Assembly (NCBI GenBank): GCA_026392945.1 | Contig: JAPLBB010000029.1 | Coordinates: 1 to 55,694, forward strand | Reading direction: 5' to 3' | Length of the DNA stretch: 55,694 nucleotides | From: Actinomycetota bacterium | GTDB lineage: Bacteria > Actinomycetota > Actinomycetes > Nanopelagicales > Nanopelagicaceae | In this document: one piece after another, positions 1-55,694 of the stretch | Numbering within the stretch: the first letter of the stretch is position 1 | Layout: every line of letters starts with the position of its first letter | Made by a program: the position numbers and the translations under genes | The notes under the pieces: generated by a model | What the model saw: the letters and a program-made list of their open reading frames with translations, nothing else | Database searches by the model: none | Told to the model about the DNA's origin: nothing

Positions 1-65
1 TAGCAGGTCATACCTTATTACTTCGGTTAGGAGAAGGGAAAATCACCCCTTAGACTTTCATCCTT

Positions 66-141
66 CGGGGCGTAGCGTAGTGGCTAGCGCGCCTGCTTTG
101 GGAGCAGGAGACCGTGGGTTCGAATCCCTCCGCCCCGACCA
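66..141 (+). tRNA. tRNA-Pro (anticodon UGG)
   Basis: A 76-base cloverleaf. The acceptor arms CGGGGCG (66-72) and CGCCCCG (131-137) pair fully and include the C1-G72 pair typical of bacterial tRNA-Pro. The anticodon stem CCTGC/GCAGG carries the loop TTTGGGA, giving anticodon TGG. The T-arm has the GTTCGAAT consensus, and the 3' CCA (139-141) is encoded. A possible -10 box, TAGACT (51-56), sits nine bases upstream. A tRNA-Pro just before tig is a common actinobacterial arrangement. Bases 1-65 contain no gene that I can support. Confidence 0.96.
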
Positions 142-178
142 AATATTTTTCAATATTTATTATTAAGGGGAGTTTTAA

Positions 179-1468
179 TTGAAAAGCACGGTTGAGAAAT
201 TAACACCAACTCGGGTAAAGCTTTCAATTGAGGTTACCTTTGATGAGCTTGCACCTCATGTGGATGGTGCTTACAAAACTTTAAGTGAAAGAATAAATAT
301 CCCAGGTTTTCGTAAAGGCAAAGTTCCAACTGCAATGATCGATCAACGAGTCGGCCGCGGAGCTGTGTTGGATGAGGCGATTAACGCCGCACTGCCAACC
401 TTCTACTCTCAAGCTGCTAAAGATAATGATGTGTTGGTTATAGGACGACCTGATGTTGAAATTGTTGAGATTAAAGATAAAGAGAATTTTTCATTCACCG
501 TTGAGGTTGATGTGCGGCCTGAGATTAGCCTTCCGAATTTTTCCCAGATAAAAATTGAGGTAGATGATGTCAAGGTTACTGATGCTGATATTGATGAGCA
601 GATTCAATCCTTGCGCACCCGCTTTGGCACACTAACCACAGTTGAAAAGAATGTGGCAACCGGTGACTTTGTAACTATTGATTTAGTGGCAACTAAGGAT
701 GGCAATGATTTAGAGGGTGGAACAGCTAATGACCTCTCTTATGAGGTTGGCTCATCTTCCATGATTGATGGTTTAGATGAGGCGTTAATTGGGCTTGCTG
801 CAAATGGATCAAAGAGTTTTGATACTGCATTAGTTGGTATGGCAGAGGGTGAGAAGGGAACAGTTAAGGTAACTGTTAAGGCGGTTAAAGAGCGTGAGCT
901 TCCACCAATTGATGATGCCTTTGCAAAGCTAGCCTCTGAGTTTGAAACACTCGCTGAATTAAAAGCTGATCTAACCACCAGACTTACTCGGTTAAAAGAG
1001 ATGGAACAGGGCGCGCAAGCTAGAGATTTATTAGTTGAAAAGTTAACCAGCACAGTTGAGATTCCACTACCGGCTGAAATTATTGAGGCTGAGGTTAATG
1101 ATCACTTAGAAAAAGAGGGTCGCCTAGAAGATGACAAGCACCGTGCTGAGGTTGATTTAGAGGTGCGCACAACAATTACGAGAGAATTCTTACTAGATTC
1201 AATTGTAAAGGCAGAATCTGTTGCCGTTAATGAAACAGAGTTAACTGAGTACTTAGTAAGAGCTGCCGCTCGTTATGGTATGAGCCCTGATCAATTTATT
1301 AAAGAGGTATCAGATGCGGGCCAAGTAACCACGATGGTCGCTGAGGTTGCCCGGGCAAAAGCATTAGCTGGCGTATTAGCTCGCGTACAGGTTGTTGATA
1401 AATCTGGGAAAAAAGTTGATTTAGAGGCGCTGGCACCAAAGCAGGCACCAGCCAAAGAGGAGAAATAA
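179..1468 (+). CDS. tig: Trigger factor, ribosome-associated chaperone and prolyl isomerase
   Basis: Trigger factor binds the ribosome tunnel exit and shelters nascent chains. The 429-residue product has the family's usual length. The N-terminal ribosome-docking signature GFRKGKVP is at residues 43-50. An FKBP-type isomerase domain follows at about 155-240, then the helical C-terminal arms, which end in a Lys/Glu-rich tail. The start is TTG, supported by a strong AAGGGGAG ribosome binding site a few bases upstream; no better ATG or GTG exists. It precedes clpP1P2-clpX, so a folding factor sits beside the protease genes, as in many bacteria. Confidence 0.96.
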   Translation: MKSTVEKLTPTRVKLSIEVTFDELAPHVDGAYKTLSERINIPGFRKGKVPTAMIDQRVGRGAVLDEAINAALPTFYSQAAKDNDVLVIGRPDVEIVEIKDKENFSFTVEVDVRPEISLPNFSQIKIEVDDVKVTDADIDEQIQSLRTRFGTLTTVEKNVATGDFVTIDLVATKDGNDLEGGTANDLSYEVGSSSMIDGLDEALIGLAANGSKSFDTALVGMAEGEKGTVKVTVKAVKERELPPIDDAFAKLASEFETLAELKADLTTRLTRLKEMEQGAQARDLLVEKLTSTVEIPLPAEIIEAEVNDHLEKEGRLEDDKHRAEVDLEVRTTITREFLLDSIVKAESVAVNETELTEYLVRAAARYGMSPDQFIKEVSDAGQVTTMVAEVARAKALAGVLARVQVVDKSGKKVDLEALAPKQAPAKEEK

Positions 1469-1483
1469 TCGCTTTAGGCGAAC
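1466..1483 (+). promoter_or_regulatory. ClgR-like operator upstream of clpP1P2
   Basis: The 18-base sequence TAATCGCTTTAGGCGAAC begins at the tig stop codon. It fits the actinobacterial ClgR consensus as I recall it (WNNWCGCYNANRGCGWWS) except at one position, with CGC and GCG half sites five bases apart. ClgR is the known activator of clpP1P2 and clpC in Corynebacterium and relatives. The site lies about 90 bases before the clpP1 start, a sensible activator position. An overlapping stem TTTAGGCG (1473-1480) / CGCCTAAA (1492-1499) could also form a hairpin in RNA, but it lacks a T-run. The regulator itself is not in the window. Confidence 0.55.
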
Positions 1484-1572
1484 AACGGCTACGCCTAAAC
1501 CGGGAAGCATTTTGGGCAAAAGATTGTTAAGGTCATGACAGTATTTATTAACAAATAACTGAGGAGATATCT

Positions 1573-2190
1573 GTGGAGCTAAGTAACACCCCACGTGCTG
1601 CAACTGGCGGTTCTGGCGGACTTGATGATCAGGTTTACCAACGCTTACTAAAAGAGCGCATTATTTTCTTAGGTTCAGTTGTGGAAGATTCAATGGCGAA
1701 CGCAATCTGTGCTCAGATGTTATTACTAGCAGCTGAAGATCCTGAGAAGGATATTTATCTTTACATCAACTCACCCGGTGGATCTATCTCTGCTGGTATG
1801 GCAATTTATGACACGATGCAATACATCAAAAATGATGTGGCAACTGTGGCAATGGGACTTGCAGCATCAATGGGTCAATTCTTATTATGTTCAGGAACTG
1901 CTGGAAAGCGTTACGCACTTCCACATGCTCGCATCATGATGCACCAACCATCTGGTGGAATTGGTGGCACCGCCTCTGATATTAAAATCCAAGCAGAGCA
2001 GATGAGCTTTACTAAGAAAAATATGGCAGATCTAATTGCTTTCCACACTGGACAAAAGGCCGAGACAATTACGGAAGATTCAGATCGTGATCGCTGGTTT
2101 AATGCCGAAGATGCTAAGAAGTATGGCTTTGTTGATCATGTTGTTAAGTCAGCAGGTCAAGTATCCGGAAGTGGAGGCACATCTCGATGA
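1573..2190 (+). CDS. clpP1: ATP-dependent Clp protease proteolytic subunit 1
   Basis: This is a serine peptidase subunit of the tetradecameric ClpP barrel; actinobacteria use a mixed ClpP1/ClpP2 barrel driven by ClpX or ClpC. The catalytic triad is visible as Ser99 in GLAASMG, His124 in MMHQPSGG and Asp173 in SDRDRWF. The oxyanion-loop motif INSPGGS is at about 66-71. Length (205 residues) is normal for the family. The GTG start follows a GAGGAG ribosome binding site. The stop overlaps the clpP2 start by four bases, so the two subunits are translationally coupled, consistent with obligate co-assembly. The upstream ClgR-like site suggests stress control. Confidence 0.96.
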
Positions 2191-2825
2191 AGAATGAATT
2201 AAACAAGATTAATGAGATCACCTCTCGTTATATTCTGCCAACAATTGAAGAGCGCACCAGTTATGGATACAAGCGCCTTGATCCATACACAAAGTTATTT
2301 GAAGAGCGAATTATCTTTTTAGGCCAGGCAATTGATGACACCGTTGCAAATGATGTAATGGCTCAATTACTCACATTAGAGTCAATGGATCCAGATCGTG
2401 ACATCATGATGTATATCAACTCACCTGGTGGTTCATTTACAGCGCTCACTGCAATTTATGACACGATGCAATTTGTTCGCCCAGATGTAATGACTATTTG
2501 TTTAGGACAAGCTGCCTCTGCTGCTGCGGTATTACTTGCCGGTGGTGCTGCCGGAAAAAGATATGCGTTAGAGCATGCTCGTATTTTGATTCACCAACCA
2601 TATTCAGAAGGTGGCGGACAAGGATCTGATATTGAGATTCAAGCAAAAGAGATTTTGCGCATGCGCACATTATTAGAGGAGATGTTGGCAAAGCACTCTA
2701 AGAAGAGCCAAGCCGATATTGCTAAAGATATTGAGCGCGACAAGATTCTTACATCAGCTGAAGCGGTTGAGTATGGACTGATCGATCAAGTTCTTGCTAC
2801 CCGTAAAGCAAAGGCGAAGAGCTAA
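2187..2825 (+). CDS. clpP2: ATP-dependent Clp protease proteolytic subunit 2
   Basis: This is the second ClpP paralogue, 212 residues, with its triad at Ser111 ([11 protein letters not shown], the ClpP2-type context of actinobacteria), His136 ([10 protein letters not shown]) and Asp184 (IERDK). The N-terminus is about 13 residues longer than that of ClpP1, as in mycobacterial ClpP2. It should assemble with ClpP1 into one hetero-oligomeric peptidase. It starts inside the last codons of clpP1 (ATGA overlap). A spacer of about 100 bases separates it from clpX. Confidence 0.95.
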
Positions 2826-2928
2826 CAAGTTCGTCTATAAGCGAACAGATTTAAGGCTATTTTTCGCGCACCTGCTGCATCCCTCGTTCTACTCTTATCT
2901 CCTTCCCATTGAACAGGAGTCATTACCG

Positions 2929-4227
2929 GTGAGCGCACGCATTGGTGAAAGTGGCGATTTACTTAAGTGTTCCTTCTGCGGCAAAACTCAAAAGCAGGTT
3001 AAGAAGTTAATTGCAGGTCCTGGTGTTTATATTTGTGATGAGTGTATTGATCTTTGTAATGAAATCATTATTGATGAGTTTAATGAAACTAGCTCACTTG
3101 GCTTAGCTGAGTTGCCAAAACCACAGGAAATATTTGAATTTTTAGATCAGTATGTAATTGGTCAAGATCAAGCAAAGAAATCTTTATCTGTTGCCGTTTA
3201 TAACCACTACAAGCGGGTGCAATCTGGAGATAGTAAGCGCGAGGATGCAATTGAGTTATCAAAGAGTAATATTTTAATTTTAGGACCAACTGGTTGCGGA
3301 AAAACATTATTAGCTCAAACTCTAGCCAGAATGCTTAATGTGCCATTTGCGATTGCCGATGCCACCGCTTTAACTGAAGCTGGATATGTGGGCGAAGATG
3401 TTGAAAACATTTTGCTTAAACTTATTCAAGCAGCAGATTTTGATGTTAAAAAGGCTGAGACTGGAATTATCTATATTGATGAGATTGATAAGGTGGCAAG
3501 AAAAGCCGAGAACCCATCAATTACTAGAGATGTTTCTGGTGAGGGTGTTCAGCAAGCACTTCTTAAAATATTAGAGGGAACTACTGCATCTGTGCCACCA
3601 CAAGGTGGTCGTAAACATCCACACCAAGAGTTCTTACAAATTGATACTACAAATATTTTATTTATTGTGGGCGGCGCCTTCTCAGGCCTTGAGAAAATTA
3701 TTGAAAGCCGTAAGGGTAAGGCTGGCGTTGGCTTTAATGCCAAACTACAAACAATTGATGATGTAGTTAAGACCGATATCTTTGGCGATGCGATGCCAGA
3801 GGATCTACTTAAGTTTGGCATGATCCCTGAGTTCATTGGCCGACTACCAATTATGACCAGCGTTGAAAGTTTGGATCAAAAAGCTTTGATGCAGATATTA
3901 ACTGAGCCAAAAAATGCTTTGGTTAAGCAGTATCAAAAATTGTTTGATTTAGATGAGGTTGAACTTGAGTTCAGCAATGAAGCACTTGAGGTAGTGGCAG
4001 ATCTTGCAATCAAGCGTGGAACTGGTGCCCGTGGACTTCGCGCAATTATGGAAGAGACGCTTTTATCTGTGATGTATGAAGTGCCGAGCCGTAAAGATGT
4101 TGGCAAGGTAATTATTACCCCAGCAGTTGTTAAAAAAGAGGAAGTACCAACTTATGTTCCCCGCGCAGCAGGAGGACCAAAGCGGGCAGCAAAGGGTGAA
4201 AAGAGTTCTGAGGAAAAAAGCGCGTAA
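2929..4227 (+). CDS. clpX: ATP-dependent Clp protease ATP-binding subunit ClpX
   Basis: ClpX is an AAA+ unfoldase that feeds substrates to ClpP. The chosen GTG start gives 432 residues beginning [14 protein letters not shown], the standard actinobacterial N-terminus, with ribosome binding site CAGGAG ten bases upstream. An in-frame upstream ATG at 2794 would overlap clpP2 and add 45 unlike residues, so I rejected it. The C4 zinc finger uses Cys14, Cys17, Cys36 and Cys39/Cys43. Walker A is GPTGCGKT (about 115-125), Walker B includes YIDEIDK, the pore loop is GYVGEDVE, and FIGRLP marks the small-domain linker. The C-terminus is a short charged tail. Confidence 0.96.
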
Positions 4228-4238
4228 GATCGACGCTT

Positions 4239-6836
4239 ATGAGTGGCGATAATAAGAAAGAGTTAGCAGCCACCTTTTCTCCTGCCGAAATAGAGGCACC
4301 CTTATATAAGAAGTGGCAAGAATCTGGTTACTTTAAAGCGGATGCAAAATCTAAGAAACCACCATTCACAATAGTTATTCCACCACCAAATGTGACTGGC
4401 TCACTTCACATTGGTCACGCACTAGATCACACAATTCAAGATTTATTAACACGAATGAAGCGAATGAAAGGCTTTGAAGCACTTTGGCTGCCTGGTATGG
4501 ATCACGCCGGAATTGCAACTCAAAATGTTGTTGAAAAACAATTAGCAGCAGAGGGTAAATCTCGTCATGATTTAGGCAGAGAGGCATTTGTTGAAAAGGT
4601 TTGGCAATGGAAGGCTGAATCAGGAGGTGCGATATTAGATCAGATGAAGCGCTTAGGAGATTCAGTTGATTGGGATCGCGAAGCATTCACAATGGATGCA
4701 AATTTAAGCAAAGCAGTTTTAACAATCTTTAAAAAGCTTTATGAGAAAGAGTTAATTTATCGGGCCGAGCGAATTATCAATTGGTGCCCAAGATGTTTGA
4801 CCGCACTCTCTGATATTGAGGTTGAACACAAAGATGATTCAGGTGAGTTTGTTTCAATTAAATATGGTGATGATGATGTGAATATAACTATTGCAACCAC
4901 TAGAGCTGAGACGATGTTAGGTGATGGCGCAGTTGCGGTTAATCCAAATGATGAGCGTTATAAGCACATGGTGGGTAAGAAAGTATTGCTGCCATTAGTT
5001 GATCGAATGATTCCAATTATTGCCGATGAGTTGGTAGATCCTGATTTTGGAACTGGCGCAGTTAAAGTAACAGCCGCCCATGATCCAAATGACTTTGAGA
5101 TGGGTATGCGCCACGGTATCGAGTTGGTAATCATTATGAATGAACATGGCGTGATGGCTGGTACTGGTACCAAGTTTGATGGCATGGATCGCTTTGATGC
5201 TCGTAAAGCAGTCGTTGATGAACTAAGAAAATTAGGAAGAGTTGTGGCAGAAAAGCGGCCATATGTTCACGCAGTAGGTCACTGCCAAAGATGTGACACC
5301 ACAGTTGAGCCACGTCTTTCTAAACAATGGTTTGTAAAGGTTGCACCTCTTGCAAAAGCTGCTGCTGATGCAGTCAGAGATGGCCGAGTAAAGATTGAAC
5401 CAAGTGAGATGTCACCAAGATATTTTGAGTGGGTAGATAACATGCATGATTGGTGTATCTCGCGCCAACTTTGGTGGGGACATCGAATTCCAGTTTTTTA
5501 TGGACCAAATGATGAAGTAGTTGTTTGTGGTCCAGATGAAAAGCCACCAGCTGGTTACACCCAAGATCCAGATGTATTAGATACCTGGTTCTCATCTGCG
5601 CTTTGGCCATTTTCAACCTTAGGTTGGCCGGCACAAACAGATGACTTAAAAAAGTTTTATCCAACCTCAGTATTAGTAACAGGTTATGACATCTTATTTT
5701 TCTGGGTAGCCAGAATGATGATGATGGGCTTATTTGCCATGGATGGCAAACAACCATTTGATGTAATTGTTTTGCATGGCTTAGTGCGGGATCAATTTGG
5801 TAAAAAGATGAGTAAGAGCCGCGGAAATACCATCGATCCAATTGAGTTTATGGATAAGTATGGCTCGGACGCACTTCGCTTCACATTAGCAAGAGGTGCT
5901 AATCCCGGAACAGATCAAGCATTAGCCGAGGATTGGGTAGCTGGCTCTAGAAACTTTGCAACTAAATTATGGAATGCCACCAGATTTGCGATGATGAATG
6001 GCGCCACTATCACCGGTACATTGCCAAAACGAGATGAATTAAATGCAATTGATAATTGGATATTAACTAGATTAGATCAAACAATCTCAGAAGGCAGTGA
6101 GTTATTTGAAAAGTATGAGTTTGCTAAGGCTTGTGAATTGATTTATCACTTTGCCTGGGATGACTTATGTGACTGGTATCTAGAGCTTTCTAAATCAACA
6201 TTTGCCACCGGTGGTGCTAACACTGCCAAGAGTCAACGAGTACTTGGTGAAGTTTTAGATCAGCTTCTTAGGTTGATGCATCCGGTGATGCCATTTATTA
6301 CTGAAGAGCTTTGGTGCTCACTTACTGGTGGAACATCATTAATGATTGCGAAATGGCCAACACCTGATGTGGCTAATCAAGATTTGAAATCAGTTAAGTT
6401 GGTAGATCAACTGCGTGAGATTGTTACTGAGGTTAGAAGATTTAGAAATGATCAGGGGATTAAAACTACCGCCAAAATTGGCGCAAAGTTTTCTGGTTTA
6501 AATGAGATTGGCTTAGCTGATTATGAGGCGTCACTTCGTCACATTCTCAAATGTGAGGTTGCTGATTCAAACTTCACCGCTAAAACCCAGGTGGGTAAAG
6601 TTGTTATTGAGTTTGATTTAACCGGTGTAATTGATTTAGTTGCTGAGCGAACTCGACTAAGTAAAGACTTACAAGCAGCTCAAAAAGATCGCGATACTGC
6701 AAAGGTTAAATTAGAAAATGCAGGCTTTATGGCAAAGGCGCCAGCTGATGTTGTAGTTGAGATTAAAGCCAGACTTACCCAAACCACCGCTGATATCGAT
6801 CGGTTAACTGCTCTGCTTGAAAAACTACCAAAGTAA
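4239..6836 (+). CDS. valS: Valyl-tRNA synthetase
   Basis: This class Ia enzyme charges tRNA-Val with valine in the cytoplasm. The HIGH signature is at residues 57-60 (PPPNVTGSLHIGH) and KMSKS is near residue 525. An editing (CP1) domain lies between about residues 200 and 350. The C-terminal ~65 residues form the heptad-rich coiled coil typical of ValRS that binds the tRNA elbow. The 865-residue length is normal. It begins 11 bases after clpX, and folC follows its stop codon with no gap, so clpX-valS-folC may share a transcript. A TAAGAT hexamer eight bases before the ATG could also give a near-leaderless message. Confidence 0.97.
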   Translation: MSGDNKKELAATFSPAEIEAPLYKKWQESGYFKADAKSKKPPFTIVIPPPNVTGSLHIGHALDHTIQDLLTRMKRMKGFEALWLPGMDHAGIATQNVVEKQLAAEGKSRHDLGREAFVEKVWQWKAESGGAILDQMKRLGDSVDWDREAFTMDANLSKAVLTIFKKLYEKELIYRAERIINWCPRCLTALSDIEVEHKDDSGEFVSIKYGDDDVNITIATTRAETMLGDGAVAVNPNDERYKHMVGKKVLLPLVDRMIPIIADELVDPDFGTGAVKVTAAHDPNDFEMGMRHGIELVIIMNEHGVMAGTGTKFDGMDRFDARKAVVDELRKLGRVVAEKRPYVHAVGHCQRCDTTVEPRLSKQWFVKVAPLAKAAADAVRDGRVKIEPSEMSPRYFEWVDNMHDWCISRQLWWGHRIPVFYGPNDEVVVCGPDEKPPAGYTQDPDVLDTWFSSALWPFSTLGWPAQTDDLKKFYPTSVLVTGYDILFFWVARMMMMGLFAMDGKQPFDVIVLHGLVRDQFGKKMSKSRGNTIDPIEFMDKYGSDALRFTLARGANPGTDQALAEDWVAGSRNFATKLWNATRFAMMNGATITGTLPKRDELNAIDNWILTRLDQTISEGSELFEKYEFAKACELIYHFAWDDLCDWYLELSKSTFATGGANTAKSQRVLGEVLDQLLRLMHPVMPFITEELWCSLTGGTSLMIAKWPTPDVANQDLKSVKLVDQLREIVTEVRRFRNDQGIKTTAKIGAKFSGLNEIGLADYEASLRHILKCEVADSNFTAKTQVGKVVIEFDLTGVIDLVAERTRLSKDLQAAQKDRDTAKVKLENAGFMAKAPADVVVEIKARLTQTTADIDRLTALLEKLPK

Positions 6837-8186
6837 ATGAGTAGCGCAGATAATCTTGCAAAATTAGATGCAATTGAGGCGGCATTAAATAAAAGGTGGC
6901 CTGAGAATAAAATTGAGCCGACCTTAGAGCGCATCTCAGCTTTAGTAGATGCCCTTGGTTCACCACAACTTTCTTATCCAACAATTCATCTTGCTGGCAC
7001 AAATGGCAAGACCACAACTGCTCGAATGATTGATCAACTGCTTGCAAATCTTGGTTATCGAGTTGGCAGGTATACATCACCACACCTTGAAAGCTTTACC
7101 GAGCGAATAAGTATTAAGGGAGAGCCAATCACGGCTGCTCAAATGATCACAACTTATGACGATATTGCACTGTATTTAGATCTAATTGACTCACGCCAGC
7201 CACATCCAATCTCTTACTTTGAAGCATTAACTGCAATGGCGTTTGTTGCATTTGCCGAGTTTCCAGTAGATATTGCAGTAATTGAAGCTGGTTTAGGTGG
7301 TGAGTGGGATGCCACAAATGTGGTTGCATCTCAAGTTTCAGTAATGACGCCAATTGGTTTTGATCATATGGAGTACTTAGGAAATACCTTAACTGAGATT
7401 GCGCAAACTAAATCTGGCATATTCAAACCTGAATCTAATGTTGTTCTGGCTGCACAGAGTAGCGAGGTTGCAAAGGTATTAATGGCGCAGGTTGCAAAGG
7501 TTTCAGCCATTCCATTTAGAGAAGGTGTTGAATTCTCAGTTAAGAAACGATCCCTTGCAGTCGGTGGGCAATTGATTTCACTTAAAGGTATTTATGGTGA
7601 GGTCGATGATATTTACCTGCCGCTATACGGTGATCACCAGGCAAATAATGCCGCAGTTGCACTTGCTGCAGTTGAAGCATTTGCTGGTGTAAAAATTGAT
7701 GAAGAGTTAGTTAAAGATGCATTTAGCAAAATTAAGTCACCTGGTAGGTGTGAGATTGTTTATAAAGATCCAACTGTGATCATTGATGCCGCCCATAATC
7801 CACATGGAGCATCTGCAATCGCAAAGACTATTAATAGTGAGTTCGACTTTGAGATGGTAATTGGTGTGGTCGCTGTTTTAGCAGATAAGGATGTGGCAGG
7901 AATTTTGGCCGAGCTATCTACTTGCGTTGATTATCTAATCGCTACCCAAAATAATTCAAGCCGTGCGATGGCAGCCGATGAGCTTGCCAAGATTGCCGCT
8001 TCCTACTTTAAGCCGGAGCAGATTGAGGTAATTACAGATTTGAACGGGGCCATCACCTATGCACTGGAGAAGGCAACACTTTCAAATCAGGTAAGTGAGG
8101 GAGTCTTATCGGTGCTGATTACTGGCTCAGTTGTTACTGCTGGCTCTGCACGATCTATCCTTCGCAGATTAGGAGCAAATAAATAA
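6837..8186 (+). CDS. folC: Dihydrofolate synthase / folylpolyglutamate synthase
   Basis: This Mur-ligase-family enzyme joins glutamate to dihydropteroate or folate using ATP. The P-loop GTNGKT is at 54-59 and the Mur-type central ligase domain follows (EAGLGGEWDATNV). The C-terminal domain holds DAAHNPHG, the characteristic glutamate-ligase motif. Length is 449 residues. The ATG directly abuts the valS stop codon and there is no separate ribosome binding site, implying coupling. The order valS-folC-DUF4233-ndk is conserved in many actinobacteria. Confidence 0.95.
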   Translation: MSSADNLAKLDAIEAALNKRWPENKIEPTLERISALVDALGSPQLSYPTIHLAGTNGKTTTARMIDQLLANLGYRVGRYTSPHLESFTERISIKGEPITAAQMITTYDDIALYLDLIDSRQPHPISYFEALTAMAFVAFAEFPVDIAVIEAGLGGEWDATNVVASQVSVMTPIGFDHMEYLGNTLTEIAQTKSGIFKPESNVVLAAQSSEVAKVLMAQVAKVSAIPFREGVEFSVKKRSLAVGGQLISLKGIYGEVDDIYLPLYGDHQANNAAVALAAVEAFAGVKIDEELVKDAFSKIKSPGRCEIVYKDPTVIIDAAHNPHGASAIAKTINSEFDFEMVIGVVAVLADKDVAGILAELSTCVDYLIATQNNSSRAMAADELAKIAASYFKPEQIEVITDLNGAITYALEKATLSNQVSEGVLSVLITGSVVTAGSARSILRRLGANK

Positions 8187-8533
8187 TGAGGATTATGTGT
8201 GCAGCAGTACTAACCATGGAGTCATTGTTGATGGGATTTGCACTATTAATTGCGAAAGACTCAGCTACTTCAAGCCAACTAATACTTGGCGGAGTACTTG
8301 CAATCTTGTTTATTTTAACCGCGGGCATGTTAAAGCGTCGAGGTGGGTATTTGCTGGGAAGTATTTTGCAACTTTGCTTAATTGGGTATGGCCTTGTTAT
8401 CCCACAGATGTATTTCATGGGCGGGTTATTTTTGACTTTATGGATTTTTGCAATTGTTCTAGGGCGACGGGGTGAGGCGATTAAGGCGAGCCTTATCGCG
8501 CAGCGGGATAAGCAGGGGCCAAAAAACCCATAG
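8186..8533 (+). CDS. DUF4233 family small integral membrane protein
   Basis: A 115-residue protein with four likely membrane helices (about 5-22, 31-48, 54-73 and 76-95) and a basic C-terminal tail (LGRRGEAIKASL, QRDKQG). It overlaps the folC stop by one base, so it is probably translated by coupling. Position between folC and ndk and the helical layout match the DUF4233 family known from actinobacteria (the Rv2446c type). Its function is unknown; conserved linkage suggests a role near folate or nucleotide metabolism, but nothing in the protein shows a catalytic site. Confidence 0.8.
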   Translation: MRIMCAAVLTMESLLMGFALLIAKDSATSSQLILGGVLAILFILTAGMLKRRGGYLLGSILQLCLIGYGLVIPQMYFMGGLFLTLWIFAIVLGRRGEAIKASLIAQRDKQGPKNP

Positions 8534-8558
8534 TTTTCTGACTTAAGCCAAAGGTGCG

Positions 8559-8564
8559 TAGAAT
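8559..8564 (+). promoter_or_regulatory. Leaderless -10 box for ndk
   Basis: TAGAAT is followed by exactly six bases and then the GTG start of ndk. No Shine-Dalgarno is present. Transcription would begin at or within one base of the start codon. No clear -35 box is seen. Confidence 0.5.
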
Positions 8565-8570
8565 AAGCAA

Positions 8571-8990
8571 GTGAGTTCAGAGCAAACACTAATTTTAGTC
8601 AAGCCAGATGGCGTTAAACGCGGTTTAGTTGGCGAAGTTATTGCACGCATTGAACGTAAAGGTTACAAAGTTACTAATTTAAAAATGTTAACTGCGGACC
8701 GAACACTTCTTGCAAAGCACTATGCCGAGCATGAAGGTAAACCTTTTTACGAACCACTTATGGAGTTCATGGCATCAGGGCCAATCGTGGCAATGGTTGC
8801 ACAAGGTGAGCGAGTGATCGAAGGGTTTAGAAAGATGGCTGGTGCAACTGATCCAACAGTTGCAGAGGCAGGAACAATTCGTGGCGACTTAGCAAGAGAT
8901 ATGGGAACCAAGGTTGTGCAAAATATTGTGCACGGTTCTGATTCTGTTGAGTCAGCAGAGCGAGAGATAAAGATTTTTTTCGGTAATTAA
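8571..8990 (+). CDS. ndk: Nucleoside diphosphate kinase
   Basis: This enzyme balances NTP pools by moving the gamma phosphate of ATP to NDPs through a phosphohistidine. The catalytic His121 lies in the invariant NIVHGSDS motif. KPDGVKRG near the N-terminus and RGDLARDMG are the nucleotide-site signatures. Length (139 residues) is typical. The GTG start follows a TAGAAT box by six bases without a ribosome binding site, suggesting a leaderless mRNA independent of folC. Confidence 0.97.
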   Translation: MSSEQTLILVKPDGVKRGLVGEVIARIERKGYKVTNLKMLTADRTLLAKHYAEHEGKPFYEPLMEFMASGPIVAMVAQGERVIEGFRKMAGATDPTVAEAGTIRGDLARDMGTKVVQNIVHGSDSVESAEREIKIFFGN

Positions 8991-9026
8991 AGTTTTAACC
9001 AAGTAGAGCAAGAAGGAGAAGCGCAG

Positions 9027-10067
9027 ATGGCTAAAGGAAAAAATCGTATGTCTTGGATTGGCCGTGATATGGCGGTAGATCTAGGAACAGCTAACACTTT
9101 GGTTTATGTGCGCGGTCGCGGAATTGTTTTAAATGAACCATCTGTAGTGGCAGTAAACCAAGACACCGGCGCCATCTTGGCGGTAGGTCTTGAAGCAAAG
9201 CGAATGATTGGTAGAACACCTGGAAACATTGTGGCAATTCGTCCACTTAAAGATGGTGTGATTGCAGACTTTGATACAACCGAGCGAATGCTTAAATACT
9301 TTATTCAAAAAGTTCACAAACGCCGCTATTTAGCAAAGCCAAGAATTGTGGTTTGCGTTCCATCTGGAATTACTGGCGTAGAACAACGTGCGGTTAAAGA
9401 TGCTGGATATGCAGCCGGTGCTCGCAAGGTTTATATTATTGAAGAGCCAATGGCAGCAGCAATTGGTGCTGATCTTCCAATCCATGAGCCAACTGGAAAT
9501 ATGGTGGTTGATATTGGTGGCGGAACAACTGAGGTTGCAGTTATTTCACTTGGTGGAATAGTTGCTGCGCTTTCAATTCGCGTTGGTGGCGATGAGCTTG
9601 ATCAATCAATTATTAACTGGGTAAAACGTGAGTATTCATTACTACTTGGTGAGCGAACTGCGGAAGAGATAAAGATGGCAATTGGCTCAGCATTTCCACT
9701 TCCAGGTGAGCCAGATGCAGAGATTCGTGGTCGAGATTTAGCAACCGGATTGCCAAAAACAATCTTGGTAACCTCAGCAGATATTCGCAAAGCATTAGAA
9801 GAGCCAGTAGCAGCGATTGTTAATGCTGTTAAAAATACATTGGATAAGACTCCACCTGAGCTTGCAAGTGATCTAATGGATCGCGGAATTGTTCTTACTG
9901 GTGGCGGAGCGCTCCTTCGCGGACTTGATGAAAGATTGCGTCACGAAACTGGCATGCCAATTCATATTTCTGAGCGCCCACTACAAGCAGTTGCAGAGGG
10001 CTCTGGAAAATGTATTGAAGAGTTTGAAGCCTTGGAGAAGGTTTTAATCTCTGAACCTCGTCGTTAA
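9027..10067 (+). CDS. mreB: Rod shape-determining protein MreB
   Basis: This bacterial actin polymerises under the membrane and guides lateral wall synthesis. Actin-fold ATPase motifs are present: phosphate-1 [10 protein letters not shown] near residue 18, phosphate-2 [12 protein letters not shown] near 158, and the adenosine motif [11 protein letters not shown] near 290. The 346-residue length is normal. An AAGGAG ribosome binding site precedes the ATG. It heads the run mreB-mreC-mreD-mrdA-rodA, the complete elongasome core, implying a rod or elongated cell. Confidence 0.97.
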
Positions 10068-10090
10068 TTAATTTGTAAGGGAGTTTATTT

Positions 10091-11005
10091 GTGGCTAGGG
10101 GCGGCGGTAATCGTTCGCGACTGCTTCTAGTCCTCTTACTTGTTTCATCTTTATTTTTAATTACCTTAGATCTTCGCGGGGTTAATTTAGCCGGCAGTAT
10201 TAGATCTGGTGTTGCTACCGCATTTTCACCACTAGAAAGTATTGCTTCAAAGATTTTTTCACCGATTGGCAACTTCACCTCTGATCTAAAGAACTTTAAC
10301 CAATCTAAAAAGAAGATTGAGCAGCTTACAAAAGAGGTTGACCTTCTTAAATCTACCCAAATTTTAGATGAAGATACGGTTGGACAACTTAGCCAATTAA
10401 GGAATGTATTAGATCTAGCCGGCAGAGGTGGTTATAAAGTTGTAGCAGCTAAGGTAATTAATAGAGGCTCATCTGCCACATTCAAGCAAACCATAACTAT
10501 TGATGCCGGAAAAAACTCTGGTGTAGGTATCAACATGACTGTTATCTCCGATAGTGGGTTAGTTGGAGTCGTGAAGTCAGTTACTAGTAACAGCGCAATT
10601 GTTTTGTTAATGAGTGATCCAACTTTTAAGATCGGTGTTCGAATTGCTGGTACACAAAGTATTGGCGTTGTATCCGGCCAAGGCGGAAGTACCTATTTAC
10701 TGCAATTATTAGATGCGACTGGTGAAATTAAAAAAGGTGATGTTTTAGTTGCCAGAGGAAGCCAAGATGGAAAACCATTTGTGCCAGGAGTTCCAGTTGG
10801 TACTGTTACAACAGTTCAAAGTAACGCCTCCTCTATAACTCAAAATGCCGATGTAGTTGGAATAAGTAATTTGGAGCGAATTGGCGTAGTTGCAGTTGTT
10901 ACCTCACCGCCTAAAAATGATCCAAGAGACTCATTAATTCCAAGGCCAAGACCTACTGAAACTATTTTCGTAACCCCAACACCAACTCCATCACCAACTA
11001 AGTAG
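10091..11005 (+). CDS. mreC: Rod shape-determining protein MreC
   Basis: This membrane-anchored periplasmic scaffold links MreB to PBP2. It has one transmembrane helix at about residues 11-29, a coiled-coil stretch at about 65-95 (NQSKKKIEQLTKEVDLLK), then the two beta-barrel MreC domains, and ends in a Pro/Thr-rich tail. The start is GTG with ribosome binding site AAGGGAG. Length is 304 residues. mreD follows after five bases. Confidence 0.93.
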   Translation: MARGGGNRSRLLLVLLLVSSLFLITLDLRGVNLAGSIRSGVATAFSPLESIASKIFSPIGNFTSDLKNFNQSKKKIEQLTKEVDLLKSTQILDEDTVGQLSQLRNVLDLAGRGGYKVVAAKVINRGSSATFKQTITIDAGKNSGVGINMTVISDSGLVGVVKSVTSNSAIVLLMSDPTFKIGVRIAGTQSIGVVSGQGGSTYLLQLLDATGEIKKGDVLVARGSQDGKPFVPGVPVGTVTTVQSNASSITQNADVVGISNLERIGVVAVVTSPPKNDPRDSLIPRPRPTETIFVTPTPTPSPTK

Positions 11006-11010
11006 TAGCT

Positions 11011-11532
11011 ATGAGCGGACTGCGAGTTTTCTACACCTCAATTTTTCTATTCTTACTATTCATGATCCAAGAGGTTGTTATCGCTCGGGTAAATTTTCCA
11101 TTTAACGGCTTTTCACTTTATTTAGCGGTGCTAATGATTGTGTTAGCGCTGGAAGACCGGACTGGATCCTTAGTCTTCGGATTTATCGGTGGATTGATAA
11201 TGGACTTATCAACCTCTATAGATACTCCATTTGGCCAATGGGCATTGGTTCTGACAATTATCGGCTACTTGTTCTCGGTTAACCGAGAAACGGTTGGAGA
11301 CTTTACGGAAAGTCCATTTACTTTTGTTCTCTTTGTAAGTGCAGCTGTCTCACTATCATTAGTAACCTTCCTAATTATTGGCGTAATGCTTGGTCAGAAT
11401 AACGGTGGTTTACTCCACAACACCGGATTGATATTCATTAATTCGCTATGGACCTTCTTGATTACTCCAATCTTTTTGCCGCTTATTATTCGAATTAGAA
11501 AGTTAATGCTTGATAATCGGGAACGAGTATGA
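11011..11532 (+). CDS. mreD: Rod shape-determining protein MreD
   Basis: A 173-residue integral membrane protein with about five hydrophobic helices and no extended soluble domain, as expected for MreD, which works with MreC and the PBP2-RodA synthase. Identification rests on helix pattern, size and its place between mreC and mrdA. The motif GFIGGLIMDLS is the recognisable MreD core. Its stop overlaps the mrdA start by four bases. Confidence 0.9.
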   Translation: MSGLRVFYTSIFLFLLFMIQEVVIARVNFPFNGFSLYLAVLMIVLALEDRTGSLVFGFIGGLIMDLSTSIDTPFGQWALVLTIIGYLFSVNRETVGDFTESPFTFVLFVSAAVSLSLVTFLIIGVMLGQNNGGLLHNTGLIFINSLWTFLITPIFLPLIIRIRKLMLDNRERV

Positions 11533-13649
11533 GTCTTCGCGCAAAAATTAACTTAATCATTTTTCAAACACTGGTCTTTTCACTTCTATTTGCGCTATTT
11601 GGCAGATTACTTTATTTACAAGTATTAGAAAATGGAAAGTATAAAGATGCTGCAATAAGTATTCAAAGTAGAGATATTGTTACACCAGCTGTAAGAGGTG
11701 CGATTACCGACATAAATGGAACACCAATGGTGGTTGATCTACCCGGCCTGGTTGTTTCAATTGACAGAAGTAAATTAGATAAATTGCCTGATAAGGGCTC
11801 ATCAGTTCTAGCAAAGACTGCAGCATTATTTAGTCTTGAGTATGCCGATATTTATCAGCGCACCAGGTTATGCGGTGAATTACCGAAAGATAACCGGGCT
11901 GGTTGTTGGAATGGAACTAGATATCAACCAATTCCATTAGTAGGAGATGCTTCACAGGACCTTGCTCTTAAAGTTATGGAAAATAGTGATCAGTATCCAG
12001 GCGTTGAGGTGCAATCAGTTCCGATTAGAAGTTACCCCTCACTAGAGGGTGAAAATACAGCGCATGTTTTAGGTTACGTCGGATCCGTAACTGATGAGGA
12101 TTTAAATAATCCAGATATAAATTACTATCGTAATGAGGTCGTTGGTAAAACTGGGCTTGAGGTTAAGTACAACGAGTACTTACGAGGTATTCCAGGAGTT
12201 CGCACAGTTTTGGTTAACCGCAAAGAGGTAGTTACTAAAGAATCAAAAAATATTAAGGCGGTTGCTGGTAATAACTTAATTACAAATATTGATTCAAAAT
12301 TACAGGCTGGTGTCGAGAAAGCACTTGAGGGTGCAATAAAGCGGGCTCGTGCATCTGGTTACAAAGGAGATTCTGGCGCCGCCGTAGTACTTGAAATTAA
12401 AACTGGGCGAGTACTCGCGATGGCTTCTTACCCAAGTTATGACCCAACAATTTGGCAAAAAGGTTTAACAGTTAAACAAGCCGAGGATTTATTTAGTGAA
12501 GCAAAAGGTGTTCCAGCTCTATCCCGTCCGCTACAAGGTTTATTTGCACCTGCATCTACCTTTAAGTCTGTGTCAGTTCTAGCCGCAGCTAATGCTGGTT
12601 ACTCTCTAGATGCTAAATACAACTGCCCAGCAACTGTTGAAATTGGAAATCGTACATTTAATAACTTTGACAGCGTAGCTGCCGGCCGGCTCTCCTTAGA
12701 TGTTGGTATTGCAATATCTTGTGACTCTCTCTGGTATCAGATTGCTTATGATGAATGGGTAAGAGATGGTGGGTTAAAGCCCAAATCAAATACTAATGAT
12801 TATTTCTTCGATGCTGCAAAAGCTTTCGGTGTTGGAAAAACAACTGGGATTGACCTACCAAGTGAGCTAAGCGGCAGACTTCCAAATAGGCAATGGAAGC
12901 AAAACTGGTATGACCAGAACAAGGATTTTTACTGCAATTATAAGCAACGTGCTAAAAAATCAGATTTAACTCCTTACTTAATTGAAATTGCTCGAGAAAA
13001 TTGCCTTGATGGAAATAAAGTAAGAGCCGGAGATGCGGTTAACTTTTCAATCGGACAAGGCGATACTTTGGTAACGCCACTTCGCTTAGCTGAAATTTAT
13101 GCAGCGATTGCAAACAATGGAACTTACTATCGACCTCAGGTTGCTCGGGCAATAGTTGATGTTGATGGCAAGGTAATTAAAGAGTTTAAGCCAGAGGTTT
13201 CAGATACCGTTAAGGCGGCGCAAAGTACTTGGGATTTCTTACATCGCGCGCTGCGGATGGTTGTGACCAGAGGAACGGGAGCCGGAGCATTCTCAGGCTT
13301 TCCAGTTGCAATAAGTGGTAAAACTGGAACTGCGCAAGTTTTTGGTAAGAATCCAAACGGAAGTGCCAAGGATGACACTTCATGGTTTGCATCTTATGGA
13401 CCAACTGAGAATCCACAGTACTCAGTTGTGATGATGGTAAGTCAGGGTGGATTTGGTGCCTCAGCCTCTGGTGTTGGCGTGAAAGATATTTATGCAACTC
13501 TTTTTGGTGTTACTGGAAATAAAATTGATCCAACAAAAGCAGTATTTCCAAATGGCGTTCCTACTACTATCGCTAAGGTAGATCTAAAGAAGGCTGCAAG
13601 TGAGGTTGATCTAACTGGAATCAAAGTGGGCGGGGTGAAGTTAAAGTGA
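11529..13649 (+). CDS. mrdA: Penicillin-binding protein 2, elongasome transpeptidase
   Basis: A class B penicillin-binding protein that crosslinks peptidoglycan during elongation. It has an N-terminal membrane anchor (about residues 8-30), then a pedestal domain (VRGAITDINGTPM is the PBP-dimer signature), then the transpeptidase domain. The catalytic motifs are Ser343 in STFK (343-346), SCD (in AISCDSLWYQ) and KTG near residue 597 (SGKTGTAQ). Length is 706 residues. It overlaps both neighbours by four bases (mreD and rodA), so PBP2 and its glycosyltransferase partner RodA are made in coupled fashion. Confidence 0.95.
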   Translation: MSLRAKINLIIFQTLVFSLLFALFGRLLYLQVLENGKYKDAAISIQSRDIVTPAVRGAITDINGTPMVVDLPGLVVSIDRSKLDKLPDKGSSVLAKTAALFSLEYADIYQRTRLCGELPKDNRAGCWNGTRYQPIPLVGDASQDLALKVMENSDQYPGVEVQSVPIRSYPSLEGENTAHVLGYVGSVTDEDLNNPDINYYRNEVVGKTGLEVKYNEYLRGIPGVRTVLVNRKEVVTKESKNIKAVAGNNLITNIDSKLQAGVEKALEGAIKRARASGYKGDSGAAVVLEIKTGRVLAMASYPSYDPTIWQKGLTVKQAEDLFSEAKGVPALSRPLQGLFAPASTFKSVSVLAAANAGYSLDAKYNCPATVEIGNRTFNNFDSVAAGRLSLDVGIAISCDSLWYQIAYDEWVRDGGLKPKSNTNDYFFDAAKAFGVGKTTGIDLPSELSGRLPNRQWKQNWYDQNKDFYCNYKQRAKKSDLTPYLIEIARENCLDGNKVRAGDAVNFSIGQGDTLVTPLRLAEIYAAIANNGTYYRPQVARAIVDVDGKVIKEFKPEVSDTVKAAQSTWDFLHRALRMVVTRGTGAGAFSGFPVAISGKTGTAQVFGKNPNGSAKDDTSWFASYGPTENPQYSVVMMVSQGGFGASASGVGVKDIYATLFGVTGNKIDPTKAVFPNGVPTTIAKVDLKKAASEVDLTGIKVGGVKLK

Positions 13650-14791
13650 GTCAGAGCATCAGATACCGCAGAGCTAGTCGCATCGACTTTAGAAACTTTG
13701 ATAACTTACTTAACTTCGCGGTGGTTGGATTGCTATTAATTGGCACCTTACTTGTCTATGCCGGAACCCGGGAGTGGTTTAGATCTTATGATTTAGATCC
13801 TGAGTATTACTTAAAACGTCATATTTTAAATATATTAATTGGATCACTCCTTGCCTATGGCACTACCTTGGTTGATTACCGATTACTTAGGGCATATACG
13901 CCAATAATCTGGCTTGCATCAGTAATTGGATTGGTAATTGTATTAATCCCTGGGTTTGGTTCAAAGATAAATGGCGCCCGGGCATGGATCTCACTTCCAG
14001 GTGGATTTCAATTACAACCAGCCGAATTAGCAAAGATTGCAATCATTATTGGCATTGCCATGATCATGGCTGATCGTGAGCATGCTAATCAAGATCCAAC
14101 CGACCTTGATGTCTTAAAAGCCCTAGCAATCGCAGCAGTTCCAGTTTTATTAATTGTTGCCCAGCCAGATCTTGGCACAGTACTTATTATTTCTGCAGCA
14201 ATTTTGGCGATGATAGGTGCATCTGGCGCGCCATCTAGGTGGGTAATTGGATTACTCATACTTGCAGTGATTGGTGTATTTGCTGCTGTTCAAACGGGCG
14301 CAGTTAGTCAGTATCAGATTGCCAGACTTCAATCATTTGTTGATCCAAGCGCTGATCCACAAGCAACTGGTTATCAGCTTCGCCAATCTAGAATCACAAT
14401 TGGTTCAGGTGGCATATTAGGTAAAGGGTTATTTAATGGGCCGCAGACTAATGGCCGATTTGTACCAGAGCAACAGACAGACTTTATTTTCACCGTAGCT
14501 GGTGAAGAGTTAGGTTTTATCGGCTGCTCGTTAATTTTGGGTCTCTATTTATTATTCTTTATCCGGGCCTTTGCGATCTGCCGGCGAAGTAGTGATTTAT
14601 TTGGCAGGCTAGTGTGCATTGGCGTAATCGCTTGGTTTAGCTTTCAAGCTTTTGAAAACATTGGTATGACAATGGGGTTAATGCCGATGACTGGTGTGCC
14701 ATTACCATTTTTGTCATATGGTGGATCATCTATGTTTGCTAATTTAATTGGCGTAGGACTACTTCAGAATGTTCACTCTCGGGGCCGATAA
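13646..14791 (+). CDS. rodA: RodA, SEDS-family peptidoglycan glycosyltransferase
   Basis: A polytopic membrane enzyme that polymerises lipid II in the elongasome with PBP2. About ten hydrophobic helices are visible in 381 residues. SEDS signatures include GARAWISLPGGFQLQPAELAK in the middle and the C-terminal PLPFLSYGGSS. The GTG start lies in the mrdA stop (GTGA overlap). Pairing with mrdA rather than ftsI favours RodA over FtsW. A 131-base spacer to the RNase E start follows and holds no gene. Confidence 0.95.
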   Translation: MSQSIRYRRASRIDFRNFDNLLNFAVVGLLLIGTLLVYAGTREWFRSYDLDPEYYLKRHILNILIGSLLAYGTTLVDYRLLRAYTPIIWLASVIGLVIVLIPGFGSKINGARAWISLPGGFQLQPAELAKIAIIIGIAMIMADREHANQDPTDLDVLKALAIAAVPVLLIVAQPDLGTVLIISAAILAMIGASGAPSRWVIGLLILAVIGVFAAVQTGAVSQYQIARLQSFVDPSADPQATGYQLRQSRITIGSGGILGKGLFNGPQTNGRFVPEQQTDFIFTVAGEELGFIGCSLILGLYLLFFIRAFAICRRSSDLFGRLVCIGVIAWFSFQAFENIGMTMGLMPMTGVPLPFLSYGGSSMFANLIGVGLLQNVHSRGR

Positions 14792-14922
14792 ACACGCTTA
14801 AATCAAGGCAAGTTGGTGGTTTAACCTCTATCTGCGATACTTAACCCACGCAATCAGCGCGAGGATAAAGATCCAACGCCGCGATTACGTCGATATTTTT
14901 AGCAAGTTAATTAACCAGATTA

Positions 14923-17027
14923 ATGAAAAAAAGTATTGAAAGAGATACTGCAAAACTGCAGTAATTAACAAAAAAGCAGTAGCGGGCGAAGAAAAGAAAA
15001 CTACAAAGAAGGCAGGATCAATTCCTGTTCCATTATTCCAAGCAGCCCCAACAACTAAGACAGTCAAAGCTGTTAAAGCGCCAAAGAGTGCACCCGCTGA
15101 GGCGAGTGCTGAAGTTAAAACCAGTGAGGGTGAGAGCGAAGAGTTTCGTCGCCGCCGTCGCCGCGGAGGTAGAGGCCGCCGTCGTAATGGCAAAGAGGAA
15201 TCAGATGGTGATGAAGATAATTCTGCAGTAACTCCTGATGAGAGTGAAGCCAGTGATGGCGCAACTCATAAGCGCCGCCGTCGCCGCCGAGCACGTGGTG
15301 AAGGTGTAACACCGGGTGAGACTATTGAAGAGGATGGCGTTTTAACGGTAGTTAAAGTTCGCGAGGCTCGAGTACGTGAGCCGCGTAGTGAGAGTAAGAG
15401 TTTTAATCGTCCATCTCGTAACCGCTTTGATCGAAATGATCGCGGCGATCGTAGAGAGCGCCGTGATTTCACCCGTAAACGTGGAACAGTAATTACTGAA
15501 TCAGAGTTTTTAGCACGCCGAGAAGCAGTTGAGCGAAGTATGTTAGTTCGCCAAATTGCAGATCGAACTCAGATTGCAATTATTGAAGATGAAGTAATGG
15601 TTGAACATTATGTAAATAGAAATAGCAATATTTCCTACGTTGGAAACGTCTATTTAGGTAAGGTTCAAAACGTTCTACCTTCTATGGAAGCTGCCTTCGT
15701 AGATATTGGTAAGGGTAGAAACGCAGTTTTATATGCTGGTGAAGTTAACTGGGATGCACATGGTTTATCTGATGCTGCCCCTCGCAAAATTGAACATGTA
15801 TTAAAGAGTGGTCAATCAGTATTGGTTCAAGTTACCAAGGATCCAATTGGTCAAAAGGGTGCCAGATTAACTAGCCAGATCTCACTTCCTGGTCGCTACC
15901 TTGTCTATGTTCCAGGTGGTGGCATGAGTGGAATTTCTAGAAGGTTGCCAGATAGTGAACGTAATCGTCTGAAATCAATTTTAAAGAATTTAATTCCAGA
16001 GCAAGCTGGCGTAATTATTCGCACCGCTGCTGAAGGTGCACCAGAGGCTGAGTTAGAACGTGATGTAACTCGTCTTAAAGCACAATGGGATGATATTGAA
16101 AAGAAAGCAAATGACTCAAGCACCTCTGCGCCAACACTGTTATACGGTGAGCCAGATCTAACTGTTCGAGTAATTCGCGATATCTTCAATGAGGATTTTA
16201 ACAAGATGTTAGTGCAAGGAAATCAAGCTTGGGATGATATTCAAAACTACATCGGACATATCGCACCAGAGCTAGCTAGCAAGATTGAAAAATGGACTGG
16301 TAGCCGGGATTTATTTGCCGAAAACCGAGTTGAAGAGCAGTTAGCAAAAGCTTTTGATCGCAAGGTTTATCTGCCATCTGGCGGATCATTAGTTATTGAT
16401 CGCACTGAAGCGATGATCGTAATCGATGTTAACACCGGTAAATTTATTGGTAAGGGTGGAAACCTTGAAGAGACTGTTACTAAGAACAACTTAGAAGCAG
16501 CCGAAGAGATTGCGCGCCAACTTCGCCTGCGAGATATGGGCGGAATTATCGTGATCGACTTTATCGATATGACCTTAGAGGCAAACCGTGAGTTAGTACT
16601 TCGCAGATTAGTTGAGTGTTTAGGTCGCGATCGCACTAAACATCAAGTTGCCGAAGTTACATCTCTTGGACTTGTGCAAATGACACGTAAGCGAGTTGGT
16701 CAGGGATTAATTGAAGCTTTCTCAACAACTTGTGAGAGTTGTGGCGGACGTGGAATTCATATCCATAGTGAGCCAGTAAATAAGGTTGCACTTGAAAAAG
16801 ATATGGAGCAGCGTTACTCAAAAACAAGTAAAGCAGCTAGCAATGATTTAGATGATGAAGATAATGATGATTCTGATAAAGATTCAGATGATGACTCAGA
16901 TATTGAAGAGACATCAAACTCATTAGATAAATCATCTGATGAAGTGGTAGAAGAAGCACCTGTTGCAACCACCGGCCGCCGGAAAGGGCGCCGAGCGGTG
17001 AGCACTGGGGTAATTTCAACCAATTAA
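14923..17027 (+). CDS. rne: Ribonuclease E/G, with an apparent -1 frameshift near the N-terminus
   Basis: This endoribonuclease of the RNase E/G family processes rRNA and mRNA. The conserved core begins near 15540 (S1 domain, GNVYLGKVQNVLPSMEAAFVD), followed by the DNase I-like catalytic block with the metal Asp residues in IVIDVNTGKF and IVIDFIDM, and the zinc link CESCGGRG. Upstream of 15540 the same frame stays open for 200 codons back to a stop at 14937. It encodes a typical actinobacterial Arg-rich and acidic N-terminal region but has no ATG, GTG or TTG. The only plausible start is ATG 14923 in the neighbouring frame (MKKSIERDTAK), which joins the main frame by a -1 step at the AAAA of 14952-14955; about 701 residues would result. 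A one-base sequence error is the simplest cause. A downstream start at 15540 would lose the S1-flanking extension. The C-terminus is a Asp/Ser-rich tail ending with a basic patch. Confidence 0.85.
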
Positions 17028-17037
17028 TCGCTCGCAT

Positions 17038-17066
17038 TTGACCCAGATCGGATCAATCTCTACCCT
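17038..17066 (+). promoter_or_regulatory. Sigma70-type promoter for rplU-rpmA
   Basis: TTGACC (17038-17043) and TACCCT (17061-17066) are separated by 17 bases. Transcription would start near 17073, leaving an untranslated leader of about 60 bases before the rplU GTG. A small AGATT/AATCT hairpin at about 17088-17100 lies in that leader. Confidence 0.6.
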
Positions 17067-17135
17067 TAACCACCTAGCCCGATCCAGATTAATAATCTTA
17101 AAGTGATCAAGGCTAATAACTAGAAGGAGCACACG

Positions 17136-17444
17136 GTGTACGCGATTGTTAAAGCAGGCGGACGTCAAGAGAAGGTTTCAGTTGGTGAAACTCTTGTTGT
17201 TGATCGTCTTGATGCTGCCGTTGGTGCATCAGTAACTTTTCCAGCTGTCCTATTAGTTGATGGCGCGAATGTAACTGCTGATCCAAAAGCACTTGCTTCC
17301 GTAAAGGTAACTGGTGAGGTACTGGCTGAACAAAAGGGTCCAAAGATTGCAATCCTTCGTTACAAGAACAAAACTGGATATCGTCGTCGTCAGGGATATC
17401 GTTCAAAATTAACAAGAGTTAAAATAACTGGAATTAACAAGTAA
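17136..17444 (+). CDS. rplU: 50S ribosomal protein L21
   Basis: This ribosomal protein binds 23S rRNA. The 102-residue product begins with the canonical YAIVKAGGRQEKVSVG and ends with the L21 signature KIAILRYKNKTGYRRRQGYR. The start is GTG with a strong GAAGGAG ribosome binding site. It forms a short operon with rpmA under its own promoter, following rne as in many bacteria. Confidence 0.97.
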   Translation: MYAIVKAGGRQEKVSVGETLVVDRLDAAVGASVTFPAVLLVDGANVTADPKALASVKVTGEVLAEQKGPKIAILRYKNKTGYRRRQGYRSKLTRVKITGINK

Positions 17445-17470
17445 CTACTAACTAAGGCAGGTGAAAGCAG

Positions 17471-17725
17471 ATGGCAAGTAAAAAGGGTGTCTCCTCCACA
17501 CGTAATGGTCGCGACTCAAATGCTCAATACCTTGGCATCAAGCGCTTTGCAGGTCAGGTAGTAAAGGGCGGAGAGATTTTGGTTCGCCAACGCGGTACCT
17601 ACTTCCACCCAGGAAAGAATGTTGGCATTGGAAAAGATGACACATTATTTGCATTAGAAGGTGGCAGTGTTGAATTCGGTCGCGCTCGCGGTCGTCGAGT
17701 AGTAAACATCGTTCCGGTTTCTTAA
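17471..17725 (+). CDS. rpmA: 50S ribosomal protein L27
   Basis: L27 sits near the peptidyl-transferase centre. The 84-residue sequence starts [16 protein letters not shown] and carries the family motif KRFAGQ and the GTYFHPG block. The N-terminus starts directly with the mature form; there is no cleavable Firmicute-type extension. An intrinsic terminator follows about 20 bases downstream, closing the rplU-rpmA unit. Confidence 0.97.
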
Positions 17726-17746
17726 TCCCAGCGGAAATTTAATAAT

Positions 17747-17776
17747 GGGTCCGCTAACTGCGGGCCTATTTTTTTT
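17747..17776 (+). terminator. Rho-independent terminator after rpmA
   Basis: The stem GGTCCGC (17748-17754) / GCGGGCC (17760-17766) has one G-U pair and a five-base loop TAACT. It is followed by TA and then eight T residues (17769-17776). It separates rpmA from obgE. Confidence 0.88.
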
Positions 17777-17803
17777 GAATTAGGTAAGGCGAAAGGAGTT
17801 CTG

Positions 17804-19282
17804 ATGGCAACCTTTGTTGATCGTGTAACTCTGCATGCTGATGCTGGCAAAGGTGGAGATGGTTGCGTATCTGTACACCGGGAAAAATTTAAACCATTAG
17901 GCGGCCCAGATGGTGGTAATGGTGGCAGAGGTGGCGACATTGTTTTAGTGGTTGATCCAGATGCGACCACACTTTTAGATTTTCACCATTCACCACATCG
18001 TAAATCAACTGATGGCAAAAAAGGTGCTGGCGATTTCAATAATGGCGCAGAAGGCAAAGATTTAATTCTCTCTGTCCCAAATGGCACAGTAATTAAAGAT
18101 GTTAGTGGCAATGTAATTGCAGATTTAGTTGGTTTTGGTACCAGATTTATGGCGGCTCAAGGCGGTAAAGGTGGTCTTGGAAATGCTGGTCTTGCTAACT
18201 CAAAACGTCGCGCACCAGGGTTTGCACTTTTAGGTGAGCCAGGTGAGATCCGTACATTATTTTTAGAGTTAAAGAGCGTTGCAGATATTGGTTTAGTTGG
18301 ATATCCAAGTGCTGGTAAATCTTCATTAATTGCAGCTATGTCGGCAGCAAGACCAAAGATTGCTGATTATCCATTTACTACTTTGGTACCAAATCTTGGT
18401 GTTGTGCAAGCAGGAGAGACTCGATTTACCGCAGCTGATGTGCCAGGTTTGATTCCAGGTGCTAGTCAAGGAAAAGGTTTAGGACATGAATTTTTACGCC
18501 ATGTTGAAAGATGCGCAGCCTTAGTACATGTTTTAGATTGCGCAACTCTTGAAACTGATCGTGATCCAATAAAGGATTTTGATGTGATTGAAGAGGAATT
18601 AAAAGAGTATGGCGGCTTAGCTGATCGCCCAAGAATTATCGCGCTAAATAAGATTGATTTACCTGATGGAAAAGCTATGGCCGATATGGTGCAAAAAACT
18701 TTAGAGGCTCGTGGTTTTCCAGTGTTTCAAGTATCGGCTGCAAGTCGAGAAGGTATGCAGGAGTTAATTTATGGAATGGCTCAAATTATTCAAACTGTGC
18801 GCAAGGCACAAAAAGAGGAACAAGTTGCCAGAATTGTGCTGCGGCCAATGGCGGTAGATGACGCAGGATTTATTGTGATTGCAAATGAGGATGACACATT
18901 TAATGTAATTGGCGATAAGCCAGAGCGTTGGGTTAAGCAGACTGATTTTGCAAACGCAGAAGCAATTGGTTATTTAGCAGATCGACTTGCATCGTATGGC
19001 GTTGAAAAAGAGTTGTTTAAGAAGGGTGCTAAAGCAGGAGATGAAGTAAGAATTGGTGCAGGGGATGAAGCAGTTATTTTTGATTGGGAGCCAAGCATTG
19101 AAGCAGGTGCGGAACTACTTGCCGGAGGTCCTAGAGGAGAAGATCTTCGTCTTTCTACTCCTTGGCGAATGGATCTACTAGAAGATGACATTGATCAATT
19201 AAATGATGATGAGATTGAGATGCAATGGGAGTACAACGTAGCTAATCCAAGGACGCCACGAGTGGATGAAGATGTCCGTTAA
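17804..19282 (+). CDS. obgE: GTPase Obg (ribosome assembly)
   Basis: A 492-residue GTPase that acts in 50S maturation and stress response. The glycine-rich Obg fold fills residues 1-158 ([22 protein letters not shown]). The G domain has the P-loop GYPSAGKSS at about 166-174, the DxPG switch ([10 protein letters not shown]) and NKID. A C-terminal OCT domain covers about 350-425 and is followed by an acidic tail. The ATG follows ribosome binding site AAAGGAG. The order rplU-rpmA-obgE-proB is a widely conserved cluster. It overlaps the proB start by 17 bases. Confidence 0.96.
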
Positions 19283-20057
19283 TTTAAGCGCAACAAAAAG
19301 AATTGTTATTAAGGTTGGTTCCTCCACGCTAACTGGTAAGGCAGGCGCTAATTTAGATCCGACTGCAATTGATCAATTAGTTGATGTAGTTGGTAAGTTA
19401 AAAACTGAAGGTAAAGAGGTCATTGTTGTCTCATCCGGTGCCATTGCTGCAGGTCTTGCACCTCTTGGATTAACCCAGCGACCATCTGATTTAACCTCAC
19501 AGCAAGCAGCAGCATCGGTTGGTCAAGGTTTGTTAATGGCTAGATACACCCAATCTTTTAATCGTTTTAAGATCACTACTTCACAAGTTCTAATTACTTT
19601 AGATGACATCACAAAGGCAGTTCATGTTGAAAACATCAAAGGAGTTCTGAACTCATTACTAAAACTAGGTGTAGTCCCAATCATTAATGAGAATGACACT
19701 GTTGGAACAGAGGAAATTAAATTTGGTGATAATGATGGCTTAGCAGCACTAGTTACAAAACTAGTTAGCGCAGATTTATTGGTTTTGATTACTGATATTG
19801 ATGGTCTATATGATGCAAATCCTGCCCAACCTGGAGCTAAACCAATAAACCTGGTCAGCGATATCTCAAAGATAAACTCATCAACTATTGGCGGCGCCGG
19901 CTCGGCCGGTGTTGGCAGTGGCGGAATGGTGACAAAAATAGAAGCTGCAAAGGTTGTTACCGAAGCCGGAATTGGAATGCTACTGACAAAATTAAGTGAT
20001 TTACCGGCGGCACTTACTGGTGAGAATGTTGGAACCTACTTCTTACCTAATTCTTAA
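19266..20057 (+). CDS. proB: Glutamate 5-kinase, short form without PUA domain
   Basis: This enzyme catalyses the first step of proline synthesis, phosphorylating glutamate. The amino-acid-kinase fold is complete: [12 protein letters not shown] at the N-terminus, [15 protein letters not shown] and the substrate loop [10 protein letters not shown], then [12 protein letters not shown]. The product ends after GTYF at 263 residues, so the C-terminal PUA domain of E. coli-type ProB (about 367 residues) is absent. ATG 19266 or ATG 19272 could be the start; both lie in the end of obgE. The 3' end overlaps the convergent hydrolase gene by 11 bases. Its partner proA lies beyond that gene. Confidence 0.94.
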
Positions 20058-21207
20058 GATTAGAGATTTCAAGCAAAGCTTTAGTTGTATCAGATTCATG
20101 ATCAGAATCAGTTGGATTATCACTTAACTTAACAATCACAGTTCTAGTTGCTGGATTTATAAATATAAATTGGCCATGTAATCCAAGCATCAAACTTGTA
20201 TTTGGATATGGGTGCCAAACCTGAGCGCCATAACCCCAATTTCGATCTAGGGTAGTTACTGGTGTAGTTAATCGATTAAGCCAGGCTTTATCAATTACTT
20301 TGTTTGGACCGGCGTACCCGCCATTTAAAAATAACATTCCTACTCGGGCGTAATCGATAGCAGATGCATTAAAGCAGCAGAATGCTTTCTCAGTGCCGCC
20401 AATTCGATCCACATTCCAAGTAGCTGGATACTTTGCGCCGACTACTTGCCAAACATTTTGACTAAAGTAATCCGCAACTCTTTTACCAGTTACCTTCTTG
20501 ATGATCATTCCCAGCATTTGGGTATCAACACTCATGTACTCAGATTTTGTACCTGGTTCAAAAGACATTTTGCGGTTGTTTTTTAAGAACCAATCAACAT
20601 CAGTTGATGCGTACATCTGTGCAATTGCCACACCCCAACCAGCTGGGCCAGAGGGGTAATTGTCGCTGACACCAACACCTGCTTGCATATCAAGTAATTG
20701 CTTAATCGTTACTAAATCAAAACTTGTTCCCGCTTTTAAGTCAGGGAAGTAGGTAACAAACTTGTCACTTTCTCTAATTTTGCCTTGCGCAACTAATTGG
20801 CCAATCATGATGCTAGTCATAGTTTTTGCTACCGAGTAAGAAGGTAGTTGAGTGCTTTGAGTTACACCATCTTTGTACCACTCGTAGGTCATTACGCCAT
20901 TTCGGAAAACAAGGAAAGCATTTGAATCGGTCTGCTTTAAAAATTCATTAAACGCAAGCGAGGTTCCTTTGTACATAATCTCGGCCGGCATTTTTTCAGA
21001 GGCTACTGGAATCGCAATAGGTTTGCTTGCTGGATCAATCACATGCCAAGGCAACAAGGTAGGAGTCTTTGAAGCTGGGGCAAGACCTAACTTAATTGTG
21101 GCGATTGGATCGGGATAATGAACAACCTTTAAAAATACGAAGAGAGCGGCGTATAAAACTGCTAATGAAATAACGGTATTTCGAAGAATCTTAAATAAAC
21201 GCTTCAT
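20047..21207 (-). CDS. Membrane-anchored serine hydrolase, beta-lactamase class C family
   Basis: A 386-residue protein with one N-terminal membrane helix (about 8-28) and an exported penicillin-binding-like domain. The nucleophile motif SVAK (about 125-128) is followed by a YMS motif in the position of YxN and by LHGQF near the C-terminus in place of KTG. Such proteins are esterases, D-aminopeptidases or true carboxypeptidases; I cannot tell which. I chose the second Met (21207) because a TAGGCT -10 box (21219-21214) lies exactly six bases upstream of it; ATG 21213 would touch the box itself. The gene lies against the grain between proB and proA, which are normally adjacent. Confidence 0.85.
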   Translation of the reverse strand: MKRLFKILRNTVISLAVLYAALFVFLKVVHYPDPIATIKLGLAPASKTPTLLPWHVIDPASKPIAIPVASEKMPAEIMYKGTSLAFNEFLKQTDSNAFLVFRNGVMTYEWYKDGVTQSTQLPSYSVAKTMTSIMIGQLVAQGKIRESDKFVTYFPDLKAGTSFDLVTIKQLLDMQAGVGVSDNYPSGPAGWGVAIAQMYASTDVDWFLKNNRKMSFEPGTKSEYMSVDTQMLGMIIKKVTGKRVADYFSQNVWQVVGAKYPATWNVDRIGGTEKAFCCFNASAIDYARVGMLFLNGGYAGPNKVIDKAWLNRLTTPVTTLDRNWGYGAQVWHPYPNTSLMLGLHGQFIFINPATRTVIVKLSDNPTDSDHESDTTKALLEISNLKN

Positions 21208-21213
21208 GGCCAT

Positions 21214-21234
21214 AGCCTAATTGACCGTAGGCTT
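21214..21234. promoter_or_regulatory. Divergent leaderless promoters for the hydrolase and proA
   Basis: Two TAGGCT boxes face outward within 20 bases. On the plus strand, 21228-21233 is six bases before the proA ATG. On the minus strand, 21219-21214 is six bases before the ATG at 21207. No ribosome binding site precedes either gene, and the two genes' -35 zones would overlap, so the promoters probably compete for polymerase. Confidence 0.5.
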
Positions 21235-21239
21235 AGGGC

Positions 21240-22508
21240 ATGAGCGCCACCACGATAATTGCCGATATTGCAAAGCGTGCTCGCATCGCTGCGCGCACAT
21301 TAGCCGCTTCAAGTGGAGACGAGCGCAATCAATTACTACTTAATATTGCAGATGAGTTGGAAAAGAATTTAGATTTAATTTTAAAAGCTAATCAATTAGA
21401 TATGGATGCGGCAAAATCTGCCGGTATTTCTTTATCACTTCAGGATCGCCTACTCCTTACTGAAAAGAGAATTAAGGAGATGGCGGCAGCCACAAGAGAT
21501 ATTGCAAAGTTAGCTGATCCACTTGGGAAAGTGTTGGTAGAGCGAAATCTAGCTAATGGCTTAAACCTTAAACAAAAATCTGTGCCATTTGGAGTTGTTG
21601 GAATGGTTTATGAAGCAAGGCCAAATGTCACTGTTGATGCCGCAGTTATTTTAATTAAATCTGGCAATGCTGCACTCTTACGTGGCTCATCCACTGCTTC
21701 AAATAGTAATCAGGCATTAATTACAGTTATGAAAAAGGCATTTACAAATGCCAAAATATCTGAAGAAGTATTACAAATAATTCCATCAGATGATCGCGCT
21801 ACTGCAACTGCTCTGCTTACAGCTCGCGGCTTAGTTGACTTAGTAATACCGCGGGGAAGTGCGCAGCTAATTCGCTCAGTGATAGATGAGGCAACAGTGC
21901 CAACGATTGAGACTGGCGCTGGTGTCTGCCACGTTTATGTTGATAAAACTGCAGATTTAGAAAAAGCGGTTGCGATTTTAATTAATTCAAAGTGTGATCG
22001 CCCAAGTGTTTGCAACGCCGCTGAGACCTTACTTGTACATCAAGATATAGCTGAAAAATTCCTACCAATTGCTTTGAATGCTTTAACTTTGGCAGGTGTG
22101 ACTATTAATGCTGATAATGCGAGCAAAGTTATTGCAGATAAGTTGAATATCAAAGTTAATCCGGCAACTGAGGCATCTTGGTCAACTGAGTATGGCAGCC
22201 TTGAAATAAATGTGGCACAGGTAAGTGATGTAATGGGCGCGATTGATCATATTGCAAAGTATGGGACTAACCATACGGAAGCTATTGTTGCCGAAGATAA
22301 AGAGGCTATTTCAATTTTTACTTCATTAAATGACTGCGCAGCAATAATGGTCAACGCTTCAACAAGATTTACAGATGGTGGACAGATGGGGTTTGGCGCG
22401 GAGATTGGAATTTCAAATCAAAAATTACACGCCCGTGGCCCAATGGGACTTGAGCAGATGACTACAACAACTTGGATTGTTAGCGGAAACGGGCAAATTC
22501 GCCAGTGA
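21240..22508 (+). CDS. proA: Glutamate-5-semialdehyde dehydrogenase (gamma-glutamyl phosphate reductase)
   Basis: This enzyme reduces gamma-glutamyl phosphate with NADPH in the second step of proline synthesis. The 422-residue product has the aldehyde-dehydrogenase-like fold with the ProA signature GVVGMVYEARPNVTVD, a catalytic Cys near residue 258 in KCDRPSVCNAAETLL, and the C-terminal block FTDGGQMGFGAEIGIS. It likely has its own leaderless message. Confidence 0.96.
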   Translation: MSATTIIADIAKRARIAARTLAASSGDERNQLLLNIADELEKNLDLILKANQLDMDAAKSAGISLSLQDRLLLTEKRIKEMAAATRDIAKLADPLGKVLVERNLANGLNLKQKSVPFGVVGMVYEARPNVTVDAAVILIKSGNAALLRGSSTASNSNQALITVMKKAFTNAKISEEVLQIIPSDDRATATALLTARGLVDLVIPRGSAQLIRSVIDEATVPTIETGAGVCHVYVDKTADLEKAVAILINSKCDRPSVCNAAETLLVHQDIAEKFLPIALNALTLAGVTINADNASKVIADKLNIKVNPATEASWSTEYGSLEINVAQVSDVMGAIDHIAKYGTNHTEAIVAEDKEAISIFTSLNDCAAIMVNASTRFTDGGQMGFGAEIGISNQKLHARGPMGLEQMTTTTWIVSGNGQIRQ

Positions 22509-22534
22509 ATTAACACCAGTTATACTCACCAATT

Positions 22535-22732
22535 ATGGCCGCAATCTCCCGCGATGAAGTCGCAAATTTAGCTCGCTTAGCTCGCATCACAATGACTCAC
22601 CCACTTGCAGTTAATAATGTAACTCGTGAAGATTTAGTTTTGCCAAGTCTTACGCCAACTGAAGCACTCTCTGGTGCGCCAGCATCTGATGAGGGCAGAT
22701 TTAAAGTTCCCCAAATTTTAGGTGAAGAGTAA
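22535..22732 (+). CDS. gatC: Glutamyl-tRNA(Gln) amidotransferase subunit C, internally shortened
   Basis: GatC stabilises GatA and docks it to GatB in the amidotransferase that makes Gln-tRNA(Gln). The product has only 65 residues against about 95-100 for the family. Both ends are canonical: [18 protein letters not shown] at the N-terminus and [15 protein letters not shown]...[12 protein letters not shown] at the C-terminus. The usual middle of about 30-34 residues (the second helix, FxxQLxxILxxV region) is missing without a frame change. A TATACT box (22521-22526) lies eight bases before the ATG. The stop overlaps gatA by one base. Confidence 0.88.
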
Positions 22733-24231
22733 TGAGCATTAGAGATAACGCCTCAGTTATGGCGGCTGCTCTTAATAACAAAGAGATCAGCGCGGTTGAA
22801 TTAACAAATCAGCATTATGAACAGATTGCCGCTGTTGATAAAGATGTTCACGCATTTTTATACTTAGATAAAGAGGGTGCGTTAGCTCAAGCCAAAGAGG
22901 TTGACAAAAAACGCGCTGCTGGTGAGAAATTATCACCCCTTGCTGGTGTGCCAATAGCACTTAAAGATGTAATGACTCAAAAAGGTGTACCAACCACATG
23001 TGGATCTAAGATTCTAGAAGGCTGGAAGCCACCATATGACTCAACAGTTGTAAGTAAATTAAAAGATGCTGGTGTAATTATTCTTGGTAAAACAAATATG
23101 GATGAGTTTGCAATGGGTTCATCAACTGAAAACTCAGCATATGGACCAACACATAATCCATGGGATCTAACCAGAATTCCTGGTGGCTCAGGTGGTGGAT
23201 CATCTGCTTCACTTGCAGCTTTTGAAGCACCACTTGCAATTGGAACTGATACTGGTGGATCAATTCGTCAACCAGCTGCAGTAACTGGAACAGTTGGAGT
23301 TAAGCCAACTTATGGCGGAGTTTCACGTTACGGCTTAGTTGCATTCTCATCATCTCTTGATCAAGCAGGTCCATGTGCGCGCACTGTCTTAGATACCGCA
23401 CTATTGCATCAAGTAATTGCCGGCTTTGATCCAAAGGATTCAACCAGTATTAATCAAGCAGTTCCAGATTTGGTTGCTGCGGCTAAAAAATTGGATATAA
23501 AGGGAATGAAGATTGGTGTTGTTAAGCAATTAGCAGGGGATGGATACCAAAAGGGTGTTGAAAATAAGTTTAATGAGGCGGTTGCAGAGCTAGTTAAGTT
23601 AGGCGCTGAGATTGTTGAAGTATCCTGTCCAAACTTTGAATACGCGCTAGCTGCTTACTATCTAATTGCGCCAAGTGAGTGCTCATCAAATTTAGCAAAA
23701 TTTGATTCAATGCGCTTTGGTTTACGTGTTGGTGATGATGGCACAAAGGGTGCTGAAGAGGTTATGAATCTAACTCGGCAAGCAGGCTTTGGCCGCGAAG
23801 TTAAGCGCCGAATTATTCTTGGTACTTACGCACTTTCTTCAGGTTATTACGATGCTTATTACGGCTCAGCGCAAAAGGTTAGAACATTAATAAAGCAGGA
23901 TTTTGATGCCGCTTTCACTAAGTGTGATGTTTTAGTTTCACCAACTGCACCAACTACCGCATTTAAAATCGGTGAGAAGAGCAATGATCCACTTGCCATG
24001 TATTTAAATGATATTGCCACAATTCCAGTAAATATGGCCGGCATTGGCGGAATGAGTCTGCCTTGCGGATTAGCTGAGGAAGATAATCTGCCAGTTGGTT
24101 TTCAAATCATGTCACCAGCGATGAAAGATGATCGAATGTATTTAGTTGGCGGCGCTCTTGAAGCGGCACTAATTTCTAAGTGGGGTAAGCCAATATTAGA
24201 TTTCGCACCAAAGCTTGCAGGTTCAAAATGA
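22732..24231 (+). CDS. gatA: Aspartyl/glutamyl-tRNA amidotransferase subunit A
   Basis: This amidase subunit releases ammonia from glutamine for transamidation of misacylated Glu-tRNA(Gln). The Ser-cisSer-Lys triad is visible: Lys78 in ALKDVM, cis-Ser153 within the [10 protein letters not shown] signature, and Ser177 in [12 protein letters not shown]. Length is 499 residues. It is tightly coupled to gatC (TAATG) and gatB (ATGA). A complete gatCAB is the expected route to Gln-tRNA in actinobacteria. Confidence 0.97.
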
Positions 24232-25724
24232 GTTTAAATTACGATCAAGCTATAGAAAAATATGAGCCAACACTAGGACTTGAGGTCCATGTTGAGTTAA
24301 ATACAAAGTCAAAGATGTTTTGTGGTTGTGCAACTGAGTTCGGAGCCCAACCAAATACTCAAACCTGTCCAGTATGTCTTGGTCTTCCTGGTGCGCTGCC
24401 AGTTGTTAATAAGAAAGCTATTGAAAGCTCAATCCTGATTGGATTAGCGCTCAACTGTTCAATTGCGCCATTTTCAAGATTTGCTAGAAAAAATTACTTT
24501 TATCCTGATATGCCAAAAAACTTTCAAACCTCACAATATGACGAGCCGATCTGTATTAATGGTTTTCTAGATGTTGAGGTTGAAACTGATGAAGGTATGA
24601 AAACATTTAGAATCGAAATTGAACGAGTTCACATGGAAGAAGACACCGGTAAATCTCTGCATGTTGGTGGATCAACTGGGCGAATTCATGGCGCTGAATA
24701 CTCTCTTTTAGATTACAACCGAGCTGGCATTCCATTGGTAGAGATTGTTACCAAAATTGTTCCTGGCACTGGTAAATACGCACCCCTTGTTGCCCGCGGT
24801 TATGTTGCAGCTTTGCGAGATATTTTGCGTGGTTTAAAAGTCTCAGATGTAAAGATGGAGCAGGGCTCACTTAGATGCGATGTGAATTTATCTCTATCAA
24901 AGACAGGTAGTGGAAAACTTGGCACAAGAAGTGAGACAAAAAATGTTAACTCACTTCGCTCTGTAGAACGTGCCGTAACTGGTGAAGTAATTCGCCAAGC
25001 AAATAGATTAGAAAGTGGCGAAAGAATTGTGCAGGAGACTCGTCACTTCTTAGAGGAGAGTGGTGAGACTCGTCCTGGTAGATCTAAAGAGCAGGCGGAA
25101 GATTATCGCTACTTCCCAGAACCAGATTTAGTACCAGTTGTACCTGATGCAAAATGGATCGAAGAGTTAAGAAAGAGTTTGCCAGAAAAACCATCAGATC
25201 GCAGAGCGAGATTACAAACTGCTTGGGGTGTTCCAGATAAAGAGATGGCGGCGATGATTAATGCCGAGTTACTTGATACGGTTGAAGAGACAGTTTTGTT
25301 AGGTGCAGATCCAACCAAGGCTCGTAGTTGGTGGTTGGGTGAAATATCTAGAATTGCTAATGATCGCGCAGTTTTACCTACTGAATTAATCTCCGTTAAA
25401 GATGTTGCCCAAGTTATTGCATTAATTGCAAGTGGTGAGTTAACCGATAAGTTAGCTCGGCAAGTAGTTGAAGGAGTTATTGCTGGTGAAGGTAACCCGG
25501 CAGATGTAATTAGCAAGCGCGGCTTAAAAGTTGTCTCAGATGATTCCCAGTTGATGAAAGCTATTGAAGACGCAATCGCTGCTCAACCAGAGACCGCTGA
25601 GCGAGTACGAGGTGGAAATGTTCCAGCGGCCGGTGCCTTAATTGGTGCGGTCATGAAAGCAACTGGTGGGCAGGCAGATGCAGCTAAGGTGCGGGAACTA
25701 TTATTAAAACACTTAGGACAATAA
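24228..25724 (+). CDS. gatB: Aspartyl/glutamyl-tRNA amidotransferase subunit B
   Basis: This subunit binds the tRNA, activates the glutamyl group with ATP and receives ammonia from GatA. The N-terminal cradle has [16 protein letters not shown] and the zinc-site cysteines (FCGC, TCPVC). The signature [14 protein letters not shown] and a C-terminal YqeY-like tail domain of about 150 residues complete the 498-residue protein. The ilvD promoter box lies across its stop codon. Confidence 0.97.
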
Positions 25725-25727
25725 ACT
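25722..25727 (+). promoter_or_regulatory. Leaderless -10 box for ilvD
   Basis: TAAACT overlaps the gatB stop codon and is followed by exactly six bases (AATCTC) and the ilvD ATG. No Shine-Dalgarno is seen. Confidence 0.5.
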
Positions 25728-25733
25728 AATCTC

Positions 25734-27425
25734 ATGAGCGAAAAAAATCCGCCAAACAAGATGAAGCCAAGATCTGGCTTAGTCACCGATGGTATGGAGC
25801 GTGCTCCAGCTCGCGGAATGCTTCGCGCAGTTGGAATGAAAGATGAAGATTTTGCTAAACCGCAAATTGGTATTGCATCATCTTGGAATGAAATTACTCC
25901 TTGTAATTTATCTCTCGATCGTTTAGCTAAAGCATCTAAAAAAGGCGTAAAAGACGCTGGCGGTTTTCCAATGCAATTTGGCACCATCTCTGTCTCTGAT
26001 GGAATTTCAATGGGACATGAAGGAATGCACTTCTCATTAGTTTCTCGTGAAGTAATTGCTGACTCTGTAGAAACTGTAATGCAAGCAGAGCGGTTAGATG
26101 GCATGGTTACATTTGCCGGTTGCGATAAATCACTTCCTGGCATGATGATGGCAGCAGCTCGAATGGATGTTGCAAGTGTTTTTGTTTATGCAGGTTCTAC
26201 TATGCCAGGAAAAGTTGATGGCCGAGATGTAACAATCATTGATGCATTTGAAGCAGTTGGCGCCTGTGCTCGGGGATTAATTTCTCAAGAAGAGGTAGAT
26301 AAAATTGAACGAGCAATCTGTCCAGGTGAAGGTGCCTGTGGCGGTATGTACACCGCAAACACCATGGCAGCAGTAGGTGAAGCAATTGGTTTGTCACTTC
26401 CTGGCTCGGCTTCACCACCATCAATTGATCGTCGTCGTGATGATTACGCAGTTAAATCAGGAGCAGCAGTTGTTGAGTTAATTAGAAAAGGTATTACTAC
26501 TCGTCAGATTTTGACTAAGAAAGCCTTTGAAAATGCAATTACAGTTGTAATGGCATTAGGTGGATCAACAAATGCAGTGCTTCACCTTCTTGCAATCGCA
26601 CACGAGGCAGAGGTTGAATTAACACTTGAAGATTTCCATCGGGTTGGATCCAAGGTGCCACTGCTTGGAGATCTAAAACCATTTGGTAAGTATGTAATGA
26701 CTGATGTGGACAAGGTGGGTGGAATTCCAGTAGTTCTTCGCGCACTTCTTGATGCTGGTTTATTACATGGCGATTGTTTAACTGTTACCGGAAAAACTAT
26801 GGCTGAAAATCTAAAGGATGTTTCTCCTCCTGATCCAGATGGTGAAATTCTAAAAGCTGTAAATAATCCAATGTCACTTGGTGGTGGAATCACAATCCTT
26901 GGTGGCTCACTTGTACCTGATGGCGCAGTTTGTAAGACAGCTGGAGTTGGTGTTGATGTATTTGAAGGACCAGCAAAGGTTTTCGAACGTGAACAATCTG
27001 CGATGGATGCTTTAGAGAACGGCTCAATTGTTGCTGGTGATGTTGTTGTAATTAGATATGAAGGACCAAAGGGTGGCCCTGGTATGCGCGAGATGTTAAT
27101 GATTACTGGCGCAATTAAAGGTGCTGGACTTGGTAAATCTGTGTTGCTGCTAACTGATGGCAGATTCTCTGGCGGCACAACCGGTCTTTGTGTCGGACAT
27201 GTTGCTCCTGAAGCAGTTGATGGTGGTCCAATTGCATTTGTTAACAATGGTGATCGGGTAAGAATTGATATTAAGAATAGAACTTTAGATTTATTAGTAG
27301 ATGAAAAAGAGATGACAGAGCGTAAGAAAAATTTCAAACCGATCCCACACAAATATCGCCGCGGGGTTTTAGCTAAGTATTCAAAGTTAGTAGGCAGTGC
27401 AGCAAAGGGTGCGGTCTGCGATTAA
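25734..27425 (+). CDS. ilvD: Dihydroxy-acid dehydratase
   Basis: This Fe-S enzyme makes the 2-keto acids of valine and isoleucine in the third common step of branched-chain synthesis. The 563-residue sequence has cluster ligand cysteines in [10 protein letters not shown] (near residue 130) and [16 protein letters not shown], plus a conserved Cys in CKTAGVG. The C-terminal block [19 protein letters not shown] is characteristic. Long open frames on the opposite strand (for example 256 codons) are shadows. It precedes the ilvB attenuator. Confidence 0.97.
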
Positions 27426-27476
27426 TTGCAGTTTTGTTATAAGTACGCTCAAATATTGAGATTGATATCTCACGGG

Positions 27477-27505
27477 TTGACTAGACTAACTACACCTGAG
27501 AAACT
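27477..27505 (+). promoter_or_regulatory. Promoter of the ilv leader and ilvBNC operon
   Basis: The -35 box TTGACT (27477-27482) is 17 bases from GAAACT (27500-27505), which stands exactly six bases before the leader-peptide ATG. The leader message would itself be leaderless. Just upstream is the palindrome TGAGAT-TGAT-ATCTCA (27457-27472), a possible operator. Confidence 0.55.
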
Positions 27506-27511
27506 ACAGCC

Positions 27512-27586
27512 ATGAAGAACACCTCACTAATCTCACAAATTGCGATCACATCTGTGGTCGTGGTGATTATTGAGCGTGCGCGCTAA
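27512..27586 (+). CDS. ilv operon leader peptide (24 residues)
   Basis: A short reading frame of 24 codons plus stop. Ten residues are branched-chain: Leu6, Ile7, Ile10, Ile12, then the uninterrupted run Val15-Val16-Val17-Val18-Ile19-Ile20, followed by ERAR and a stop. Such a run before an intrinsic terminator is the hallmark of ribosome-mediated attenuation, as known for ilvBNC in Corynebacterium and ilvGMEDA in E. coli. Ribosomes short of valyl- or isoleucyl-tRNA would stall at codons 15-20. No Shine-Dalgarno is present; the ATG fits leaderless initiation. Confidence 0.85.
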   Translation: MKNTSLISQIAITSVVVVIIERAR

Positions 27587-27607
27587 CTAAAAAAAGTTAG
27601 TTCGCAC
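27576..27607 (+). promoter_or_regulatory. Hairpin at the end of the ilv leader frame
   Basis: GTGCG (27576-27580) pairs with CGCAC (27603-27607) and CTAACT (27583-27588) with AGTTAG (27595-27600), with a small internal loop and an A-rich apical loop. It spans the leader stop codon and shares base 27607 with the terminator stem. It may be the pause or protector hairpin; which structure acts as the antiterminator is not settled by eye. Confidence 0.55.
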
Positions 27608-27637
27608 CCCTCAGATAAAACTGGGGGGTTTTGTTTT
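27607..27637 (+). terminator. Attenuator terminator before ilvB
   Basis: The stem CCCCTCAG (27607-27614) / CTGGGGGG (27621-27628) has one G-U pair and loop ATAAAA, followed by TTTTGTTTT. It lies between the leader peptide and ilvB with no other gene to terminate, which fits an attenuator. Confidence 0.85.
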
Positions 27638-27665
27638 AGACAAGGTCTAGTTAAGAAAGGAAGCG

Positions 27666-29401
27666 ATGAGCAAGATGAATGGTGCACAAAGTTTAGTTAA
27701 CGCACTCGAGGCTGCCGGTGTTGATGTCATGTTTGGCATACCAGGCGGCGCAATTCTTCCTGCTTACGATCCAATTTTTGATTCAAAGATCCGCCATATA
27801 TTAGTAAGGCATGAACAAGGTGCAGGTCACGCTGCAACTGGTTATGCCCAAGCTACTGGTCGAGTTGGTGTTTGTATTGCAACATCTGGACCTGGCGCTA
27901 CAAATTTAGTAACACCACTTGCTGATGCACAAATGGACTCTGTTCCAATCGTGGCCATTACTGGTCAAGTTCCATCTGCAGCAATTGGTACTGATGCATT
28001 TCAAGAAGCAGATATTCGCGGCGTTACCATGCCAGTTACAAAACATAATTATTTAATTACCGACCCAGATGATATTCCACGCGCAATCGCGGAAGCATTT
28101 CATATTGCAAGTACTGGCCGGCCGGGCGCAGTTCTAGTTGATATTGCTAAAGATGCGCTGCAAAAAGAGACCACCTTTAACTATCCAAAAAATGTTTCAC
28201 TAGCTGGTTATAACCCAGTAGTTGAGCCAAAGAGTGAGGCGATCAGAGATGCCGCAGCTTTAATTACTCAATCTAAAAAACCAGTTCTTTATGTTGGTGG
28301 CGGAATAATTAAGGCAAATGCGGCTAAAGAGTTGATGCAGCTTGCTGAGATAACTGGCGCACCGGTTGTTACTACTTTGATGGCACGGGGTGCTTTCCCT
28401 GATTCACACCCACAACACCTTGGTATGCCTGGCATGCATGGAACTGTTGCTGCAGTTACCGCGCTACAAAAGGCAGATTTATTAATTACCTTAGGCGCAC
28501 GATTTGATGACCGAGTAACCGGAAAACTTTCAACCTTTGCACCAAATGCCAAGATTATTCACGCCGATATAGACCCAGCTGAAATTGGTAAGAATCGCCA
28601 TGCTGATGTAGCAATCATTGGTGACTTAAAAAATATTTTGCGCGCACTTAATCCAGCAACTAAAGCCGCATTAGCAAAATCTCACCCAGATTTAACTCCT
28701 TGGCTTACTGAAACATATGGCTGGCGAAGTAAGTTCCCATTAGGTTATGACAAACCATCTGATGGCTCTGTTTCACCACAATATGTAATTGAAAGAATCG
28801 GCAAGATCTCTGGTCCAGACACAATTTTTACAGCTGGTGTTGGTCAACATCAAATGTGGGCATCACAATTTATTGGTTATGAAAAACCAAGAACCTGGCT
28901 TAACTCAGGCGGTCTTGGAACCATGGGTTACGCAGTTCCTGCTGCAATGGGTGCAAAGGTAGGAGCTCCTGACACAACTGTTTGGGCAATTGATGGTGAT
29001 GGCTGTTTCCAAATGACTAATCAAGAGTTAGTAACTTGTGCGCTGAACAATATTCCAATCAAGGTAGCAGTAATTAATAATGAATCACTTGGCATGGTCC
29101 GCCAGTGGCAAACTCTTTTCTATAACCAACGTTATTCAAATACTGATTTGCACTCAAAGCGAATCCCAGATTTCAAATTATTGGCTGAAGCAATGGGTTG
29201 TGTTGGTTTGCGTTGTGAGCGGCCAGAGGATGTTGATAAAACTATTGAGGCAGCGATGGCAATTAATGATCGTCCAGTTGTAGTTGATTTTAATGTTCAT
29301 CGTGATGCAATGGTTTGGCCGATGGTGGCTGCTGGCACATCAAATGATGACATCACAGTTGCCAGATCAATGGCCCCGGTCTGGGATTCACAGGAGTTGT
29401 A

Positions 29402-29402
<1 letters not shown>
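27666..29402 (+). CDS. ilvB: Acetolactate synthase large subunit
   Basis: This ThDP-dependent enzyme condenses pyruvate with pyruvate or 2-ketobutyrate in the first common step of valine and isoleucine synthesis. The 578-residue product has [12 protein letters not shown], the catalytic Glu in [14 protein letters not shown] (near 51), and the ThDP/Mg motif [14 protein letters not shown] near residue 445. The ATG has ribosome binding site AAAGGAAG, 28 bases after the attenuator T-run. ilvN overlaps the stop by one base. Confidence 0.97.
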
Positions 29403-32600
<3,198 letters not shown>

Positions 32601-32604
<4 letters not shown>

Positions 32605-33638
32605 AGAGTTTTAATTTAGCTGTCATACCAGGAGACGGCATTGGACCTGAGGTAGTAGGTGAAGGACTTAAGGTTTTAGATGCGGTTGCGAAAAAATATG
32701 ATTTAACCTTTAACAAAACTAATTATGATTTAGGTGCTGCCTATTGGCACAAGACTGGTGAAACTTTGCCTGATTCTGTGATGGCTGAGTTGGCAAAATC
32801 TGATGTAATTTTGTTAGGTGCGGTAGGAGATCCAACTGTGCCAAGTGGAGTATTAGAGCGAGGATTACTTCTTAAATTACGATTTGCTTTTGAACATTAT
32901 ATAAATTTACGCCCAGCTAAATTATTTCCTGGAGTGATCTCACCAATTACAAATAATAAAGGCATTGATTTTGTAGTGGTTAGAGAGGGAACAGAAGGTC
33001 TTTATGTTGGTGCTGGCTCATTAAAAGATGAGGGCACAAATAAAGAGTTAGCAATTGAAGAGTCGATTAATACCTATAAAGGTGTTGAGCGAGTAATTAG
33101 AGATGCATTTGACCGAGCAAAGCTTCGGCCACGCAAAAAACTGACCTTAGTTCACAAGAACAATGTGTTGGCAAGAGCTGGTGGGCTTTGGACTCGAGTG
33201 TTTAACGAGGTTGCAAAGGATTTCCCGGAAGTTACAACTGATTACTTACATGTTGATGCTGCCTCAATGTTTTTTGTAACAAATCCAGAGAGATTTGATG
33301 TGGTAGTAACTGATAATTTATTTGGCGACATCATTACTGATATCGCAGCTGCTATCTGTGGTGGCATTGGACTTGCTGCTAGTGGAAATATAAATCCAAC
33401 TGGTGCTTTTCCATCTATGTTTGAACCAGTTCATGGCTCAGCCCCTGATATTGCTGGAAAAAACTTAGCTGATCCAACTGCAACTGTTTTATCAATTGCG
33501 ATGATGCTAAATCACTTAGGTGAGAGTAAGGCTGCAAATGATGTTGAGGCAGCAGTGGCAAAGGATCTTGCTAGCCGGGCAGATAAGAAGCGTTCAACAA
33601 CTGAGGTCGGCGCAGCATTAGTGGCGGGTGTGTCATGA
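32601..33638 (+). CDS. leuB: 3-isopropylmalate dehydrogenase
   Basis: An NAD-dependent oxidative decarboxylase of leucine synthesis that may also act on the methylmalate intermediate of the citramalate route. The start [12 protein letters not shown], the loop [10 protein letters not shown], the metal Asp block [13 protein letters not shown] and the NAD site [13 protein letters not shown] identify LeuB in 345 residues. The lack of a Tyr/Lys pattern specific for isocitrate and the neighbours favour LeuB over Icd. leuA, leuC and leuD are not in the window. It overlaps serA and ilvE by four bases each. Confidence 0.93.
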
Positions 33639-34720
33639 AGATAATTAGTAATCCAAATACAAAACCAGTTGATGCAGCAGATCGCGATAAAAGAGTTGCT
33701 GAGCCTGGCTTTGGTAAGTACTACACCGACAATATGGTTATTGCGCAATGGAATGAAGCAACCGGCTGGTCTGATGCGACATTGCAGGCATATGGTCCGC
33801 TTTCATTAGATCCAGCCACAATGGTTTTTCATTATGGCCAAGAGATATTTGAAGGAATGAAGGCATATTCCCAACCAGATGGTGGTATTTCTTTATTTAG
33901 ACCAGAGGCAAATGCAAAACGTTTTGCAAAGTCAGCAGCTCGTATTGCACTACCGGAAATGCCAATTAATTTCTTTGTTGAAACAGTTGAAGCATTAGTT
34001 AAAGCTGATAAGAATTGGGTACCAAAAAAGACTGGTGAATCTTTATACATCCGCCCATTTATGATTGCAACCGAGGTTGGTTTAGGTGTTCGCCCATCTA
34101 ATAAAGCGACATATGTATTAATTTCAACTCCTGCTGCTGCTTACTTTAATGCGGCAAAGGCGGTAACAGTTTGGATCTCAACTGAGTATGTAAGAGCAGC
34201 ATTAGGTGGCACCGGAGAAGCTAAGTGCGGTGGAAATTACGCTGCGTCTCTGCTTGCACAAAAACAAGCAGCTAAAGAGGGTTGTGATCAGGTTGCATAT
34301 ATTGATGCAGTAGAACGCAAGTGGGTAGAGGAGATGGGTGGCATGAATCTCTACTTCATTAAGGGAAGTGGCAAAGATGCCAAGATAATGACTCCAAAAC
34401 TTACCGGCACATTACTTCCTGGAATTACTCGTGATTCAATTTTAACCTTAGCAAACGACCTTGGGTATAAAACTGAGGAAACTATGATCTCAATTGATGA
34501 CTGGCGCGATGGCGTTAAATCAGGTGAGATAACTGAAATTTTTGCCTGCGGTACTGCTGCTGTTGTATCTGCAGTAGGAAGTGCGAAAAGTATTCACGGC
34601 ACCTGGCAAACCGGTGATGGAAAGCCTGGAGCTATTACAAATGAGATTCGCGCAACATTGCTTGGAATTCAACATGGAACTATTGAAGATAAGCACGGCT
34701 GGAATAAGCGAGTTATCTAA
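33635..34720 (+). CDS. ilvE: Branched-chain amino acid aminotransferase
   Basis: A fold-type IV PLP enzyme that performs the last step of Leu, Ile and Val synthesis. The 361-residue protein is the type II (long) BCAT form, with the PLP lysine in [10 protein letters not shown] and the block [13 protein letters not shown] after it. [13 protein letters not shown] near residue 67 is the conserved N-domain motif. Tight overlaps with leuB and cimA place it in one long amino acid operon. Confidence 0.95.
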
Positions 34721-36309
34721 TGACAATAAATGATTCATTTCATATCTATGACACCACCCTTCGTGATGGCGCCCAACAAGAGGGCTTAAATCTCTCTGTC
34801 CACGACAAATTAACTATTGCTCGTCATCTAGATGATTTAGGTGTTGGCTTTATTGAAGGTGGCTGGCCAGGAGCAAATCCGAAGGACACTGAGTTTTTTA
34901 AATTAGCTCAAACTGAATTAAAGTTAAAAAATGCCACCTTTGTTGCCTTTGGTGCAACGAGACGGCCTGGAGTTAAAGCTTCTGATGATGTGCTGCTTCG
35001 AGCATTACAAGATTCAAAAGCTGCTGCCGTAACACTTGTGGCAAAGAGCCATGATCGCCATGTGGATCTAGCGCTAAAGACTCATTTGGATGAAAACCTA
35101 GCAATGATCGCTGATTCGATTAAGTTTTTAAAAGCAGGAGGCCAGCGAGTATTTCTAGATGCCGAGCACTTCTTCGATGGCTATATTTCAAATAAAGCAT
35201 ACGCACTTGAGGTAGTAAGAGTTGCCGCAGAAGCTGGTGCTGACGTGGTTGCACTTTGTGACACAAATGGCGGAATGCTCCCTGATGAGTTATCAAATAT
35301 TGTCCATGAGGTTTTAACTGCCTCGTCTGCTCGGCTTGGAATTCATTGCCATAATGACACTGGCTGTGCTGTTGCTAACTCACTTGCTGCTATCTCTGCT
35401 GGTGTTACCCATGTTCAAGGAACTTTAAATGGTTATGGCGAGCGAACTGGAAATGCTGATCTAGTAAATATCATTGCAAATCTTGAATTAAAGAAAGATA
35501 AATTAGTTTTGCCTGCTGGCAAATTACAAGAGGCGTTTCGTATTTCACATGCTGTTGCTGAGATTACAAATGTAGCACCAAGTGCGCGCCAACCATATGT
35601 TGGAACATCTGCCTTTGCTCACAAAGCAGGATTACATGCATCTGCAATCAAGGTAGATCCAATGATGTATCAACATGAAACCCCAGAATCAGTTGGCAAT
35701 GACATGCGAATGTTGGTCTCTGAGATGGCAGGTCGGGCTTCAATCGAACTTAAATCTGTTGAGCTTGGAATTGATTTAGGTGGCGATAAAGATTTGATTG
35801 GCAGAGTAGTCGAAAAAGTTAAAGATCTTGAAGGTAAAGGTTTCACCTTCGAAGCAGCTGATGCCTCATTTGAATTACTACTTCGCACTGAAGTTTTAGG
35901 AAAGCGCCCAAGCTTTTTCACAATCGAAGATTGGCAAACTACAGTTCACCAAAATGAATCCGGCAAAGTAACCTCTAAGGCAACTGTAAAGATAAGTGCA
36001 AAGGGTGAATCGATCTCTGCCCAAGGTGTTGGAAATGGTCCAGTTAACGCGATTGATAATGCACTTAGAACTGGTCTTGAGAAGTTTTATCCAGAGCTTT
36101 CAAAACTTGAGTTAACTGATTACAAAGTTCGTATTTTGGAAGGCCGGCTTGGTACAGGTGCGGTGACTAGAGTTTTAGTTGAGACTAGTGATGGAAATGG
36201 CGAGTGGAGCACAATTGGCGTTCACGAGAACGTAATTGCAGCCTCAGCAATGGCATTAGATGACGCGGTTACCTATGGCTTACTAAGGCAGGGGCGCAAA
36301 CCCGAGTAA
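34720..36309 (+). CDS. cimA: (R)-citramalate synthase
   Basis: This enzyme condenses pyruvate with acetyl-CoA to citramalate, a threonine-independent route to 2-ketobutyrate and isoleucine. The DRE-TIM core has DTTLRDGAQQEG (about 10-21), the metal motif GIHCHNDTGCAVANS and GTLNGYGERTGNADL. The C-terminal LeuA-dimer regulatory domain follows (about 395-525). The QQEG variant after the DRDG loop and the GWPGANPKD motif are features of CimA rather than LeuA. The 529-residue length also fits CimA. Homocitrate-type or second isopropylmalate synthase activity cannot be excluded from sequence alone. Confidence 0.88.
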   Translation: MTINDSFHIYDTTLRDGAQQEGLNLSVHDKLTIARHLDDLGVGFIEGGWPGANPKDTEFFKLAQTELKLKNATFVAFGATRRPGVKASDDVLLRALQDSKAAAVTLVAKSHDRHVDLALKTHLDENLAMIADSIKFLKAGGQRVFLDAEHFFDGYISNKAYALEVVRVAAEAGADVVALCDTNGGMLPDELSNIVHEVLTASSARLGIHCHNDTGCAVANSLAAISAGVTHVQGTLNGYGERTGNADLVNIIANLELKKDKLVLPAGKLQEAFRISHAVAEITNVAPSARQPYVGTSAFAHKAGLHASAIKVDPMMYQHETPESVGNDMRMLVSEMAGRASIELKSVELGIDLGGDKDLIGRVVEKVKDLEGKGFTFEAADASFELLLRTEVLGKRPSFFTIEDWQTTVHQNESGKVTSKATVKISAKGESISAQGVGNGPVNAIDNALRTGLEKFYPELSKLELTDYKVRILEGRLGTGAVTRVLVETSDGNGEWSTIGVHENVIAASAMALDDAVTYGLLRQGRKPE

Positions 36310-36319
36310 TCTGCTATTC

Positions 36320-37219
36320 ATGTCCGCCGCCCTGATTACGCAATATGAAGAGCACTTGGCTTTGGTTAGAAATTTATCGGATAACTCAATCAGGGGATAT
36401 GTAACAGATTTAGAGTCTTTTCTTAAACATATGGAGAAGATGGGAATTGTTGAGTTTAATCAATTAGAAATTGAACACATTCGCTCCTGGCTTGCTAATT
36501 TACAAAGCACCGGAGTCGCTAGGTCAACGTTGACTAGAAGAATTGTTTCAATCAGGGCTTTCACAAATTGGGCAGCAGGTAATGGATGGTTGACTTCTGA
36601 CTTAGGAGTCAACCTTGCAATCCCTAAACCACACAAAGTATTGCCTGAGGTTTTAAATGTTGAAGATGCTGCCACAGTATTAAAAGCACTTGAGGTTAAA
36701 TGTGTCGAGGAGCCAAGTGCAATTAACTCACGTGATTTAGCTTTAGTTGAAGTTTTATACAGCTCAGGTATTCGTGTTTCAGAGCTTTGTGGTTTAAACC
36801 TTGGCGATATTGATCGAACTAGAAATACTTTAAATGTAATTGGTAAGGGAAATAAGCAGCGGGTTGTGCCACTTGGATTGCCAGCGGTTCGGGCAATTGA
36901 AAGTTATTTAAAAACAGCCAGAGTTGAGTTTGTAAATCAAAATTCACAAGACGCAGTATTTTTAGGCTCTCGTGGAAAAAGAATTGATCAAAGAACTGTC
37001 CGCGAAGTTGTTTATGAAGCAATGAAGGCGGTTGGTTCTGATATGGGACCGCATGGATTGCGTCATAGCGCTGCAACTCATTTACTAGAGGGTGGAGCAG
37101 ATCTTAGAACTGTGCAAGAGATATTAGGACATGCATCTTTATCTACAACTCAGATCTACACCCATGTGTCCCCTGAGCGTTTGCAATCTGCCTACAAACA
37201 AGCACACCCAAGGGCGTAG
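36320..37219 (+). CDS. xerC: Tyrosine recombinase XerC
   Basis: A site-specific recombinase for chromosome dimer resolution. The N-terminal SAM-like DNA-binding domain (1-95) is followed by a catalytic domain with the full set Arg152, Lys176, His245, Arg248, His271 and the nucleophile Tyr280. The 299-residue length matches XerC/XerD. Its place upstream of rpsB is where actinobacteria carry xerC, which favours XerC over XerD. A TAATCT box (36307-36312) stands seven bases before the ATG, with no ribosome binding site, again suggesting a leaderless start. Confidence 0.88.
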   Translation: MSAALITQYEEHLALVRNLSDNSIRGYVTDLESFLKHMEKMGIVEFNQLEIEHIRSWLANLQSTGVARSTLTRRIVSIRAFTNWAAGNGWLTSDLGVNLAIPKPHKVLPEVLNVEDAATVLKALEVKCVEEPSAINSRDLALVEVLYSSGIRVSELCGLNLGDIDRTRNTLNVIGKGNKQRVVPLGLPAVRAIESYLKTARVEFVNQNSQDAVFLGSRGKRIDQRTVREVVYEAMKAVGSDMGPHGLRHSAATHLLEGGADLRTVQEILGHASLSTTQIYTHVSPERLQSAYKQAHPRA

Positions 37220-37222
37220 TTT

Positions 37223-38401
37223 GTGAAAGTTGAATTACCAGTTGCCTTTTCGCAATTAGAGAGCCGAATTAAATCGCAAGTTTTTGTTAGGGCAGTGCTA
37301 TCTGGCCGGCGAAGAAATATGCAAACTGAATATGAGCGGATTGATATAAAACCGGTACTCATCAAAGAAGAGATTAAGTGGCAGATAGTTTCAAGTGATG
37401 GCAAGAAAGATATAACTAAAAATGTTGAAGCAGATTTTAACTTCAATCAATTATTTAGCTCTGGCTTTGCCAATCTATTAGTAGATACTCAAGATGAGTC
37501 ATACCAGGTGAGAATCTCTAAAAAAGATGAGGCGTTAGTTGCAATTAATAAGGTGAAGTTAAGTAGGGATCTAGCTCATGATCGCCAAAAGCAGCGGATG
37601 TTGCCGGAGAGCAATCAGGTATTTAAAGCACTAGATATGTCAGATTTATTGGGACGAATTAAACCTAGCAAGATGGATAAATATAAACAGGTGGATGAGT
37701 TTTTAAGATTAATTAGCCAAACATTAGATAGTGATTTAAGTAAGCAAGATGAGGTATCAGTTGTTGATTTAGGTTGTGGTCATGCCTATTTAACCTTTGC
37801 AGTGCAGGAGTTTTTATCCGATAAGTATCAAAAGGTTTCAATTTTAGGAGTTGATGAGCGGCAAGATTCTAAAGAGCACAATGAGAAGGTTGCTAAGAAA
37901 CTAAATACATCTGCTCAATTTATTGCTGCCAAGATTGCTGATACCCCAAATCAAAAGGTTGATATCGCAATCGCACTTCACGCCTGTGATACCGCAACTG
38001 ATGACGCGCTCTTTTGGGCGGTCAAAAATGATGCCAAGGTAATTATGGCCGCGCCTTGTTGCATGCATGAACTGCAAACTCAGATTAAGGAAACACCTGA
38101 GCCGTGGGGTTTATTAACTAAGTATGGATTAGTTAAAGAGCGGTTAGTTGATTTGATGACCGATTCATTGCGGGCGCAGATCTTAAAACTACTTGGTTAC
38201 CGGGTTGATATTGTGGAGTTTATTGGCGGTGAGCACACAGCTCGTAATATTTTAATTAGAGCGGTTAAAACTGGGGCAGCTGTAAATGATCTTGATAAGA
38301 AAAGGTATGAGCAGATGCTTGGAGATTGGCAGATAACTCCATACTTGGCAAAGTTATTAAAAAGCGAGTTAAAAGCTGCGGCGCAGATCGACACTCTCTA
38401 G
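37223..38401 (+). CDS. SAM-dependent methyltransferase, METTL25/Methyltransf_32-like
   Basis: A 392-residue protein. The N-terminal ~150 residues show no motif I recognise. The C-terminal half is a class I methyltransferase with motif I VVDLGCGHAYLTF (about 180-192), an acidic strand-2 end (GVDER) and the blocks HACDTATDDAL and APCCMHE. This HAC...CC pattern is typical of the Methyltransf_32 family, whose substrates are mostly undefined (RNA or protein). The start is GTG, three bases after xerC, with weak ribosome binding site AAGGG. A hairpin near 38406-38430 overlies the region just after its stop. Confidence 0.75.
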   Translation: MKVELPVAFSQLESRIKSQVFVRAVLSGRRRNMQTEYERIDIKPVLIKEEIKWQIVSSDGKKDITKNVEADFNFNQLFSSGFANLLVDTQDESYQVRISKKDEALVAINKVKLSRDLAHDRQKQRMLPESNQVFKALDMSDLLGRIKPSKMDKYKQVDEFLRLISQTLDSDLSKQDEVSVVDLGCGHAYLTFAVQEFLSDKYQKVSILGVDERQDSKEHNEKVAKKLNTSAQFIAAKIADTPNQKVDIAIALHACDTATDDALFWAVKNDAKVIMAAPCCMHELQTQIKETPEPWGLLTKYGLVKERLVDLMTDSLRAQILKLLGYRVDIVEFIGGEHTARNILIRAVKTGAAVNDLDKKRYEQMLGDWQITPYLAKLLKSELKAAAQIDTL

Positions 38402-38512
38402 ACCCGCGCAGTAGCTAAGACTGCTGTCGCAGTTAATTGTTTTCGTATCTCCAATAAAAATTCCGATCATTACCCCGACCACCAGGGTGGCAATTAAAAA
38501 GGCTGATCTCAC
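38369..38512 (-). CDS. Possible 47-residue membrane peptide in the methyltransferase-rpsB gap
   Basis: A minus-strand frame from GTG 38512 to TAA 38369. It would have a short basic N-terminus (VRSAF), one strongly hydrophobic helix (LIATLVVGVMIGIFIG) and a polar exterior with two cysteines (residues 28 and 35). A CAGTAT hexamer lies six bases before the GTG, resembling the leaderless pattern seen elsewhere. Against it: it runs 33 bases into the methyltransferase gene and through a hairpin, and it conflicts with another frame on the same strand. I do not recognise a family. Confidence 0.25.
   Translation of the reverse strand: MRSAFLIATLVVGVMIGIFIGDTKTINCDSSLSYCAGLESVDLRRSF
38406..38430. terminator. 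Hairpin after the methyltransferase gene, weak terminator candidate
   Basis: GCG CAGTAG (38406-38414) pairs with CTGCTG and, after a one-base bulge, CGC (38421-38430); the loop is CTAAGA. No T-run follows directly (AGTTAATTGTTTT), so factor-independent termination is uncertain. Confidence 0.3.
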
Positions 38513-38633
38513 CGGCAAATACTGGTTTATTTGCATCCGCCTGCGCATAGATCGCCGCTTTGGTGTGGATTTTGGGGGGATTATCTTCAGGTAGGATTTG
38601 CCTCAGCACGGAATGAAAATTACGTGACTTCAC
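38433..38633 (-). pseudogene. Possible remnant of an M23-type peptidase
   Basis: A 66-codon minus-strand frame contains AAIYAQADANKPVFAGEIS, close to the VYAxADGxVxFAGxI strand motif of M23/LytM peptidases. Many actinobacteria carry an M23 peptidase gene divergent from rpsB at this spot. The rest of the frame (HPGGRGNDRNFYWRYENN) does not continue the domain and no HxH or metal motif is present. If the resemblance is real, this is a decayed remnant; chance similarity over about 20 residues is quite possible. Confidence 0.2.
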
Positions 38634-38647
38634 GCATCTTAAAGTGA

Positions 38648-38666
38648 TTAATTAGTTACTAATTAA
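38648..38666. repeat. AT-rich perfect palindrome upstream of rpsB
   Basis: TTAATTAG-TTA-CTAATTAA, an eight-base inverted repeat with a three-base centre. It lies between the minus-strand frames and the rpsB leader, where the rpsB promoter should be, and may be an operator. Confidence 0.5.
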
Positions 38667-38674
38667 GAGCTTAT

Positions 38675-38793
38675 GAACCTGTTCGGTGTAGTTAGCAATA
38701 ACTACTCGGTTCTAGATGCTAGGGATTTAGTAAATTGCTAAATCACAAACCGAGTGCTCTTTCTTACCTTGAGTAAAAAGAGTGAAAAAGGAG
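38675..38793 (+). promoter_or_regulatory. Structured rpsB mRNA leader with alternative hairpins
   Basis: Structure A has GAACC (38675-38679) pairing GGTTC (38708-38712) around GTAGTTA-GCAA-TAACTAC (38688-38705), a seven-base-pair stem closed by a GNRA-type tetraloop. Structure B has ACTCGGTT (38704-38711) pairing AACCGAGT (38748-38755) around GATTTAG/CTAAATC (38724-38730 / 38738-38744). A and B share bases 38704-38711 and so exclude each other. A third stem, CTCTTT (38757-38762) / AAAGAG (38777-38782), stands just before the ribosome binding site AAAAAGGAG. Autogenous control of rpsB-tsf by ribosomal protein S2 is known in bacteria, so an S2-responsive leader is the natural reading. No standard promoter was clear upstream. 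Confidence 0.65.
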
Positions 38794-38802
38794 TGTGCCG
38801 AA

Positions 38803-39618
38803 ATGGCAGTTGTAACAATGCGAGAGCTTCTCGATAGCGGTGTTCACTTTGGACATCAGACTCGTCGATGGAATCCAAAGATGAAGCGCTATATCTTTAC
38901 TGAGCGCAACGGCATCTACATCATCGATATCCAACAATCATTAGCCCTAATTGATAGCGCTTATGAGTTTATTAAAGATGCAGTAGCAAAGGGTGGCCAC
39001 GTACTTTTCGTTGGCACTAAAAAGCAAGCACATGAGCCAATCAAGCAGCAATCTGCCAGAGTTGGAATGCCATATGTAACAGAGCGTTGGTTAGGCGGAA
39101 TGCTTACTAACTTCCCAACTGTTTACAAGCGCGTACTTAGACTTAAAGAGCTTGAAGCTCTTGAGACCGCTAATGATCAACTTTTAACAAAGAAAGAGTT
39201 ACTTGTTCTGCGCCGTGAGCGCGAGAAGTTAAACAAGAACCTTGATGGAATTCGTAACATGACCAAGCTGCCTGCAGCTATTTGGGTTATTGATACTAAG
39301 AAGGAGCACCTAGCTGTTGCTGAGGCAAAGAAGCTTGGTATTCCAGTAATTGCAATCTTAGATACCAACTGTGATCCAGATGAGGTTGATTTTAAAATTC
39401 CTGGTAACGATGATGCGATTCGTTCAATCGCACTTCTTACCCGCGTAATGACCGATGCAATTGTGGCTGGTCTTCAAATCCGTTCAGCAAATGCTGCAAA
39501 GGTTGCCGATAAGGCAGCGGCAGAGGCATTAGCTGCGGCTGAGAAAACAGCAGAACAACCACTTGCTGATTGGGAAAAAGATTTAATTAAAGAGCCAACT
39601 GAAACTGCGGGTGCTTAA
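38803..39618 (+). CDS. rpsB: 30S ribosomal protein S2
   Basis: The start is ATG 38803, giving 271 residues beginning [19 protein letters not shown], with ribosome binding site AAAAGGAG nine bases upstream. An in-frame GTG at 38782 would sit on that ribosome binding site and is rejected. Signature blocks are [27 protein letters not shown] and [12 protein letters not shown]. The C-terminus carries an Ala/Glu-rich tail. The order rpsB-tsf-pyrH-frr-cdsA-rlmN is the classic translation cluster. Confidence 0.97.
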
Positions 39619-40439
39619 TTGGCGTATACAGCAGAGGATGTTAAGAAATTACGGGAGCAGACCGCTGCCGGAATGCTTGATTGCAAAAAAGCATTGGACG
39701 AAGCAGATGGTGATTACCAAAAAGCGGTAGAGATCATTCGCGTTAAAGGCCAAAAGGGTGTTACCAAGCGCGAAGGCAGAGCGACCTCAAATGGTTTAGT
39801 TACTGCAAAAGCTGAAGGTGATCTTGGCGTAATGCTTGAGTTAAATTGCGAAACTGATTTCGTAGCAAAGGGTGAGAAGTTTCAAGCCTTAGCTGATGAA
39901 CTACTTAATCACTTAGCAGCATCAAAGATTGGTGAATTAGATAAGTTCCTATCTTCAAAGCTTGCTTCAGGTAAAACTGTGCAAGAGATAGTCGATGAGG
40001 GAAATGCGATGTTGGGTGAGAAGATTGAGATTAAACGGATCAGCGTTTTAACTGGCTCACCAGTTTCTTTATATCTACACAAAACATCTCCAGATCTACC
40101 ACCTCAGGTTGGCGTGCTAGTTCAACTTAAGAGTGCAGCTGAAACCGTTGGTAAAGATATTGCGCAACATATTGCTGCCTTTGCGCCGCAGTTTGTTAGC
40201 CGTGATCAAGTACCAGCTGATGAGATTGCTAATGAGCGCCGTCTTGCCGAAGAGGCAGCTCGCAGTGAAGGTAAGCCAGAAGCATCAATTTCAAAGATTG
40301 TTGAAGGTCGAGTTACTGGATTTGTTAAAGAGGTATCTCTTCTTGAGCAAGCTTTCGCGCAAAGAAAACTGTGCAACAAATTCTTGATGAGGCAAAGACA
40401 GCCGTGTCTGCCTTTAATAGATTCCGTGTAGGTCAGTAA
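39619..40439 (+). CDS. tsf: Elongation factor Ts, with a -1 frameshift near the C-terminus
   Basis: EF-Ts recycles EF-Tu by GDP release. The TTG start directly follows the rpsB stop and gives (M)AYTAEDVKKLREQTAAGMLD, the canonical N-terminus with the TDFV contact motif (CETDFVAKGE near 75-85). As written, the frame ends at 40431 with an unrelated tail after LLEQAFAQ. Reading -1 from the AAAA at 40365-40368 restores the true EF-Ts C-terminus (TVQQILDEAKTAVSAFNRFR) and stops at TAA 40437-40439. The family needs this C-terminal helix, so a missing base is likely. About 273 residues would result. Confidence 0.88.
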
Positions 40440-40471
40440 ACTAGTAATACAAATTAATTAAGGGAGCGCTC

Positions 40472-41188
40472 ATGCCACGTAAAGGTTATAAACGAGTGCT
40501 CCTTAAATTATCTGGTGAGGTTTTTGGCGGGGAAAAAGGCATCGGTGTTGATCCTGATGTAGTCCATGATGTAGCAAATCAAATCGCAGAGGTTGTAAGA
40601 AGCGGTACTCAAATTGCCATTGTTGTAGGTGGTGGAAATTACTTTAGAGGAGCAGAGCTGCAACAACGCGGCATGGATCGCGCCCGCGCAGATTACATGG
40701 GAATGCTTGGCACGGTAATGAATTGTTTGGCGCTGCAAGATTTTCTAGAAAAAGCTGGCATTGAAACTAGAGTTCAAACTGCAATCACGATGGGACAAGT
40801 TGCTGAGCCTTATGTTCCGCGCCGTGCAATTAGACACTTAGAAAAAGGAAGAGTTGTAATTTTTGGTGCCGGTGCTGGCATGCCATTCTTTACCACCGAC
40901 ACAGTTGCCGCCCAACGCGCACTTGAGATTGGCTCAGAAGCTTTGCTTCTTGCCAAGAGTGGTGTTGATGGGGTTTACAGCGCAGATCCTAAAAAAGATA
41001 AATCAGCTACCAAATATGAATCAGTTTCCTATGATGAGGTTTTAAGTAAATCTCTCGCTGTTGCAGATGCCGCTGCCTTCGCACTATGCCGTGAGAATAA
41101 ATTGCCAATCGTGATCTTTGACCTAAAAAATAATGGCAATATTAAGCGCGCAGTCTCTGGTGAGAGTATCGGAACCCTAGTTTCTTAG
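40472..41188 (+). CDS. pyrH: UMP kinase
   Basis: This amino-acid-kinase-fold enzyme phosphorylates UMP to UDP. The 238-residue product has [14 protein letters not shown] at the N-terminus, the GGGNYFRG loop (near 52-58), and GNPFFTTDTA-like block [26 protein letters not shown] follows. Ribosome binding site AAGGGAG precedes the ATG. Confidence 0.97.
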
Positions 41189-41224
41189 TAGAAATTACGA
41201 AAGACCGTAAAGGGATAGTAGAGT

Positions 41225-41230
41225 TATATT
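41225..41230 (+). promoter_or_regulatory. Possible -10 box for frr
   Basis: TATATT lies 18 bases after AAGACC (41201-41206), a partial -35 match. The transcript would start near 41237, just before ribosome binding site AAAGGGAG and the frr ATG. Confidence 0.35.
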
Positions 41231-41248
41231 AATAAAGGGAGTGAGCAA

Positions 41249-41812
41249 ATGTCAGATTTGAATGGATCATTAGCTGAGAGCAATGTGAAGATGAATAAGG
41301 CAATTGATGTTGCCAAAGAGGATTTTGCCACGATTAGAACAGGCCGCGCCCACCCATCTATGTTTGCTAAGTTAATGGTGGATTACTACGGAACTGGTAC
41401 CCCACTTGCTCAACTTGCCACGGTGCAAATTCCTGAGGCACGCCTTGCACTTATTACTCCATATGACAAAGGTGCGATGGCTGCAATTGAAAAAGCAATT
41501 AGAGATTCAGATCTTGGAGTTAATCCAGGCTCTGATGGCACGGTAATTAGAGTTAACTTTCCGCAATTAACTGAAGAGCGACGTAAAGAGTTTATTAAGG
41601 TGGCAAAGAGCAAAGCCGAGGATTCAAAGGTAGCAATCCGTGCAATTCGTAGAGCTGCCAAAGAAGCGATGGAGAAATTAGAAAAAGATGGCAAGGTTGG
41701 CAAAGATGATTTGGCTAGAGCTGAAAAAGAGTTAGAAAAAGTTACTGGCGAACACACTGCCAAGATTGATGAGCTGCTAAAGCATAAAGAAGCAGAGCTA
41801 CTAGAGGTTTAA
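41249..41812 (+). CDS. frr: Ribosome recycling factor
   Basis: RRF splits post-termination ribosomes with EF-G. The 187-residue protein has the family pattern of a three-helix bundle, with ATIRTGRAHPSMF near 28-40, the signature TPLAQLATVQIPEARLALITPYDK, and FPQLTEERRKEFIKVAK. Ribosome binding site AAAGGGAG lies ten bases before the ATG. The stop overlaps cdsA by one base. Confidence 0.97.
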   Translation: MSDLNGSLAESNVKMNKAIDVAKEDFATIRTGRAHPSMFAKLMVDYYGTGTPLAQLATVQIPEARLALITPYDKGAMAAIEKAIRDSDLGVNPGSDGTVIRVNFPQLTEERRKEFIKVAKSKAEDSKVAIRAIRRAAKEAMEKLEKDGKVGKDDLARAEKELEKVTGEHTAKIDELLKHKEAELLEV

Positions 41813-42660
41813 TGATGGCTGACCTGCACGCAATAAATGATGCGATTAATAAAAGAGCAGGTCGCAAACTACTTCCATCTATTTTAGTTTCACTATTTTT
41901 ATTAGGCTTAATATTTGGCTCAATTACTGCCGCACCTCTTTTATTTTTTGCCCTAATTTGGGTGGTAATTATGTTGGGCGTACGGGAGTTAGCCCAGGCA
42001 TATCGAACTGGTGGGATTGATCTACCAGCTTATGTATTGATGATCGCTGCCACAGTTTTATTGGTGGCGACCTGGAATGGCAAAACTCAAGGATTAGCGG
42101 TTGCAACCGGATTAACCTTTCCAATTTTGATGTTCACGCTTTTACTAATCTCACAAAAAGATTTTATTAAGCGATCAACCTCAGCAGTTTTCATTACCTT
42201 TTATCCTGCATTTTTGGGTGGCTTTATTTTGTTACTTGCCAATCACCCAGATGGGCCAAAGCGAATCTTTACCTTAGTTGCGCTTATTGCTTGTAATGAC
42301 ACCTTTGCATACTTTGCTGGCGTATTAATTGGTAAACATAAGATGGCGCCAAGTATTAGCCCTAAGAAAAGCTGGGAAGGCTTAATTGGGGGTGCGATTG
42401 CTGTAATTATCGGCGGCTCTTTTATTTTTCACTATTTATATGAAACCACTTGGGTAGTAGGAGCTTCAATTGGTTTAATGACTGTTGTTACCGCCACCTG
42501 TGGTGATTTAATTGAATCCGCGATTAAGCGTGATTTAGCAATTAAAGATATGTCTAATTTATTGCCAGGCCATGGCGGAATTATGGACCGGCTGGATTCA
42601 GCACTATTTACTGCGCCGGCAGTTTGGTTTGCCCTTGAGTTAATAACTCGGTACCTATAA
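41812..42660 (+). CDS. cdsA: Phosphatidate cytidylyltransferase (CDP-diglyceride synthase)
   Basis: This integral membrane enzyme activates phosphatidate with CTP for phospholipid synthesis. About eight membrane helices are visible in 282 residues. The C-terminal signature is complete: SPKKSWEG near 182, then GDLIESAIKRDLAIKD and LLPGHGGIMDRLDS. Two adjacent ATG codons (41812 and 41815) are possible starts. rlmN begins directly after its stop codon. Confidence 0.94.
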   Translation: MMADLHAINDAINKRAGRKLLPSILVSLFLLGLIFGSITAAPLLFFALIWVVIMLGVRELAQAYRTGGIDLPAYVLMIAATVLLVATWNGKTQGLAVATGLTFPILMFTLLLISQKDFIKRSTSAVFITFYPAFLGGFILLLANHPDGPKRIFTLVALIACNDTFAYFAGVLIGKHKMAPSISPKKSWEGLIGGAIAVIIGGSFIFHYLYETTWVVGASIGLMTVVTATCGDLIESAIKRDLAIKDMSNLLPGHGGIMDRLDSALFTAPAVWFALELITRYL

Positions 42661-43770
42661 ATGGCTGAATTAATATTTGATGCCCCTGCGGTTAAAAAGA
42701 AAGCTCCAATTCACTTAGCTGATTTAACCGTGGTAGAGCGAAAAGCTAGAGCTGAAGAGTTGGGCTTGCCAGCATTTAGAGCAAATCAATTGGCGGTTCA
42801 CTTTTTTACTCACCATAATGATGAGGTTGAAAGCTTTACTGATATTCCAAAGGAGCTACAACAATCACTAGGTGATGCATTCTTACCAAAATTATTAACA
42901 TTAGTTCGCTCGATTACCTGTGATGGGGGCAAAACAAGAAAAGATCTATGGCGCTTACATGATGGCGTTCTGGTTGAATCAGTATTAATGCGTTATACCG
43001 ATCGCACTACCGTTTGTATTTCATCCCAAGCAGGATGCGGAATGCAATGTCCATTTTGTGCAACTGGCCAAGCTGGATTGACTAGAAATTTAACCGCTGC
43101 CGAAATTACCGCCCAAGTTGTAATGGCGGCGCGAGTTTGTGATCTAGGTGAGATGCCAGGTGGGCCAACTCGATTATCAAATGTGGTCTTTATGGGTATG
43201 GGTGAACCAATGGCTAATTACAAGCCAGTTATGCATAGCATTAGAAATATTACAAACCCACAACCAAATGGTTTAGGCATTGGCGCCCGGTCGGTGACGC
43301 TTTCAACCGTTGGCTTAGTAAATGGTATTGAAAAATTAATTGATGAAGACTTGCCAGTCACTCTTGCGATTTCACTTCACACCCCAGATGATGAGCTTCG
43401 TGACACTTTGGTGCCAATTAACTCAAGGTGGAAGGTTAAAGAGGTATTAGCAGCAGCGGATAAGTATGAGATGAAGACTGGTAGAAGATACTCAATTGAG
43501 TATGCATTAATTCGAGATATTAATGATCAAGCATGGCGAGCAGATCTATTGGGAAGATTGCTTAAAAATAAGAATGCCCATGTGAATTTAATTCCATTAA
43601 ATCCAACCCCAGGTTCTAAATGGACTGCATCTCGCCCTGAGGATGAGCGAGCTTTTGTTGAGATCTTAGAAGGATATGGGGTTCCGGTAACGGTTCGTGA
43701 TACTAGAGGTCGTGAGATTGATGGTGCATGTGGTCAATTAGCAGCCGCTGAGGTTTCTGATAAATCATAA
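42661..43770 (+). CDS. rlmN: 23S rRNA (adenine-C2) methyltransferase RlmN, radical SAM
   Basis: RlmN methylates C2 of A2503 in 23S rRNA and also acts on some tRNAs. The radical SAM cluster uses Cys126, Cys130 and Cys133 ([12 protein letters not shown]). The catalytic resolving Cys is in the C-terminal DGACGQLA near residue 361, paired with the first catalytic Cys in the VCISSQ region as in the family. The block GMGEPMANY near 180 binds SAM. Length is 369 residues. In many actinobacteria dxr comes next; here the polyamine cassette does. Confidence 0.95.
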
Positions 43771-43773
43771 GTA

Positions 43774-43802
43774 TTGATTAGAGTAATCGGAATAACTAGA
43801 CT
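43774..43802 (+). promoter_or_regulatory. Promoter of the polyamine cassette
   Basis: TTGATT (43774-43779) and TAGACT (43797-43802) are 17 bases apart. Transcription would start near 43809 and leave a leader of about 20 bases carrying the AGGGAG ribosome binding site of the dehydrogenase gene. Confidence 0.6.
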
Positions 43803-43830
43803 AATAATCTAATAACCAGGGAGTAGAGAA

Positions 43831-45258
43831 TTGAAAACGCTACAAAACTTCATTAACGGTAAGTATGTCACTCCTACATCTGAGAAGGTGCAGGATTTAA
43901 TTAACCCTGCAACTGGTGAGGTATTTGCAAAAGCGCCGGTTTCAAATACATCCGATGTTGATAAGGCAATGAAATCTGCCGAGAGCGCCTTTGAAAGTTG
44001 GAAGGATTCAACTCCAGGAGAACGTCAAAAAGCAATCAATAAGATTGCAGATGCAATTGAGGCAAGAAGTGAAGAGTTAATTGGTATTGAATCAGAGAAC
44101 ACCGGTAAGCCAATTGCGGTAACTAGAGCAGAAGAGATTGGTCCGATGTTGGATCAAATTAGATTTTTTGCCGGCGCTGCTAGAAATTTAGAGGGCAAAG
44201 CAGCAGGTGAGTACTTTAAGGGACATACATCTTTTATTCGCCGTGAACCAATTGGAGTTTGCGCACAGGTGACACCTTGGAATTACCCAATGATGATGGC
44301 AGTCTGGAAGTGGGCGCCAGCAATTGCGGCTGGAAATACAGTTGTTTTAAAGCCAAGTGATACCACGCCAGTTTCAACACTTTGGATGGCTGAGTTAATG
44401 CAGGAGTTTTTACCAGAGGGTGTAATAAATGTAGTAATAGGAGATCGTGATACTGGCCGGGCATTAGTTGAACATGAAATTCCACAAATGGTTTCAATCA
44501 CCGGTTCAGTACGTGCTGGCATGGAGGTTGCTTCAAGTGCAGCAAAGGATTTAAAAAAGGTTCACTTAGAGCTGGGTGGAAAAGCACCAGTTGTAATCTT
44601 TGATGATGCAAATTTGGAAGCTGCATGTGAGTGGATTGCAATTGCTGGCTACTTCAATGCCGGTCAAGATTGCACATCTGCAACCAGAGTTTTAGTAGAA
44701 GCAAGTGCTTATGATGATGTGGTTGCGCTTCTAACTGAGCAAGCAAAAAATGTCATTAAAGTAGGTATGCCAAATGAGGATGTATTAGTAGGTCCAGTTA
44801 ATAATGCTAATCAGTTAGCTAGAGTGCAAGGATTTATTGACCGTGCACCTTCACATGCCCGAATTACTGCAGGTGGCACCGCAATTGCTCGCCCTGGATA
44901 TTTCTGGAATCCAACTGTGATCGCTGATTTAAATCAAGATGATGAAATGATTCAAAATGAGATATTTGCACCAGTAATCACGGTGCAGAAATTTACCGAT
45001 GAAGCACAAGCTGTTCGCTATGCCAATGGTGTTAAGTACGGCTTGGCATCTAGTGTTTGGACGAAGGATCATGGGCGTGCAATGCGAATGGCAAAGGCAT
45101 TTGATTTTGGTTGTGTTTGGATTAATACTCATATCCCAATGGTTGCTGAGATGCCACATGGTGGGTTTAAGCACTCAGGTGGTGGCAAAGATCTCTCAGG
45201 TTATAGTTTTGATGAATACACCCGCATCAAGCATGTAATGACCAACCTAAACGCCTAA
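43831..45258 (+). CDS. Aldehyde dehydrogenase, probable 4-aminobutyraldehyde (1-pyrroline) dehydrogenase
   Basis: An NAD(P)-dependent aldehyde dehydrogenase of 475 residues. The Rossmann region is standard. The active-site Glu is in HLELGGKAP (about 248) and the catalytic Cys in AGQDCTSATR (near 281). The segment GYFNAGQDCTSATRV and the C-terminal VWINTHIPMVAEMPHGG-like block resemble gamma-aminobutyraldehyde dehydrogenases (PatD/Prr type) more than betaine aldehyde or succinate-semialdehyde dehydrogenases. The adjoining pot transporter, ureohydrolase and gabT support this. Guanidinobutyraldehyde is an alternative substrate. The start is TTG with ribosome binding site AGGGAG. Confidence 0.85.
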   Translation: MKTLQNFINGKYVTPTSEKVQDLINPATGEVFAKAPVSNTSDVDKAMKSAESAFESWKDSTPGERQKAINKIADAIEARSEELIGIESENTGKPIAVTRAEEIGPMLDQIRFFAGAARNLEGKAAGEYFKGHTSFIRREPIGVCAQVTPWNYPMMMAVWKWAPAIAAGNTVVLKPSDTTPVSTLWMAELMQEFLPEGVINVVIGDRDTGRALVEHEIPQMVSITGSVRAGMEVASSAAKDLKKVHLELGGKAPVVIFDDANLEAACEWIAIAGYFNAGQDCTSATRVLVEASAYDDVVALLTEQAKNVIKVGMPNEDVLVGPVNNANQLARVQGFIDRAPSHARITAGGTAIARPGYFWNPTVIADLNQDDEMIQNEIFAPVITVQKFTDEAQAVRYANGVKYGLASSVWTKDHGRAMRMAKAFDFGCVWINTHIPMVAEMPHGGFKHSGGGKDLSGYSFDEYTRIKHVMTNLNA

Positions 45259-45307
45259 GTTGGCCAAGAAATAATCTCAATATTTACAATTTATTTACAT
45301 AATATTG

Positions 45308-45336
45308 GCGACAGCAGGCTGATCTAGGTCTAGTAT
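45308..45336 (+). promoter_or_regulatory. Possible promoter of potDABC
   Basis: GCGACA (45308-45313) is 17 bases from TAGTAT (45331-45336); the predicted start near 45343 leaves about 40 untranslated bases before potD. The 125-base spacer is otherwise AT-rich without a strong terminator. Confidence 0.35.
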
Positions 45337-45383
45337 TTTGCCAAAGCCGCTCTTCGATTGAGCTCTTAAGAGAAAGTGATCTA

Positions 45384-46592
45384 ATGACCAACCAAGATTC
45401 CAACACAAATCTGCATAAGAAATTAGCAGCCGATAATTCACTTCCATCAGAGATTAAGAAGTTAATTAGCAAATCTCTAACTCGGCGTAATGTGTTGGCA
45501 GGAGTTGGCGCAGCAGGTGCGGCTGCAACTTTGGCAGCTTGTGGTGGTGGCGGTGGATCAGCTGATGCAAACACTGTTCGTTGGGCTAACTGGACGCTTT
45601 ATTTAGATTATGACTCAGAGAAGCAGACCTACCCGACCCTTGATGCATTTGAAGCACAAACTGGAATTAATGTTTCCTACAAAGAAGATGTGAATGATAA
45701 TGATGAGTTTTATGGCAAAGTACAAGGCCAATTAAGTTTAGGAAAAGATATTGGGTATGACTTAGTTGTTTTAACTGACTGGATGGCAGCACGTTGGGTT
45801 CGACTCAATTACGCACAGAAGTTTTCTGCAGATACTGTGCCAAATAAGAAAAATATTATCCCAACTTTAGCCTCGCCATCATTTGATCCAAATCGTGAAC
45901 AAACTTTGCCATGGCAGACCATCATGGCTGGCTTTACCTGGAATAAAGAAAAAATTCCAGGTGGCATTAAGAATTTTGATCAATTTTTTGCGCCAGCAAA
46001 TAAGGGCAAAGTTGAAGTTTTATCTGAAATGCGCGACACCATGGGCGTTATCATGCTTTCCCAAGGTGTAGATATTACAAAATTCACTGAAGATCAATTT
46101 ATGAATGCAATTGATTTCTTACAAAAGAAGATCAAGGATGGTTTTATCCGCCAGGTTAAGGGTAATGACTATAAGGAAGATTTAATCTCAGGGGATGCAA
46201 TTGCAGTTATTGGCTGGTCTGGCGATACCTTCCAGCTTGCTACTGAAAATAATGGCAAGTTTGGTTTTGCGATTCCAGAGTTTGGCGGAACTATTTCATC
46301 AGACAATATGATGATTCCAACGCCATCTACCAATGCAGCGGGGGCGCAGAAATTAATGAATTATTACTACGATCCAGTAGTTGCCGCAAAGGTGGCTGCA
46401 TATGTTAATTATGTTTGCCCGGTTGCTGGTGCTCAAGAGGAGTTACTGAAAATTGATCCAGCATTAGGCAACAGTGAATTTATCTTCCCAACTGCTAAGA
46501 CTTCGGCGAAGTTGAATATCTTCCGTGGGCTTACTGCAGCCGAGGAGACTAAATTCCAAACTGCATTTCAGACGGCGGCTGGTAATGCGTAA
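45384..46592 (+). CDS. potD: Polyamine ABC transporter substrate-binding lipoprotein (PotD/PotF family)
   Basis: A 402-residue extracytoplasmic binding protein for putrescine, spermidine or a related cation. The N-terminus is unusual in combining a long cytoplasmic stretch, a twin-arginine motif (TRRNVLAG, Arg34-Arg35) and a lipobox with lipidation Cys53 (LAAC), followed by a Gly-rich linker. This predicts Tat export followed by lipid anchoring. The mature part has the PotD-like start RWANWTLYLDYD and YDLVVLTDWMAARW. It heads potD-potA-potB-potC with one-base and four-base overlaps, so all four parts of the importer are present. Ligand choice cannot be read from sequence. Confidence 0.9.
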   Translation: MTNQDSNTNLHKKLAADNSLPSEIKKLISKSLTRRNVLAGVGAAGAAATLAACGGGGGSADANTVRWANWTLYLDYDSEKQTYPTLDAFEAQTGINVSYKEDVNDNDEFYGKVQGQLSLGKDIGYDLVVLTDWMAARWVRLNYAQKFSADTVPNKKNIIPTLASPSFDPNREQTLPWQTIMAGFTWNKEKIPGGIKNFDQFFAPANKGKVEVLSEMRDTMGVIMLSQGVDITKFTEDQFMNAIDFLQKKIKDGFIRQVKGNDYKEDLISGDAIAVIGWSGDTFQLATENNGKFGFAIPEFGGTISSDNMMIPTPSTNAAGAQKLMNYYYDPVVAAKVAAYVNYVCPVAGAQEELLKIDPALGNSEFIFPTAKTSAKLNIFRGLTAAEETKFQTAFQTAAGNA

Positions 46593-47722
46593 TGGCAGTT
46601 GATGCCTCAACCTCAGCTCGCGGAGATTTAATATTAAAAAATCTGACCAAGTCATATGGTGATTTCAATGCAGTTGATGATTTATCACTTGTAATTCCAA
46701 AAGGTTCTTTCTTCGCATTACTTGGACCTTCTGGTTGTGGCAAGACTACAACATTGCGAATGGTTGCAGGACTTGAAGAACCAACTGCTGGCTCCATATT
46801 TGTTGGTGAAACTGAAATTACCGATATGAAACCGTATCGACGTCCTGTAAATACTGTCTTTCAAAACTATGCCTTATTCCCACATCTTTCAATCTTTGAA
46901 AATATTGCATTTGGTCTGCGCAGACGAGGCATCAGTGATGCTGAGGTTAAGAGTGCAGTGGATAAGGTTTTGAACTTAGTTGAACTACCTCAACTTGCAA
47001 CGAGAAAGCCAAACCAATTATCAGGCGGTCAGCAACAACGTATTGCTGTCGCTCGAGCAATTGTTAACCGGCCAGCGCTTTTACTATTAGATGAACCCCT
47101 TGGTGCCCTCGACTTAAAGTTAAGAAGACAGATGCAGATTGAGTTAAAGTGGATTCAAACTGAGATCGGCATAACTTTCGTGCATGTAACTCATGACCAA
47201 GAAGAGGCTATGACTATGGCCGACACAATTGCAGTTATGAATAAAGGAAAGATTGAGCAGATGGGATCGCCTGAAGAACTGTATGACTCACCAAAGACGG
47301 CATTTGTAGCTAACTTCCTAGGTCAATCAAATTTAATTCCTGGTCAAGTAAGTGGTAATGATGGAAACAATTTAATTGTTGATTTATTTGGTACCAAGGT
47401 GTCTGTTCCCAAGGCACGCAGCTCTGCGCATGGAGTCTCAGTGTTAGTTGGAATAAGGCCTGAGAAATTTAGAATTTCACCTGAAGGAAAAAATGTTTCG
47501 GGCAATGTTCTAACTGGTGGAAAAGTATCTGATGTTTCATATATTGGAGTTTCTACCCAGTACCAAGTTGAAATGCCATGGGGTAAAGAGTTAATGGTCT
47601 TTGAACAAAATGACGACGATGAGGAGATGCTGCGCAAGGGGGAGAATGTCACACTTTCTTGGGAGCCAATCTTTACCTTTGCCTTAGACGGTAGTGAAAA
47701 CGCTGCAGCCGGATCTCATTAA
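46592..47722 (+). CDS. potA: Polyamine ABC transporter ATP-binding protein
   Basis: The ATPase that powers polyamine uptake. Walker A is GPSGCGKTT (45-53), the Q-loop follows, the ABC signature is LSGGQQQR (about 142-149), Walker B is LLLLDEPLGALD, and the switch His is in VTHDQEEAM. A C-terminal TOBE_2 domain (about 285-365) is typical of PotA/CUT1-type subunits. Length is 376 residues. The start overlaps the potD stop (TAATG). Confidence 0.93.
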   Translation: MAVDASTSARGDLILKNLTKSYGDFNAVDDLSLVIPKGSFFALLGPSGCGKTTTLRMVAGLEEPTAGSIFVGETEITDMKPYRRPVNTVFQNYALFPHLSIFENIAFGLRRRGISDAEVKSAVDKVLNLVELPQLATRKPNQLSGGQQQRIAVARAIVNRPALLLLDEPLGALDLKLRRQMQIELKWIQTEIGITFVHVTHDQEEAMTMADTIAVMNKGKIEQMGSPEELYDSPKTAFVANFLGQSNLIPGQVSGNDGNNLIVDLFGTKVSVPKARSSAHGVSVLVGIRPEKFRISPEGKNVSGNVLTGGKVSDVSYIGVSTQYQVEMPWGKELMVFEQNDDDEEMLRKGENVTLSWEPIFTFALDGSENAAAGSH

Positions 47723-47724
47723 CG

Positions 47725-48612
47725 ATGGCGTCTATTCGGGGGGTATCGGCTAAATCATTTGGTTTAAAAGATAATAAATCAGCTCTTCCTTATTTATTAT
47801 TAGCGCCAGGTTTGGTTTATTTAGCAGTATTTTTTATCTACCCAATTATCTCACTCGGCCAAATGTCCACAAAAACCTCAAGTGGTGAGATTGGTCAGTA
47901 CAAGCAAAGTTTTAGGTTTGCTAACTATGTGGATGCATTTCTAGAGAGTAAAGAACAATTTAGTCGTTCATTTATATACGCCACAATTGCAACTGTACTG
48001 GCGTTGGCAATTGCTTACCCACTTGCGTATGCAATCGCATTCAAATCTGGAAGATGGAAAAATGTTTTATTGGTTTTAATTGTTGCACCATTTTTTACCT
48101 CATTTTTGCTCAGAACTATCGCTTGGAAGCAAATACTTGGCGAAGAAGGCCCTGTGATAAAAGTTTTGCGAGGACTTCATATTATTTCTCCCCAAACCAC
48201 TTTAACTGCCACATCTTTTGCAGTAGTCACTGGCCTTGCTTATAACTTCCTACCATTTATGACCTTGCCACTTTATGCATCCCTTGAACGAATAGATCCA
48301 AGAACACTTGAAGCATCAGGTGACCTTTATGCAAATGGGTTTACAACATTTCGAAAAGTAACTTTGCCTCTTTCAATGCCAGGTGTAGTTGCTGGCACAT
48401 TGCTTACTTTTATTCCAGCAGCTGGTGATTACATAAATGCTGCAATCCTAGGAAGTCCAAGTAATAAAATGCTGGGAAATGTAATTGATGCTCGCTTCTT
48501 TAAGATTGTTGATTATCCCACTGCTGCCGCTCTCTCATTCACTTTAATGGCAGCTATTTTGATTTTGGTCACTGTTTACATTAGAAAAGCTGGAACAGAG
48601 GAGTTGGTATGA
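47725..48612 (+). CDS. potB: Polyamine ABC transporter permease PotB
   Basis: A 295-residue inner membrane permease with six likely helices and a large first extracytoplasmic loop (about 50-80). The EAA coupling loop is EASGDLYANGFTTFRKVTLP, which docks on PotA. Membership in the PotB branch follows from gene order and the loop sequence. It overlaps potC by four bases. Confidence 0.92.
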   Translation: MASIRGVSAKSFGLKDNKSALPYLLLAPGLVYLAVFFIYPIISLGQMSTKTSSGEIGQYKQSFRFANYVDAFLESKEQFSRSFIYATIATVLALAIAYPLAYAIAFKSGRWKNVLLVLIVAPFFTSFLLRTIAWKQILGEEGPVIKVLRGLHIISPQTTLTATSFAVVTGLAYNFLPFMTLPLYASLERIDPRTLEASGDLYANGFTTFRKVTLPLSMPGVVAGTLLTFIPAAGDYINAAILGSPSNKMLGNVIDARFFKIVDYPTAAALSFTLMAAILILVTVYIRKAGTEELV

Positions 48613-49406
48613 AAAAACTTACTCGCTGGCTATCGAAGAATTTAATTAAAGTTTACGCATTTTTAGGATTTACTTACCTATTTATTCCAGTCTTTTATAC
48701 CTTTGCATTCTCATTTAATAATTCTGGACGTAGTAACTTGGTATGGAAAGGTTTCACATTAAAGAATTGGAAAAATCCATGTGGGGCTCCAGATATATGT
48801 ATGGCGCTTGGTAACTCATTAAAGATTGGCTTAATCTCAACTATTTTGGCAACAGTACTGGGTACTTTAATTGCCTTCGCATTAGGCAGATATAAATTTG
48901 CTGGCCGTTCAACAACTAACTTGCTCATCTTTTTACCAATGGCGACACCCGAGATCGTGCTTGGCGCTTCTCTTCTCACTATGTTTTTAAATCTTGGCAT
49001 TACCCCTGGTTTAGTTCCAACAATTATTGCTCATGTGATGTTTTGTATCTCGTTTGTGGTGGTAACAGTTAAAGCTCGTATCGCATCCTTAGATCCACGC
49101 CTTGAACAAGCTGCGATGGATCTATACGCAAATGAATGGCAAACTTTTAGAAGAGTTACCTTGCCACTAGTTGCCCCTGGAATTGCGGCAGCAGCCTTAC
49201 TTTCTTTCTCTCTTTCCTTTGATGATTTTATTATTACCAACTTCAACTCTGGCACGGTTACCACTTTTCCAAAGTTTGTTTACACCGCGGCAGCTCGAGG
49301 AATTCCAGCACAAGCAAATGTGATTGGATCTTCGATGTTTTTTATCGCCTTAATTGTTGTAGTGGTAGGCCAGGTACTTAGTAACAAACGTAAGGTTAAG
49401 ATTTAA
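48609..49406 (+). CDS. potC: Polyamine ABC transporter permease PotC
   Basis: The second permease, 265 residues, with six likely helices and the EAA loop EQAAMDLYANEWQTFRRVTL. The two permeases would form the heterodimeric channel. The segment LIFLPMATPEIVLGASLL is typical of PotC. Just after its stop lies a fragment resembling the start of agmatinase, hinting that an agmatinase gene once followed potC directly. Confidence 0.92.
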   Translation: MKKLTRWLSKNLIKVYAFLGFTYLFIPVFYTFAFSFNNSGRSNLVWKGFTLKNWKNPCGAPDICMALGNSLKIGLISTILATVLGTLIAFALGRYKFAGRSTTNLLIFLPMATPEIVLGASLLTMFLNLGITPGLVPTIIAHVMFCISFVVVTVKARIASLDPRLEQAAMDLYANEWQTFRRVTLPLVAPGIAAAALLSFSLSFDDFIITNFNSGTVTTFPKFVYTAAARGIPAQANVIGSSMFFIALIVVVVGQVLSNKRKVKI

Positions 49407-49409
49407 CTT

Positions 49410-49463
49410 ATGAGCAATATGGTCGGTATGTATGGCCCTGACTTTACCTTTTTAGATAGTTAA
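49410..49463 (+). pseudogene. Truncated copy of the agmatinase 5' end (17 codons)
   Basis: Three bases after potC, an ATG opens a 17-codon frame whose residues 7-15 (MYGPDFTFL) are identical to residues 7-15 of the agmatinase encoded 380 bases downstream, after which it runs into a stop. Over 51 bases, 40 match, and several mismatches are at synonymous third positions, so the copies have diverged for some time under a protein-coding pattern. It is either a relic of an earlier speB or a retained short peptide frame. No ribosome binding site is evident. Confidence 0.7.
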
Positions 49464-49517
49464 CAAAAGCATTTATATTAAAGCAAGAACTTTCAACAAA
49501 AACCTATTTTTATTAAC

Positions 49518-49661
49518 TTAGCCGTCTAACCCATAAGGATCATTATCATTTGAAGTACGCCTTCTAATTCTAATTTTATGAATTGACTGGTCAGTTTCTG
49601 GATCATAGAACTCAATGCGCTTACCGAAAATTAAATCTGCAAGCCAGTCTAGAAAACGCAC
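49518..49661 (-). CDS. Small basic/acidic protein of unknown function (47 residues)
   Basis: A minus-strand frame with GTG start preceded by AGAAAGGA five bases upstream. The product begins VRFLDWLADLIFG, an amphipathic helix, followed by KRIEFYDPETDQS, a basic cluster (RIRRR) and a polar Asn/Asp-rich end. It reads like a real protein: few rare residues, a clear ribosome binding site, and codon use like its neighbours. An in-frame ATG at 49682 would add seven residues but lacks a ribosome binding site. I recognise no family. It is transcribed against potABC and agmatinase and lies exactly between the agmatinase fragment and the intact gene. The remaining parts of this 386-base spacer are the speB upstream region and AT-rich sequence without visible genes. 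Confidence 0.65.
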   Translation of the reverse strand: MRFLDWLADLIFGKRIEFYDPETDQSIHKIRIRRRTSNDNDPYGLDG

Positions 49662-49728
49662 TTGATTCCTTTCTAAATTCATGTACCTACAATTTTGAGG
49701 AGACTAAATACTACTGCTTAAACTGGTG

Positions 49729-49768
49729 TAATTGGCATTAGATAGTCATTTTTTTACTGCGCCAATTA
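49729..49768. repeat. Inverted repeat upstream of agmatinase, candidate operator
   Basis: TAATTGGC (49729-49736) and GCCAATTA (49761-49768) are perfect inverted copies, 32 bases centre to centre, about three DNA turns. The downstream arm lies at the -35 zone of the agmatinase promoter. The loop contains seven consecutive T residues. A dimeric regulator or loop-forming repressor would fit. Confidence 0.45.
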
Positions 49769-49779
49769 ACTACTGGATA

Positions 49780-49785
49780 TATACT
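49780..49785 (+). promoter_or_regulatory. Near-leaderless -10 box for agmatinase
   Basis: TATACT is seven bases before the agmatinase ATG; no Shine-Dalgarno is present. Confidence 0.45.
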
Positions 49786-49792
49786 TAATCCT

Positions 49793-50794
49793 ATGACCAA
49801 CATTGGCAATATGTATGGGCCTGACTTCACCTTTTTAGGAATTCCAAGATGTGATTTAGATAAGCCAGACACATACAAAGGTGCTGATGTAATTATTGTT
49901 GGCGCACCAATTGATAGTGGAACATCCCACCGCTCTGGCGCCAAGATGGGTCCGCAAGCAATTCGAATGGGTGATTACTTACCTCATGATGCATCCCGGC
50001 CACACCTTGCAATGCGAATTGATCCACTTCAAAAATTAAAGATTTATGATGCGGGTGATCTTTTAATGCCAGGCGGAGATTTAGTTAAATCATTAAAGGT
50101 ATTAGAGATTGCAACGGAGAAGATTTCTAAAGCTGGCGCGATCGCAGTTGTCTTAGGTGGCGATCACTCAATTGCATCCGCTGATGTGACTGGCATTGCT
50201 AATCATTTAGGTAAGGGCAAAGTTTCAATGATTCACTTTGATGCTCACGCCGATACTGGCGAAGATCAATTTGGGGCGCTAATCGGCCATGGCACACCAA
50301 TGCGCCGATTAATTGAATCAGGATCTGTTCGTGGTGATCGTTTCTTGCAATTAGGACTTCGTGGTTACTGGCCAGATGATGCAACCTTTAAATGGATGGC
50401 AAGTAAAGGAATGAAATCTTATGAGATGACTGAGATTCATCATCGGGGGATGAAAGCATTATTAGATGAATCATTTGCAATTCTGACTGATGGTTGTGAT
50501 GGCGTATTTTTATCTGTAGATATTGATGTGGTTGATCCTGGTATGGCGCCCGGTACTGGAACCCCAGAGCCAGGCGGCATGACAAGTAGAGAATTATTAG
50601 AGGCAGTGCGCCGAATTTGTCTTGAGTTACCAATTGTTGGTGTTGATATTGTTGAGGTTGCACCTGCCTATGACACCAGTGATATAACTGCAATATTGGC
50701 GAACCGAGTTGTATTAGAGGCGCTTAGCGCGATTGCATTAAAGAAAAGTGGTGGAAAGTACTCTGCGGTAAGAAATGTTTTAGATCGAGATTAA
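49793..50794 (+). CDS. speB: Agmatinase-family ureohydrolase
   Basis: A 333-residue metal-dependent hydrolase that releases urea from a guanidino compound. All six dinuclear manganese ligands are present: His125 (GGDHS), Asp150, His152 and Asp154 (FDAHAD), Asp243 and Asp245 (SVDIDVVDP). The N-terminal GAPIDSGTSHRSGAKMGP is the agmatinase/guanidinobutyrase pattern rather than arginase. Agmatine to putrescine is the default call; guanidinobutyrate to GABA is equally compatible with the neighbours. It has its own promoter and converges on gabT two bases downstream. Confidence 0.88.
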   Translation: MTNIGNMYGPDFTFLGIPRCDLDKPDTYKGADVIIVGAPIDSGTSHRSGAKMGPQAIRMGDYLPHDASRPHLAMRIDPLQKLKIYDAGDLLMPGGDLVKSLKVLEIATEKISKAGAIAVVLGGDHSIASADVTGIANHLGKGKVSMIHFDAHADTGEDQFGALIGHGTPMRRLIESGSVRGDRFLQLGLRGYWPDDATFKWMASKGMKSYEMTEIHHRGMKALLDESFAILTDGCDGVFLSVDIDVVDPGMAPGTGTPEPGGMTSRELLEAVRRICLELPIVGVDIVEVAPAYDTSDITAILANRVVLEALSAIALKKSGGKYSAVRNVLDRD

Positions 50795-50796
50795 TT

Positions 50797-52143
50797 TTAA
50801 AGAGAAGCAATAGCTTCATCTAAAACAGCTAATCCATCTTTAAGAAGTGCCTCATCAATTGCAAGTGATGGCAATAATCTAATTACATTTGCATAGGTGC
50901 CAGCAGAGATAATTAATACACCCTTACTTACGCAATACTTAATAATTGCAGCCTGGGCCTCTGAGTTTGGCTCATCGGTGCCAGGCTTTACTAACTCAAT
51001 TGCCTGCATTGCGCCTCTGCCTCTTACCTCACCAATTATTGGATACTTCTTTGCCATTTCATTAAGCGCATCGGTCATAATTTTGCCGATCTTGTTAGCG
51101 CGCTCAACCAGATTATCTTTTTCAATTGTTTCGATTGCACCCAATGCTGCAGCACAGGCGATTGGATTTCCACCGTATGTGCCACCTAAGCCACTTAGGT
51201 GAATTGAATCCATAACATCAGCTCGGCCGGTTACCCCGGCAAGTGGCAGACCGGCAGCAATTCCCTTTGCGGTGACAATTAAATCTGGAACCACAGATTC
51301 ATCTTCACATGCAAACATATGACCTGTTCTAGCAAATCCAGTTTGCACCTCATCTGCGATAAATATAATTCCGTTCTCTTTACAGAATTTAGCAAGCCCC
51401 GGTAGAAAGCCCTTACACGGAACAATGAATCCACCCTCACCAAGAATCGGTTCTATAACAATACAAGCCACATTACTGGCACCAATCTCTTTTTCAATTT
51501 TATGGAGAACTGAAAATAAAATAGAACTTTCACAAGGTTTAGTGCATGCGTCGCATCGATATGGGTAAGCCAATGGCATTCGGTAAACGTCTGGAGCAAA
51601 GGGTCCAAATCCATCCTTGTATGGCATATTCTTCGCTGTCATCGCCATAGTTAAATTAGTTCGTCCGTGGTATCCGTGCTCAAAAACAATAACAGCAGAT
51701 CGTTTAGTAAATTTACGAGCAATCTTTACTGCATTTTCTACTGCTTCAGCACCTGAGTTGAAGAGAGCCGATTTCTTCTTATGAGTGCCCGGAGTCAAAC
51801 GATTTAGCGCCTCGCACACCTCGACGTAACCGGTGTAAGGCACCACCATGAAGCATGTGTGGGTGAAGGCTTCAATTTGTGTTTTAACATTTTCAATAAC
51901 TTTACTTGCGCTATGTCCAACATTTAATACTGCAATTCCGGCGCCTAAATCAAGAATTGAGTTGCCATCAACATCAACAATAATTGAACCTTCAGCACGT
52001 TCAATAAATACTGGAAAAGCTGTTCCAAGGGATGCTGATACGGCATCTGCTCTGCGCTTAATTAATTCGGCAGATTTTGGTCCAGGAATAGCGGTAATCA
52101 GATTACGCTTTTGAGCGATCGGATTTTTTGCCTCTGAGTACAT
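50797..52143 (-). CDS. gabT: 4-aminobutyrate aminotransferase
   Basis: A class III PLP transaminase of 448 residues. The PLP lysine is Lys293 (VTAKGIAAGLP) and the pyridine-N contact Asp is in IADEVQTGF (about 262-270). NSGAEAVENAVKIAR at 129-143 and YHGRT at 158-162 are GabT signatures. It would convert GABA to succinate semialdehyde; the semialdehyde dehydrogenase is not in the window unless the cassette dehydrogenase does both jobs. A small Cys cluster (Cys197, Cys200, Cys204) sits in a surface loop. A TAGCAT box stands six bases before the ATG. Confidence 0.9.
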   Translation of the reverse strand: MYSEAKNPIAQKRNLITAIPGPKSAELIKRRADAVSASLGTAFPVFIERAEGSIIVDVDGNSILDLGAGIAVLNVGHSASKVIENVKTQIEAFTHTCFMVVPYTGYVEVCEALNRLTPGTHKKKSALFNSGAEAVENAVKIARKFTKRSAVIVFEHGYHGRTNLTMAMTAKNMPYKDGFGPFAPDVYRMPLAYPYRCDACTKPCESSILFSVLHKIEKEIGASNVACIVIEPILGEGGFIVPCKGFLPGLAKFCKENGIIFIADEVQTGFARTGHMFACEDESVVPDLIVTAKGIAAGLPLAGVTGRADVMDSIHLSGLGGTYGGNPIACAAALGAIETIEKDNLVERANKIGKIMTDALNEMAKKYPIIGEVRGRGAMQAIELVKPGTDEPNSEAQAAIIKYCVSKGVLIISAGTYANVIRLLPSLAIDEALLKDGLAVLDEAIASL

Positions 52144-52149
52144 GCGTAA

Positions 52150-52187
52150 ATGCTATCTGAAGAGGTAAGTTGTTGGGTGGTTAAGAT
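52150..52187. promoter_or_regulatory. Divergent leaderless promoters for gabT and dxr
   Basis: On the minus strand TAGCAT (52155-52150) is six bases before the gabT ATG. On the plus strand TAAGAT (52182-52187) is six bases before the dxr ATG. The whole spacer is only 50 bases and neither gene has a Shine-Dalgarno. Confidence 0.5.
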
Positions 52188-52193
52188 AGGCAC

Positions 52194-53321
52194 ATGCGTG
52201 AAATTGTCATTCTGGGCTCAACTGGATCCATCGGCGTTCAAGCCCTTGAGATCGTAGCCGCCCACCCAAATAAGTTTCGCGTTGTCGGCTTAAGTGCGGG
52301 GCGGAAAAACCCCGCATTATTAATGGAGCAGGCAAAGAAATTTAATGTACCAATTGTCGGCAGCATGGCCCCCGCCCCACAAACAGATGGCGTAAAAGTA
52401 ATTGATGGTGATAACTCTTCAGTTGAAATTGCAGCTCTTCCATGCGACATTGTTTTAAATGGAATCACTGGATCAATCGGACTTGGGCCCACACTTTCCG
52501 CACTCGCTGTTGGAAACAAGGTGGCACTTGCTAATAAGGAGTCACTAGTTGCAGGCGGTGAACTAGTAATGAAGTATGGCCGGGATAAATTAATTCCAGT
52601 TGATTCAGAGCACTCAGCAATTTTTCAAGCGATGTTAGCTGGCAAAGAGAGTGATGTTAAGAAGTTAATTCTGACCGCAAGTGGTGGGCCATTTAGAGAT
52701 CGAACAGATTTATCTGATGTGACTGTGACAGATGCGCTTAATCATCCAACTTGGTCGATGGGTGAGGTGGTAACAATCAACTCTGCAACCTTGCTAAATA
52801 AAGGCCTTGAAATTATTGAGGCGCATTACCTATTTAATCTTGACTATGAAATGATCGAAGCGGTAATTCATCAGCAATCGGTAGTGCACTCCCTGGTGGA
52901 ATTTAATGATGGTTCAACTATCGCGCAGGCATCACCGCCAAATATGAAAGGCCCGATCGCATACGCACTTGCATATCCAGAGCGAATTAATAAAGCATGC
53001 GCACCAATTGATTGGAGTAAATCCCATACTTGGAATTTCTCACCAATTGATAATGAGAAGTATCCAGCAATTGAATTAGCAAAAAGGTGTGGTGAGTTAG
53101 ATGGCGGATTGCCTGCTGTTTATAACGCAGCTAATGAGGTTGCAGTTGCAGCATTTTTAGCACAACGAATTAAATTCACAGCAATAATTGAGTTAGTTGA
53201 GCAGGTAGTACAGTCTTTTGGCAGTAACACCCCAACTACAATTAGAGATATCTCAGATGTCAGTGCGATAGAGCAAAGTGCGCGAATGAAAGCAGAAGAG
53301 CTAATTAAGGAGATTGCATAA
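52194..53321 (+). CDS. dxr: 1-deoxy-D-xylulose 5-phosphate reductoisomerase
   Basis: This NADPH enzyme commits carbon to the MEP isoprenoid pathway. The 375-residue protein has the Rossmann motif ILGSTGSIG (7-15), VALANKESLVAGGE, the metal site PVDSEHSAIFQ, and GGPFRDRTDL, the flexible active-site loop. ispG three genes on belongs to the same pathway. rseP overlaps its stop by one base. Confidence 0.96.
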   Translation: MREIVILGSTGSIGVQALEIVAAHPNKFRVVGLSAGRKNPALLMEQAKKFNVPIVGSMAPAPQTDGVKVIDGDNSSVEIAALPCDIVLNGITGSIGLGPTLSALAVGNKVALANKESLVAGGELVMKYGRDKLIPVDSEHSAIFQAMLAGKESDVKKLILTASGGPFRDRTDLSDVTVTDALNHPTWSMGEVVTINSATLLNKGLEIIEAHYLFNLDYEMIEAVIHQQSVVHSLVEFNDGSTIAQASPPNMKGPIAYALAYPERINKACAPIDWSKSHTWNFSPIDNEKYPAIELAKRCGELDGGLPAVYNAANEVAVAAFLAQRIKFTAIIELVEQVVQSFGSNTPTTIRDISDVSAIEQSARMKAEELIKEIA

Positions 53322-54511
53322 TGGCAATTATTGGCGTGCTGGCATTTGTAGTTGCGCTTTTGTTATCTGTAATGATTCATGAAGCTGGGCATTATTTAAC
53401 TGCGAAAAAATTTGGTATGAAAGTGACTGAGTTCTTCTTAGGGTTTGGGCAAAAAATTTGGTCAACACAGCGGGGTGAAACTGAGTTTGGTATCAAAGCA
53501 ATTCCAGCAGGTGGTTACTGCCGAATAGTTGGTATGTCACCTCGGGAGGAATTAAGTGAGGCTGATAAAGATCGGGCATTTGTTAAGGCCGGGGTTGGTC
53601 AGCGATTAATTGTTTTAGGTGCTGGCTCATTTCTACACTTTGTAATTGGCTTTGTATTACTTCTTACTCTTTTTCTATCTGTTGGCCTTACCTCAGTTAC
53701 CAGCACAGTTGAGAAGGTAAGTGAGTGTATTCCGCAAAAAGCGAGTGAAGTTTGTTCAGCTAAATCAACGCCGTCACCTGCAAAAAATGTTGGCATATTA
53801 GCTGGGGATAAAATCATTAGAGTTGATGGCAAGAGCTATAAAGATTGGTCAGATGTTGTATCGGTAATTCGTGCCTCTGCTGGCAAAGAGTTAATTATTA
53901 CAGTTGAACGAAATGGCGCACCAGTTGATATTACGGTAACACCTGCAAGTAGAAATTTAGATGGAAATGTAATTGGCGTACTTGGCGTTGTTAATAAAGT
54001 TGGCACTATTACCTATGGCCCAGTTGATGCAGTTTCAAGAGCTGGCAAATTTACTGGCCAAATACTTCAAAACAGTGCCACGTCTTTAGTTTTACTACCA
54101 TCTAAGATTCCTAATTTAATTAGCCAAACTTTCGGCGGCGAAAAAAGAGATGCAGAAGGTTTAGTTGGGGTAGTAGGCGTTGCTCGGGTAAGTGGCGAGA
54201 CGGCAAATACCAAAGCATTAACAGTTCGAGAAAAGATTGCCACCTTTATTTTAATTATTGCCTCATTAAATTTGTTTGTCGGAATGTTTAATTTATTGCC
54301 ACTTTTGCCATTAGATGGTGGACATATGGCGGTTGCAATTGTTGATGGGGTAAGAAACTTCTTAGCTAGAAGGCGGGGGTTGGCAAAGCCGGCACCATTT
54401 GATGTTGAACGGCTCACACCAATCACTATGGTTGTCTTTGTTTTAATGGCAGCGTTATCAATTCTCCTACTTGCCGCAGATATCTTTAACCCAATTAAAA
54501 TGAATTTCTAG
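53321..54511 (+). CDS. rseP: Site-2 protease family zinc metallopeptidase (RseP/Rip1)
   Basis: An intramembrane protease that cleaves anti-sigma factors or other membrane substrates. The zinc motif HEAGH (His20, Glu21, His24) lies in the first helix, and the third ligand Asp in LLPLDGGH near residue 331. A single PDZ domain (about 140-215, KNVGILAGDKIIRVDG) lies between. Four membrane segments are expected. Actinobacteria place this gene between dxr and ispG (the Rip1 position in mycobacteria). Confidence 0.93.
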   Translation: MAIIGVLAFVVALLLSVMIHEAGHYLTAKKFGMKVTEFFLGFGQKIWSTQRGETEFGIKAIPAGGYCRIVGMSPREELSEADKDRAFVKAGVGQRLIVLGAGSFLHFVIGFVLLLTLFLSVGLTSVTSTVEKVSECIPQKASEVCSAKSTPSPAKNVGILAGDKIIRVDGKSYKDWSDVVSVIRASAGKELIITVERNGAPVDITVTPASRNLDGNVIGVLGVVNKVGTITYGPVDAVSRAGKFTGQILQNSATSLVLLPSKIPNLISQTFGGEKRDAEGLVGVVGVARVSGETANTKALTVREKIATFILIIASLNLFVGMFNLLPLLPLDGGHMAVAIVDGVRNFLARRRGLAKPAPFDVERLTPITMVVFVLMAALSILLLAADIFNPIKMNF

Positions 54512-54512
54512 G

Positions 54513-54518
54513 TAGGCT
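54513..54518 (+). promoter_or_regulatory. Leaderless -10 box for ispG
   Basis: TAGGCT, two bases past the rseP stop, is followed by six bases (TCACTC) and the ispG ATG. The same hexamer serves proA and the serine hydrolase. Confidence 0.5.
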
Positions 54519-54524
54519 TCACTC

Positions 54525-55676
54525 ATGGTTGATTTAGGAATTCCAGCCGCTCCACCTCCTACGCTTGCGCGGAGACGAAAAAGTAGGCAACTTAAAGTTG
54601 GTTCAGTATTAGTCGGTGGGGATGCACCTGTTTCAGTTCAATCGATGTGTACGACTTTAACCTCTGATGTAAATTCAACACTACAACAGATCGCAGAGTT
54701 AACTGCATCTGGTTGCCAAATAGTTAGAGTGGCAGTTCCTTCTCAAGATGATGCTGATGCACTTGCTCAGATTGCTAAAAAATCACAGATACCAGTAATT
54801 GCCGATATTCATTTTCAACCAAAGTATATTTTTGCCGCGATCGATGCTGGTTGTGCGGCAGTTCGAGTTAACCCAGGAAATATTAAACAATTTGATGACA
54901 AGGTTAAAGAGGTAGCAAAGGCAGCAGGGGATGCTGGGATTCCAATTCGAATTGGTGTTAACGCTGGTTCATTAGATCCAAGATTGCTAGCAAAGTATGG
55001 CAAGGCAACACCTGAAGCTCTCGCTGAATCTGCGTTATGGGAAGCATCATTATTTGAAGAGCATGGTTTTAGCGATATTAAAATCTCGGTAAAACATCAT
55101 GATCCGGTAACAATGGTTAAGGCTTATCGCTTGCTTGCAGCACAGTGTGATTATCCATTACATCTTGGCGTAACAGAGGCTGGACCAATTTTCCAAGGAA
55201 CAATTAAATCTGCAACCGCTTTTGGCATATTACTTGCCGAAGGAATTGGTGACACAATCAGAGTTTCACTCTCTGCCCCTCCAGTTGAAGAGGTAAAGGT
55301 TGGTATCTCGATTTTAGAATCACTTAATTTACGTCAACGTAAATTAGAGATTGTCTCTTGTCCATCATGTGGCCGTGCCCAAGTAGATGTTTACTCTTTG
55401 GCGGAAAAAGTTCAAGCTGGTTTGCAAGGAATGACTGTGCCACTTCGAGTTGCCGTAATGGGTTGTGTTGTTAATGGACCTGGTGAAGCTAGAGAAGCAG
55501 ATCTTGGTGTGGCATCTGGAAATGGTAAGGGTCAGATATTTGTTAAGGGCGAGGTAATTAAAACTGTGCCTGAAGCACAGATAGTTGAGACGCTAATTGA
55601 AGAGGCAATGCGCCTTGCTGAAGAAATGGAGGCTGCGGGAGTGGCATCAGGTACGCCATCCGTTGCTGTTCAATAG
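54525..55676 (+). CDS. ispG: 4-hydroxy-3-methylbut-2-enyl diphosphate synthase (IspG)
   Basis: This [4Fe-4S] enzyme of the MEP pathway makes HMBPP from MEcPP. The TIM-barrel domain starts with [13 protein letters not shown]; the iron-sulfur domain has cysteines in [11 protein letters not shown] (near residues 279 and 282) and [17 protein letters not shown] (near 314). The 383-residue length fits the bacterial two-domain form. A short N-terminal extension carries a Pro-rich patch (IPAAPPPT) and basic residues. Confidence 0.96.
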
Positions 55677-55677
55677 A

Positions 55678-55694
55678 TAGGCTTTACCTATGTT
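55678..55694 (+). other. Promoter box and first bases of the next gene (cut by the window end)
   Basis: TAGGCT (55678-55683) overlaps the end of ispG and is followed by six bases (TTACCT) and ATG at 55690. This is the same layout as before ispG and proA, so a gene probably starts here. Only five bases of it are in the window. In other actinobacteria a GNAT acetyltransferase or proS often follows ispG; nothing here decides. Confidence 0.4.

Follow-up and report, generated by a model that had tools for sequence, protein, structure and literature searches.

A probable leaderless ribosome-mediated attenuator upstream of ilvBNC in a freshwater member of the Nanopelagicales

Gene content and upstream elements of the ilvBNC locus

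The window analysed in this study is the whole 55,694-nucleotide stretch of contig JAPLBB010000029.1 (assembly GCA_026392945.1, positions 1 to 55,694 of the forward strand) from a member of the Nanopelagicaceae. The source organism is a freshwater actinobacterium of tiny size, and its assembly comprises 1.03 Mb in 69 contigs with an estimated completeness of 84.6%. The features described between 27416 and 31016 lie on the plus strand. The gene ilvB (27666–29402) encodes the acetolactate synthase large subunit and shows 97% identity to homologues from Candidatus Nanopelagicus and unnamed acI actinobacteria. It is followed by ilvN (regulatory subunit, 29402–29953) and ilvC (ketol-acid reductoisomerase, 29991–31016, with its ATG inside an open reading frame of 29874–31016), both named by sequence. 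A Shine-Dalgarno element, AAAGGAAG, was read from the sequence at 27656–27663, ahead of ilvB. On the 3′ side of ilvBNC, serA is followed by leuB-like, ilvE-like and citramalate/isopropylmalate synthase-like genes (32601–36309, names by sequence), which run in a single direction with small gaps and form a long branched-chain amino acid (BCAA) gene cluster with ilvBNC. Farther along, at 43831–52143, genes named from sequence as aldehyde dehydrogenase, agmatinase-like ureohydrolase, aminotransferase and a polyamine-type ABC transporter (binding protein, ATPase and two permeases) possibly serve polyamine uptake and use.

Several elements were located between the end of ilvD and the ilvB leader. 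A candidate terminator over the ilvD end, consisting of a weak stem CTGCGATTAATTGCAG (27416–27431) followed by TTTTG and recognised by consensus match only, would insulate the ilvB leader from upstream transcription. The palindrome CTCA-N5-TGAGA at 27448–27461 is a candidate operator for an NdgR/LtbR regulator of the IclR family and is conserved in the genus and in many Actinomycetes ilvB promoters. A second inverted repeat, TGAGAT-N4-ATCTCA (27457–27472), overlaps the first just 5′ of the −35 element and is the sole perfect match in the window. Both palindromes are found again at ilvB promoters of actinobacteria ranging from Nanopelagicales to Streptomyces. The first was also present in 11/11 iclR–leuC intergenic regions taken from genus mates. 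Its matches numbered 24–25 in each of three complete genomes of the genus, versus 3–12 for the reversed control pattern. An IclR_C protein was found in 23 of the 25 genus genomes, with no such gene in the 84.6%-complete source assembly, and the IclR gene was divergent from leuC in both neighbourhoods read (L123 and L127). By eye, the candidate operator GCTCAAATATTGAGA agrees at 11 of 15 positions with the published 15-bp NdgR/LtbR motif KTYCRSMWYSYGRRM (PMC8222616); in S. coelicolor, NdgR binds 5′ of ilvB (PMC4340878). A dual control, in which attenuation would be combined with the action of an NdgR/LtbR-like protein, seems likely. The element CTCAAATATTGAGA also lies just 5′ of a second dihydroxy-acid dehydratase family-like gene in the same genome (L111:1501-1514; G000:C1:9352-9365), possibly as another regulon member or by chance.

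Promoter, leader peptide and predicted leaderless start

The −35 hexamer TTGACT (27477–27482), conserved in the genus, is separated by 17 nt from the −10 hexamer GAAACT (27500–27505), which is preceded by TGA as in extended −10 promoters. The six bases ACAGCC lead from there to the leader ATG at 27512, and the promoter and start codon given in a preliminary description of this DNA thus agree with our coordinates base for base. A consensus sigma-70 promoter scan scored 0 sites at the ilvB leader promoter because GAAACT lacks the first T; the promoter by itself is unconvincing, and its support therefore comes from conservation. The −10-like box (G/A)A(A/T)ACT, in the form GAAACT, GATACT or AAAACT, was positioned exactly 6 nt before the ATG in 22/22 genus members, and this distance is fixed while the −35/−10 spacer varies between 17 and 18 nt.

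The leader open reading frame MKNTSLISQIAITSVVVVIIERAR (27512–27586) comprises 24 codons, is predicted to be leaderless and ends with the stop codon TAA at 27584–27586. Its control codons, Val15–Val18 and Ile19–Ile20 (GTG GTC GTG GTG ATT ATT, 27554–27571), form the Val4-Ile2 run noticed earlier ahead of ilvBNC, and this run was kept in 22/22 genus members. The frame proved to be conserved, as the open reading frame, both hairpins described below and the −10-like box were retained in each of the genus relatives whose leader is complete (21/21); their peptides end in SVVVVIIERA(R/H), SVIVVIIERAR or AVVVVIIERAR. Mean identity to the window was 95% over the antiterminator and terminator region and 92% at leader third codon positions from codon 12 on. 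The ilvB fourfold sites reached 54%, and the spacer past the U-tract 57%. The excess of the leader third positions over the ilvB fourfold sites indicates that synonymous positions in the leader are constrained by RNA structure.

The ribosome binding site described as missing from the leader is indeed absent: no Shine-Dalgarno sequence was found 5′ of the leader ATG in the genus, where the longest match to AGGAGG was 3 nt, whereas ilvB itself is preceded by AAGGAAG. Some GC-rich relatives carry purine runs 5′ of the leader ATG that double as the −10 region. Among 98 ilvB loci of Actinomycetes, a search confined to distances of 33–38 nt placed the start of a short BCAA-rich open reading frame 35–38 nt past a −35-like xTGAC in 80 loci. 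When the distance limit was removed and only ATG starts were counted, 59 of 80 TTGAC-to-ATG spacings were 35–38 nt, the distance expected with +1 at the ATG, and 39 of them were at 36 nt. Leaders mapped as leaderless, with the transcription start site at the ATG, include MNIIRLVVITTRRLP of C. diphtheriae ilvB (PMC5784534) and the ilvL leader MRTRILVLGKRVG of S. lividans (PMC8079986); the latter peptide is identical to the leader detected here in Streptomyces olivoreticuli (L107). From this geometry and precedent, we infer that transcription begins on the first base of the leader ATG, give or take one nucleotide. Leaderless initiation, as proposed in the preliminary description, is thus the best reading of the fixed 6-nt geometry in the genus, the spacing peak and the mapped starts in ilvB leaders of relatives. 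The leaderless feature of ilvB leaders is already published and is not new; on the present comparison, a leaderless leader peptide at a constant spacing from its promoter may be the rule for actinobacterial ilvB operons.

Leader RNA structures and the position of the ribosome

An intrinsic terminator precedes ilvB as claimed, with a 9-bp hairpin (27606–27629, −15.7 kcal/mol) detected by terminator scan and folding and a U-tract TTTTGTTTT (27629–27637); the hairpin lies 36 bp from the ilvB ATG at 27666. The scan returned 3 terminator-like sites versus 0.5 expected in shuffles, this one among the matches, and a terminator between the leader and ilvB was present in all genus relatives. The hairpin across the stop codon was likewise recovered, with 12 bp and one internal mismatch (27576–27607) and the TAA in its 5′ arm. 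In most of the Actinomycetes ilvB leaders with a terminator found, a stop-codon hairpin likewise abuts it; the automatic class-wide detection behind this set missed some terminators, such as those of L034–L036 with a short U-tract.

The stop-codon hairpin and the terminator share 2 nt only and can nearly coexist, and a fully exclusive two-hairpin toggle was ruled out by energy evaluation. The antiterminator predicted by folding spans 27570–27614 (−20.3 kcal/mol), includes the leader stop codon and the terminator 5′ arm, and pairs 27570–27574 with 27610–27614, 27576–27580 with 27603–27607, and 27582–27588 with 27595–27601. Because of the 2-nt overlap, the antiterminator would act kinetically through its 5-bp extension (27570–27574/27610–27614), which makes up most of its overlap with the terminator. 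In the folds it lies where a structure freed by a stall and masked at the stop codon would be expected. Half of the relatives cannot form the pair 27571–27613 of this extension, and in several other Nanopelagicales the extension could not be recognised.

The minimum free energy (MFE) fold of the free leader has three parts, namely an anti-antiterminator, the stop-codon hairpin and the terminator. The first of these is a third element that was overlooked in the earlier reading. It occupies 27523–27574, pairs 27523–27526 with 27571–27574 and 27528–27532 with 27565–27569 (strands CUCA/UAAUC and GAUUA/UGAG), and encloses a hairpin over the Val codons (27539–27549/27554–27564). The covariation proposed as a check in related leaders was found in this element, at the pair 27526/27571 (alignment columns 20/65), and not in the antiterminator and terminator, which are uninformative within the genus because they are almost invariant. 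In 20 distinct sequences the pair was A-U in 8, G-C in 10, G-U in 2 and unpaired in none, and both positions are synonymous wobble positions (Ser5 TCA/TCG and Ile20 ATT/ATC). Over the whole four-helix structure, 11 of 771 cells were changed on both sides, and none of 500 shuffles scored as high; sliding the helix partners yielded at most 1 doubly changed cell. The first helix of the anti-antiterminator was 88.9% paired overall; two of its other pairs are disrupted in at most half of the sequences. When the states of 27526/27571 were mapped on the ilvB tree, A-U required about 4 changes, of which well-supported branches force only 1, and relatedness therefore inflates the covariation cell counts.

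The leader was folded with and without a parked ribosome, whose edges were taken from general knowledge of footprints. When the ribosome is parked on Val15, the extended antiterminator (27570–27614, −19.9 to −20.3 kcal/mol) forms in the nascent RNA before the terminator 3′ arm emerges. The extension is lost with the ribosome at Val18, only the top 6 bp are left at Ile20, and no structure forms ahead of the terminator when the ribosome occupies the stop codon. These folds predict that stalls at Val15–17 leave the antiterminator free and that stalls at Ile19–20 or at the stop codon mask it. Codons 15–20, treated alike in the preliminary description, are thus not equivalent, since ribosomes on Ile19–20 would mask the antiterminator. 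The finished terminator was favoured in every ribosome state (−28.0 with it versus −20.3 for the extended antiterminator alone), so that antitermination must be kinetic, as a race with the polymerase at the U-tract.

Proposed mechanism, alternatives and known systems

Very probably, ilvBNC is controlled by a ribosome-mediated transcription attenuator, and the leader peptide is made from a leaderless mRNA. Attenuation by branched-chain codons, the mechanism first named for this leader, is the best reading in view of the comparative support and the published precedent (PMC11857589). From the observed sequence, conservation, pairing and energetics, we infer the start site, translation, stalling and read-through as follows. 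RNA polymerase would start on the first base of the leader ATG or one nucleotide from it, and the ribosome would initiate directly at this 5′ end, with no need of a Shine-Dalgarno sequence. With ample Val-tRNA, the ribosome would reach the stop codon and cover the antiterminator 5′ arm (27570–27588), whereupon the 9-bp terminator would form flush with the U-tract and transcription would stop. When Val is short, or Ile or Leu via upstream codons, the ribosome would stall before or within Val15–17, breaking the anti-antiterminator (27523–27532/27565–27574) and freeing 27570–27588 to pair with 27595–27614. The antiterminator would then hold the terminator 5′ arm until the polymerase clears the U-tract, and ilvB would be transcribed. 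Without translation, the anti-antiterminator would capture 27565–27574, and termination would be the default. An extended version of this reading, in which the attenuator senses both charged Val-tRNA and the speed of 70S loading on leaderless mRNAs, as a class-wide actinobacterial design coupled to the NdgR/LtbR operator of the same promoter, is speculative and on the whole improbable; there, folding of the anti-antiterminator would block 70S loading because its 5′ arm begins 12 nt from the leaderless 5′ end.

Three other explanations were weighed. The terminator might be constitutive or weakly regulated and set a basal level, with the peptide codons irrelevant and control exerted mainly from the palindromes by a repressor or activator of the NdgR/LtbR type. 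The conservation of CTCA-N5-TGAGA at ilvB and iclR–leuC and the binding of NdgR at S. coelicolor ilvB (PMC4340878) would fit this view, as would the replacement of the S. coelicolor ilvB control codons, reportedly without effect in a citing passage of PMC1262725. It is nevertheless quite unlikely, given that the Val/Ile run, wobble bases and the stop codon within the antiterminator hairpin are strictly conserved, that the anti-antiterminator pair covaries, and that nutrients or mutation affect the leaders of C. ulcerans and C. glutamicum (PMC10272879, PMC11857589).

Attenuation could also be real with a transcript that begins further upstream, the leader frame being reached by scanning or weak initiation, and the off-consensus −10 GAAACT and the empty promoter scan speak for such a start. 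Against it stand the 6-nt distance from −10 to ATG in 22/22 genus members despite a 17–18 nt spacer, the lack of a Shine-Dalgarno sequence before the leader ATG, and the starts mapped at the ATG in the C. diphtheriae and S. lividans ilvB leaders, which together make it very unlikely. Some ilv operons elsewhere are under ppGpp riboswitches, and a strong structure 5′ of a biosynthetic operon might suggest a ligand-binding riboswitch or a T-box in place of a translated leader. This explanation is barely credible, since conservation tracks a reading frame that contains a run of BCAA codons. No Rfam family reached the gathering threshold, sub-threshold matches were at chance level, and T-box features were absent.

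A literature search returned no paper on such an ilvB leader in Nanopelagicales. Our analysis carries the attenuator known from Corynebacterium, where mutations support it, over to the streamlined Nanopelagicales of fresh water and provides comparative evidence for the anti-antiterminator hairpin, which is hard to tell from the antiterminator in Corynebacterium. A switch of this kind is no new principle, since leaderless ilvB leaders have been published for C. diphtheriae and S. lividans and the three-hairpin model for C. glutamicum; the missed anti-antiterminator and a probable NdgR/LtbR operator are the additions made here.

The S. lividans ilvL (PMC8079986) and C. diphtheriae ilvB (PMC5784534) leaders share with this one a BCAA-rich leader and hairpins or a terminator before ilvB, although their peptide sequences differ and their starts are mapped rather than predicted. 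The Corynebacterium ilvB-II motif (PMC10272879) likewise has an upstream ORF (uORF) across P1 and a terminator P2 with a U-tract about 150 nt before ilvB, with a uORF of 30–72 nt compared with 72 nt here; that motif is defined for Corynebacterium only, and no Rfam model matches the window. In M. tuberculosis ilvB1NC (PMC13236596), a uORF with BCAA codons, masking of the antiterminator by a ribosome at the stop codon and a terminator before ilvB also occur, whereas the control codons are LVVI, with an abundant terminated transcript of about 120 nt and a leader of 166 nt.

The closest comparison is with C. glutamicum ilvBNC, for which a model of three hairpins (anti-antiterminator, antiterminator and terminator) has mutational support (PMC11857589). 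The operon is the same, the translation start lies 1 nt from the transcript start, the stop-codon antiterminator overlaps the terminator base by a few nucleotides, and the anti-antiterminator uses the 5′ part of the leader ORF (PMC11857589); the overlapping 'fast' attenuator proposed there resembles the kinetic race here. The leader has 15 codons there and 24 here, where the control run is Val4-Ile2 with Ile/Leu upstream, and the antiterminator and terminator overlap at their base by GCC there and by 2 nt (AC) here. The leader sequences are unrelated, and the genome here is AT-rich. An anti-antiterminator of the C. glutamicum type, joining the 5′ part of the leader ORF to the antiterminator 5′ arm, is present here according to the MFE fold and the pair 27526/27571.
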